Assembly: GCA_927362715.1 (NCBI GenBank)
Contig: CAKMIX010000022.1
Location: forward strand, 1-41,897
Direction: 5' to 3'
Origin: an uncultured Clostridia bacterium
GTDB lineage: Bacteria > Bacillota > Clostridia > Oscillospirales > Acutalibacteraceae
Length of the DNA stretch: 41,897 nucleotides
The notes below the pieces were generated by a model, which searched no databases, was not told the origin of the DNA, and saw only the letters and a list, made by a program, of their open reading frames with translations. Of the stretch, positions 1-41,897 are shown in pieces; position 1 is the stretch's first letter; each line of letters begins with the position of its first letter. A program made the translations under genes and the position numbers.

Positions 1-78
1 AATTACAGCTTTCATAACAGACGCAAGTTGTTTTATTCTCGTACTCTGCTCGGGCAGGCACTTAAGCCCCGCCCCTAC
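1..78 (-). repeat. 145-bp module, truncated by window edge
   Basis: This stretch matches the last 78 bp of the modules at 17623-17767 and 41598-41742. It carries the internal CATAACAGACGCAAGTT segment and ends in the inverted CCCGCCCCTAC terminus. The other end lies outside the window. Confidence 0.75.
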
Positions 79-286
79 AGGACTGTACGGATTTTTCGTT
101 GCTTTTCGTAGCCGAAAAAGTGCGCAATCTTTCGGTTTTTATAAAAACTTCCTGCACCGCTTCTGACTTCTAACCTCTGTATTCTGAATTCTGAAAGCGC
201 CCGCCCATACAAGATAAAACCTTCTCTTTTCTGTGCAGCCGCGGCTGCGCGGAAAACCAGCTTACCGCACTTCTATCGTTTAGAAT
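1..286. repeat. Left-edge intergenic repeat cluster
   Basis: No gene is visible here. Positions 1-78 are the right part of a 145-bp module in minus orientation (listed separately). A core with a Cys-free AT-rich hairpin follows, then an inverted heptamer array at about 161-194 (NNNTCTR units). A second core of the type containing GCAGCCGCGGCTGC lies near 235-252. A second inverted array at about 269-305 runs into the 3' end of the GH13 gene. Sequence beyond the left edge is not available. Confidence 0.8.
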
Positions 287-2155
287 CTAATATCCAGCAT
301 CTAGAACCGCACAATCCATCGCCCCGACGCGCACGCACGAGGTCACGGGACTGTCGTACAACCGTTCGCGGGCAAAATGCCAATTTTCGTGCAGGTTGTA
401 AACGATGTCGTGCTCGTTGCGGTTGGCGATGACCAAGATCGCGCCGTCTGCATTTTCGCGCGTGTAGGCGACACAGCCGAGCACGGCGGAGACAAAGCGC
501 ATCTCGCCGTCGCGCAAGGCAGGCAGCGCATGCCGCAAAGCGCCGAGCTTTTTATAAAACGCCAAAAGCCCCTGATTTTCGCGCCCCCACGGGTAATACC
601 CGCGGTTGAACGGGTCCTTATAGCCCTGCATGCCGGCCTCGTCGCCGTAGTAGACGCAGGGCACACCGGGCAGGGTGTATTGCAGCACCGCCGCGAGCTT
701 TAACAGCTGCACGCCTTTTTGATACGCTTCGTCGGAAAGCGTTTGCTGCGCCTGCCACGCGCGGTCGCGGAACCGAGCGCTCTCGCCGGCAAGGCGCGTG
801 ACGGCGCGCTCGGTGTCGTGCGTGCCGATGTGGTTCATCAAAACGTCGAGCACGGGTTTCGGATAATGCTCCAAAATCGGTGTGACCGCACGCTGAAAAG
901 CCTCGGCTGCCCCGCCGCGCGCGAATTCGAGCACCGCCTCGGCAAAGGGATAGTTCATCACGCTGTCGAGCTGCCCGCCGAGCAGATACCGCCGCCGCAC
1001 ACCGTATGCCCATTTGGTCGTGGCGTCCTCCCAGACCTCGCCGAGCACGAGCGCATCCGGCTTTTCCGTCTTGGCGGCTTTTGCGAGCGCATCCAAAAAG
1101 GCGTCGGGCAGCTCGTCGGCGACATCCAGCCGCCAGCCCGCAGCGCCCGCGCGCAGCCAGCGGCGCACGATACCGTCCTTTCCTGTGATGAAATCGAGGT
1201 ATGCGGGGCTTTCCTCGTTGACTTCGGGGAGCGTTTCAAAGCCCCACCAGCTTTTGTATTTGTCCGGGTATTCCGAAAAGGTATACCACGGATAATAGGG
1301 GGATGCCTTTGAATTGTAGGCACCGAGCGTCGGATAGCGGTTCTCGCGGTTGAAATAGCGGCTGTCGGAGCCCGTGTGCGAAAACACGCCGTCGAGGACC
1401 ACGCGGATGCCGTATTTTGCCGCTTCGGCGCAAAGGACTTTGAAGTCCGCCTCCGTGCCCAAAAGCGGATCGATCTTTTCGTAATCCGCCGTATTGTAGC
1501 GGTGGTTGGAATGCGCCTCGAAAATGGGGTTCAGATACAGGCACGTCACCCCGAGGCTTTTCAGATACGGCAGCTTTTCGCGGATCCCCGCAAGGTCACC
1601 GCCGAAATAATCGTTGTTGCGCACCTCGCCCGTTTCGTCGGGCTTCCAGTACGGCGGGTTTTCGGTGTCCGCGCGCAGGATGCGGTCGCCGGGCACGTTT
1701 TGCTTCGCCTTGCCCGAATTGTAAAACCGGTCGGGGAAGATCTGATAAAAGATGCCGCCCTTGAGCCAGTCGGGCGTGTGAAGATTTTTGTCGTAGACGG
1801 TCAGCTGCCAGCTTTGGCGCGCGCCGGCGCTCGGAAGCGCCCCGATGCCGTCGCCGCTGTGGAACACAGACCCGCGCCCCCACGAGGAATCGTAGTCGAA
1901 GTGGTAAAAATACAGACCCTTTTCCGGCACGGCAAGCTCGATGTCCCAGATCTCCTTGTCGTCGCCGTCCATGCCCGCCCAGTACATCGGGTGGTCGACC
2001 GCCGCTTCGCCGTCGCGCTGCAGCAGGAAATGCGCCCCGGTCGCGCCGAACGCGCGCGGCAAAATCAGGCGCAGCCGAAACGGTCTGTCTGTTTCGACGG
2101 CGCCCGGCACGCTCTTATAAAACGCATCGGCGGGATTGTAAGGGATCCAATTCAT
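287..2155 (-). CDS. GH13 alpha-glycosidase (neopullulanase/cyclomaltodextrinase-like)
   Basis: This is a cytoplasmic alpha-amylase-family enzyme of about 622 residues, expected to hydrolyse alpha-1,4 (and perhaps alpha-1,6) links in maltodextrins or cyclodextrins. An N-terminal beta-sandwich-like region (about 1-125) precedes the (beta/alpha)8 barrel. Barrel motifs are visible: region I DGVFSH; nucleophile Asp344 in GWRLDVADE; acid/base Glu373 in LGEVWED; and stabilising Asp447 in NHIGTHDTER. No signal peptide is seen. I chose the ATG at 2155 (MNWIPYNP); an in-frame TTG lies two codons upstream, and neither has a strong ribosome-binding site. The last six codons (VLDAGY) and the TAG stop lie in a heptamer array, so the C-terminus is repeat-derived. 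The exact substrate cannot be told from sequence. Confidence 0.9.
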   Translation of the reverse strand: MNWIPYNPADAFYKSVPGAVETDRPFRLRLILPRAFGATGAHFLLQRDGEAAVDHPMYWAGMDGDDKEIWDIELAVPEKGLYFYHFDYDSSWGRGSVFHSGDGIGALPSAGARQSWQLTVYDKNLHTPDWLKGGIFYQIFPDRFYNSGKAKQNVPGDRILRADTENPPYWKPDETGEVRNNDYFGGDLAGIREKLPYLKSLGVTCLYLNPIFEAHSNHRYNTADYEKIDPLLGTEADFKVLCAEAAKYGIRVVLDGVFSHTGSDSRYFNRENRYPTLGAYNSKASPYYPWYTFSEYPDKYKSWWGFETLPEVNEESPAYLDFITGKDGIVRRWLRAGAAGWRLDVADELPDAFLDALAKAAKTEKPDALVLGEVWEDATTKWAYGVRRRYLLGGQLDSVMNYPFAEAVLEFARGGAAEAFQRAVTPILEHYPKPVLDVLMNHIGTHDTERAVTRLAGESARFRDRAWQAQQTLSDEAYQKGVQLLKLAAVLQYTLPGVPCVYYGDEAGMQGYKDPFNRGYYPWGRENQGLLAFYKKLGALRHALPALRDGEMRFVSAVLGCVAYTRENADGAILVIANRNEHDIVYNLHENWHFARERLYDSPVTSCVRVGAMDCAVLDAGY

Positions 2156-2193
2156 AGGCAAAAATCATTCTTTCTGAAACGCGGGTTTTGGGG

Positions 2194-2221
2194 TAGGGCG
2201 GGGGCTTGCTCCCGCCCTACA
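2194..2221. repeat. GTAGGGCGGG hairpin between udg and the GH13 gene
   Basis: A perfect 10-bp inverted repeat (GTAGGGCGGG / CCCGCCCTAC) with an 8-nt loop. No T-run follows on the minus strand, so I class it as an isolated relative of the palindromic repeat termini and not as a terminator. Confidence 0.6.
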
Positions 2222-2274
2222 AGCAGGAGAACCACGGTTTCGCGTGCAACACGCCGTTTACGGACAATGCGTTT

Positions 2275-2838
2275 TTACAACCCAAGTTCCGTGATTTTCT
2301 CCCGCAGTGCGCAGAAATCGGAAAGGGTGTCCGGCTTTTGCGCAGGGTTGCGCAGCAGCGCTGCGGGGTGGTAGGTGCCCATAAGCAGCGTGCCGTTGCG
2401 CTCGTAAAACACGCCGTGCTCTTTGGTCACGCGAAAATCGGGGCGGATGATGTACTGCGCCGCAATGCGCCCTAAGCACACGATGATCTTCGGGCGCAGA
2501 AGCTTTACCTGTTCGCGCAGCCACGGCGTGCACGCCGCCTGCTCCTCCTCGCGCGGGTCGCGATTTTTCGGCGGGCGGCACTTGACGATGTTCGCGATAT
2601 AGATATTTTCGTCACGCGAAAGGTCGATATGCGCAAGATATTTGTCCAGAAGCTGCCCGCCGCGCCCGACGAACGGCTCACCCTGTAAGTCCTCGTTTTC
2701 GCCCGGCCCTTCGCCGATAAACATGACCTTCGCATCCGTTTTGCCCACGCCGAACACGACGTTGTGCCGCGTTTCGCACAGTTCGCAGTTCCGGCAGGCG
2801 AGGCATTCGGTTTTTAAGGTTTCCCAGGTGTATGGCAT
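2275..2838 (-). CDS. Uracil-DNA glycosylase, family 4 (4Fe-4S)
   Basis: This 187-residue protein should excise uracil from DNA in base-excision repair. Four cysteines (C15, C18, C87, C103) have the spacing of the iron-sulfur cluster ligands of thermophile family 4 enzymes (CX2C, then 69 and 16 residues). Motif A is GEGPGENED (42-50) and the late motif is GTYHPAALLRNP. Length is normal for the family. The start has an AAGGTGA ribosome-binding site, and a heptamer array begins about 15 bp upstream of the ATG. Its homologues are sometimes annotated as phage SPO1 DNA polymerase-related proteins. It probably shares no operon with gatB, since a 170-bp repeat lies between them. Confidence 0.92.
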   Translation of the reverse strand: MPYTWETLKTECLACRNCELCETRHNVVFGVGKTDAKVMFIGEGPGENEDLQGEPFVGRGGQLLDKYLAHIDLSRDENIYIANIVKCRPPKNRDPREEEQAACTPWLREQVKLLRPKIIVCLGRIAAQYIIRPDFRVTKEHGVFYERNGTLLMGTYHPAALLRNPAQKPDTLSDFCALREKITELGL

Positions 2839-3008
2839 GGCGGTTCACCTTTTCAGAGTTCAGAGGTTAGATATTTGAGGTCAGATGTTGTGCAGGAAGG
2901 TTTTGCGTGAAGTCGAAAGCCTATAAACTTTCGGCTGCGCGAAAAAGCTAATATTCCTCATCTTGTAGGGGCGGCTTCCCGCAATTTCCCCCAACCCGCG
3001 TCCGGCAT
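2839..3008. repeat. Repeat element between gatB and the UDG gene
   Basis: Five plus-oriented heptamers in exact register occupy 2854-2888 (CAGAGTT first, CAGATGT last). A core follows with TTTCGGCTGCGCGAAAA, then a degenerate GTAGGGGCGG terminus near 2965 and a partial inverted array at about 2999-3024 that enters the end of gatB. Confidence 0.8.
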
Positions 3009-4442
3009 CTAGGAATCCAGCATCTCGTGCAGGAGCTTCTGCACCTCCTGCGCGGGCGCTTTGCCTTTGAGCGCGCGCATCGCCTGACCCATGATGTAGC
3101 CCATGGCCTGCGTTTTGCCGCCCTTATACTCCGAAACGCTCTTTTCGTTTGCGGCGATGACCTCTTCGAGCACCGGGCGCAGCGCGGACAGGTCGGTGAT
3201 CTGCGCAAGGTTGTTTTCTTTGACATACGTTTCGGGATCGACATCCTGTGAGAACACCTTTTCAAGCACGGTCTTGCCCGTGCCGCGGTTGATCTTGCCC
3301 GCCTTCACCATGTTGATGACCGCCGCGAGCTTTTCGGGCGAAAGAGTCATATCCTCAGGGAGCGTGCCGCTGTCGTTTAAGAGCTTCATGACCTCGCCCA
3401 TGATCCAATTCGCCGCATCCTTGGGGCTTTGGCACAGCTTTTCGGTCGCTTCAAACAGCCGCACGAACGCAAGGTCGCTCGTGAGGATGGACGTGTCGTA
3501 TTCGGGAAGCCCCAATTCCTCGATATACCGGCGCTTTTTCGCTTCGGGCAGTTCCGGCATTTCCGCTTTCACTTTTTCAATGAAGGCGTCCGAAATCTCG
3601 ATAGGCGGCAGATCCGGTTCGGGGAAATATTTATAGTCCTGCGCATCCTCTTTCGAGCGCATGGCGTAGGACACCCCGCGGGTGTCGTCCCAGCGGCGCG
3701 TCTCCTGCACGACCTTGCCGCCGTCCTCCAAAATGTCGATCTGGCGGCGCGACTCGTATTCGATGGCGCGCGCGATGGCGCGGAAGGAGTTTAAGTTCTT
3801 CATTTCGGTGCGCGTACCGAATTCCGCCTGCCCCTTGGGGCGGACGGAAAGATTCACGTCGGCGCGCAGCGACCCCTCCTGCATTTTGCAGTCGGAAACG
3901 CCCGTGAATTGCAGGATCGCGCGCAGCTTTTCGAGGTAGTCCACGACCTCCGAGGCTTCGCGGAAATCCGGCTCGGAGACGATCTCCAGAAGCGGCACGC
4001 CGCAGCGGTTGTAGTCCACCAGCGTGCAGTCGGAAAATTCGTCGTGCACGAGCTTGCCCGCGTCCTCCTCCATGTGGATCTCATGGATGCCGATCTTTTT
4101 CGTGCCGCCGTCCGCCGCCTTGACTTCGATAAAGCCGTTGCGGCAAATGGGCAGGTACAGCTGCGAGATCTGATACGCTTTCGGGAGATCCGGATAGAAA
4201 TAGTTTTTGCGGTCGAATTTATTTTTGCGCGTGATATTACAGTTCGTCGCAAGCCCCGTGCGCACGGCGTATTCCACGACGCGGCGGTTTAAAAGCGGGA
4301 GCGTGCCGGGCATACCGGAACAAATCTCGCAGACGTGCGTGTTCGGTTCGCCGCCGAATGCGGTGGAGCAGCCGCAGAAAATTTTGGTTTTGGTGGCAAG
4401 CTCGGTGTGCACCTCAAGCCCCATGACGATTTCCCATTCCAT
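3009..4442 (-). CDS. gatB: Asp-tRNA(Asn)/Glu-tRNA(Gln) amidotransferase subunit B
   Basis: GatB (477 residues) binds misacylated Glu-tRNA(Gln)/Asp-tRNA(Asn), phosphorylates the acyl group and amidates it with ammonia from GatA. The N-terminus EWEIVMGLEVHTEL and the block CSTAFGGEPNTHVCEICSGMPGTLP are family signatures and contain zinc-site cysteines; a YqeY-like tail domain forms the last ~150 residues. It follows gatA by 12 bp with an AAGGAGG site. The last codons, encoding MLDS, and the TAG stop lie in a heptamer-like sequence (CTGGATTCCTAGATGC), so the C-terminus appears to have been set by repeat sequence. Confidence 0.97.
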   Translation of the reverse strand: MEWEIVMGLEVHTELATKTKIFCGCSTAFGGEPNTHVCEICSGMPGTLPLLNRRVVEYAVRTGLATNCNITRKNKFDRKNYFYPDLPKAYQISQLYLPICRNGFIEVKAADGGTKKIGIHEIHMEEDAGKLVHDEFSDCTLVDYNRCGVPLLEIVSEPDFREASEVVDYLEKLRAILQFTGVSDCKMQEGSLRADVNLSVRPKGQAEFGTRTEMKNLNSFRAIARAIEYESRRQIDILEDGGKVVQETRRWDDTRGVSYAMRSKEDAQDYKYFPEPDLPPIEISDAFIEKVKAEMPELPEAKKRRYIEELGLPEYDTSILTSDLAFVRLFEATEKLCQSPKDAANWIMGEVMKLLNDSGTLPEDMTLSPEKLAAVINMVKAGKINRGTGKTVLEKVFSQDVDPETYVKENNLAQITDLSALRPVLEEVIAANEKSVSEYKGGKTQAMGYIMGQAMRALKGKAPAQEVQKLLHEMLDS

Positions 4443-4454
4443 AGCGACGCCTCC

Positions 4455-5918
4455 TTAATCTTGCTGCGGGGACTGTTTGTGGAAGTCCGTCGCCTGCTGG
4501 AACGCCGCCGCGGCGGACAAAATTTCCGCCTCGCAAAACGGCTTGCCGATAAACTGCATCCCGACAGGCAGCCCCGCCTTGTCAAACCCGCAGGGCAGCG
4601 CCATGGAGGGCACGCCCGCGATGTTGATCATGACGGTATAGATGTCGCCGAGATACATTTTTAAGGGGTCTGAAAGGCTTTCGCCCATTTTCGGCGCCGT
4701 GGTGGGCGCGACGGGTCCTAAGAGCATGTCGTATTTTTCGAACGCTTCGAAAAACGACTGCTGGATGAGCTTTTTCGCCTTGAGCGCCTTGTTGTAGTAC
4801 GCATCGTAATAGCCGGAGCTCAGCACGAAGTTGCCGAGCATGATGCGGCGCTTGACCTCCATGCCGAAGCCCTCGGAGCGGGTCTTGACATAGGTCTCCA
4901 TCAGATTCTCCGCGTGTTCGCTGCGGTAGCCGTATTTGATGCCGTCGTAGCGCGACAGGTTCGAGCACGCCTCGGCGCAGGCGATGATGTAGTAGGCGGG
5001 CACGGCGTATTTGACGATCGGCATGGGGAAGGTCTCGACCTTCGCGCCGAGTTCCTCGCAGGTCTTTGCCGCCGCTTCCACCGCCGCGCGCACTTCCGAA
5101 GAGAGCCCTTCGCCGAAATAGTCGGCGGGCAGGCCTATGGTTTTGCCGCGAAGTGTTCCGGCGGTTGCCGCTTCGAAATCAAATTTCGGATTTTCCATGG
5201 ACGTGCCGTCCATTTTATCCTTGCCCTCGATCTCGGCAAACAGCGCGGCGCAGTCCGCCGCGTCGTGCCCGAGCGGGCCGATCTGATCGAGCGAGGACGC
5301 ATATGCCACAAGCCCGTAGCGCGACACTGCGCCGTAGGTGGGTTTTAAGCCCGAAACGCCGCAGAACGACGCGGGCTGGCGGATGGAGCCGCCCGTGTCC
5401 GAGCCCAAGGTGACGGGCGCCAAGCGTGCTGCGACCGCAGCCGCCGCCCCGCCCGAGGAGCCGCCGGGGACGCGGCTTACATCCCACGGGTTGTGCGTCG
5501 CGCCGGTAAAGGACGTTTCGGTGGTGCTGCCCATGGCGAACTCGTCCATGTTCAGCTTCCCTAAGGTCACGAGCCCTGCGTCGTGCAGCTTTTGCACGAC
5601 GGTCGCGTCATAGGTCGGTACAAAATTCGAAAGGATCTTGGAAGAACAGGTCGTTTTCACGCCTTTTGTGCAGATATTATCCTTAATGCCGACGGGCACG
5701 CCCGCCAAAGGCGAGGTGTACACGCCCGCGTCGATGCCCTTTTGCACCTCGTCCGCGCGTTCCAGCGCTTCGTCGCGGCAGACGGTGTTGTAGCAGTGCA
5801 AATCGCCGTCGCGCGCTTCGATCGCGTCCAAATAGCTTTCCGCCGCCTCGCGCACGCCGATCTCCCGCCTGCGGATGGCGCTGCCGAGCGCAAGCGCGCC
5901 CATTTCAATGATTTCCAT
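4455..5918 (-). CDS. gatA: Asp-tRNA(Asn)/Glu-tRNA(Gln) amidotransferase subunit A
   Basis: GatA (487 residues) is the glutaminase subunit of GatCAB and releases ammonia that is channelled to GatB. It is an amidase-signature protein: Lys79 (GVPVGIKDN), Ser154 (RVPGGSSGG) and Ser178 (SDTGGSIR) form the Lys-cisSer-Ser triad. The start has an AGGAGG site. It sits 15 bp after gatC and 12 bp before gatB, so all three are translated from one mRNA. Presence of the complex implies indirect synthesis of Gln-tRNA and/or Asn-tRNA, usual in Clostridia. Confidence 0.97.
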   Translation of the reverse strand: MEIIEMGALALGSAIRRREIGVREAAESYLDAIEARDGDLHCYNTVCRDEALERADEVQKGIDAGVYTSPLAGVPVGIKDNICTKGVKTTCSSKILSNFVPTYDATVVQKLHDAGLVTLGKLNMDEFAMGSTTETSFTGATHNPWDVSRVPGGSSGGAAAAVAARLAPVTLGSDTGGSIRQPASFCGVSGLKPTYGAVSRYGLVAYASSLDQIGPLGHDAADCAALFAEIEGKDKMDGTSMENPKFDFEAATAGTLRGKTIGLPADYFGEGLSSEVRAAVEAAAKTCEELGAKVETFPMPIVKYAVPAYYIIACAEACSNLSRYDGIKYGYRSEHAENLMETYVKTRSEGFGMEVKRRIMLGNFVLSSGYYDAYYNKALKAKKLIQQSFFEAFEKYDMLLGPVAPTTAPKMGESLSDPLKMYLGDIYTVMINIAGVPSMALPCGFDKAGLPVGMQFIGKPFCEAEILSAAAAFQQATDFHKQSPQQD

Positions 5919-5933
5919 AGTTCCGGCGCCTCC

Positions 5934-6221
5934 TTATTCCACGGTTTTCGGCACGGCGAAACAGCCCTCTCGGCTGTCCGGCGCGTTTTGCAAGATCTCA
6001 TCCGCGCGCGCAGTGTTCGTCACTTCGTCCTCGCGCACGACGTTCGCCACGGGGAACGAATGGGACGCGGGCTCGACGCCGTCGGTGTCCAATTCGTTTA
6101 ATGTGTCGATATAATCCAAAATGCTTTGCAAGTCCTTTTCCGTCTCGGCGCGCTGTTCCTCGGAAAGCGCAATGCGCCCGAGCGTTTCGAGATATGTCAC
6201 AAGATCTTTATCTATCTGCAT
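5934..6221 (-). CDS. gatC: Asp-tRNA(Asn)/Glu-tRNA(Gln) amidotransferase subunit C
   Basis: GatC (95 residues) is the small clamp that stabilises the GatA-GatB interface. The sequence has the expected N-terminal helix (YLETLGRIALSEEQ), the ILDYIDTLNELDTDGVEPASH segment and the late REDEV block. Normal length. A GGAGG site precedes the ATG, and the gene lies 21 bp after dapL. Confidence 0.95.
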   Translation of the reverse strand: MQIDKDLVTYLETLGRIALSEEQRAETEKDLQSILDYIDTLNELDTDGVEPASHSFPVANVVREDEVTNTARADEILQNAPDSREGCFAVPKTVE

Positions 6222-6242
6222 AACAGTCCTCCGCAGTCGGTC

Positions 6243-7463
6243 TTATTTTGCGAAATACGCCTTGATGCGCTCCACGGCTTTTTCGGTATTTTCCGCAGAG
6301 CCGAACGCAGTCAGGCGGAAATAGCCCTCGCCCGACGGACCGAAGCCCTCGCCCGGGGTGCCCACGACCTGCATCTTTTCGAGCAAAAGGTCAAAGAATT
6401 CCCAGCTGCCCATGCCGTTCGGCGTTTTGAGCCACACATAGGGGGAATCCACCGCGCCGTACACGGTGAAGCCGCAGGCTTTAAGCCCGGCGTAAATCGT
6501 TTTCGCGTTGCGCTGATAATACGCAATGGTCTCGCGGATCTGCTGCCTGCCCTGGGATGAGTAGCAGGCCTCGGCGGCGCGCTGGGTGATGTAGGAAACG
6601 CCGTTGAACTTCGTCGCCTGACGGCGCGCCCACATGGCGTTTAATTCCACACCGTCCGCCTTCAGGTCATGCGGCACGACCGTATAACCGCAGCGCACGC
6701 CGGTAAAGCCCGCCGTTTTCGAGAAGCTGCGGAACTCGATGGCGCAGGTCTTTGCGCCCTCGACCTCATAGATCGAGTGCGGCACACCGGGCGTCGTGAT
6801 GAACGCCTCATACGCCGAATCAAACAAGATCACCGCGCCCTCGCGGTTCGCGTAATCGACCCATGCTTTGAGCTGTTCCTTTGTCGCCGCCATGCCGGTG
6901 GGGTTATTCGGGAAGCATAGATAAATTATATCTACATGGCCGTCGGGGATCTGCGGCAAAAAGCCGTTTTCTGCCGTACAGGGCATGTAGACGATGTTCG
7001 ACCAGCCGTTTTCGGTCTTGTCGCCGGCGCGGCCGCTCATGACGTTCGTATCCACATACACGGGGTAAACCGGGTCGCACACCGCAACGACATTGTCATT
7101 CGAAAAAATGTCGCCGATATTGCCGCAGTCGGATTTTGCGCCGTCGGAGACGAAAATTTCCGATTTGTCAAGCGCGATGCCGCGCGCCAGATAGTCGTTT
7201 TGCAAAATGGCCTCCAGCAGGAAATCCTGACCGTACTCCGGCGGATAGCCGCGGAACGTTTCGGCGCTCGCCATTTCGTCCGCCGCCTTGTGCATGGCTT
7301 CGATGCATGCCGGTGCTAACGGGCGCGTCACGTCGCCGATGCCGAGGCTGATAACTGAATCCGCTTTGTCGGGATTCGCCGCCTTGTATTCGCGCACCTT
7401 TTTGGCGATGCCGGAAAACAGGTAGCTGCTTTCGATCTTCTGGAAGTTTTTGTTGATCTGCAT
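6243..7463 (-). CDS. dapL: LL-diaminopimelate aminotransferase
   Basis: DapL (406 residues) is a PLP-dependent aminotransferase that converts tetrahydrodipicolinate directly to LL-diaminopimelate, bypassing the acylated intermediates. The PLP lysine is Lys249 in [15 protein letters not shown]; the CFPNNPTG block (about 183-190) and the N-terminal [11 protein letters not shown] are typical. It is the first gene of the dapL-gatCAB operon, and the dapF gene for the next step lies 700 bp upstream. The GGAGG site lies about 10 bp from the ATG, and a heptamer array starts some 24 bp upstream of the ATG, so its promoter must lie in or beyond repeat sequence. Confidence 0.95.
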
Positions 7464-8167
7464 ATATTTTACCTCCGCTGTTGTGCTGGATATTAGATGG
7501 TAGATTTTAGATGCTGGATGCTGGATGTGGGACAGGTGCGTTTTCGCAAAACCGAAAATTCGTACAAACCCGTAGGGACAGCCCTTGCGGCTGGCCGCTG
7601 TTAGATTTTAGATGTTAGATATTAGATGCCAGATGTGGGGCGGGCGGCGTTTGCACTTTCCCGCAGTTGCGCAGAAAATCGAATTTTCGCAGTCGTAGGG
7701 GCGGGTGATTCCCCTGTTAGGGGAAATGTCCGCGTAGCGGACAAAAGGGTGCCGGAATCCGGAGGATTTCTGCGCCCGCCCGCGGACAGAGATCAGACTT
7801 CAGCAGTCAGAGGTCAGAAACAGTGTGGGAAAGTTTCATCAAAACCGTATGTTTACGCAGCCTTTCGGGTGCGAAACAACAAAAAATCTGCTTAAACCCG
7901 TAGGGGCGGGTCTCCGCGCCCGCCCGAGCAAAGTACGGAAAGAAAAGAAGCTATGTCTGTTATAAAAACCGTGATTCTGTTTTTCGCCAAAGCAAACCAC
8001 AAAATCCAACTTTCATGCGGGCGGGCACTTAAGCCCCGCCCCTACAAGTGGTGCTCTTTTCATTTCCGCGAACCGCAAGCCCCCGCCCTACGGGCATGTG
8101 CAAACTTTCGGCGTTCCACAGGATTCCCCATTCCCACATCTAGAATCCAGTATCTAAAATCTAAAAG
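7464..8167. repeat. Composite repeat region between dapL and dapF
   Basis: The whole 700-bp gap is repeat. In order: 6 heptamers at 7487-7528; a core ending in the CGTAGGGACAGCCC element (about 7570-7600); 5 heptamers at 7602-7636; GTAGGGGCGGG and a unit with three small palindromes (about 7695-7780); 5 heptamers at 7787-7821; a core; the 145-bp module 7900-8045; and an inverted array at 8136-8170 whose last unit contains the dapF stop codon. No coding potential beyond short accidental frames. Confidence 0.88.
7900..8045 (+). repeat. 145-bp GTAGGGGCGGG-bounded module (plus)
   Basis: Starts GTAGGGGCGGG and ends CCCGCCCCTAC, with a conserved interior containing GTGATTCTGTTTTTCGCC. Each terminus is itself a GC-rich hairpin. 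Other full copies in this orientation are at 9111, 28179 and 31928. Confidence 0.8.
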
Positions 8168-9001
8168 CTAAAATATTTCCCCCGAAAAGACCTCTTCGGC
8201 GGGGCCGGTCATGTAAACGTCGCCGTTCCTATGCCAGCGGATCACAAGCTGCCCGCCGCGCAGGTTCACGCGGATGTCCCTGTCGCGTTCGGCGCGCCCG
8301 TTTAATATCGAGGCGACCGCCGCCGCGCACGCGCCCGTGCCGCAGGCGAGCGTTTCGCCCGAGCCGCGCTCCCACACGCGCATGTCAAATTCGGTGGGGC
8401 TTACCGTGTGCACAAACTCCGTATTGATGCGGTCGGGGAAGCGTTCGTGACGCTCGAACTTCGGGCCGAGCCTTTCAAGGTCGAGCGCTTCCACGTCGTC
8501 CACGAACAGCACGCAGTGCGGGTTGCCCATGGAGACACAGGTCACGGCGCAGTCCGTTTCCCCGATAGTTAATTCCTGACTAACGACATTTTCGCCGTCG
8601 AACGTAGTCGGAATTTCACGCGCGGCAAGGATCGGCGCGCCCATATTGACGCGCGCGGCCGTGACCCTGCCGTTTTCGGTGAATACCCGAATGGTCTTGA
8701 CGCCGCTCAAAGTCTCGATCGCGATCTCCGTTTTGTCGGTCATTCCGCGGTCATACACATATTTCGCAACGCAGCGGATCGCATTGCCGCACATCTTGGC
8801 ACGCGAGCCGTCGGCGTTGTAGATGTCCATAAAAAAGTCTGCCTTTTCAGAAGGGCAGATCAGCACCAGCCCGTCCGCGCCGATACCGAAGTGGCGGTCG
8901 CTGACGCGAATTGCCGTTTGCACAGGATCTTTCACCTGCTCTTTAAAGGCGTTTACATAAATATAATCGTTGCCCGCGCCCTGCATTTTGGTGAATTCCA
9001 T
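8168..9001 (-). CDS. dapF: Diaminopimelate epimerase
   Basis: DapF (277 residues) converts LL- to meso-diaminopimelate for peptidoglycan and lysine. The two catalytic cysteines are visible: Cys71 in KMCGNAIRC and Cys220 in LACGTGACAAA. The start has a GGAGGGC site. The TAG stop is the first three bases of an inverted heptamer array that continues to 8136. With DapL it forms the short aminotransferase route to meso-DAP, though repeats now separate the two genes. Confidence 0.96.
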   Translation of the reverse strand: MEFTKMQGAGNDYIYVNAFKEQVKDPVQTAIRVSDRHFGIGADGLVLICPSEKADFFMDIYNADGSRAKMCGNAIRCVAKYVYDRGMTDKTEIAIETLSGVKTIRVFTENGRVTAARVNMGAPILAAREIPTTFDGENVVSQELTIGETDCAVTCVSMGNPHCVLFVDDVEALDLERLGPKFERHERFPDRINTEFVHTVSPTEFDMRVWERGSGETLACGTGACAAAVASILNGRAERDRDIRVNLRGGQLVIRWHRNGDVYMTGPAEEVFSGEIF

Positions 9002-9600
9002 TGCTGCCCTCCTGCGGTAGATAGTTTTTGACTATAGGTTGTTTGTGATTCCGTTCGCGGGAAGCTTTGTGCGAAACGGCAGTCAAGCTGAAAGCTTCAA
9101 GTTTCCTGTCGTAGGGGCGGGTCTCTGCGCCCGCCCGAGCAAAGCGTGGAAAGAAAACAACTTGTGTCTGTTACGAAAACCGTGATTCTGTTTTTCGCCA
9201 AAAGAAGCTACAAAAACCAACTTTCTTGCGGGCGGGCACAGAGACCCGCCCCTACAGGATTGTACAGATTTTTCGTTGCTTTCGCAGCCGAAAAATTATA
9301 CGAACGCTTAGTTTTCAAAAAATCTTCCTGCGCCGCTTCTGACATCTGCATTCTGTATTCTGAACTCTGTCCGCGGGCGGGCGCTTAAGCCCCGCCCCTA
9401 CAGCTGTAAACAAATTGTTTCTGCGAAGCCGCAGTTTTACATGAAACCCGCCTGTACCGCATCTAATCTCTAACGTCTAACATCTAATTTCTAATATCTG
9501 ACATCTGATCGGAGCCCCGCCCCTACCACTACAGACTTTATTTCTTCTGCGCAGCCATACCTTTGCGTGAAGCCTGTTTCCTGTGATAGATGGTTTTTGA
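9002..9600. repeat. Composite repeat region between dapF and the ANTAR gene
   Basis: Contains TAGATAGTTTTTGACTA at about 9017, a core, the 145-bp module 9111-9255, a core, an inverted 5-heptamer array 9335-9369, an inverted GTAGGGGCGGG terminus ending near 9400, a core, and an inverted 7-heptamer array 9459-9507. A final core (about 9510-9580) leads into TAGATGGTTTTTGACTA, which supplies the ANTAR-gene stop. No gene is seen. Confidence 0.85.
9111..9255 (+). repeat. 145-bp GTAGGGGCGGG-bounded module (plus)
   Basis: Full copy with both inverted termini. The interior shares GTGATTCTGTTTTTCGCC and CCAACTTTC with the module at 7900. Confidence 0.8.
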
Positions 9601-10134
9601 CTACTCTTCTGAATCGGAAAGCATCTGCCGCGCCGCTTCGATAAGCTTCTGCCCCGTGCGCATGGCGCGGCGCTGCAATGCGCGGTGCGCCTCGCGTTCC
9701 GAAATGCCGTCTTTTTTCATCAGAATCTCTTTTGCCTTGTGCAAAAGCGCCTCTTCTTCGGGCGCGCGCGTCGCGCGCGGACGGCTCTGCTCTCGCGCGG
9801 AGGCGGCGAGCGTGTGTACCGTATCCAGCAGCTCGGCGCGGTCTACCGGCATTTGCAGCGGCACAAGATTGCTGCAAAACCCCGGCTGCGGCTCGCCTGA
9901 CGGCAGCAGCCACACCACATCAAAGCCATTCGGCAAAAGGCGTGCAAGCTCCGTCGCCGGCATATCGGAAAGCCGCCCGCAGACCACGACCGCCTCCGGG
10001 CGGATGCTCGCGTAAGAAAGCACCTCCGCACCCGATGACAGTACGTTCTGCACAAAGATCTGCCCGCTTTGTAAAATCGCGCGCACGCGCTCGGCGGCGC
10101 GGGGATTGTGGCTTGCAAGGATTACATCTCTCAT
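9601..10134 (-). CDS. ANTAR-domain regulator with degenerate receiver domain
   Basis: The C-terminus (ALLHKAKEILMKKDGISEREAHRAL... to the end, about 55 residues) matches the three-helix ANTAR RNA-binding domain that disrupts terminators in target leaders. The N-terminal ~115 residues look like a response-regulator receiver fold (RDVILASHNPRAAERV start), but the strand that should end in the phospho-acceptor Asp reads AVVVCGRLSDM, so phosphorylation is doubtful. I take the ATG at 10134; an ATG five codons upstream has GGAAAGG directly abutting it. The gene follows glyA by about 130 bp and may be co-transcribed with guaB-glyA. Its TAG stop lies in repeat-like sequence. Its RNA targets are unknown. 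Confidence 0.78.
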   Translation of the reverse strand: MRDVILASHNPRAAERVRAILQSGQIFVQNVLSSGAEVLSYASIRPEAVVVCGRLSDMPATELARLLPNGFDVVWLLPSGEPQPGFCSNLVPLQMPVDRAELLDTVHTLAASAREQSRPRATRAPEEEALLHKAKEILMKKDGISEREAHRALQRRAMRTGQKLIEAARQMLSDSEE

Positions 10135-10262
10135 GCGAAAGGCAGGCATCCTTTCCGGCGGCTTCCGCCTTTTTGCGGCAGCAGCAGCGCAAAATCGAAG
10201 CAGCTGCCCAAAACCGCCAATCCGACCGCAGGCGCGGCCGGATTCGACAGATTTAAAATGTA

Positions 10263-11516
10263 TTACTCGTACAGCGGGTGCTTTTTGCAGATCGCGGTCA
10301 CGCCCTCGCGGATCTTGTCGGCGTTCGCTTCGAAGTCCGTCGCGGCAAGCGCGATGTATTCGGCAACCTTATCCATATCGCCGGTATCCAAGCCCCGCGT
10401 GGTGACGGCGGGGGTACCGAGCCTCACGCCGCTTGTGACGAACGGCTTTTCGGGGTCGTTGGGGATGGCGTTCTTGTTGACGGTGATGTACACCTCGTCG
10501 AGCCGATGCTCAAGTTCCTTGCCCGTGATGCCCGTCGAGCGCAGGTCCACAAGCAGCAGGTGGTTGTCGCTGCCGCCGGAAACCAGCTGGATGCCGCGCG
10601 ACAGAAGCCCGGACGCTAATGCTTGGCAATTGTCGAGCACACGCTGCTGGTAAGCCTTGAATTCGGGTTTCAGCGCTTCGCCGAAGCAGACCGCCTTGCC
10701 CGCGATGACGTGCATGAGCGGGCCGCCCTGCGTGCCGGGGAAGATCGCCTTGTTCATCTTCTTGGCAAGTTCTTCGTCGTTTGTGAGGATCAAGCCGCCG
10801 CGCGGGCCGCGCAGGGTCTTATGCGTGGTGGTGGTCACCACGTCCGCATACGGCATGGGCGAGGGGTGCAGCCCTGCGGCAACAAGCCCCGCGATATGCG
10901 CCATATCTACCATAAGATATGCGCCGACCGACTTCGCGATCTCAGAGATCCGCTTGAAATCGATCACGCGCGGATACGCCGACGCGCCCGCGACGATCAG
11001 CTTCGGTTTGCATTCCTGCGCCTTTTTCTCGAATTCGTCGTAATCGATGAAGCCCTCGGCGTTCACGCCGTAGGGGACGAAATGGAAGTATTTGCCCGAC
11101 ATATTCACGGGCGAGCCGTGCGTCAAATGCCCGCCCTCGGCAAGGTTCATGCCCATGACCGTGTCGCCGGGCGTAAGGAGAGCAAAGTAGACCGCCATAT
11201 TCGCCTGCGCGCCCGAATGGGGCTGGACATTGGCAAAGCCCGCGCCGAACAGCTCTTTTGCGCGCGCAATGGCGATGTCCTCGACCATATCCACGCATTC
11301 GCAGCCGCCGTAATAGCGCTTGCCCGAATAGCCCTCGGCGTACTTATTGGTCAGCACGCTGCCCATGGCCGCCATGACGGCGGGGGAAACGATGTTTTCG
11401 CTGGCAATCAGCTCCAAGTTGCGCCGCTGGCGATTGAGCTCTGCCTGCATGGCGTCGCCGACCTCTTTGTCATGGGCGGCGACGAACCCGATGGTATCCA
11501 TCAAATCTGCGTACAT
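10263..11516 (-). CDS. glyA: Serine hydroxymethyltransferase
   Basis: GlyA (417 residues) interconverts serine and glycine with tetrahydrofolate, supplying one-carbon units for purine and thymidylate synthesis. The PLP lysine is Lys233 in [14 protein letters not shown]. The N-terminal [14 protein letters not shown] and [14 protein letters not shown] blocks are typical. An AAGGAG site lies 11 bp before the ATG. It is 32 bp downstream of guaB, so both purine-related genes probably share the guaB promoter. Confidence 0.97.
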
Positions 11517-11548
11517 ATCGTGTTGTGCTCCTTCTCTGTTTTTGCGCG

Positions 11549-13015
<1,467 letters not shown>

Positions 13016-13044
13016 TTACTATCCTCCCATTTTAATTATCCATT

Positions 13045-13074
13045 ATTATACCATTCCCGCACGCGGGTTTTCAA
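13045..13074 (-). promoter_or_regulatory. guaB promoter
   Basis: On the minus strand, TTGAAA (13069-13074) is followed after 18 bp by a perfect TATAAT (13045-13050), about 32 bp before the guaB ATG. The spacer holds the perfect inverted repeat CCCGCGTGCGGG (13056-13067), which could be an operator. No guanine riboswitch fold is evident in the short leader. Confidence 0.8.
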
Positions 13075-13150
13075 TAGATTTTTGCGAAAAACCGCCGCTT
13101 TGGGCAGTTCGCCCGCTCGCGCGCCGCTTTTCGACGGCTTTTGGGTGAAA

Positions 13151-13351
13151 TAGACGGTAGATCTTAGCCGCCGGAGGTTAGATGCCGGACGCCGGGTGCC
13201 GGATTTTGGATATGGGGGCGGGGCAGTTTCTGCGCAACCGAAAATCAGCACACACCCGTAGGGACAGCCCTTGCGGCTTGTGCAAATTTTCGGCTTTGCA
13301 GAACCTGCCGTGCCTCTCATCCAGCATCCAGCATCCAGTGTCCAGCATCTA
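13151..13351. repeat. Repeat element between serS and guaB
   Basis: Nine plus-oriented heptamers in exact register (13151-13213), several with C/G at the first two positions (CGGACGC type). A core follows with the CGTAGGGACAGCCC element (about 13257-13284), then an inverted 5-heptamer array (13317-13351) that directly abuts the serS terminator. Confidence 0.85.
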
Positions 13352-13379
13352 AAAAGCCGAGGCGCGCGCCCCGGCTTTT
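13352..13379 (-). terminator. serS intrinsic terminator
   Basis: GC-rich stem (AAAAGCCG...CGGCTTTT with a GCGCGC centre) starting 6 bp after the serS stop and followed on the minus strand by TTTTTAGA. The T-tract merges with the first unit of the heptamer array. Confidence 0.8.
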
Positions 13380-13384
13380 CTCTC

Positions 13385-14668
13385 TTATTTTTTCGTCAGC
13401 TTTTCCTTGCCGCCCATATACATGCGCAAAGGCGCGGGGATGTTTACCGAGCCGTCGGCGCACAGGTTGTTTTCAAGGAAGGCGATCAGCATACGCGGCG
13501 GGGCGACAACCGTGTTGTTGAGCGTGTGGGCAAAATAGTTGCCCTTTTCGCCCTTGACGCGGATGCCAAGCCTGCGCGCCTGCGCGTCGCCGAGGTTCGA
13601 GCACGAACCGACCTCGAAATACTTCTTCTGGCGCGGGCTCCATGCTTCGACGTCCAGGCTCTTGACTTTTAAGTCGGCCAAGTCGCCCGAGCAGCATTCG
13701 AGCGTGCGCACGGGGATGTCCAGCGAGCGGAAGAAATCGACCGTGTTGTGCCACAGCACATCGTACCACTTGTCGCTCTCCTCAGGCTTGCAGACGACGA
13801 CCATTTCCTGCTTCTCAAACTGGTGGATGCGGTACACGCCGCGCTCCTCGATGCCGTGCGCGCCGACCTCCTTGCGGAAGCACGGGGAATAGCTCGTGAG
13901 CGTCTGCGGCAGGTCGCTTTCGGGGAGGATGGTGTCGATGAACTTACCGATCATCGAGTGCTCGCTCGTACCGATCAAATACAGATCCTCGCCCTCGATC
14001 TTATACATCATGTTTTCCATTTCGGCGAAGCTCATCACGCCCGTCACAACGTCGCTGCGGATCATGAACGGCGGGACGTAATAGGTGAAGCCGCGGTCGA
14101 TCATGAAGTCGCGCGCGTAGGAGAGGATCGCCGAATGCAGCCGCGCGATGTCGCCCTTGAGATAGTAAAAGCCGTTGCCGCTCGTCTTGCGTGCGGAATC
14201 AAGGTCAATGCCGTCAAAGCTCTCCATGATGTCCACGTGGTAGGGGATCTCGAAATCCGGCACGGCCGGCTCGCCGAAGCGCTCGCGCTCGACGTTTTCG
14301 CTGTCGTCGCGGCCGATCGGCACGGACGGGTCGATGATGTTCGGGATAACGAGCATCCGCTCGCGAAGCGCCGCCGAAAGCTCGGCTTCTTTTTCTTCGA
14401 GCGATTTCAATTCGTCCGCCATCTCGGTGACCTGTTTCTTGGTCGCCTCCGCTTCCTCACGCTGCCCCTTTGCCATTAGCGCGCCGATCTGCTTGCTGAT
14501 GCGGTTGCGGTCGGCGCGAAGCTGATCCGCGCGGCCCTTGCATTCACGGTAGCGGCGGTCAAGGTCGATCGCTTCGTCTACCAGCGGCAGCTTTTCGTCC
14601 TGAAATTTCTTTCGGATGTTTTCTTTGACGATCTCCGGGTTCTCCCGTACAAATTTGATATCCAGCAT
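13385..14668 (-). CDS. serS: Seryl-tRNA synthetase
   Basis: SerRS (427 residues) charges tRNA(Ser). The N-terminal long coiled-coil arm (about 27-100) is rich in Arg/Glu heptads. Class II motif 2 reads FRKEVGAHGIEERGVYRIHQFEK and motif 3 reads NNTVVAPPRMLIAFLEN. These differ from the common bacterial FRSEAG...GLIRQHQF and VHTLNGSGLAVGRTLVA forms, so this may belong to a divergent SerRS subgroup. It follows parB by 57 bp and ends at a terminator. No T-box leader is seen, as expected for an internal gene. Confidence 0.94.
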   Translation of the reverse strand: MLDIKFVRENPEIVKENIRKKFQDEKLPLVDEAIDLDRRYRECKGRADQLRADRNRISKQIGALMAKGQREEAEATKKQVTEMADELKSLEEKEAELSAALRERMLVIPNIIDPSVPIGRDDSENVERERFGEPAVPDFEIPYHVDIMESFDGIDLDSARKTSGNGFYYLKGDIARLHSAILSYARDFMIDRGFTYYVPPFMIRSDVVTGVMSFAEMENMMYKIEGEDLYLIGTSEHSMIGKFIDTILPESDLPQTLTSYSPCFRKEVGAHGIEERGVYRIHQFEKQEMVVVCKPEESDKWYDVLWHNTVDFFRSLDIPVRTLECCSGDLADLKVKSLDVEAWSPRQKKYFEVGSCSNLGDAQARRLGIRVKGEKGNYFAHTLNNTVVAPPRMLIAFLENNLCADGSVNIPAPLRMYMGGKEKLTKK

Positions 14669-14725
14669 ATTTTCTTTGCCTCCGAAAAACAGGTCGCCCT
14701 GTATTTTTCCCTTTCTGTCCGCGTC

Positions 14726-15574
14726 TTACGCCTCGTCGAACGCGGCGGCGAGCTTTTTGAGGTCGTCCGTGCCGAAAAATTCGATCTCCAGCGTCCCTCT
14801 GCCGCCCTTGCCTACATACACCTTGACCGTTCTGCCGAGCGTTTCGCGCAGCGCGAGCTCGACCTCCGTATAAAAGCGGTCGCGCTTTTTCGCACGGCGT
14901 TCGGCCGGTTTTTTCTCGCGCCCCGCCGATTTTACGAGCCGCTCGGTCTCGCGCACCGATGCGCCGCTTTGCACGATCTGCTCGGCAAGGCGGGACAGCT
15001 CGGTTTCGTCCTCGACTGCAAGCAGCGCGCGCGCATGCCCCATGGAGAGCTTCCCCTCGCGCACGAGCGCAGCCGTCTTTTCCGGCAGCTGCAAAAGGCG
15101 CAGGGCATTCGTCACGGCGGTGCGGCTTTTGCCCACGCGCGAAGCCGCCTGCTCCTGCGTCAATCCGAAGCGCGTGATGAGCTGCTGCAAGCCCTCGGCT
15201 TCTTCGAGCGGATTCAAGTCCTCGCGCTGCAGGTTTTCGATGAGGGCGAATATGCTTTCCTCCTCATCGGTCATTTCGCGCACGGTCACGGGGACAACGC
15301 TCAGCCCCGCCATGCGTGCGGCACGGTAGCGCCGTTCGCCCGCGACCAGCCGGTAGCCGCCCTCTGCGCGCGGCCGCACGAGCAGCGGCTGCAAAACGCC
15401 GTGCTCGGCGATGCTTGCCGAAAGCTCCGAAAGCGCCGCCTCGTCAAAGGCCTTGCGCGGCTGCGCGCGGTTGGGTTCGATCTCCGAAAGCGGCAGGGTC
15501 ACGACGCCCTCTTCCACCGAATTGTCGAAGAAAAGCGCGTCCACGCCCTTGCCGAGTCCGCCTTTTTTTGCCAT
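14726..15574 (-). CDS. parB: Chromosome partitioning protein ParB (Spo0J)
   Basis: ParB (282 residues) is the CTP-dependent clamp that loads at parS and spreads, acting with ParA and SMC in origin segregation. The start MAKKGGLGKGVDALF is the classic Spo0J start, preceded by an AGGGA site. CTPase motifs GERRYRAARMAG and ENLQREDLNPLEEA are intact. The helix-turn-helix region (GLTQEQAASRVGKSRTAV) and LSMGHARALL carry ParB-type residues, in contrast to the Noc paralogue in this window. A basic linker and a C-terminal dimerisation domain follow. A lipoprotein gene separates it from parA. Confidence 0.96.
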   Translation of the reverse strand: MAKKGGLGKGVDALFFDNSVEEGVVTLPLSEIEPNRAQPRKAFDEAALSELSASIAEHGVLQPLLVRPRAEGGYRLVAGERRYRAARMAGLSVVPVTVREMTDEEESIFALIENLQREDLNPLEEAEGLQQLITRFGLTQEQAASRVGKSRTAVTNALRLLQLPEKTAALVREGKLSMGHARALLAVEDETELSRLAEQIVQSGASVRETERLVKSAGREKKPAERRAKKRDRFYTEVELALRETLGRTVKVYVGKGGRGTLEIEFFGTDDLKKLAAAFDEA

Positions 15575-15603
15575 ATCACATATCCCTTTCCCGCTTCTTC
15601 GCG

Positions 15604-16218
15604 TCAAGCGTCCGCCGCCGCGCGACGATAGGTCTCCGCTTCGTCGGGGTAGGCTTCTTCAAAATAATCCTCTTGCGTGTACGTTATGGCGTAGTCGTTT
15701 TCATCGATCTCGGAGAGCACCACATACACGTCATCGATGTGCCAGATGCAGTTGGGGTAATTGCCCTCGTATTCGACGTGCGCGCCGTAGCGGACGTCGA
15801 ACAGCGCAACCGCATCTACGGTGTTCGCGCCGTCGGTCCCCGTCGCGCCGCGGAATTGGATCTGCTCCAGACGCGCACCGTCGGTGCTGAACATGAAGAT
15901 CACGGATTTCGTCGTGGAATAATTGATAAACACGCCCGAAAATTCGTTGGAGAACTGCTGCCGTCCGTCGTCGGCAGTCGTCACATCCGTGACCTGCCCG
16001 ACAGCCGCCTGCACCTCGGCGATGCTCATGCCCATGCGGATGTTCGCCGCGAACAGGAAGCCGTCCTCTTCCGCGGGGGCGGTGGTCGTCTCGGCAGTGG
16101 TGGATTCCGCCGCAGTCGGCGCGGTATCGTCTTTCACAAACTCCCGCTGCCCGCAGGCGGTTAAGCCCGCCGCAAACAGTACAACGACGGCGCCAAGCGC
16201 AAAGATCCGTTGTTTCAT
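15604..16218 (-). CDS. Putative lipoprotein encoded between parA and parB
   Basis: This 204-residue protein has a lipoprotein signal peptide: basic MKQR start, hydrophobic core, and lipobox LTAC with Cys22 as the lipidated residue. A Thr/Ala-rich linker (about 33-50) follows. The exported domain begins with RMGMSIAEVQAAVGQVTDV, which resembles the BamE/SmpA or BLIP-like repeat start (GMs..eV...lG). The rest is acidic with aromatic-rich strands. It has a good AAAGGAG site, starts 21 bp after parA and ends 29 bp before parB, so the three genes are almost surely one operon. No link of this family to partitioning is known to me, and its function is unknown. Confidence 0.85.
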   Translation of the reverse strand: MKQRIFALGAVVVLFAAGLTACGQREFVKDDTAPTAAESTTAETTTAPAEEDGFLFAANIRMGMSIAEVQAAVGQVTDVTTADDGRQQFSNEFSGVFINYSTTKSVIFMFSTDGARLEQIQFRGATGTDGANTVDAVALFDVRYGAHVEYEGNYPNCIWHIDDVYVVLSEIDENDYAITYTQEDYFEEAYPDEAETYRRAAADA

Positions 16219-16239
16219 AATCTGCTCCTTTCCGCCGCG

Positions 16240-17007
16240 TCAGCGCTTCTGCTTTTTCAGAAACTCCTCGGCGAACGCTTCATAGGCCTGCGCGCCCTTG
16301 GAGGCTTTGTCGTAATACAAAACAGGCTGCCCAAAGCTGGGCGCTTCCGAAAGGCGGACGTTGCGCGGGATCGTGGAACGGTAGACCTTCTGTGGGAAGA
16401 ATTTTTTGACCTGCTCGACCACCTGTGCCGTCAGGTTCAGCCGCCCGTCATACATCGTCAGCAGCACGCCCTCAAGCTCCAGCTGCGGGTTATAAAGCCT
16501 TTTTATTTGCCGCACCGTCGTCATAAGCTGCGCAAGCCCCTCAAGCGCGTAGTATTCGCACTGGATGGGCACCAAAAAGCTGTCGGACGCGCAAAGGGCG
16601 TTGATCGTAATGAGCCCCAGCGAGGGCGGGCAGTCCAAAAAGACAAAATCATACTGTTCCCATACGCTCGCGAGCGCCGTTTTCAGTCGGCTTTCGCGGC
16701 GGTCTAAGCCGATGAGCTCGACCTCTGCGCCTGCCAAATTGATGTCGGACGGCAAAATATCGACATTTTTAAATTTTGTGTTGATTATTCCCTGCGCTGT
16801 CGGCGCTTCGTTGATGAGTACATCGTAGGCGGAGGTTTGGATCGACCGCTTGTTCACGCCGTAGCCGCTGGTGGTGTTGCCCTGCGGGTCCACGTCGCAG
16901 ATAAGCACCTTTTTGCCGAGCGCCCCGACTGCCGCCGACAGGTTGACCGCCGTGGTGGTCTTGCCCACGCCGCCTTTTTGGTTGATTATGGAAATGGTTT
17001 TTGCCAT
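16240..17007 (-). CDS. parA: Chromosome partitioning ATPase ParA (Soj)
   Basis: ParA (255 residues) is a deviant Walker ATPase that acts with ParB in origin segregation and, in Bacillus, regulates DnaA. The deviant Walker A KGGVGKTT occupies 11-18, followed by the DVDPQGN block and FLDCPPSLG. Full length. It is the first gene of the parA-lipoprotein-parB-serS operon, and a perfect parS lies about 320 bp upstream. Confidence 0.97.
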   Translation of the reverse strand: MAKTISIINQKGGVGKTTTAVNLSAAVGALGKKVLICDVDPQGNTTSGYGVNKRSIQTSAYDVLINEAPTAQGIINTKFKNVDILPSDINLAGAEVELIGLDRRESRLKTALASVWEQYDFVFLDCPPSLGLITINALCASDSFLVPIQCEYYALEGLAQLMTTVRQIKRLYNPQLELEGVLLTMYDGRLNLTAQVVEQVKKFFPQKVYRSTIPRNVRLSEAPSFGQPVLYYDKASKGAQAYEAFAEEFLKKQKR

Positions 17008-17324
17008 AGGGTTTTTTCAGCTCCGAAAAATTGGACTTGTCCGAGCGCATACGCCGCTCGTAAAACGCGCGGGGGACGAACCGTGCCGCCCGCAAACGGG
17101 TTTTCTTTTCATGTTTTTATAGTATAGCATAAACCCGCATAAAAGGAAAGCCTTTTTTCCCGCAAAGTCCGGTTTTCGGGACAGGGTGGGGCGAAGTGCC
17201 GCTTGCGCAGGGGGAAACGACGGGACGCGCCGGCAAGACACGGCGGGACGGCGTGTAGGCAGCGCGGTGGGCGGGGCAGGCAGCGCGGCAAACAGCGGGC
17301 GACGGCGCAAACGGAGGGCTTCGA
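17008..17324. other. parA upstream region
   Basis: Contains the parA leader and candidate promoter, then about 150 bp of unusually GC-rich sequence (17180-17320) full of GGCGGG/GCGGC runs. I see no gene or clear repeat family here. Confidence 0.5.
17121..17150 (-). promoter_or_regulatory. Candidate parA promoter
   Basis: The minus strand reads TATACT (17121-17126) in an AT-rich patch about 115 bp before parA. The upstream -35 match is poor, so only the -10 is supported. Confidence 0.35.
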
Positions 17325-17340
17325 TGTTTCACGTGAAACA
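17325..17340. other. parS: parS centromere site
   Basis: Perfect 16-bp palindrome TGTTTCACGTGAAACA, the consensus ParB loading site, in the gap upstream of parA and 11.5 kb from dnaA. Confidence 0.97.
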
Positions 17341-17622
17341 TACGGTGCGGTGACGGAATTCGAACACACGGCGGGAGCAGAGCCCCGCCCTACACGATGT
17401 AACGGCTGTTTTCCAGTAAAAAATCCACACAAACCCCGTAGGCGCGGGAGCTTCCCCTGTTAGGGGAAATTGCCGCGTAGCGGACAAAAGGATGCCGGAA
17501 TCCGGAGGATTTCCGTGCCCGTCCGCAAACAGAGATCAGAATATGGATGTTAGATGTCAGAGTTGGTGCGGGCAGATTTCACACGTTGCCGTGGCAACGT
17601 TAAAAACTACATGTTTTATCTT

Positions 17623-17767
17623 GTAGGGGCGGGTCTCTGCGCCCGCCCGTAAGAAAGTTGGATTTTGTAATCGGTTACGGCGAAAAACAGAATTATGGTT
17701 TTCATAACAGACGCAAGTTCTTTTCTTTCTGCACTCTGCTCGGGCGGGCACGGAGACCCGCCCCTAC
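17623..17767 (-). repeat. 145-bp GTAGGGGCGGG-bounded module (minus)
   Basis: Full copy, nearly identical (about two mismatches over 145 bp by eye) to 41598-41742, 24 kb away in direct orientation. Confidence 0.85.
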
Positions 17768-18011
17768 GGCATAAAACATCAAAATTCAGCATCGTCGTAG
17801 GGCGTTTGGGAAGCTGCACTTCCTTCGGGCAGGCGTGGAAATCCTCCGGATTCCGGAAACCCTTTGTCCGCTGCGCGGACATCTCCCTTAATAAGGGAGT
17901 CACCTGCCACTACGCGTAGTCGATATTTATTTGCGCAGCCGCGGCTGTGCGTAAAATCCACCCGCACCGTGTCTAACATCTAACATCTAATATCTAATAT
18001 CTAAAAGGCGA

Positions 18012-18044
18012 AACAGCGGCCGGGCGTATGCCCGAACCGCTGTT
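18012..18044. other. Inverted repeat downstream of noc
   Basis: Nested stem AACAGCGG...CCGCTGTT enclosing CGGGC/GCCCG. Only a short T-run (CCTTTT) follows on the minus strand, so it could be a weak terminator or part of the repeat. Confidence 0.4.
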
Positions 18045-18422
18045 CCGCTGTGGATGTGGGGTGTGAAAGAGAAGGATATGGATATTTAAAACGGAACGGC
18101 GACAGGGGTGGCCGCCGCCCACGTTTTACGAAGTTTACGCGCCGACAGGCGCAGGGCGGGCAGGATTCAGAGAGGAGCGGTGAGAGACGAGAAATCAGAC
18201 GCGGAAAGGTAAGCCTTTGCAGCGCCGCCGCTGCGCGGAGAAATGTGCAGTGTGTAGGGCGGGGCTTGCTCCCGCCGCACATCTGCCCTCTGATTTCTGA
18301 AATCTGACTTCTGAAAGCGGACAGCCGCAAGGGCTGTCCCTACGGGGTCGCTGATTTTCGGCTTCGGTGAACCTGCCCCTCCGCACTTCTGCCCTCTGAT
18401 TTCTGAAATCCGGCATCTAAAA

Positions 18423-19253
18423 TCAAACTGCCTCATCCTCCGCAGAGAGGGGAAGCTTGAGCTGTTCTAATTTCGGGATGCGCACAATGTATTCGATGTA
18501 TTCCGGCGTTTCGCTCTTGGCGGCGTCCGCGTCCACGCCTGCGCGCCGAATGGCGTCTACGGCATGGTTCAAGGTGTTGATGAACACACGCACATCGCGC
18601 ACGCCGCGGAAGTTCGTGCGGTTTTTGCCGGTTTTCGCGAGCATCTGCTCCACGAGCCGCTCGCTTTCCTGCACGGTCAAATGGCGGTCAAGCATGATGC
18701 CCAGCGCCCGCGCGCGCTGTTCGTCGTTGTCGAGCTGCAAAAGCGCCCGTGCATGGCGCTCCGAAAGCCCGCCGCGCGTGAGCCGGTAGCGCATGTCCTC
18801 CGGCAGGCGGAGAAGCCGCAGCTTGTTCGAGAGGGTGGACGGCGCTTTGCCGAGCTTGCGGCTTAATTCCTCGCGGCTCATGCCGTAGTCCGTCACAAGG
18901 CGGTCGATCGCCTCCGCCTCCTCGAAGCAGTCGAGATCCTGCCTTTGCAGGTTCTCAATGAGTGAAAACACGGCGGAATTTTTGTTGTCGAGCTCGGCAA
19001 CGATGGCGGGGATCTTGGTAAGCCCCACAAGCCGTGCCGCGCGCAGCCGCCGTTCGCCCGAGATCAGCTCGAAACCTGTTTCGGTCTGGCGCACCGTGAT
19101 CGGCTGTAAGATGCCGTTTTGCCGGATGCTTTGCGCCAGCCCCTCCAGCTCGTCGTAATCGAACCGCTGACGCGGCTGGTTGGGGTTCGGCGCTATGTTT
19201 TCCTGCGGGATCAGGAAGATCTGACCCGCGCTTTTGACCTTCGGTGTTTTCAT
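18423..19253 (-). CDS. noc: Nucleoid occlusion protein Noc (ParB paralogue)
   Basis: This 276-residue ParB-family protein is the likely Noc, which in Bacillus blocks division over the nucleoid. CTPase motifs GERRLRAARLVG and ENLQRQDLDCFEEA are intact. The DNA-binding segment has the Noc-like NKLRLL and LSERHARALL, where ParB has LSMGHARALL. Position directly after rsmG matches Bacillus noc. The N-terminus (MKTPKVKSAGQ) lacks an obvious amphipathic membrane helix. A promoter-like sequence precedes it. No ATTTCCCGGGAAAT-like Noc site was noticed in the window. It could instead act as a second parS-binding ParB. Confidence 0.85.
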   Translation of the reverse strand: MKTPKVKSAGQIFLIPQENIAPNPNQPRQRFDYDELEGLAQSIRQNGILQPITVRQTETGFELISGERRLRAARLVGLTKIPAIVAELDNKNSAVFSLIENLQRQDLDCFEEAEAIDRLVTDYGMSREELSRKLGKAPSTLSNKLRLLRLPEDMRYRLTRGGLSERHARALLQLDNDEQRARALGIMLDRHLTVQESERLVEQMLAKTGKNRTNFRGVRDVRVFINTLNHAVDAIRRAGVDADAAKSETPEYIEYIVRIPKLEQLKLPLSAEDEAV

Positions 19254-19332
19254 TGCTTTGTCCGCGGGCGAAAGCCGCCCTTTCCTTTACACAGAATCCC
19301 GTCGGGGAAAGCGCCCCGCCCGGCTTGTCCAT

Positions 19333-19362
19333 AGGATAGCACGGGCGGGGCAGATTTGTAAA
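19333..19362 (-). promoter_or_regulatory. Candidate noc promoter
   Basis: On the minus strand, TTTACA (19357-19362), an 18-bp spacer and TATCCT (19333-19338) lie about 80 bp upstream of noc, in the rsmG-noc gap. Match is five of six at -35 and four of six at -10. Confidence 0.5.
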
Positions 19363-19408
19363 GAAAAAGCGTTCGTCCGAAAACGCGGCGATTCACGGCT
19401 TTTTTCCT

Positions 19409-20122
19409 TTATTTTAAGGGGCTTTTCGCGATTTTTGCGGATGCACGCGGGTATTTTGGCGGAGTTTGCGATATTTTCCGCACAAAAACGATGCGCCGCG
19501 GCGTATTTTCGACCAGATCAAATAAAAGATTTTGTTCCGTCTTCCCGCCGAGCAGCCGTACCGCGCCCGCCGCATTTTGAATTTCTTCCTCGGCGGCGGC
19601 GGATTTCATGGCGAAAAACAGCCCGCCTGCGCGGACAAAGGGCAGGCAGTATTCGACCAGCACCGCCATATCCGCCACGGCGCGCGCTGTGACAAAGTCG
19701 AATTTTTCGCGGTATTTCGGCTGTTTTCCCGCTTCCTCGGCGCGCAGGTGCAGGGTTTCGCCGGCGAGCCCCGTTTCTTCGAGAACGGACGAAATAAAGC
19801 CCAGCTTTTTGCGCGTGCCGTCCAAAAAAGCAACTTGCAGGTCGGGGCGTGCAAGTTTCAGTGCAAGGCCCGGAAAGCCCGCCCCCGTACCGACGTCCAA
19901 AAGCGACGCGCCCGCAGGGAGCTCCGTTTTCCCCAGCAGCACCAGCGAATCCGCAAAGTGCTTGACCGTGACCTCGTCGGGATCGGTCACAGCGGTCAAA
20001 TTGAATCGGCGGTTGGTCTCGATCAGCCGTTCGGCATACAGGTCGAGCCGCATAAGGGCTTCCCTGTCGAGCGTCACCCCGTGCGCGGCGAGCGTGCGTT
20101 CCAGCAGCGGGAAATTGAGCAT
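19409..20122 (-). CDS. rsmG: 16S rRNA (guanine527-N7)-methyltransferase
   Basis: RsmG (237 residues) methylates G527 of 16S rRNA with SAM. The SAM-binding loop LLDVGTGAGFPGLALK (about 69-84) and the N-terminal NRRFNLTAVTDPDE block are typical. The ATG at 20122 overlaps the mnmG stop by one base (TGATG) and has AAGGAGG seven bases upstream, better than the in-frame TTG one codon earlier. The last ~25 residues (QTPPKYPRASAKIAK) are a basic extension. Confidence 0.95.
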   Translation of the reverse strand: MLNFPLLERTLAAHGVTLDREALMRLDLYAERLIETNRRFNLTAVTDPDEVTVKHFADSLVLLGKTELPAGASLLDVGTGAGFPGLALKLARPDLQVAFLDGTRKKLGFISSVLEETGLAGETLHLRAEEAGKQPKYREKFDFVTARAVADMAVLVEYCLPFVRAGGLFFAMKSAAAEEEIQNAAGAVRLLGGKTEQNLLFDLVENTPRRIVFVRKISQTPPKYPRASAKIAKSPLK

Positions 20123-21993
20123 CAATACCCCTCCTTGGCAAGGTAAATGAGCAAAACGGAAATGTCGGCGGGGGAGACGCCGCTGATGCGCGACGCCTGC
20201 CCGACGTTCTGCGGGCGCGCCTTACCGAGCTTTTCGCGCGCTTCGAGCCGCAGTCCCTCGATGGAGTCGTAGCAGATGCCTTCGGGGATACGTTTGCCCT
20301 CCAGGCGGCGCATTTCACGCACCTGTGCCTCCTGGCGGCGGATGTAGCCCTCGTATTTGAGCGCGATCTCCACCTGCTCAAACACGGCGTTCGGCAGGTC
20401 GGGGCGCGTCGGGTCAAAGGGCGCGAGCGCGTCGTAGTCGAGCTGCGGACGGCGCAAAAGCTCCGCTAATTTCATGCCCGTTTTCATCGACGATGTTTCA
20501 CGTGAAACAAGCAGCGCCTGTAATTCATCGCTCGGCGGTATGGTCGTCTCCTCGGCGCGGCAGCGTTCGGCATCGATCTGCGCGGATTTTTTGAGGAAGC
20601 GATCATATTTTTCGTCCGAGACCAGCCCGATCTCGTGACCCATCGGCGTCAGGCGCAGATCGGCGTTGTCCTGCCGCAGCAAAAGGCGGTATTCCGAGCG
20701 CGAGGTCATCATGCGGTAGGGATCGGCGCAGCCCTTGGTCACGAGGTCGTCGATGAGTGTGCCGATGTAGGACGTGGCGCGGTCGAGCACGAACGGGTCT
20801 TTCCCCTGCACCTTGCGCGCGGCGTTGATGCCGGCGATCAGCCCCTGCGCCGCCGCCTCTTCATAGCCGGACGAGCCGTTGAACTGCCCCGCGCCGAACA
20901 GACCTTCCAAATCTAAAAATTCCAGTGACGGCGAGAGCGCAAGCGGGTCTACGCAGTCGTATTCGATTGCGTAGGCGGTGCGCATGATCTCCACATGCTC
21001 AAGACCGGGGATCGTGCGCAAAAATTGCAGCTGCACGGCTTCGGGCAGGGAGGAGGACATCCCCTGCAAATACATTTCCTCGGTATCTAAGCCGCAGGGC
21101 TCTACAAACAGCTGGTGGCGTTCCTTGTCGGGGAAGCGCATGACCTTATCCTCAAAGCTGGGGCAGTAACGCGGCCCCACACCGTGGATCTTCCCGCCGT
21201 AGAGGGGAGACGAGTCGATATTTTCGAGAATGACCTGCTTGGTCGCGTCGTTCGTGTAAGTGATATAGCAATCCGCCTTATTTTCGGGCGGGGTCTCCGT
21301 ATCGAAAGAAAACGGCACAGTCGCTTCGTCGCCTTTCTGGACCTCCATGGCGGAAAAATCCACGCTGCGGCGGTTGACGCGCGCGGGCGTACCCGTTTTA
21401 AAGCGGCGCAGCGGGATGTGCAATCGCTTGAGCGCTGCGGAAAGCGCCGTCGCGGGGAACATACCGTCCGGGCCGCTCTCGTAGGAGACGTCGCCGATGT
21501 AGATGCGCCCACCGAGGAACGTGCCCGTTGCAAGGACAACGCATTTCGCCGAGTAAACAGCTTCGAGCCGCGTTTTGAGCGTCCAAAGCCCGTCGTCGGC
21601 GCGGTACAGGTCGATCACTTCCGCCTGGCGCACGTCTAAGCATTCCTGGCGTTCAAGCGCATGCTTCATGTATTTTGCATATTCCCGGCGGTCGATCTGC
21701 GCGCGCAGGGAGTGCACCGCCGGACCCTTGCCGCGGTTGAGCATGCGCGACTGGATCTCGGTTCTGTCCGCCGCTTTGCCCATTTCGCCGCCGAGCGCGT
21801 CGATCTCGCGCACAAGATGCCCTTTCGACGTACCGCCTATGGAGGGGTTGCAGGGCATATTGCCGATCCAGTCGAGGTTGATGGTGAACACCCCGACCGT
21901 ACAGCCGAGCCGCGCGGCGGCAAGGCCGGCTTCAATGCCTGCGTGCCCGGCGCCGATCACGGCAACGTCATATTGTTTTGCAAAATAGTCCAT
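20122..21993 (-). CDS. mnmG: tRNA uridine-5-carboxymethylaminomethyl enzyme MnmG
   Basis: MnmG (623 residues) is the FAD-binding partner of MnmE in the cmnm5 modification of wobble U34. The dinucleotide fold AVIGAGHAGIEA (residues 11-22) and the block CNPSIGGTSKGHLVREIDALGG (residues 48-69) are intact. Codons for LLVSRETSS contain a perfect parS site. The stop overlaps rsmG, so translation is coupled. A 276-bp repeat separates it from mnmE, unlike the tight mnmE-mnmG pairs usual in Firmicutes. Confidence 0.97.
   Translation of the reverse strand: MDYFAKQYDVAVIGAGHAGIEAGLAAARLGCTVGVFTINLDWIGNMPCNPSIGGTSKGHLVREIDALGGEMGKAADRTEIQSRMLNRGKGPAVHSLRAQIDRREYAKYMKHALERQECLDVRQAEVIDLYRADDGLWTLKTRLEAVYSAKCVVLATGTFLGGRIYIGDVSYESGPDGMFPATALSAALKRLHIPLRRFKTGTPARVNRRSVDFSAMEVQKGDEATVPFSFDTETPPENKADCYITYTNDATKQVILENIDSSPLYGGKIHGVGPRYCPSFEDKVMRFPDKERHQLFVEPCGLDTEEMYLQGMSSSLPEAVQLQFLRTIPGLEHVEIMRTAYAIEYDCVDPLALSPSLEFLDLEGLFGAGQFNGSSGYEEAAAQGLIAGINAARKVQGKDPFVLDRATSYIGTLIDDLVTKGCADPYRMMTSRSEYRLLLRQDNADLRLTPMGHEIGLVSDEKYDRFLKKSAQIDAERCRAEETTIPPSDELQALLVSRETSSMKTGMKLAELLRRPQLDYDALAPFDPTRPDLPNAVFEQVEIALKYEGYIRRQEAQVREMRRLEGKRIPEGICYDSIEGLRLEAREKLGKARPQNVGQASRISGVSPADISVLLIYLAKEGY
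20494..20509. other. parS: parS centromere site inside mnmG
   Basis: Second perfect TGTTTCACGTGAAACA, within the mnmG reading frame (encodes part of VSRETSS). Intragenic parS sites are also known in Bacillus. Confidence 0.95.
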
Positions 21994-22269
21994 AGTTATG
22001 TTCCCTTAACTGAATGCAGAATACAGAGATTAGATGGCGGAGGCGTTCGGAAACGTGTGCTGCTTTCACAGCCCACCGGGCTGTTTGGCTTCCTCTCCTG
22101 CGCTTTGGGAGGGAAAAGGTTTCGCACGCTGCGGCGTGCGACCAAAGGCTCTGCCTTTGGAAACCGCGATTTTTTGTAAAAAATCGAGTAAAACTTTTAG
22201 GTTCGCTTGCCGGAACTTACAGCAATTTTCCCGCCGCATATCCAGCGTCCGGAATCGAATATCCAGTTT
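21994..22269. repeat. Multi-hairpin repeat between mnmE and mnmG
   Basis: Three heptamers (22017-22037) start the gap and an inverted 5-heptamer array (22238-22272) ends it, overlapping the mnmE stop. Between them are four perfect hairpins in a row: ACAGCCC/GGGCTGT (22068-22084), CGCACGC/GCGTGCG (22123-22140), CCAAAGG/CCTTTGG (22142-22160) and CGATTTTTT/AAAAAATCG (22167-22186). This interior differs from all other gaps in the window. Confidence 0.85.
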
Positions 22270-23631
22270 CTACTTGCCTACGCAGAACTGTGCAAAGACC
22301 GCATCCACGACAGATTCCGTAGCACGTTTGCCGGTGAGCGCGTCAAGATCCTCGATCGCCGCATCCATACACACCTGCACCGCGTCGCGTGTGACACCTA
22401 CGGTGAGCGCGTCGTGCGCTTCGTTTAAGTGTTCGAGCGCCGAACGGCAGCAGGCGTTCTGCCGCTCGTTCATCAAGGTAGGGGCGGCGGTGTCGAAATC
22501 AGCCGTCCCCAGCACCTCGGCAACGGCAGCTTCCAAATCGGCAAGGCCCGTTTGCGTTTTGGCGCTGACCGGCACAACTTTATTAAACACAGTGTTTAAT
22601 ATCTCACTGTCCAGCTGCTGCGGCAGATCGGTCTTGTTAATGACGGCAATGGCTTTTTTCCCTTTGCACAGCGCGAACAGCCGCTTATCCTCCTTCGTCA
22701 GCGGCTCGGCGCTGTCAAATACCGCCAAAACGAGCGTTGCGCGCTCCAATGCCGTGCGGGCGCGTTCCACGCCGATGCGCTCTACGGCGTCATCCGTATC
22801 GTGCAGTCCTGCCGTATCGGAAAGATGCAGCACCAGCCCGCCGAGCGTGACCGTTTCCTCCACCACATCGCGCGTTGTACCGGCCACGTCGGTGACGATC
22901 GAGCGTTCCGAGCCCGAAAGGAGGTTCATCAGCGTCGATTTGCCGACGTTCGGCCGGCCGACGATGACCGTATCCACGCCCTCGCGCACGGCGCGCCCCG
23001 AATCAAAGCGGGCAATAAGCGCCGAAAGCGAATGCCGCGCGCCGTCGACAACTTGCAGCAGCGCGCCGTCCGAAAGGTCATCGATGTCCTCGTCGGGGTA
23101 ATCCACCCATGCTGCGAGTGCGGCGGAGGTCGCTTTCAGGCGGTCGGATATCGCGTCGATCTCCCCGGAAAGCCTGCCCTCCAGTGCACCGAACGCCGCC
23201 TGCGCCGCCTGTTCGCCTTGGGCGGCGATGAGCTGCATCACGCCCTCGGCGCGGGTCAGATCCATTTTGCCGTTTAAAAACGCACGGCGCGTAAATTCGC
23301 CCGCCTCGGCGGCGCGCGCGCCGTTTTGGAGAGCGGCGCGCAAAACCTGCCGCGTCACATACAGCCCGCCGTGGCAGGAGATCTCCACCACGTCCTCACC
23401 CGTATAGCTTTTCGGCGCACGGAACACAAGGGCGACCGCCTCATCCACGGGGACGCCGCCGCAAAGCACCGTGCCGAACGCGGCATGGTAGCCCGGCAGG
23501 GAAGATAAGGGCTTTTTTGAGACGGGGCGGAAAATGCGGTCGGCGACCGCCAGGGCATCTTCGCCCGAAATGCGGACAATGCCGATCCCGCCCGCCGCCT
23601 GGCCGGTGGAGATGGCGGCTATCGTGGACAT
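22270..23631 (-). CDS. mnmE: tRNA modification GTPase MnmE
   Basis: MnmE (453 residues) works with MnmG on tRNA U34. It has the N-terminal tetrahydrofolate-binding domain, a helical domain and an inserted G domain: G1 GRPNVGKS, G3 DTAGL, G4 NKTD. The C-terminus FCVGK holds the conserved cysteine. The TAG stop coincides with the first heptamer of the adjoining array, yet the functional C-terminus is preserved. GAGGTGA ribosome-binding site; a heptamer array begins 17 bp upstream of the ATG. Confidence 0.97.
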   Translation of the reverse strand: MSTIAAISTGQAAGGIGIVRISGEDALAVADRIFRPVSKKPLSSLPGYHAAFGTVLCGGVPVDEAVALVFRAPKSYTGEDVVEISCHGGLYVTRQVLRAALQNGARAAEAGEFTRRAFLNGKMDLTRAEGVMQLIAAQGEQAAQAAFGALEGRLSGEIDAISDRLKATSAALAAWVDYPDEDIDDLSDGALLQVVDGARHSLSALIARFDSGRAVREGVDTVIVGRPNVGKSTLMNLLSGSERSIVTDVAGTTRDVVEETVTLGGLVLHLSDTAGLHDTDDAVERIGVERARTALERATLVLAVFDSAEPLTKEDKRLFALCKGKKAIAVINKTDLPQQLDSEILNTVFNKVVPVSAKTQTGLADLEAAVAEVLGTADFDTAAPTLMNERQNACCRSALEHLNEAHDALTVGVTRDAVQVCMDAAIEDLDALTGKRATESVVDAVFAQFCVGK

Positions 23632-24179
23632 AAGATCACCTCGGTTTTAGATGGTAGATTTTAGATTCTAGATGCTAGACGTGGGATGGGCGAGCTTGCA
23701 GAAGTCGGAATTTAGATGTCAGAGGCGATATGGGTGCTTTTCCGCAAAGCCGCGGCTGTACAGGAAAGAAACCCGCCCCTACAAGATAAAACATGCCGTT
23801 TTTAGTGTAGCCGCGGCTTTGTAAAAACCTACCTGCACCGCTTCTGACCTCTTGCTTCTAACTTCTGAAATCTGAACGCAGCCCTGCCCCTATGGCATTA
23901 AACATCAAGTTTTCGGGATAGCCGCAGGTGGTTCGAATTCTATATATTTCTTGAGCAGGCGTGGAAGCCTGCCACTACGCGTCCGATCGAATTTTCGGTT
24001 TCTGCAAATTTCCCCATTGCTCGTCTGACTTCTGACCTCTGAAATCTGACTTCTGTTCGCGGGCGAGCACTTAAGACCCGCCCCTACAGAAAGAGATATC
24101 CGGTTTTCTGTACCGCTGCGGCTTCGTACAAACCTCCGCGCACCACGTCTAGCGTCCGGCATCCGGCATCTAAAATCTA
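23632..24179. repeat. Composite repeat region between mnmE and jag
   Basis: Arrays: 5 heptamers 23648-23682; 4 heptamers 23699-23726; inverted fives at 23840-23874, 24021-24055 and 24145-24179. Between them are cores with AGCCGCGGCT and three degenerate inverted CCCGCCCCTAC termini (about 23782, 23884, 24078). The final array merges with the jag terminator. No gene is visible. Confidence 0.85.
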
Positions 24180-24207
24180 AAAAGCGGCGGGAGTTCCCGC
24201 CGCTTTT
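24180..24207 (-). terminator. jag intrinsic terminator
   Basis: Perfect stem AAGCGGCGGGA/TCCCGCCGCTT followed on the minus strand by TTTTTAGATTTT, 10 bp after the jag stop. It should end the rpmH-to-jag transcript before mnmE. Confidence 0.85.
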
Positions 24208-24216
24208 CAAATCTGC

Positions 24217-25278
24217 TTATTCCGCCTCGGTCGAGTCGGGGGCGGCCTGCTCTTTTTTCACTTCGATCTTGCCGTAAAGCGAAGCCCCCGCCACGTCATT
24301 GCGCTTTTCGCGGTCGGCGGCGACATCGGGCACATACGGCTCGCGGCGCGGTCGGTCACGGCGGTCGCGGCGGTCACGGCGATCATTGCGGTCGTGGCGA
24401 TAGTCGCCGGAGCGTCCGCTGCGCGCGCCGCCCTTGGGCGCGTTTTCGGATGCGATGATCACGCGGCGGTCGAGATCCACGCCCGTGGAATACGAGGTCA
24501 CGCCGTCGATCTCCTGAATGGTGGTGTGGATGATGCGCCGTTCATACGGGTTCATCGGCTCGAGCGTCAGGCTGCGCCCGGTGCGCAGCACTCTTGCGGC
24601 GTCCTTTTTCGCAAGGTCGGCAAGCGCCGCTTCGCGCTTTTCGCGGTAATCGCCGATGTTGATCCCCACGCGCTTATACCCTTGTCTGCCGCGGTTTTCC
24701 ACCATGCGTGCAAGGTACTGGATCGCGTCGAGCGTTTCGCCGCGGCGGCCGATGACAATGCCGTAATCCTCCCCGCAGGAGAGCTCAAACAAAATTTCCT
24801 CATCATTTTCAAACGCTTCGACCTCGCATTCGGGCAGACCCAGCCCGCGCACGAGCTCGGCAATGTAAGCCGCAGTCTTTTCATGCGCGTCGGTCGGGGT
24901 CAATCGCGCCTTGCGCTCCCGGAACGAAAGCGGCTTTTCGGCAGGCGCCTTTGCGCTTTCCGCCTTATCGCCCTTTTCCGCTTTTTCTGCGGGTTTCGCC
25001 GCCTTGGGCTTTTCGGCTGTCTCTTTTTTCTGCGGTTTTTCCGCCGGTTTTTTCTTCTTTTCGGGGCGCGGCGCCTTTTTCTCGGCGGGCGCGTCCGGGA
25101 GTTCCACGGTCACCTTGACCTCGGCGGGCGAACCGCCGAACAGCCCGAGGATCTTTTTCGACGGGAGCTTCAAAACCTCTACATGGTAATCGTCTTCATC
25201 CGTAAGCCCCAGCTCTGTAAGCGCCGCCGCAGTCGCTTCCTCAATGGTTGCGGCGGATTTTATGCATTCCTTGGTCAT
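24217..25278 (-). CDS. jag: RNA-binding protein Jag (KhpB/EloR family)
   Basis: Jag (353 residues) is a membrane-associated RNA-binding protein linked to cell elongation control in streptococci. Domains: Jag_N (1-52, with LPSKKILGLFGGSPAEVKV), a Lys/Pro/Glu/Ala-rich linker (about 60-125), a KH domain (GRRGETLDAIQYLARMV) and an R3H domain (LEPMNPYERRIIHTTIQ). The tail holds an Arg/Asp-rich run (RNDRRDRRDRRDRPRR), unusual for the family and likely disordered and RNA- or membrane-interacting. The linker makes it longer than Bacillus Jag. It lies 18 bp after yidC. Confidence 0.94.
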   Translation of the reverse strand: MTKECIKSAATIEEATAAALTELGLTDEDDYHVEVLKLPSKKILGLFGGSPAEVKVTVELPDAPAEKKAPRPEKKKKPAEKPQKKETAEKPKAAKPAEKAEKGDKAESAKAPAEKPLSFRERKARLTPTDAHEKTAAYIAELVRGLGLPECEVEAFENDEEILFELSCGEDYGIVIGRRGETLDAIQYLARMVENRGRQGYKRVGINIGDYREKREAALADLAKKDAARVLRTGRSLTLEPMNPYERRIIHTTIQEIDGVTSYSTGVDLDRRVIIASENAPKGGARSGRSGDYRHDRNDRRDRRDRRDRPRREPYVPDVAADREKRNDVAGASLYGKIEVKKEQAAPDSTEAE

Positions 25279-25296
25279 AACTGTCTCCTTCGTGTA

Positions 25297-26250
25297 TCAG
25301 TCATCCTGCGAGCGTATCTCGAGGATGCGCTTGGTGTTCGCTTCTTTCGAGCGGCGGTAGATCGTTTCTTCCACCATCAACCGCGCGAGCACCTTTTTCG
25401 GACTGTAAATATGGTTGAGCGCCACCATCTGGATAAACGAGAGGATAGAAGAGAAGATGGTGTAAACGCCGACGTTGATCGGCAAAATGAAGGCGAACCA
25501 AACCTGCATAACGGGTGTAAAGAACATCATGCAGCCCATGCTGGCATTATTTGCCATGCCGGGGTTCGTCTTTTTCTGGCGCAGGAAGGAGTACAGGCTC
25601 ATCCCCAGCGCCAAAAGCCCGGAGACAATCGGGATCACCCAATAGATGTCGGGGTTCGAAATGCTCGGCGTGTGAGAAAGATCCAGACCGAAGAGGGTGT
25701 AGCGCTCGATGAATTGGTCGACGCTGGCGATCATATCCGCCGTAAGCCCGTGGATCGAGGAGAGGTCGAGCTCATGGAAGTGCTCGAGCGCGTACAGCTC
25801 CATGCGGTAAGAGGCGCTTGCCGCCGAGCCTTCGACCATCGGCTGCACAGCGTTTTCCAGCGCCGTTACGACCGCATCGGGCAGGCGCAGCACCATCGAG
25901 AACGGATGATAGTTGACCTGAAAAAGCCCCATCATGATGATAAGCTGGAGCAGCATCGGAAAGCAGCCCGCCGTCATGCCGGACGTACCCTCGCGCTGGT
26001 AGAGCGCCTGTGTCTCCTCCTGGATCTTGCGCTGGTTGCCCTCATACTTTTTCTGGATGCGCCGCAGCTTAGGCTGTAAGCGCGCCTGTTTCGCCATGCC
26101 CTTTTGCTGCTTGATCGAAGCGGGCAGCAGGCAGAGACGGATGATGATGGTCATGCACAAAAGCGAAAGCAGGTAGTTGCCCGTCAGCGCATAGAAAATG
26201 GAAATGACAAAGCCGAACGGGATACCCAGCCATTCGTAAAGTCGTTGCAT
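25297..26250 (-). CDS. yidC: Membrane protein insertase YidC/SpoIIIJ
   Basis: YidC (317 residues) inserts and folds inner-membrane proteins. The first conserved membrane segment carries the hydrophilic-groove arginine (Arg38 in TIIIRLCLLP), followed by the cytoplasmic hairpin with QQKGMAKQARLQPKL and RREG-like QREGT. About five membrane segments are visible. The GGAGG site lies within 20 bp of a heptamer array. It normally follows rnpA/yidD closely; here 600 bp of repeats intervene. Confidence 0.95.
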   Translation of the reverse strand: MQRLYEWLGIPFGFVISIFYALTGNYLLSLLCMTIIIRLCLLPASIKQQKGMAKQARLQPKLRRIQKKYEGNQRKIQEETQALYQREGTSGMTAGCFPMLLQLIIMMGLFQVNYHPFSMVLRLPDAVVTALENAVQPMVEGSAASASYRMELYALEHFHELDLSSIHGLTADMIASVDQFIERYTLFGLDLSHTPSISNPDIYWVIPIVSGLLALGMSLYSFLRQKKTNPGMANNASMGCMMFFTPVMQVWFAFILPINVGVYTIFSSILSFIQMVALNHIYSPKKVLARLMVEETIYRRSKEANTKRILEIRSQDD

Positions 26251-26850
26251 AGAAAACCTCCATGCTGTTAGATACTGGATGTTAGATTCTGGATGCTGGA
26301 TGTGGGGTGGGGAAGGTTGTGCGAACCGGAATTCAGAATACAGATGTTAGATGTCAGAAGTCAGATATCAGAAGTTAGAAATTAGACATTAGATGCGGTG
26401 CAGGCGGATTTCACACAAAGCAGCGATTGCGCTGAAACTTGATGCCCTATCTTGTAGGGGCGGGTCTCTGTGCCCGCCCGCCGGTCAGATATCAGAAATT
26501 AGAAATCAGAGGTCAGATGCGGTGCAAGCAGGTTTTACACAAAGCTGCGGGTACGCTGAAAAATTGATGTTTTCTGTCGTAGGGGCGGGGTTTAAGCAGA
26601 CTTTTTATGCTTTTCGAAGTCGAAAAGTTGTACGAACGCTCGGTTTTCATGAAATCTTCCTGCGCCGCTTCTGACTTCTAATCTCTGTATTCTGATCTCT
26701 GTCCGCGGGCGGGCGCTTAAGCCCCGCCCCTACAGGGTTAATCAAATTTTTAAATCTCTTCGCAGCCGAAAGGTCATACCGACGAACGGGAGTGATAAAA
26801 CGTCCTGTTCTGATTCTGCCCTCTGTCTTCTGATTTCTGACTTCTGCGCC
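26251..26850. repeat. Composite repeat region between yidC and yidD
   Basis: The clearest example in the window. Five heptamers at 26269-26303; ten uninterrupted heptamers at 26327-26396; a core with GGTGCAGGCGG; a GTAGGGGCGGG hairpin (about 26456-26482); five heptamers 26486-26520; a second core and a truncated terminus (about 26579); a third core with TTTTCGAAGTCGAAAA; an inverted five 26667-26701; an inverted terminus ending near 26733; and an inverted five 26812-26846 next to the yidD stop. No gene. Confidence 0.9.
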
Positions 26851-27096
26851 TCAGCGCAGCTTCGGCGGTCTTTGCGGCTTTTCGGGGACGGGGTCGTACC
26901 CGCCCGGGAACAGCGGGTTGCAGCGCAGCAGCCGCCACAGCCCCATAAGCCCCCCGCGCACAAGCCCGAAACGCTCGATCGCTGTCAACATATACGCCGA
27001 GCAGGTCGGGGTATACCGGCAGCGCGGCGGGAAATGCGGCGAGATCTTTTTTTGGTAGAAGCGGATAGCGCGCACAGCGGCGTCTTTTACGCGCAT
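26851..27096 (-). CDS. yidD: Membrane protein insertion efficiency factor YidD
   Basis: YidD (81 residues) is a small membrane-associated protein that aids YidC-dependent insertion. The family signature [33 protein letters not shown] with its three cysteines region is intact. The ATG lies inside the rnpA end (10-bp overlap). Confidence 0.95.
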
Positions 27097-27425
27097 AGCA
27101 ACCCCGCCTTTTTAAGAAGCCCGCGCATGGCAGCCTGCACCTGCGTGCTTTTGAGATGCTTTGTGCGGCTGCGCGCCACGAACACAAAATCATAGCTGCC
27201 GGAAAGCTCGTCCTCCAGCGCGCGGTATGCGGCGCGGATGATGCGCTTGCAGCGGTTGCGCTCCACGGCGTTGCCCAATTTTGTGCTGACGGTTATGCCG
27301 ATACGACAAATTCCCGCACGGTTTTTACAGAAATAAACAACCAGTGCAGGATCTGCGTAGGATTTTCCGCGATGGTAAAGCCTGCGGAAATCCGCGTTCT
27401 TTTTCAGCGTAACCGTGGTATTCAC
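27087..27425 (-). CDS. rnpA: Ribonuclease P protein component
   Basis: RnpA (112 residues) is the protein cofactor of RNase P, which matures tRNA 5' ends. The RNR motif appears as [14 protein letters not shown], and the N-terminal [17 protein letters not shown] is typical. It lies 12 bp after rpmH and overlaps yidD. Confidence 0.96.
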
Positions 27426-27437
27426 CGTTTTGCGTCC

Positions 27438-27572
27438 TTAGTAGGTCAGCTGTTTTCTGCCCTTAGCTCTTCTGCGGGCAAGAACTTTTCTGCCGCCTCT
27501 GGTCGCCATTCTCTTGCGGAAGCCGTGTTCCATTTTACGATGCCGCTTTTTGGGCTGATACGTTCTTTTCAT
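27438..27572 (-). CDS. rpmH: 50S ribosomal protein L34
   Basis: L34 (44 residues, [13 protein letters not shown]... to QLTY) of the large subunit. The start is fixed by homology and a GGAGG site at 27581-27585; the longer open frame upstream is not coding. First gene of the leftward origin operon. Confidence 0.98.
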
Positions 27573-27720
27573 CGTTCGATCCTCCATTTCACGAAACCGG
27601 ACCCATTCGCCGCGCGCCGTGTTTCGGCGCAACCGAGCATAACGGAAGCAGAACCGCGCACATGTGCGCTCCGCAAAGTAGAGCGGCGCAGTCCGGCTCA
27701 AAATAAATCTGCGAGTAGTA

Positions 27721-27750
27721 ATTATATACTACAATTTGTTGATTTGTCAA
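27721..27750 (-). promoter_or_regulatory. rpmH promoter
   Basis: Consensus TTGACA (27745-27750), 18-bp spacer, and consensus TATAAT (27721-27726) on the minus strand, about 150 bp before rpmH. This is the strongest promoter match in the window. Confidence 0.88.
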
Positions 27751-27834
27751 CGCCTTTGTCCGTTTTCGGCGGAAAAATTCCGGTCTGTGCCATACCTTGT
27801 GGCGTGCGGTTTTCTGGAAACAAGATATAGTTTT

Positions 27835-28560
27835 CAGATGCCGGATACTGAATATTAGATGTGCAAGCCGGAGCGCAGAATACAGACGTTAGACGGCAGA
27901 AGCGGTGCAGGCGGGTTTGCAGAAAACCGAAAGGAAACGCGCACCCGTAGGGACAGCCCTTGCGGCTGGCCGCTTTTAGATTTTAGACGTTAGATATTAG
28001 AAGTTAACCGTGGGGCAGGTGGTTTCACGCAAAGCCGCGGCTGTGCAGAAACCGAATTTTCGCAGTTGTAGGGGCGGGGCTCCAATCAGATGTTAGATGT
28101 TAGAAATTAGACATTAGATGCGGTACAGCTAGGGTTACGTATTGCTGCGGCTACGTAGGAAAAATAGCCTTTGCAGTTGTAGGGGCGGGTCTCTGCGCCC
28201 GCCCGAGCAGGGTGCGGAAAGAAAACTGCTTTCGTCTGTGATAAAAACCGTAATTCTGTTTTTCGCCGCAACCGAATGCAAAACCCGACTTCCTTGCGGG
28301 CGGGCGCTTAAGCCCCGCCCCTACGGGGTTCAGCAAAATTTGAATTGCTTTCGCAGCCGAAAAGCGGGGGTAATTCCTCTGGCAGGGGAAATGTCGCGCA
28401 GCGACAAAGGGGACGGCTCCGTTGGCGGTGGCTTTTGCCTGCGAAAAAAGCCGGAGGGAGAGACCGTAGGTCGGGGGCAAGCCCCCGCCGATACAGAAGT
28501 CGCATATACGGCGCGAGCAAGCCCGCGCCCTACCGTTTTTATCTTCTGCTTTTATGCTGC
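27835..28560. repeat. Composite repeat region in the rpmH-dnaA (oriC) interval
   Basis: Arrays: 4 heptamers 27835-27862; fives at 27869-27903, 27977-28011 and 28087-28121. A CGTAGGGACAGCCC element lies at about 27945-27972. The 145-bp module spans 28179-28324 and is followed by a three-palindrome unit (about 28369-28450) and two further hairpins (about 28466-28540) of the GCAAGC-loop type. No gene. Confidence 0.85.
28179..28324 (+). repeat. 145-bp GTAGGGGCGGG-bounded module (plus)
   Basis: Full copy near oriC. Together with its left core (28121-28210) it forms a 90-bp exact inverted match to 34101-34190. Confidence 0.85.
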
Positions 28561-28599
28561 GGTACAGAAATCGTCTTTACGGCATGACATATTCACGTT

Positions 28600-28866
28600 T
28601 TCGAAATTTACGCCTTTCTGTTTTTTATACTATACTATACTATATTATATAATATAAAAACCTTTATTTAAAACAGTTGCAATCTTTTTGAAAACATGAT
28701 ACTATATAAAGTGTAAATGTGAAAATTTCGCCTTAAAAGCCCGATTTTGCTGATTTTACCCTTTTCCGCACAGGGGACACGGGAACGGTATAAAACGGCA
28801 GAAACTGCTTTGTACGGCGCATTTTGAAAGATATGTAAAATCTATCTTATTGAAGGGGAAGAATGT
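28600..28866 (+). other. oriC: Candidate oriC AT-rich unwinding region and dnaA leader
   Basis: The only strongly AT-rich stretch in the window (about 28610-28720). It contains a run of TATAC pentamers (28625-28645) followed by ATTATATAATATAAAA. Position between rpmH and dnaA and the switch of gene strand here support an origin. No TTATCCACA-type DnaA box is seen. An AAGGGG ribosome-binding site (28853-28858) precedes dnaA. Confidence 0.65.
28677..28705 (+). promoter_or_regulatory. Candidate dnaA promoter
   Basis: TTGCAA (28677-28682), a 17-bp spacer and extended TGATACTAT (-10 TACTAT, 28700-28705). Matches are four of six at each box, so this is tentative. Confidence 0.35.
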
Positions 28867-30204
28867 ATGGACTCTCTTTCCGAATTGTGGGATGCCGTGT
28901 GCACCTATGTGCGCACCACGGGCGGGATCACGGATTCCGTCTTTACCTTATGGATCGAGCCGCTGTTTATCGACAGCTTCGACGGGGAGACCGTCATTCT
29001 CGGCATTGAAAGCGAATTCAAGTTCGGGATCGTCGAAAAAAAATTCAATCCGCTTTTGGAGGATGCGTTTTTCTCTGTCTTGGGCTTCCCCGTTACGGTG
29101 GAGATCCGCCTGATCCAAAAAGAAGCGCCGGAAGAAGCGCCGCGCGCGGCAGCTGCAGCGGCAGAGGCGGGCGATGACCTGGTTATCAACAACCCGCACA
29201 ACAGCTTTGAAAATTTCGTTGTCGGCAAATCCAACAACTACGCTTATGCCGCGGCAAAAAAGGTCGCCGAAAATCCCGGCACCGCTTACAACCCGCTGTT
29301 TATCTACGGCAAAAGCGGTCTTGGGAAAACGCACCTGTTAAAAGCGATCGAAAATTACATGCGCAGCAAAAACCCCGATGCTTCCATCATTTATGTCACC
29401 AGCGAGCATTTCACGAACGACATCATTGAGCATATCCGCAATTCCAATACCGTCGCCCTGCGGGAAAAATACCGCCGTGCGGACGCGCTTTTGGTGGACG
29501 ACATCCAATTCATTGCCGGCAAAAATTCGATTGAAGAGGAATTTTTCCACACGTTCAATTCCTTAACGGAGGACGGCAAGCAGATCGTGCTTTCGTCCGA
29601 TAACCCGCCCAACGAGATCCCGAAGCTCACCGAGCGGCTCAAGAACCGCTTTGAGTGGGGCCTCATGGCGGACATCCAGCCCCCGGATTTTGAAATGCGC
29701 GTCGCGATCATCAAAAATAAGGCCGAAGCGCTCCGCTTTGTTATCCCGGACAACGTCTTGGAATTCATTGCCGAACAGGTCAGCCACAACGTGCGCCAGC
29801 TGGAAGGCGCCGTCAAAAAGCTGCAGGCGATCTGCGCGCTGCTGAACACCGCCCCGACCATCGAGATCACAAAAGACGCCATCAAGGAATTGATGAATAC
29901 CACGCAGCCCGTCTCCGTCGTGCGCGAGCGCATCCTTGAAAACGTCGCCGCCGCCACGGGCGTGAGCGTGGAAAACATCGTCTCGGACAAGCGCGACAAA
30001 AATATCAAGGACGCGCGGCAGATCGCAATGTATATCATCCGCGAGATGACCGGCATGTCTTTAGAAGAGATCGGCAAGTGCTTTAACGGGAAGACCCATT
30101 CCACGGTCAAGCACTCCATCAGCAATGTTGCCGAGCGTATGGACCGCGAAAAAGACTTTAAGGCGCTCATTGAAAACCTCATCAAAAACGTGCAGGAGTT
30201 TTGA
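28867..30204 (+). CDS. dnaA: Chromosomal replication initiator DnaA
   Basis: DnaA (445 residues) binds and melts oriC and loads the helicase. Domain I (1-80) and a short Ala-rich linker precede the AAA+ domain with Walker A GKSGLGKT (148-155) and Walker B LLVDDIQF. The C-terminal DNA-binding domain keeps DARQIAMYIIREMTGMSLEEIG, but the recognition helix reads FNGKTHSTVKHSISN (406-420) where most bacteria have FGGRDHTTVIHA. Residues equivalent to E. coli Arg432, Asp433 and Thr435 are Lys, Thr and Ser. The protein is otherwise full length, so this is a functional variant, not decay. Confidence 0.97.
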   Translation: MDSLSELWDAVCTYVRTTGGITDSVFTLWIEPLFIDSFDGETVILGIESEFKFGIVEKKFNPLLEDAFFSVLGFPVTVEIRLIQKEAPEEAPRAAAAAAEAGDDLVINNPHNSFENFVVGKSNNYAYAAAKKVAENPGTAYNPLFIYGKSGLGKTHLLKAIENYMRSKNPDASIIYVTSEHFTNDIIEHIRNSNTVALREKYRRADALLVDDIQFIAGKNSIEEEFFHTFNSLTEDGKQIVLSSDNPPNEIPKLTERLKNRFEWGLMADIQPPDFEMRVAIIKNKAEALRFVIPDNVLEFIAEQVSHNVRQLEGAVKKLQAICALLNTAPTIEITKDAIKELMNTTQPVSVVRERILENVAAATGVSVENIVSDKRDKNIKDARQIAMYIIREMTGMSLEEIGKCFNGKTHSTVKHSISNVAERMDREKDFKALIENLIKNVQEF

Positions 30205-30288
30205 ACAGGTTTTTGTTTTAAACATTCGGTTTTGAACATCGCATTTACAGTCAGTTTTTAACTGTTCAAAAGCAAACTCTTTTGCACA
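30199..30288. other. Cluster of TTTTGAACA-like 9-mers after dnaA
   Basis: TTTTGAACA occurs at 30199-30207 and 30230-30238, and on the minus strand at 30263-30271. Near matches are TTTTAAACA (30216-30224) and TTTTGCACA (30280-30288). An ATTTGAACA match (minus) lies in dnaN at 30464-30472. These are candidate non-canonical DnaA boxes, or part of a hairpin between the inverted copies. The gap 30289-30424 also has an AT-rich stretch and the dnaN ribosome-binding site AAAGGA (30411-30416). Confidence 0.5.
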
Positions 30289-30424
30289 CGTTTTCTTCCC
30301 CTCAAAAACCCATGCTTTTCGCCCGGGGCGGGCGTCTCTGCGGTTTTCTACAATTTGCGCACCCCCTAATACGAATACTATATATATTTATGTACTTTAT
30401 GTTTTTTAAGAAAGGAACCGGCGT

Positions 30425-31528
30425 ATGAAGCTCATTTGCGAAACCCAAAAACTCTCGGAAATCTGTTCAAATGTGCAAAGAGCGGTTTCCACGAAATCCT
30501 CTATCCCCGCGATCGAAGGCATCCTTTTAGAAGCCGGGGAAAACGTGCTGACTTTAACGGGCTATGATCTGGAGGTCGGCATGATCACTTCCATGGAAGC
30601 GCGCGTCGAGGAAGCGGGCAGCATCATCTTAAATGCAAAGATCCTTTGCGATATTTTAAGAAGCCTGCCGAGCGATACGGTATCCATCGAGGCGGACGAA
30701 CGGCTTACGTGCCGCATCAAAAGCGGCGACGCGGAATTCACGCTCATCGGCATCGCAGCCGCCGACTATCCGGAGCTGCCCTCTGTGGAAAGCGGCTTCC
30801 CCATCGTGCTCGACAGCGAAACGCTGCGCGATATGATCCGCAAGACGATTTTTGCCACAGCGGAAAACGATGTCAAGGTCGTGCATACGGGCGTTCGCTT
30901 TGAGATCGGCGCGAATCAGATCCGCCTGGTCGCCGTAGACGGCTTCCGCCTTGCCATGCGCAACGAAGAGATCGATTATGACGGGGAAGAAAAGATTTTC
31001 GTCGCACCGAAAAAGGCACTGAATGAAGTCGTGAAACTCACAGGCGGCGAAGAGACCATCGCTTTAAACGTCGGCAAGCGGTTCATCGTGTTTGAGATCG
31101 GCAGCTACCGCATTGTTTCACGCCTTTTGGAAGGTGAATTTTTGAATTACCGCGCGGCGATCTCCGGCAAGGTCACGGGGACGGTGCGCGTCAACACAAG
31201 GCTTCTTATCCAGAGCATCGAGCGCACGTCGCTGATCATCACCGACCGTACAAAAAGCCCGATCCGCTGCGTGTTTGATGAAGATATGATCCGCATTTCG
31301 AGCACCACGGCGCTCGGTACCGCGCATGACCGCGTACCCTGCAAGAGCGAGGGCGAGCACATGGAGATCGGCTTCAATAACCGCTATCTTTTAGACGCGC
31401 TGCGCGTGTGCGATGCGGACGAAGTGCTCGTGAAGATCGGAAGCCCCATCCTGCCGATCCTTATCGTGCCAACGGAAGGCGACGACTTTTTGTTCTTAGT
31501 GCTGCCTGTGCGGCTGAAAACCGAATGA
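30425..31528 (+). CDS. dnaN: DNA polymerase III beta sliding clamp
   Basis: DnaN (367 residues) is the processivity clamp. The three-domain repeat is full length and ends in the expected LVLPVRLKTE; segments such as VDGFRLAMRNEEI are typical. The start has AAAGGA eight bases upstream. Its stop overlaps the yaaA start (ATGA). Confidence 0.97.
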   Translation: MKLICETQKLSEICSNVQRAVSTKSSIPAIEGILLEAGENVLTLTGYDLEVGMITSMEARVEEAGSIILNAKILCDILRSLPSDTVSIEADERLTCRIKSGDAEFTLIGIAAADYPELPSVESGFPIVLDSETLRDMIRKTIFATAENDVKVVHTGVRFEIGANQIRLVAVDGFRLAMRNEEIDYDGEEKIFVAPKKALNEVVKLTGGEETIALNVGKRFIVFEIGSYRIVSRLLEGEFLNYRAAISGKVTGTVRVNTRLLIQSIERTSLIITDRTKSPIRCVFDEDMIRISSTTALGTAHDRVPCKSEGEHMEIGFNNRYLLDALRVCDADEVLVKIGSPILPILIVPTEGDDFLFLVLPVRLKTE

Positions 31529-31791
31529 CGCCGCGCAGGATTACGGCGCATATCGCCAAAAAAGAAACGCGCACTCTCCCGATCACAACGGAATTTATCC
31601 GCCTGGATGCGGCGCTGAAATTGGCGAACGCCGTTTCTACGGGCGGGCAGGCAAAGCTCATCATCACCGAAGGCGATGTGCGCGTCAACGGCGAGGTGTG
31701 TTTGTCCCGCGGGAAAAAGCTGCATGAAGGCGACCGGTTTTTATTTAACGGGATAGAATATGAAGTGCGCAAAGCAGAGGACAGAAAGTAG
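31525..31791 (+). CDS. yaaA: S4-domain RNA-binding protein YaaA
   Basis: This 88-residue protein of the small S4-domain family lies between dnaN and recF, as in Bacillus. The S4 core is FIRLDAALKLANAVSTGGQAKLIITEGDVRVNGE. It probably binds RNA or the ribosome; its exact role is not settled. The ATG overlaps the dnaN stop. It has an N-terminal extension of about 10 residues. The last five residues (AEDRK) and the TAG stop are encoded by heptamers 1-3 of an array, so the tail is repeat-derived. Confidence 0.88.
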   Translation: MTPRRITAHIAKKETRTLPITTEFIRLDAALKLANAVSTGGQAKLIITEGDVRVNGEVCLSRGKKLHEGDRFLFNGIEYEVRKAEDRK

Positions 31792-32291
31792 AATGCAGAA
31801 GTCAGAAGCGGCGGGGGCTTACAGAATTCTGATTTCAGAGGGCAGAAACGTGCGGGGATGTTTCATTAAAACCGTGTGTTTGTAAAACCCTTCGGCTGCG
31901 AAAACAACGAAAAATCTGTACAATCTTGTAGGGGCGGGGCTTAAGCGCCCGCCCGAGCAGAGTGCGAAAAGAAAACAACTTATGTCTGTTATGAAAGTTG
32001 TGATTCTGATATTCGCCGTAACTGATTGCAAAACCCGACTTCCTTGCGGGCGGGCACGGAGACCCGCCCCTACAACAGAAAATATCAAGTTTTCAGTGCA
32101 GCCGCAGCTTTGTGAAAAACCTGCCTGTACCGCATCCGCTCTTTGTTTTCAGAAAACTGACTTCCGGAAACGGCCAGCCGCGAGGGCTGTCCCTACGGAT
32201 TGCGCGTTATTCGGCTTCACGCAAAACTTTCCCATCCCACATTTAGCATCTAACATCTAAAATCCAGCGTCTAACAAACGGCGGTGAAATC
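31775..32291. repeat. Composite repeat region between yaaA and recF
   Basis: Five heptamers (31775-31809) begin inside yaaA. Four more lie at 31822-31849, then a core with CTTCGGCTGCGAAAA and the 145-bp module 31928-32073. An inverted core, an inverted CGTAGGGACAGCCC element (about 32173-32200) and an inverted five (32239-32273) end 18 bp before the recF ATG. No gene. Confidence 0.87.
31928..32073 (+). repeat. 145-bp GTAGGGGCGGG-bounded module (plus)
   Basis: Full copy with both termini; interior CTGATTGCAAAACCCGACTT resembles the copy at 28179. Confidence 0.8.
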
Positions 32292-33383
32292 ATGCTTGTC
32301 AAACGGCTTGCTTTGGAAAATTTCAGAAATATCGAAGCCATGGAGCTGTTCCCCGCCGAGGGCGTCAATGTGATTTTCGGCGAGAACGCGCAGGGCAAGA
32401 CGAATTTGCTGGAGTGCATCTGGCTGTTTACCGGCTGCAAGAGCTTTCGCAGCCGCCGCGACCGCGAAATGGTCGGATTCGACGCGCCTTTTGCAAAAAA
32501 CACCATGGATTTTTTTGCGGGGGGCCGCGAGCAGGAAGTGCTTTTGTATATCGACCAAAAGCGCACCGCTATGAAAAACGGCGTGACGCTGCAATCCCCT
32601 GCGGAACTGATCGGCGAATTTTCGGCAGTGATCTTTGCGCCCGCGCACCTGTCGCTCGTGCAGGAGGGGCCGCTGATGCGCCGCCGGTTTTTAGATACGG
32701 CGCTTTGCCAACTCAAGCCCGCCTATGCAAAGGGGCTTGCCAAATACAACCGCACGCTTTCGCAGCGAAACGCGCTGCTCAAAGATATCCAATTTCACCC
32801 GGAGCTTTTGGACACGCTTGCCGTGTGGGATGAAAAGCTCTCCGCCTACGGCGCGGCGGTCGTTTCCGAGCGCGTCGCGTATACAAACCTGCTTTCCGAG
32901 CACGCGGCGGAGATCTACGACGGCCTTTCCGGCGGGCGGGAGACCTTGCGCGTCACCTATACGAGCAACGTCGCCACGTCGGACGGCGACGCATACAAGA
33001 TCCGCGAACGGCTGTTCACGGCGCTCGGCGAAGCACAGCACACGGATATTTTGAACGGCATCACTTCCATAGGCCCGCACCGCGACGATCTTCGTATCCA
33101 GATCGATTCCCTTTCGGCACGGTCGTTCGGCTCCCAAGGGCAGCAGCGTTCGGCGGCGCTCTCGTTAAAGCTCGCCGAAGCGAATATTTTAAAGACGGTC
33201 ACGGGGGAAGAACCGATCATCCTTTTAGACGACGTGATGAGCGAGCTCGACGAAGGGCGGCAGGATTATATCCTCAACCACATCCGCGGGCGGCAGGTAT
33301 TCATCACCTGCTGCGACCCGACCGCCGTACTGCGGCTGTGCGAGGGACGGACATTCCATGTGGAAGGGGGAAAGCTCTTATGA
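32292..33383 (+). CDS. recF: DNA replication/repair protein RecF
   Basis: RecF (363 residues) is an SMC-like ATPase that helps load RecA at gaps. Walker A is GENAQGKTN (30-38); the ABC-type signature lies near SFGSQGQQRSAALSLKLAE and Walker B is ILLDDVMSELDEGR. Full length. Its stop overlaps the remB start. Confidence 0.96.
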   Translation: MLVKRLALENFRNIEAMELFPAEGVNVIFGENAQGKTNLLECIWLFTGCKSFRSRRDREMVGFDAPFAKNTMDFFAGGREQEVLLYIDQKRTAMKNGVTLQSPAELIGEFSAVIFAPAHLSLVQEGPLMRRRFLDTALCQLKPAYAKGLAKYNRTLSQRNALLKDIQFHPELLDTLAVWDEKLSAYGAAVVSERVAYTNLLSEHAAEIYDGLSGGRETLRVTYTSNVATSDGDAYKIRERLFTALGEAQHTDILNGITSIGPHRDDLRIQIDSLSARSFGSQGQQRSAALSLKLAEANILKTVTGEEPIILLDDVMSELDEGRQDYILNHIRGRQVFITCCDPTAVLRLCEGRTFHVEGGKLL

Positions 33384-33637
33384 TGCTTGACCTCGGCGGC
33401 GCTCTTGTGCGCGCCCACGATATTTTAGGCGTGTTTGACCTCGACAACACCACCGTTATGCGCGATTCGCGCGATTACCTGTCGGCGGCGGAAAAGGGCG
33501 GCGACGCCGTGACCGTGTCTTACGAGCTGCCGCGCACCTTCGTCGTGGCGGTAGAAAACGGCAAACGGCGCGTATATATTTCGCCCGTACTCTCCGGCAC
33601 GCTGCTCAAGCGGATAAAGACAGGATTTGGGGAGTAG
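33380..33637 (+). CDS. remB: Extracellular matrix regulator RemB-like (DUF370) protein
   Basis: An 85-residue protein between recF and gyrB, the position of Bacillus remB (yaaB). Family features are LDLGGALVRAHDILGVFDLDNTTVMRDSRDYL and RVYISPVLSGTLLKRI. In Bacillus it regulates matrix genes, and relatives bind DNA. The ATG overlaps the recF stop (ATGA); a second ATG follows directly. AGGGGG ribosome-binding site. The TAG stop coincides with a heptamer (TAGAAAG). Confidence 0.88.
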   Translation: MMLDLGGALVRAHDILGVFDLDNTTVMRDSRDYLSAAEKGGDAVTVSYELPRTFVVAVENGKRRVYISPVLSGTLLKRIKTGFGE

Positions 33638-34372
33638 AAAGCGGAAGCAGCAAGGGAACACCTCATGAAAGTCGAGTGTTTGTGTAATTTTACGGCTGCG
33701 AAAACAACAAAAAATCTGCTTAAACTCGTAGGGGCGGGGCTCCAATCAGATGTTAGATATGTTAGAAATTAGACTTCAGATGTGGTACAGGCGGGTTTCA
33801 CGCATTACCGCGGCTGCGCTGAAAACGAAAAATCTGTAGTCTTAGGGGCGGGGCTTAAGCGCCCGCCCGCGGACAGAGATCAGAATACAGAGATTAGAAG
33901 TCAGAAGCGGCGCAGGAAGATTTCATGAAAACCGAGCGTTCGTACAACTTTTCGACTTCGAAAAGCATAAAAAGTCTGCTTAAACTTGTAGGGGCGGGGC
34001 TTAAGCGCCCGCCCGCAAGGAAGTCGGGTTTTGCAATCGGTTACGGCGAAAAACAGAATTACGGTTTCATAACAGACACAAGCTGTTTTCATTCCGCACT
34101 CTGCTCGGGCGGGCGCAGAGACCCGCCCCTACAACTGCAAAGGCTATTTTTCCTACGTAGCCGCAGCAATACGTAACCCTAGCTGTACCGTATCTAATGT
34201 CTAATATCTAACATCTAAAATCTAAAAGCGGCCAGCCGCAAGGGCTGTCCCTATGGGTCCGCGATTCTTTTGGCTTCGAACAAATCCACCTCCACCGCAT
34301 CTGACATCTAACGTCTGTATTCTGAATTCCGGTCCGAACATCTAAAATCCGGCATCTGCAATCCAGTATCTA
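33635..34372. repeat. Composite repeat region between remB and gyrB
   Basis: Heptamer pair at 33635-33648 (contains remB stop); cores and GTAGGGGCGGG termini near 33729 and 33841; an array 33747-33783 with one 8-bp unit; a five at 33874-33908; the minus 145-bp module 33988-34132; an inverted five 34190-34224; an inverted CGTAGGGACAGCCC element (about 34227-34252); and inverted arrays 34297-34331 and 34338-34372 that stop just before the gyrB AAGGAG site. No gene. Confidence 0.88.
33988..34132 (-). repeat. 145-bp GTAGGGGCGGG-bounded module (minus)
   Basis: Full copy; inverted partner of the oriC-side copy at 28179-28324. Confidence 0.85.
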
Positions 34373-34384
34373 AAAAAGGAGTAG

Positions 34385-36358
<1,974 letters not shown>

Positions 36359-36399
36359 GCGGCAGATAAAATTTAACTAAAAAAGTTCGACAAGCTCGT

Positions 36400-36528
36400 T
36401 CCTCCCTCTGTTGAGGGAGGTGTCAAAACGGCAAATATGCCGTTTTGACGGAGGGAGAGAAAAATTCGTACAGATTTTGTCTCTCCCCCTGCCGCCCTGC
36501 GGCGGCATCCCCCTCGTCAGAGGGGGGG
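36400..36528. repeat. Distinct multi-hairpin repeat between gyrB and gyrA
   Basis: Four near-perfect hairpins in a row: CCTCCCTC/GAGGGAGG (36401-36420), GTCAAAACGGCA/TGCCGTTTTGAC (36422-36449), TGCCGCC/GGCGGCA (about 36490-36507) and CCCCCTC/GAGGGGG (about 36509-36527). It has no heptamers and no GTAGGGGCGGG, so it is a different family. It may attenuate gyrB-gyrA read-through. Confidence 0.8.
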
Positions 36529-36562
36529 AAGAATATCCATCAGCAAAGAGGGATAAAACACC

Positions 36563-39124
36563 ATGAAAAAACAACAAAACGCGCCGCATGAGGAATACAT
36601 CCCGTTCGAGCAGCAAAAGATCATCAACGTGGAGATCAACCGGGAAATGAAAAAATCCTTTTTGGATTACTCCATGGCGGTCATCGTCTCCCGCGCGCTG
36701 CCCGATGTGCGCGATGGCTTAAAGCCCGTGCACCGGCGCATCCTCTATACGATGTATGAAAACAACCTCTACCCCGAAAAGGCGTACCGCAAATGTGCGG
36801 ATACCGTCGGTTCGGTGCTGGGACGGTACCACCCGCACGGCGATGCGTCCGTATACGACGCCATGGTGCGTCTGGCGCAGAGCTTTTCCATGCGGTATAT
36901 GCTTGTAGACGGCCACGGCAACTTCGGTTCGGTAGACGGCGACCCGCCCGCCGCATACCGCTATACCGAGTCGCGCATGAGCAAGATCTCCATGGAAATG
37001 CTCACGAATATCGACAAGGACACCGTCGATTTCATGCCCAACTACGACGACCGCTTAAAAGAACCGGTCGTGCTGCCCAGCCGTTTCCCGAACCTGCTTG
37101 TGAACGGCTCAACGGGCATCGCCGTCGGCATGGCGACGAATATCCCGCCGCACAACCTCGGCGAGGTCATCGACGGCGTCTGCCTGCTCATCGACAATCC
37201 CGATGCCTCTTTGGAACAGCTCATGGAGTGCATCAAGGGCCCCGACTTCCCGACGGCGGGCATCATCATGGGGCGCGCGGGCATCCGCGCGGCTTACGGC
37301 ACGGGGCGCGGCAAGATCACCGTCCGCGCCAGAGCCGAGATCGTGGAGAACGAAAAAACCGGGCGTTTTTCCATCGTCGTTACGGAGCTTCCCTATCAGG
37401 TCAACAAGGCGCGGCTGATCGAATCCATCGCCGACCTTGTGAAGGAAAAGCGCGTCGAGGGCATCGCCGACATCAACGACTATTCCAGCCGCGAGGGCAT
37501 GCGCATGGTCATTGATCTGAAACGCGACGCGAACCCCCAGGTGGTGCTCAACTATCTCTATCAATACACGCAGCTGCAGATCTCCTACGGCATCATCCAG
37601 CTCGCGCTCGTGAACGGCGAGCCGAAAACGCTGACCTTAAAGCAGATCTTGGCGCAGTATATCGCCTTCCAGTGCGAGGTCATCACCCGCCGCACGCAGT
37701 ACGACCTGAAAAAGGCGAAGGACCGCGAGCACATTTTGGAAGGTCTTGCGCGCGCCGTGGATATCGTGGATGAGATCATCGCCACCATCCGCGCGTGCAA
37801 GGGCGGCATCCCCGAAGCGAAAGCCGCGATCATGGAAAAATTCGATTTCGACGACGTGCAGGCTGCCGCCATCGTCGCCTACCGTCTCGGCCAGCTCGCC
37901 GGGCTTGAGATCCGCAAAATTTTGGACGAACGCGACGAGCTGCTGCGCAAGATTGCGGAATATGAGGACATCCTATCTTCAGATGCGCGCGTGCACGAGA
38001 TCGTCAAGACCGAGCTTTGCGCCATCCGCGACAAGTTCGCCGACGAGCGCCGCACCGAGATCGTCGGCGTTTCGGGCGAGGTGGATATCGAGGATCTCAT
38101 CCCCGAGGAGACCTGCGTTTACACGCTTACAAACATGGGCTACATCAAGCGTCAGAGCGTAGACACCTATCAGACGCAGCACCGCGGCGGCAAGGGCATC
38201 AAGGGCATGACCCGCCGCGAGGAGGACATCGCCGAGACCATGTTCACCTGCTCGTCGCACGATTATATCATGTTCTTTACGTCCTTAGGGCGCGTCTACC
38301 GCTTAAAGGGCTACGAGATCCCCGAGGGCAGCCGCCAAAGCCGCGGGATGAACATCGTCAATATCCTGCCGCTCTCACCGGACGAGCATGTTACCGCCAT
38401 GCTGCGTGTGCCCGACTTCGGCGCAGAAGAAACAAGCTACCTTTGCATGGTCACAAAACACGGCATCATCAAGCGCACCGAGCTTGACGCATATAAAAAT
38501 ATCCGCAAAAACGGCATTGCCGCCATTAACTTAGACGAGGGCGACGAGCTTTGCTGGGTGAAGCTGACCGACGGCAACCAAAAGCTCATGATCGCGACGA
38601 AAAAGGGTATGAGCATCGCCTTCCATGAGGCAGATGCGCGCTGCATCGGCAGAACGGCGCGCGGCGTGAAAGCCATCACCCTGGGGGCGGATGACTGCGT
38701 TGCGGGCATGTGCGTGCTCGACCCCGAAAAGAAGGTGCTGACCGTTACCGAGACCGGCTTCGGCAGGCGAAGCGACGTTTCCAACTACCGCATCCAGTCG
38801 CGCGGCGGCAAGGGGCTCATCAACTACCACACCGCGCGCTTCGGGGATGTGGCAGCCATCACAATGGTCGCGCCCGATGAGGACGTCATCCTGATCTCCT
38901 CCGACGGCATCCTCATCCGCATCCCCGTCTCCGACATCAGCGAGTTCGCAAGGCCCTCCAAGGGCGTGCGCGTGATGCGCGTCTCAGAGGGCGAAAAGAT
39001 CGTGACGCTGTCCGTCACCGAGCACGCATCCGAAAAAGAGGATGAGGCGGCTCAGCCGGACGAAAATGCGGAAAATCCCGCCGAAAATACGGAAACCGAA
39101 GCCGCAGACGGACAGGACGCATAA
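36563..39124 (+). CDS. gyrA: DNA gyrase subunit A
   Basis: GyrA (853 residues) cuts and rejoins DNA. Catalytic Tyr134 sits in AAYRYTESR. The C-terminal beta-pinwheel carries a GyrA box (QHRGGKG), which marks a supercoiling gyrase. The quinolone region reads [14 protein letters not shown], with Ala95 at the E. coli Ser83 position and Asp99 at Asp87. The last ~35 residues are an acidic Glu/Ala/Asp tail. Confidence 0.98.
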
Positions 39125-39237
39125 AAGTTTTAAATCTCGTAACAATTCCGTCGCAAACGCGTGGTATATCTGAGTAGAAGCGTCGGCGCAGCCGGCGAAG
39201 CCCTGCGGGGCGATTTCGGATGGAAGTGAGTGTGCGT

Positions 39238-40755
39238 ATGGAGAATATGCAAAACAACGCGCAAAATACGCAGGCAGCACACAACGGGCAAGGGGCAGCT
39301 CCGCCCGCGCCGGGCACGCAGCCTGTACAAAATGTGCAAAACCCGCAAAATGTGCAAAACCCGCAGACGGCACAGACGCCCGAACAGGCGGCGCCGTCCC
39401 AAACTGCGCGCGCACCGTATACCGCGCAGCAGCCGAATTTTGCGCAAAATCCGTATGTGAACCGTGCGCCGAACAGCGCGCAGAATCCGTATGTGAACCG
39501 TGCGCCGAACAGCGCGCAGAATCCATATGCCCAAAACACGGGCTATGCGAACCGTGCGCCGAACAGCGCGCAGAATCCGTATGCCCAAAACGCGGGCTAT
39601 GCGAACCGCCCGCCGAACAGCGCGCAGAATCCGTATGCCCAAAACACGGGCTATGCGAACCGCCCGCCCTACGGAACACAGAATCCGTATGGGCAGCGCC
39701 CGCCCTATGGGGCGCAGAACCCGCAAAACCCCCGCCCGCCTTACGGGCAGGGGCAGCCGCCTTACGGCTATCGGCCGCCCGCGCCGGATACCAAGGTCTA
39801 TATGTCGCCGGAAAAGCTGCGCGACCAGACGCAGATCCGCCGTATCAGCAACGCCACGGGGCTTTCCGTCATCGCGTTCACGGCGCTGCCGTTCCTGATC
39901 AGCTTTGCCTTGGCGCTCATCCCGGGCTTTTTTGATGTATATAACGGCAATTCCGTGTTTTATGTTTGCTTCAACGCCCTGTATTCGACCGTGGTGATCG
40001 GCGTCCCGTTTTACTGCGTCTACCGCTTCCTGCGCAAAAGACAGGCGATCGGCGAGCTGAACCTCGGCACGCCCGTAAACGGCGGCATGACCGCGCTTTT
40101 GATCTTCGCGGCGCTGATGTGCTGCATGGTGGGCAACTATGCCGCAAATTTCTTTTCCACGTTTGTCGAATCAATCTTCGGCATCCGGTTTGTCTCCCCG
40201 ACCGATGAATTCACGATCACGGGCGGCGCGACCTTTTTCCTGCGCGTTGTCCAGACCGCCGTTCTGCCCGCGCTCATCGAGGAATTTGCCGTGCGCGGGG
40301 TGGTCATGCAGCCTCTGCGGCGCTACGGCGACCGGTTCGCGCTGCTGATGTCGGCTTTCGTGTTTGCGCTTATGCACGGCAATATGGTGCAGATCCCCTT
40401 TGCGTTCATCGCAGGGCTTGCCATCGGCTACGCCGTCATCGCCACGGGCTCCATGTGGACGGGGGTGCTCATCCACTTCTGCAACAACCTGATCGCGGTC
40501 TGCTCAGAGGCGGCGTATGACCTGCTGCCCGAAGAGGCGGCGGCGCTCATCACCCTCGCGATGATGGCGCTGGTGTTCGTCGTGGGGCTGGTGTGCGCGA
40601 TCGTATACGCCAAGCGCTACGCCCGCGTGCCGCTCACAAAAACGAAGACGCAGCTCGACACGCGCGAAAAGAACCGCGCCTTTTTGTGCAGCGCGCCCAT
40701 GATCATCGCCATTGTCCTGCTGGTCTTGGAGACCATTCAATATGTGGAATTCTGA
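39238..40755 (+). CDS. CPBP-family (Rce1-like) intramembrane protein with repeat-rich N-terminus
   Basis: A membrane protein of about 505 residues. Residues 1-185 are disordered and rich in Asn/Gln/Pro/Ala/Tyr, with repeated NRAPNSAQNPY units. The rest has about seven or eight membrane segments with the three CPBP motifs: EEFAVR (348-353), FALMH (377-381 region, His380) and HFCNN (His413-Asn417). CPBP proteins include CAAX-type proteases and bacteriocin self-immunity proteins; the substrate here is unknown. I chose the ATG at 39238 because GGAAGTGAG lies seven bases upstream; an in-frame ATG at 39220 has no good site. The end overlaps tadA by 14 bp. Confidence 0.85.
   Translation: MENMQNNAQNTQAAHNGQGAAPPAPGTQPVQNVQNPQNVQNPQTAQTPEQAAPSQTARAPYTAQQPNFAQNPYVNRAPNSAQNPYVNRAPNSAQNPYAQNTGYANRAPNSAQNPYAQNAGYANRPPNSAQNPYAQNTGYANRPPYGTQNPYGQRPPYGAQNPQNPRPPYGQGQPPYGYRPPAPDTKVYMSPEKLRDQTQIRRISNATGLSVIAFTALPFLISFALALIPGFFDVYNGNSVFYVCFNALYSTVVIGVPFYCVYRFLRKRQAIGELNLGTPVNGGMTALLIFAALMCCMVGNYAANFFSTFVESIFGIRFVSPTDEFTITGGATFFLRVVQTAVLPALIEEFAVRGVVMQPLRRYGDRFALLMSAFVFALMHGNMVQIPFAFIAGLAIGYAVIATGSMWTGVLIHFCNNLIAVCSEAAYDLLPEEAAALITLAMMALVFVVGLVCAIVYAKRYARVPLTKTKTQLDTREKNRAFLCSAPMIIAIVLLVLETIQYVEF
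39457..39670 (+). repeat. In-frame tandem repeat in the CPBP gene
   Basis: Two 36-bp units (39457-39492, 39493-39528) are followed by 54-bp units at 39529-39582 and 39583-39636 and a partial third. They share the NRAPNSAQNPY coding core; the 54-bp form adds AQNTGYA. Multiples of three keep the frame. Confidence 0.88.
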
Positions 40756-41275
40756 CGCGCCGCGCCCCGTCCTTGCGGACAGCACCGCGGCAGAAGCGTT
40801 TATGCGGCTGGCGCTGCGCGAAGCGCAGAAAAGCGCCGCCGAGGGCGAAGTGCCTGTCGGGGCGGTCGTCGTGCGGAACGGCGAGGTTGTCGCCGTCGGG
40901 CGCAACCGCCGGGAAAAAGAAAAAAACGCCCTTGCCCATGCCGAGATCGAAGCGATCGACCGCGCGTGCAAGGCTTTAGGCGGCTGGCGGCTGTGGGAAT
41001 GCGAGCTGTTCGTGACGCTTGAGCCCTGCCCGATGTGCGCGGGCGCGATTGTGAACGCGCGCTTGCAAAGGGTGACCTACGGCGCGCGCGACCCGAAGAA
41101 CGGCGCGGTGGGCAGCGTGTTTTCGATGTTTTCCCTGCCCTTAACGCATAAGCCCGAAGCCGTGGGCGGCGTGCTCGAAAAAGAATGCGCCGAAGCGCTG
41201 ACCTCCTTTTTCAAGGAATTGCGGGAAAACAGAATTCAGAATTCAGAAAGCAGAGAGCAGAAGCAGGATAGGTAA
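40742..41275 (+). CDS. tadA: tRNA-specific adenosine deaminase TadA
   Basis: TadA (177 residues) deaminates A34 to inosine in tRNA(Arg). Zinc ligands are His67 (HAEIEAI, with proton shuttle Glu69), Cys96 and Cys99 (PCPMCAGAI). The ATG at 40742 has a GGAG site 10 bases upstream and overlaps the CPBP gene. Residues 164-177 (RIQNSESREQKQDR) are encoded by a five-unit heptamer array at 41230-41264 plus core sequence, and follow the point where the family usually ends. The tail thus appears to come from a repeat insertion at the original stop. Confidence 0.95.
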   Translation: MWNSDAPRPVLADSTAAEAFMRLALREAQKSAAEGEVPVGAVVVRNGEVVAVGRNRREKEKNALAHAEIEAIDRACKALGGWRLWECELFVTLEPCPMCAGAIVNARLQRVTYGARDPKNGAVGSVFSMFSLPLTHKPEAVGGVLEKECAEALTSFFKELRENRIQNSESREQKQDR

Positions 41276-41897
41276 GTTTGTTGAAACCGCGTGTTTGCAG
41301 AGCCTTTCGGCTGCGAAAACAAGTAAAATTCTGCTGAAACCTGTAGGGGCGGGCAGAACAGAATTCAGAAATTAGAAGTCAGAAATCAGATGCGGTGCGG
41401 GTAAGTTTTACGCATTGCCGTGGCTGCGCTGAAAAGTGGATGCTTTCTGTCGTAGGGGCGGGTCTTAAGTGCCCGCCTGAGAACAGAAGTCAGATTTCAG
41501 AGGTCAGAGGGCAGAAATCGTGCGGGGATGATTCATCAAAACTGCGTGTTTGTACAACCTTTCGGCTACGAAAACAAGTAAAATTCTGCTGAAACCTGTA
41601 GGGGCGGGTCTCTGCGCCCGCCCGTAAGAAAGTTGGATTTTGTAATCGGTTACGGCGAAAAACAGAATTATGGTTTTCATAACAGACGCAAGTTCTTTTC
41701 TTTCCGCACTCTGCTCGGGCGGGCACAGAGACCCGCCCCTACAGTGGTGCACGGTTCATTTCAGCGCAGCCGCGGTAATGCGTGAAACTTGCCTGCACCG
41801 CTTCTGACCTCTGGTTTCTAATTTCTGACATCTGAATGCAGCCCCGCCCCTACAGTGGTGCACGGTTCATTTCAGCGCAGCCGCGGTAATGCGTGAA
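41230..41897. repeat. Composite repeat region from tadA to the right edge
   Basis: Five heptamers 41230-41264 lie inside tadA. Then come a core with TTTCGGCTGCGAAAA; a terminus (41343); a five at 41359-41393; a core; a GTAGGGGCGGG hairpin (about 41452); a five at 41484-41518; a core; the minus 145-bp module 41598-41742; an inverted five 41800-41834; and a second copy of the 55 bp at 41732-41786 reaching the window end (41843-41897). No gene. Confidence 0.88.
41598..41742 (-). repeat. 145-bp GTAGGGGCGGG-bounded module (minus)
   Basis: Full copy, nearly identical to 17623-17767. Ends in CCCGCCCCTAC that is part of the 55-bp duplicated segment. Confidence 0.85.

Follow-up and report, generated by a model that had tools for sequence, protein, structure and literature searches.

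The heptamer arrays described here are, on balance, probably the inverted arms of foldback elements, dispersed and about 180 or 350 bp long, which share the architecture of S23/IVP elements; five units would be the preferred constant of the arm, and a pentamer may recognise it. The arrays were found in a window of 41,897 nucleotides, the whole stretch of DNA that was analysed, which is contig 22 of an uncultured bacterium of the Clostridia and which carries dnaA (28867..30204, + strand, TIGR00362; the origin-side marker), dnaN, gyrB, gyrA, yidC, yidD and rnpA. They have a preferred count of units, are paired in inverted orientation at discrete sizes, cluster around the replication origin, and recur in other genomes as arms inside RNA genes and beside IVP genes. 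The original prediction, made from the letters of the window, was that such arrays form a binding platform, a recombination end or an RNA structure; as inverted arms of foldback elements, they belong to the class of answer that it named.

A strict scan of the window recovered 39 runs of at least three consecutive YRGANNN units, 20 on the + strand and 19 on the − strand, against 0 or 1 run in each of twenty shuffles in 200-bp blocks; the arrays are real, and their rate is not reproduced by shuffled sequence. A 45-position profile matched 45 places at E<=1, in agreement with the earlier estimate of about 45 arrays. This profile (R1) was built from 31 arrays, 18 of them from the window (2 of 33 candidates were dropped), and because it is five units long, shorter arrays are under-counted in the surveys that are based on it. 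Five units were present in 26 of the 39 strict runs, with five runs of three units, five of four, and one each of six, seven and ten; a five-unit majority had been predicted (about 35 of some 45) and is present, but the count is not fixed. Some of the three- and four-unit runs (at 2854 and 27977) are five-unit arrays with one degenerate unit, and the run at 33763 is a five-unit array with a two-base insertion. In 780,255 bp of the genome (36% of 2,167,361 bp, with 5,616 bases N; a non-random sample in which array-rich contigs are over-represented), 70 of 111 runs had five units, the others having three (17), four (11), six (7), seven (5) or ten (1), and there was thus no broad, slippage-like spread. 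Five was also the count in 31 of 46 runs in 78,851 bp of one sister genome (G019) and in 23 of 58 runs in 260,000 bp of another (G012). The triplet of each unit, which had been thought to vary freely, shows letter preferences by position and by class: identity between same-position units was.671 as against.652 when permuted (0 of 500 permutations as high), identity between units within an array was.697 as against.648 (0 of 200), and array classes have their own letters at each unit position and their own flanks.

Arrays on opposite strands occur as inverted pairs. There were 20 convergent pairs less than 5 kb apart, and 46 of the 58 outer ends of array clusters pointed inward. The inner length was 259-283 bp in nine of these pairs and 69-146 bp in seven, the remaining four having 404, 436, 499 and 3881 bp. 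An ORF of at least 100 aa was absent from 18 of the 20 convergent pairs and from eight of the nine canonical elements, the ninth having a 105-codon frame. The 3.9-kb pair encloses three ORFs, but as it begins at a three-unit run, it was not accepted as an array-bounded element with cargo genes. Typically, an array leads into a GGYRCAGG-like sequence, then a spacer that contains a weak palindrome and finally a GC-rich hairpin tagged with GTAG. A canonical 351-bp element at 33874..34224 (predicted fold z -5.5) consists of a five-by-seven arm, spacer, GTAG hairpin, core, hairpin, spacer and inverted five-by-seven arm, and a second lies at 41484..41834; a 474-bp element with an insert, its arms five and five units, occupies 17530..18003. 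The 180-bp plain foldback form at 13172..13351 is predicted to fold as a single long hairpin (-107 kcal/mol, z -10.1), with mismatches at arm nucleotides 15, 22, 29, 34 and 41, mostly seven apart. Among 16 elements from other genomes, pairing at unit position 5 was found in 52% of cases, as against 99-100% at positions 3 and 4. In the predicted folds of two elements we find the long-stem inverted terminal arms that characterise S23/IVP elements.

Pairing between the letters of the two arms was examined by swapping arms. The left and right arms of nine elements in this genome were no more complementary than arms of different elements (.676 and.687, respectively), and an excess of left-right complementarity above background was rejected for this genome. 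The 16 elements from other genomes paired better with their own arms than with swapped arms (.818 vs.780; 0 of 2000), while four elements of a single genome (L253) had no excess (.843 vs.841; 970 of 2000). A hairpin with a stem of at least 6 ended no more than 8 nt upstream of 28 of 94 arrays of at least four units, as compared to rates of 2.3% in shuffled sequence and 5.8% at 275 positions close by, and some arrays therefore adjoin an older hairpin or terminator, as if nested.

Several of these arrangements are seen between yidC and yidD. A five-unit array at 26269..26303 (+), the outer left arm adjoining yidC, is shared, together with the GGGGTGGGGAAG that follows it, with a sister species (L001, 7980-8014). 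It is followed by ten units at 26327..26396 (+), unbroken as claimed and interpreted as a pair of directly adjoining five-unit arrays, of which the second abuts GGTGCAGG. By sequence reading, a spacer arm and a GTAGGGGCGGG..CCCGCCC hairpin at 26397..26485 (+) separate this from the next array, which is the left arm (26486..26520, +) of a 216-bp short-form element (26486-26701) whose five-unit right arm is at 26667..26701 (−). The right outer arm, five units at 26812..26846 (−), adjoins yidD and has an array at the matching place in L001 (8298-8332). An exception to five is the seven-unit array at 9459..9507 (−). An Rfam scan of the window gave no match, and the elements here lie outside rRNA and other stable RNA genes. 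Two further repeats were noted: the ORF after gyrA (39220-40755) has internal tandem repeats of 36 and 54 bp at 39442-39691, and a second intergenic repeat of CTCCCTC..GAGGGAG type (window 36359-36562; L001 8030-8190) occupies sites where the other species has array-bearing inserts.

Arrays of this kind are patchily distributed. The profile matched 8 of 36 genus-labelled genomes, three of which carry 71 to 115 matches, and 44 of 299 genomes of the phylum, source genome included. Of the 43 other phylum genomes with a match, 39 contributed 49 distinct loci, which held 91 runs, 55 of five units, 28 shorter and 8 longer. An Rfam scan of all these loci, at gathering scores, placed an RNA gene at the array in 16. 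Six lay inside such a gene, namely 16S (L209, L267 and L253), 23S (L213, L264 and again L253) or RNase P RNA (L270); nine were close to tRNA genes, at distances of up to about 100 nt (L214, L215, L254, L258, L261, L263, L279, L281 and L283) and one was beside 5S (L266). The scan found no such gene at the array in the remaining 33. Compact copies have five units, a short loop or hairpin and five inverted units, and the five that were folded have predicted z values of -6.2 to -12.1.

The link to S23/IVP genes comes from loci of the same type that encode a protein. In L213, a 23S rRNA contains an IVP gene bracketed by five-unit arms. The family PF05635 was matched in 34 of 199 phylum genomes, and 8 of 30 PF05635 loci lay in RNA genes, either 23S (L228, L233, L236, L240, L245 and L246) or RNase P RNA (L235 and L237); L228, L245 and L246 are places already present in the 49-locus array survey. 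Each of the eight is flanked on either side by an arm of five or six GA-spaced heptamers, the core being TCGA in L236 and mixed in L233. The flanks of L213 and L240 resemble what we take to be the helix 45 insertion site. In L213 and L245, a small insert that bears an array interrupts the IVP gene of the 23S rRNA.

A sequence-free test, based on identity at lag 7 in 35-nt windows, detected arms on 71 of 98 sides of IVP genes in the phylum, on 24 of 32 in plasmids and on 18 of 44 in the genus. Windows 1.1 kb away scored in 4 of 98, 1 of 32 and 1 of 44 cases, respectively, and are mostly coding; the fairer control is other noncoding gaps of the same loci, which scored in 16 of 72, 2 of 19 and 2 of 25. 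In the phylum gaps, lag 7 was found in 16, lag 6 in 2 and lag 8 in 4, an excess at lag 7 that would be expected from additional arrays in the vicinity. Plasmid sides scored at lags 6 and 8 as well (6 and 10 of 32), as did phylum sides at lag 11 (6 of 58), and low complexity therefore adds noise. The plasmid set comprised 16 of 37 records with an IVP match, all cyanobacterial except one from Azospirillum; 4 of 26 IVP loci in the genus and 1 of 50 in the phylum were too short for the flank test, and the sides are not all independent (L300/L301/L304, L233/L296 and L240/L308 are repeats, and L235/L237 are from one genus). A 56-side control consisted mostly of orthologues of one gene, and its single match (L131) was an array of the source genome. 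Distinct arms (n=104) most often had five units (55), followed by six (20), four (11), seven (6) and three (3), with nine larger. The left arm resembled the inverted right arm at.773, as compared to.506 for swapped elements (45 elements; 0 of 300). The lag-7, unit-count and arm-swap tests thus show that each element has heptamer letters of its own, whereas the period, the preferred count and the inverted pairing of the arms are conserved.

Much longer heptamer arrays also occur as IVP arms, with about 17 to 55 units (L225 1831-2215, L340 and L342), and array expansion therefore takes place in some hosts. CRISPR-cas operons on three plasmids, from Pseudanabaena (L340), Anabaena sp. 90 (L342) and Picosynechococcus (L343), contain S23/four-helix-bundle genes; in two of these operons the gene stands between cas6 and cas4, and in one it separates cas10 from a cmr3-family gene.

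The source genome had no match to PF05635, and the family was absent from all of the array-rich genomes G000, G012 and G019; among the 36 genus genomes screened for arrays, it was matched in 2 of 8 array carriers, one of them weakly, as against 19 of 28 non-carriers. Elements of the window do not, therefore, encode an S23/IVP protein of this family, and what we claim for them is shared architecture and not membership.

It is also possible, although rather unlikely, that the count of five reflects descent only, from a single five-unit master element whose recent copies keep the number while slippage alters it with age. The existence of array classes with their own positional letters and flanks is in keeping with such a history, as are differences between species. 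Long aligned blocks of the sister species are 91-95% identical, and orthologous arrays were counted only where the flanks were at least 60% alike. Five of 15 such arrays had indels relative to G019, three of them of exactly 14 bp (the reverse comparison, 17 arrays and not independent, gave five with indels, four of 14 bp), while indels of 1-2 nt were present in 3 of 8 arrays relative to the more distant G012 (2 of 5 in reverse). A five-unit array at 27869..27903 (+) is identical in the sister species; the orthologue of the array at 32246..32273 (−) is longer by 14 bp, or two units. Seven-unit arrays are also found in the sister species, and with those indels and the seven-unit array of the window they contradict a strictly fixed count; five is preferred, not fixed. 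However, five is also modal in other genera and beside IVP genes whose heptamers differ (e.g., TCGANNN, GAGTGGN and CAGGAGT), as would not be anticipated for copies of one master, and the earlier contention that this is no ordinary minisatellite is upheld.

Substitutions in the same orthologues are unevenly spread over the unit. In ten gapless pairs with G019, unit positions 1-7 had 3, 3, 1, 0, 8, 7 and 8 differences per 49, as compared to 82 of 700 in the flanks; the GA core was changed at 1 of 98 positions and the NNN triplet at 23 of 147, and five gapless G012 pairs gave 3 of 50 and 26 of 75. These comparisons are suggestive of constraint on the GA core, and suggestive only because ascertainment of YRGA in one species lowers the core change to be expected. 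We found no target-site duplication or clean empty site; at the one site compared, two units are left in G012, and G025 has an array-free orthologous gap that has diverged too far to be read as an empty site.

A further explanation, which we consider improbable, is that the elements are non-autonomous REP/REPIN-type sequences moved by a Y1 (RAYT) transposase, the GTAG tag and hairpin being the mobile part and the arrays mere passengers. GTAG-tagged REPs are a known superfamily, according to passages of PMC3733652. The elements contain GTAG with a palindrome, as REP/REPIN sequences do, and carry GTAGGGGCGGG..CCCGCCC and GTAGGGACAGCC..GGCTGTCC hairpins, often as inverted pairs; they resemble REP, BIME and REPIN sequences in these tagged hairpins, in their inverted pairing and in their intergenic location. 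However, the Y1/RAYT transposase family PF01797 has no match in the source genome, and within the genus it was found in 3 of 8 array carriers (G007, G018 and, weakly, G019) as against 20 of 28 non-carriers. As it is absent here and does not track the arrays, we rejected RAYT/REPIN as the motor. Moreover, at most of the phylum loci that we read, the arrays have none of these hairpins beside them. To our knowledge, REP, BIME and REPIN sequences lack five-by-seven arms. IS110 (PF01548) is present in one copy in the genome.

Arrays are strongly crowded around dnaA. In G012, 60 of 71 profile matches are on contig 1, which accounts for 278,716 bp of a genome of about 2.1 Mb and carries dnaA at 110 kb; the binomial probability of this excess is about 1e-41. 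The array-rich contigs C12, C16, C20, C22 and C29 of the source genome map to this contig (pieces 1-220,000); neither C31 nor the likewise array-rich C14 maps to those pieces, and C31 matches contig 3 of G012. The ten largest contigs, as sampled, contained one three-unit run in 200 kb, and C2 and C7 have a few arrays outside these samples. Noncoding content was rejected as the cause of the clustering, as L082, L090, L166 and L168 are 12-15% noncoding and array-free. Two distant carriers have an array between dnaA and the next gene (L183 15480-15514 and L184 10157-10177), which from its position is inferred to be dnaN. This crowding, together with the guess of IHF or HU for the five-heptamer sites of G. 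metallireducens in PMC2700814, might point to sites for nucleoid proteins or to a marker of the origin domain akin to Noc or parS sites, which we regard as very unlikely, an essential origin function being improbable because 28 of 36 genus genomes have no array match and the elements carrying hairpins while such arms elsewhere sit inside rRNA and RNase P RNA genes.

The design had been thought undescribed, but passages and figure legends of PMC2700814 report 16 class 3 sites in Geobacter metallireducens, 15 of which consist of five heptamers in tandem; their consensus is MTYCTGA (inverse TCAGRAK), and they are depicted in pairs, one on each strand. Read as its reverse complement, this consensus is the unit of the window, and both the five tandem heptamers and the opposite-strand pairing are found here; the Geobacter sites are, however, few, and those legends and passages mention neither a hairpin core nor clustering at the origin. 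Excerpts of PMC4990558 describe the Xanthomonas S23p as a toroidal homopentamer of four-helix bundles, give helices 9, 25 and 45 as the commonest IVS sites, with the tetraloop replaced, and state that S23/IVP proteins have no known function. Two relatives do have solved structures, and the two PDB sequences matched by an IVP have five chains each as deposited. The excerpts of PMC4990558 also place tandem heptamers (GACAGAT) upstream of the ORF in a Coxiella burnetii element. Such 23S IVS with S23p/IVP share with our elements the inverted terminal stem and tandem heptamers, whereas they are coding, lie inside 23S rRNA and have two or three sets of heptamers together with a degenerate set (PMC4990558), the window elements being intergenic and non-coding.

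Cyanobacterial STRR heptamers and TAACTGA repeats are akin to ours in being intergenic heptamer tandems. According to PMC4679880, TAACTGA is present in sets of two to six in one genome; a term search of that paper did not return S23, four helix or intervening. The GGGAATC heptamers of Xanthomonas, treated in PMC4692102 in the context of G-quadruplexes, share a period of seven, a preferred count and convergent inverted pairs (70 and 75 in two genomes), but four units is the most frequent count, not five, and a preference for origin or terminus is reported to be lacking. The same paper also states that heptamer over-representation in bacterial genomes has no agreed cause and cites polymerase slippage as one idea. 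In the open-licence literature we found no paper linking heptamer arrays in general to S23/IVP genes. Three things look new: this link, a mode of five that holds for unrelated heptamers, and the concentration of non-coding copies around the origin.

Our results suggest that elements of the S23/IVP-type layout, with a private heptamer, mostly repeated five times, at one end and an inverted copy at the other, may have spread through the intergenic space around the replication origin of this Clostridia clade and become partly nested. Five would then be a preferred design constant of the arm and not merely a product of slippage. The arm may serve as the recognition site of an S23-type four-helix-bundle protein, which is reported to form a five-subunit ring; if each subunit took one 7-nt unit, the count would be accounted for, as five subunits match five heptamers. 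We know of no S23 protein-arm complex. Coding copies would carry the gene, and the copies described here may be non-coding derivatives made while such a protein was available. Mobility of the elements and a common origin with IVP elements are, like binding by a pentamer, what we infer from these patterns. The weaker contrast with noncoding gaps and the arm pairing in L253 slightly reduce our confidence in this reading.

More generally, and tentatively, period seven and count five may together act as a molecular ruler. Bacterial heptamer arrays whose letters are arbitrary and private to the element would form the arms of S23/IVP-type hairpin elements, a widespread class, each heptamer being read by one subunit of a pentameric ring. 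Coding members would reside in operons, including cas operons, and within the genes for rRNA and RNase P RNA, and orphan non-coding descendants, as in this window, would be a main source of heptamer over-representation. Another pattern that calls for an explanation is the concentration of a dispersed element near the origin in a single clade. S23/IVP-type arms could help to explain why seven-base repeats are common in bacterial genomes, and, if the arm is indeed the site of the pentamer, both the over-representation of heptamers and the function of S23/IVP proteins would be testable with one binding assay.
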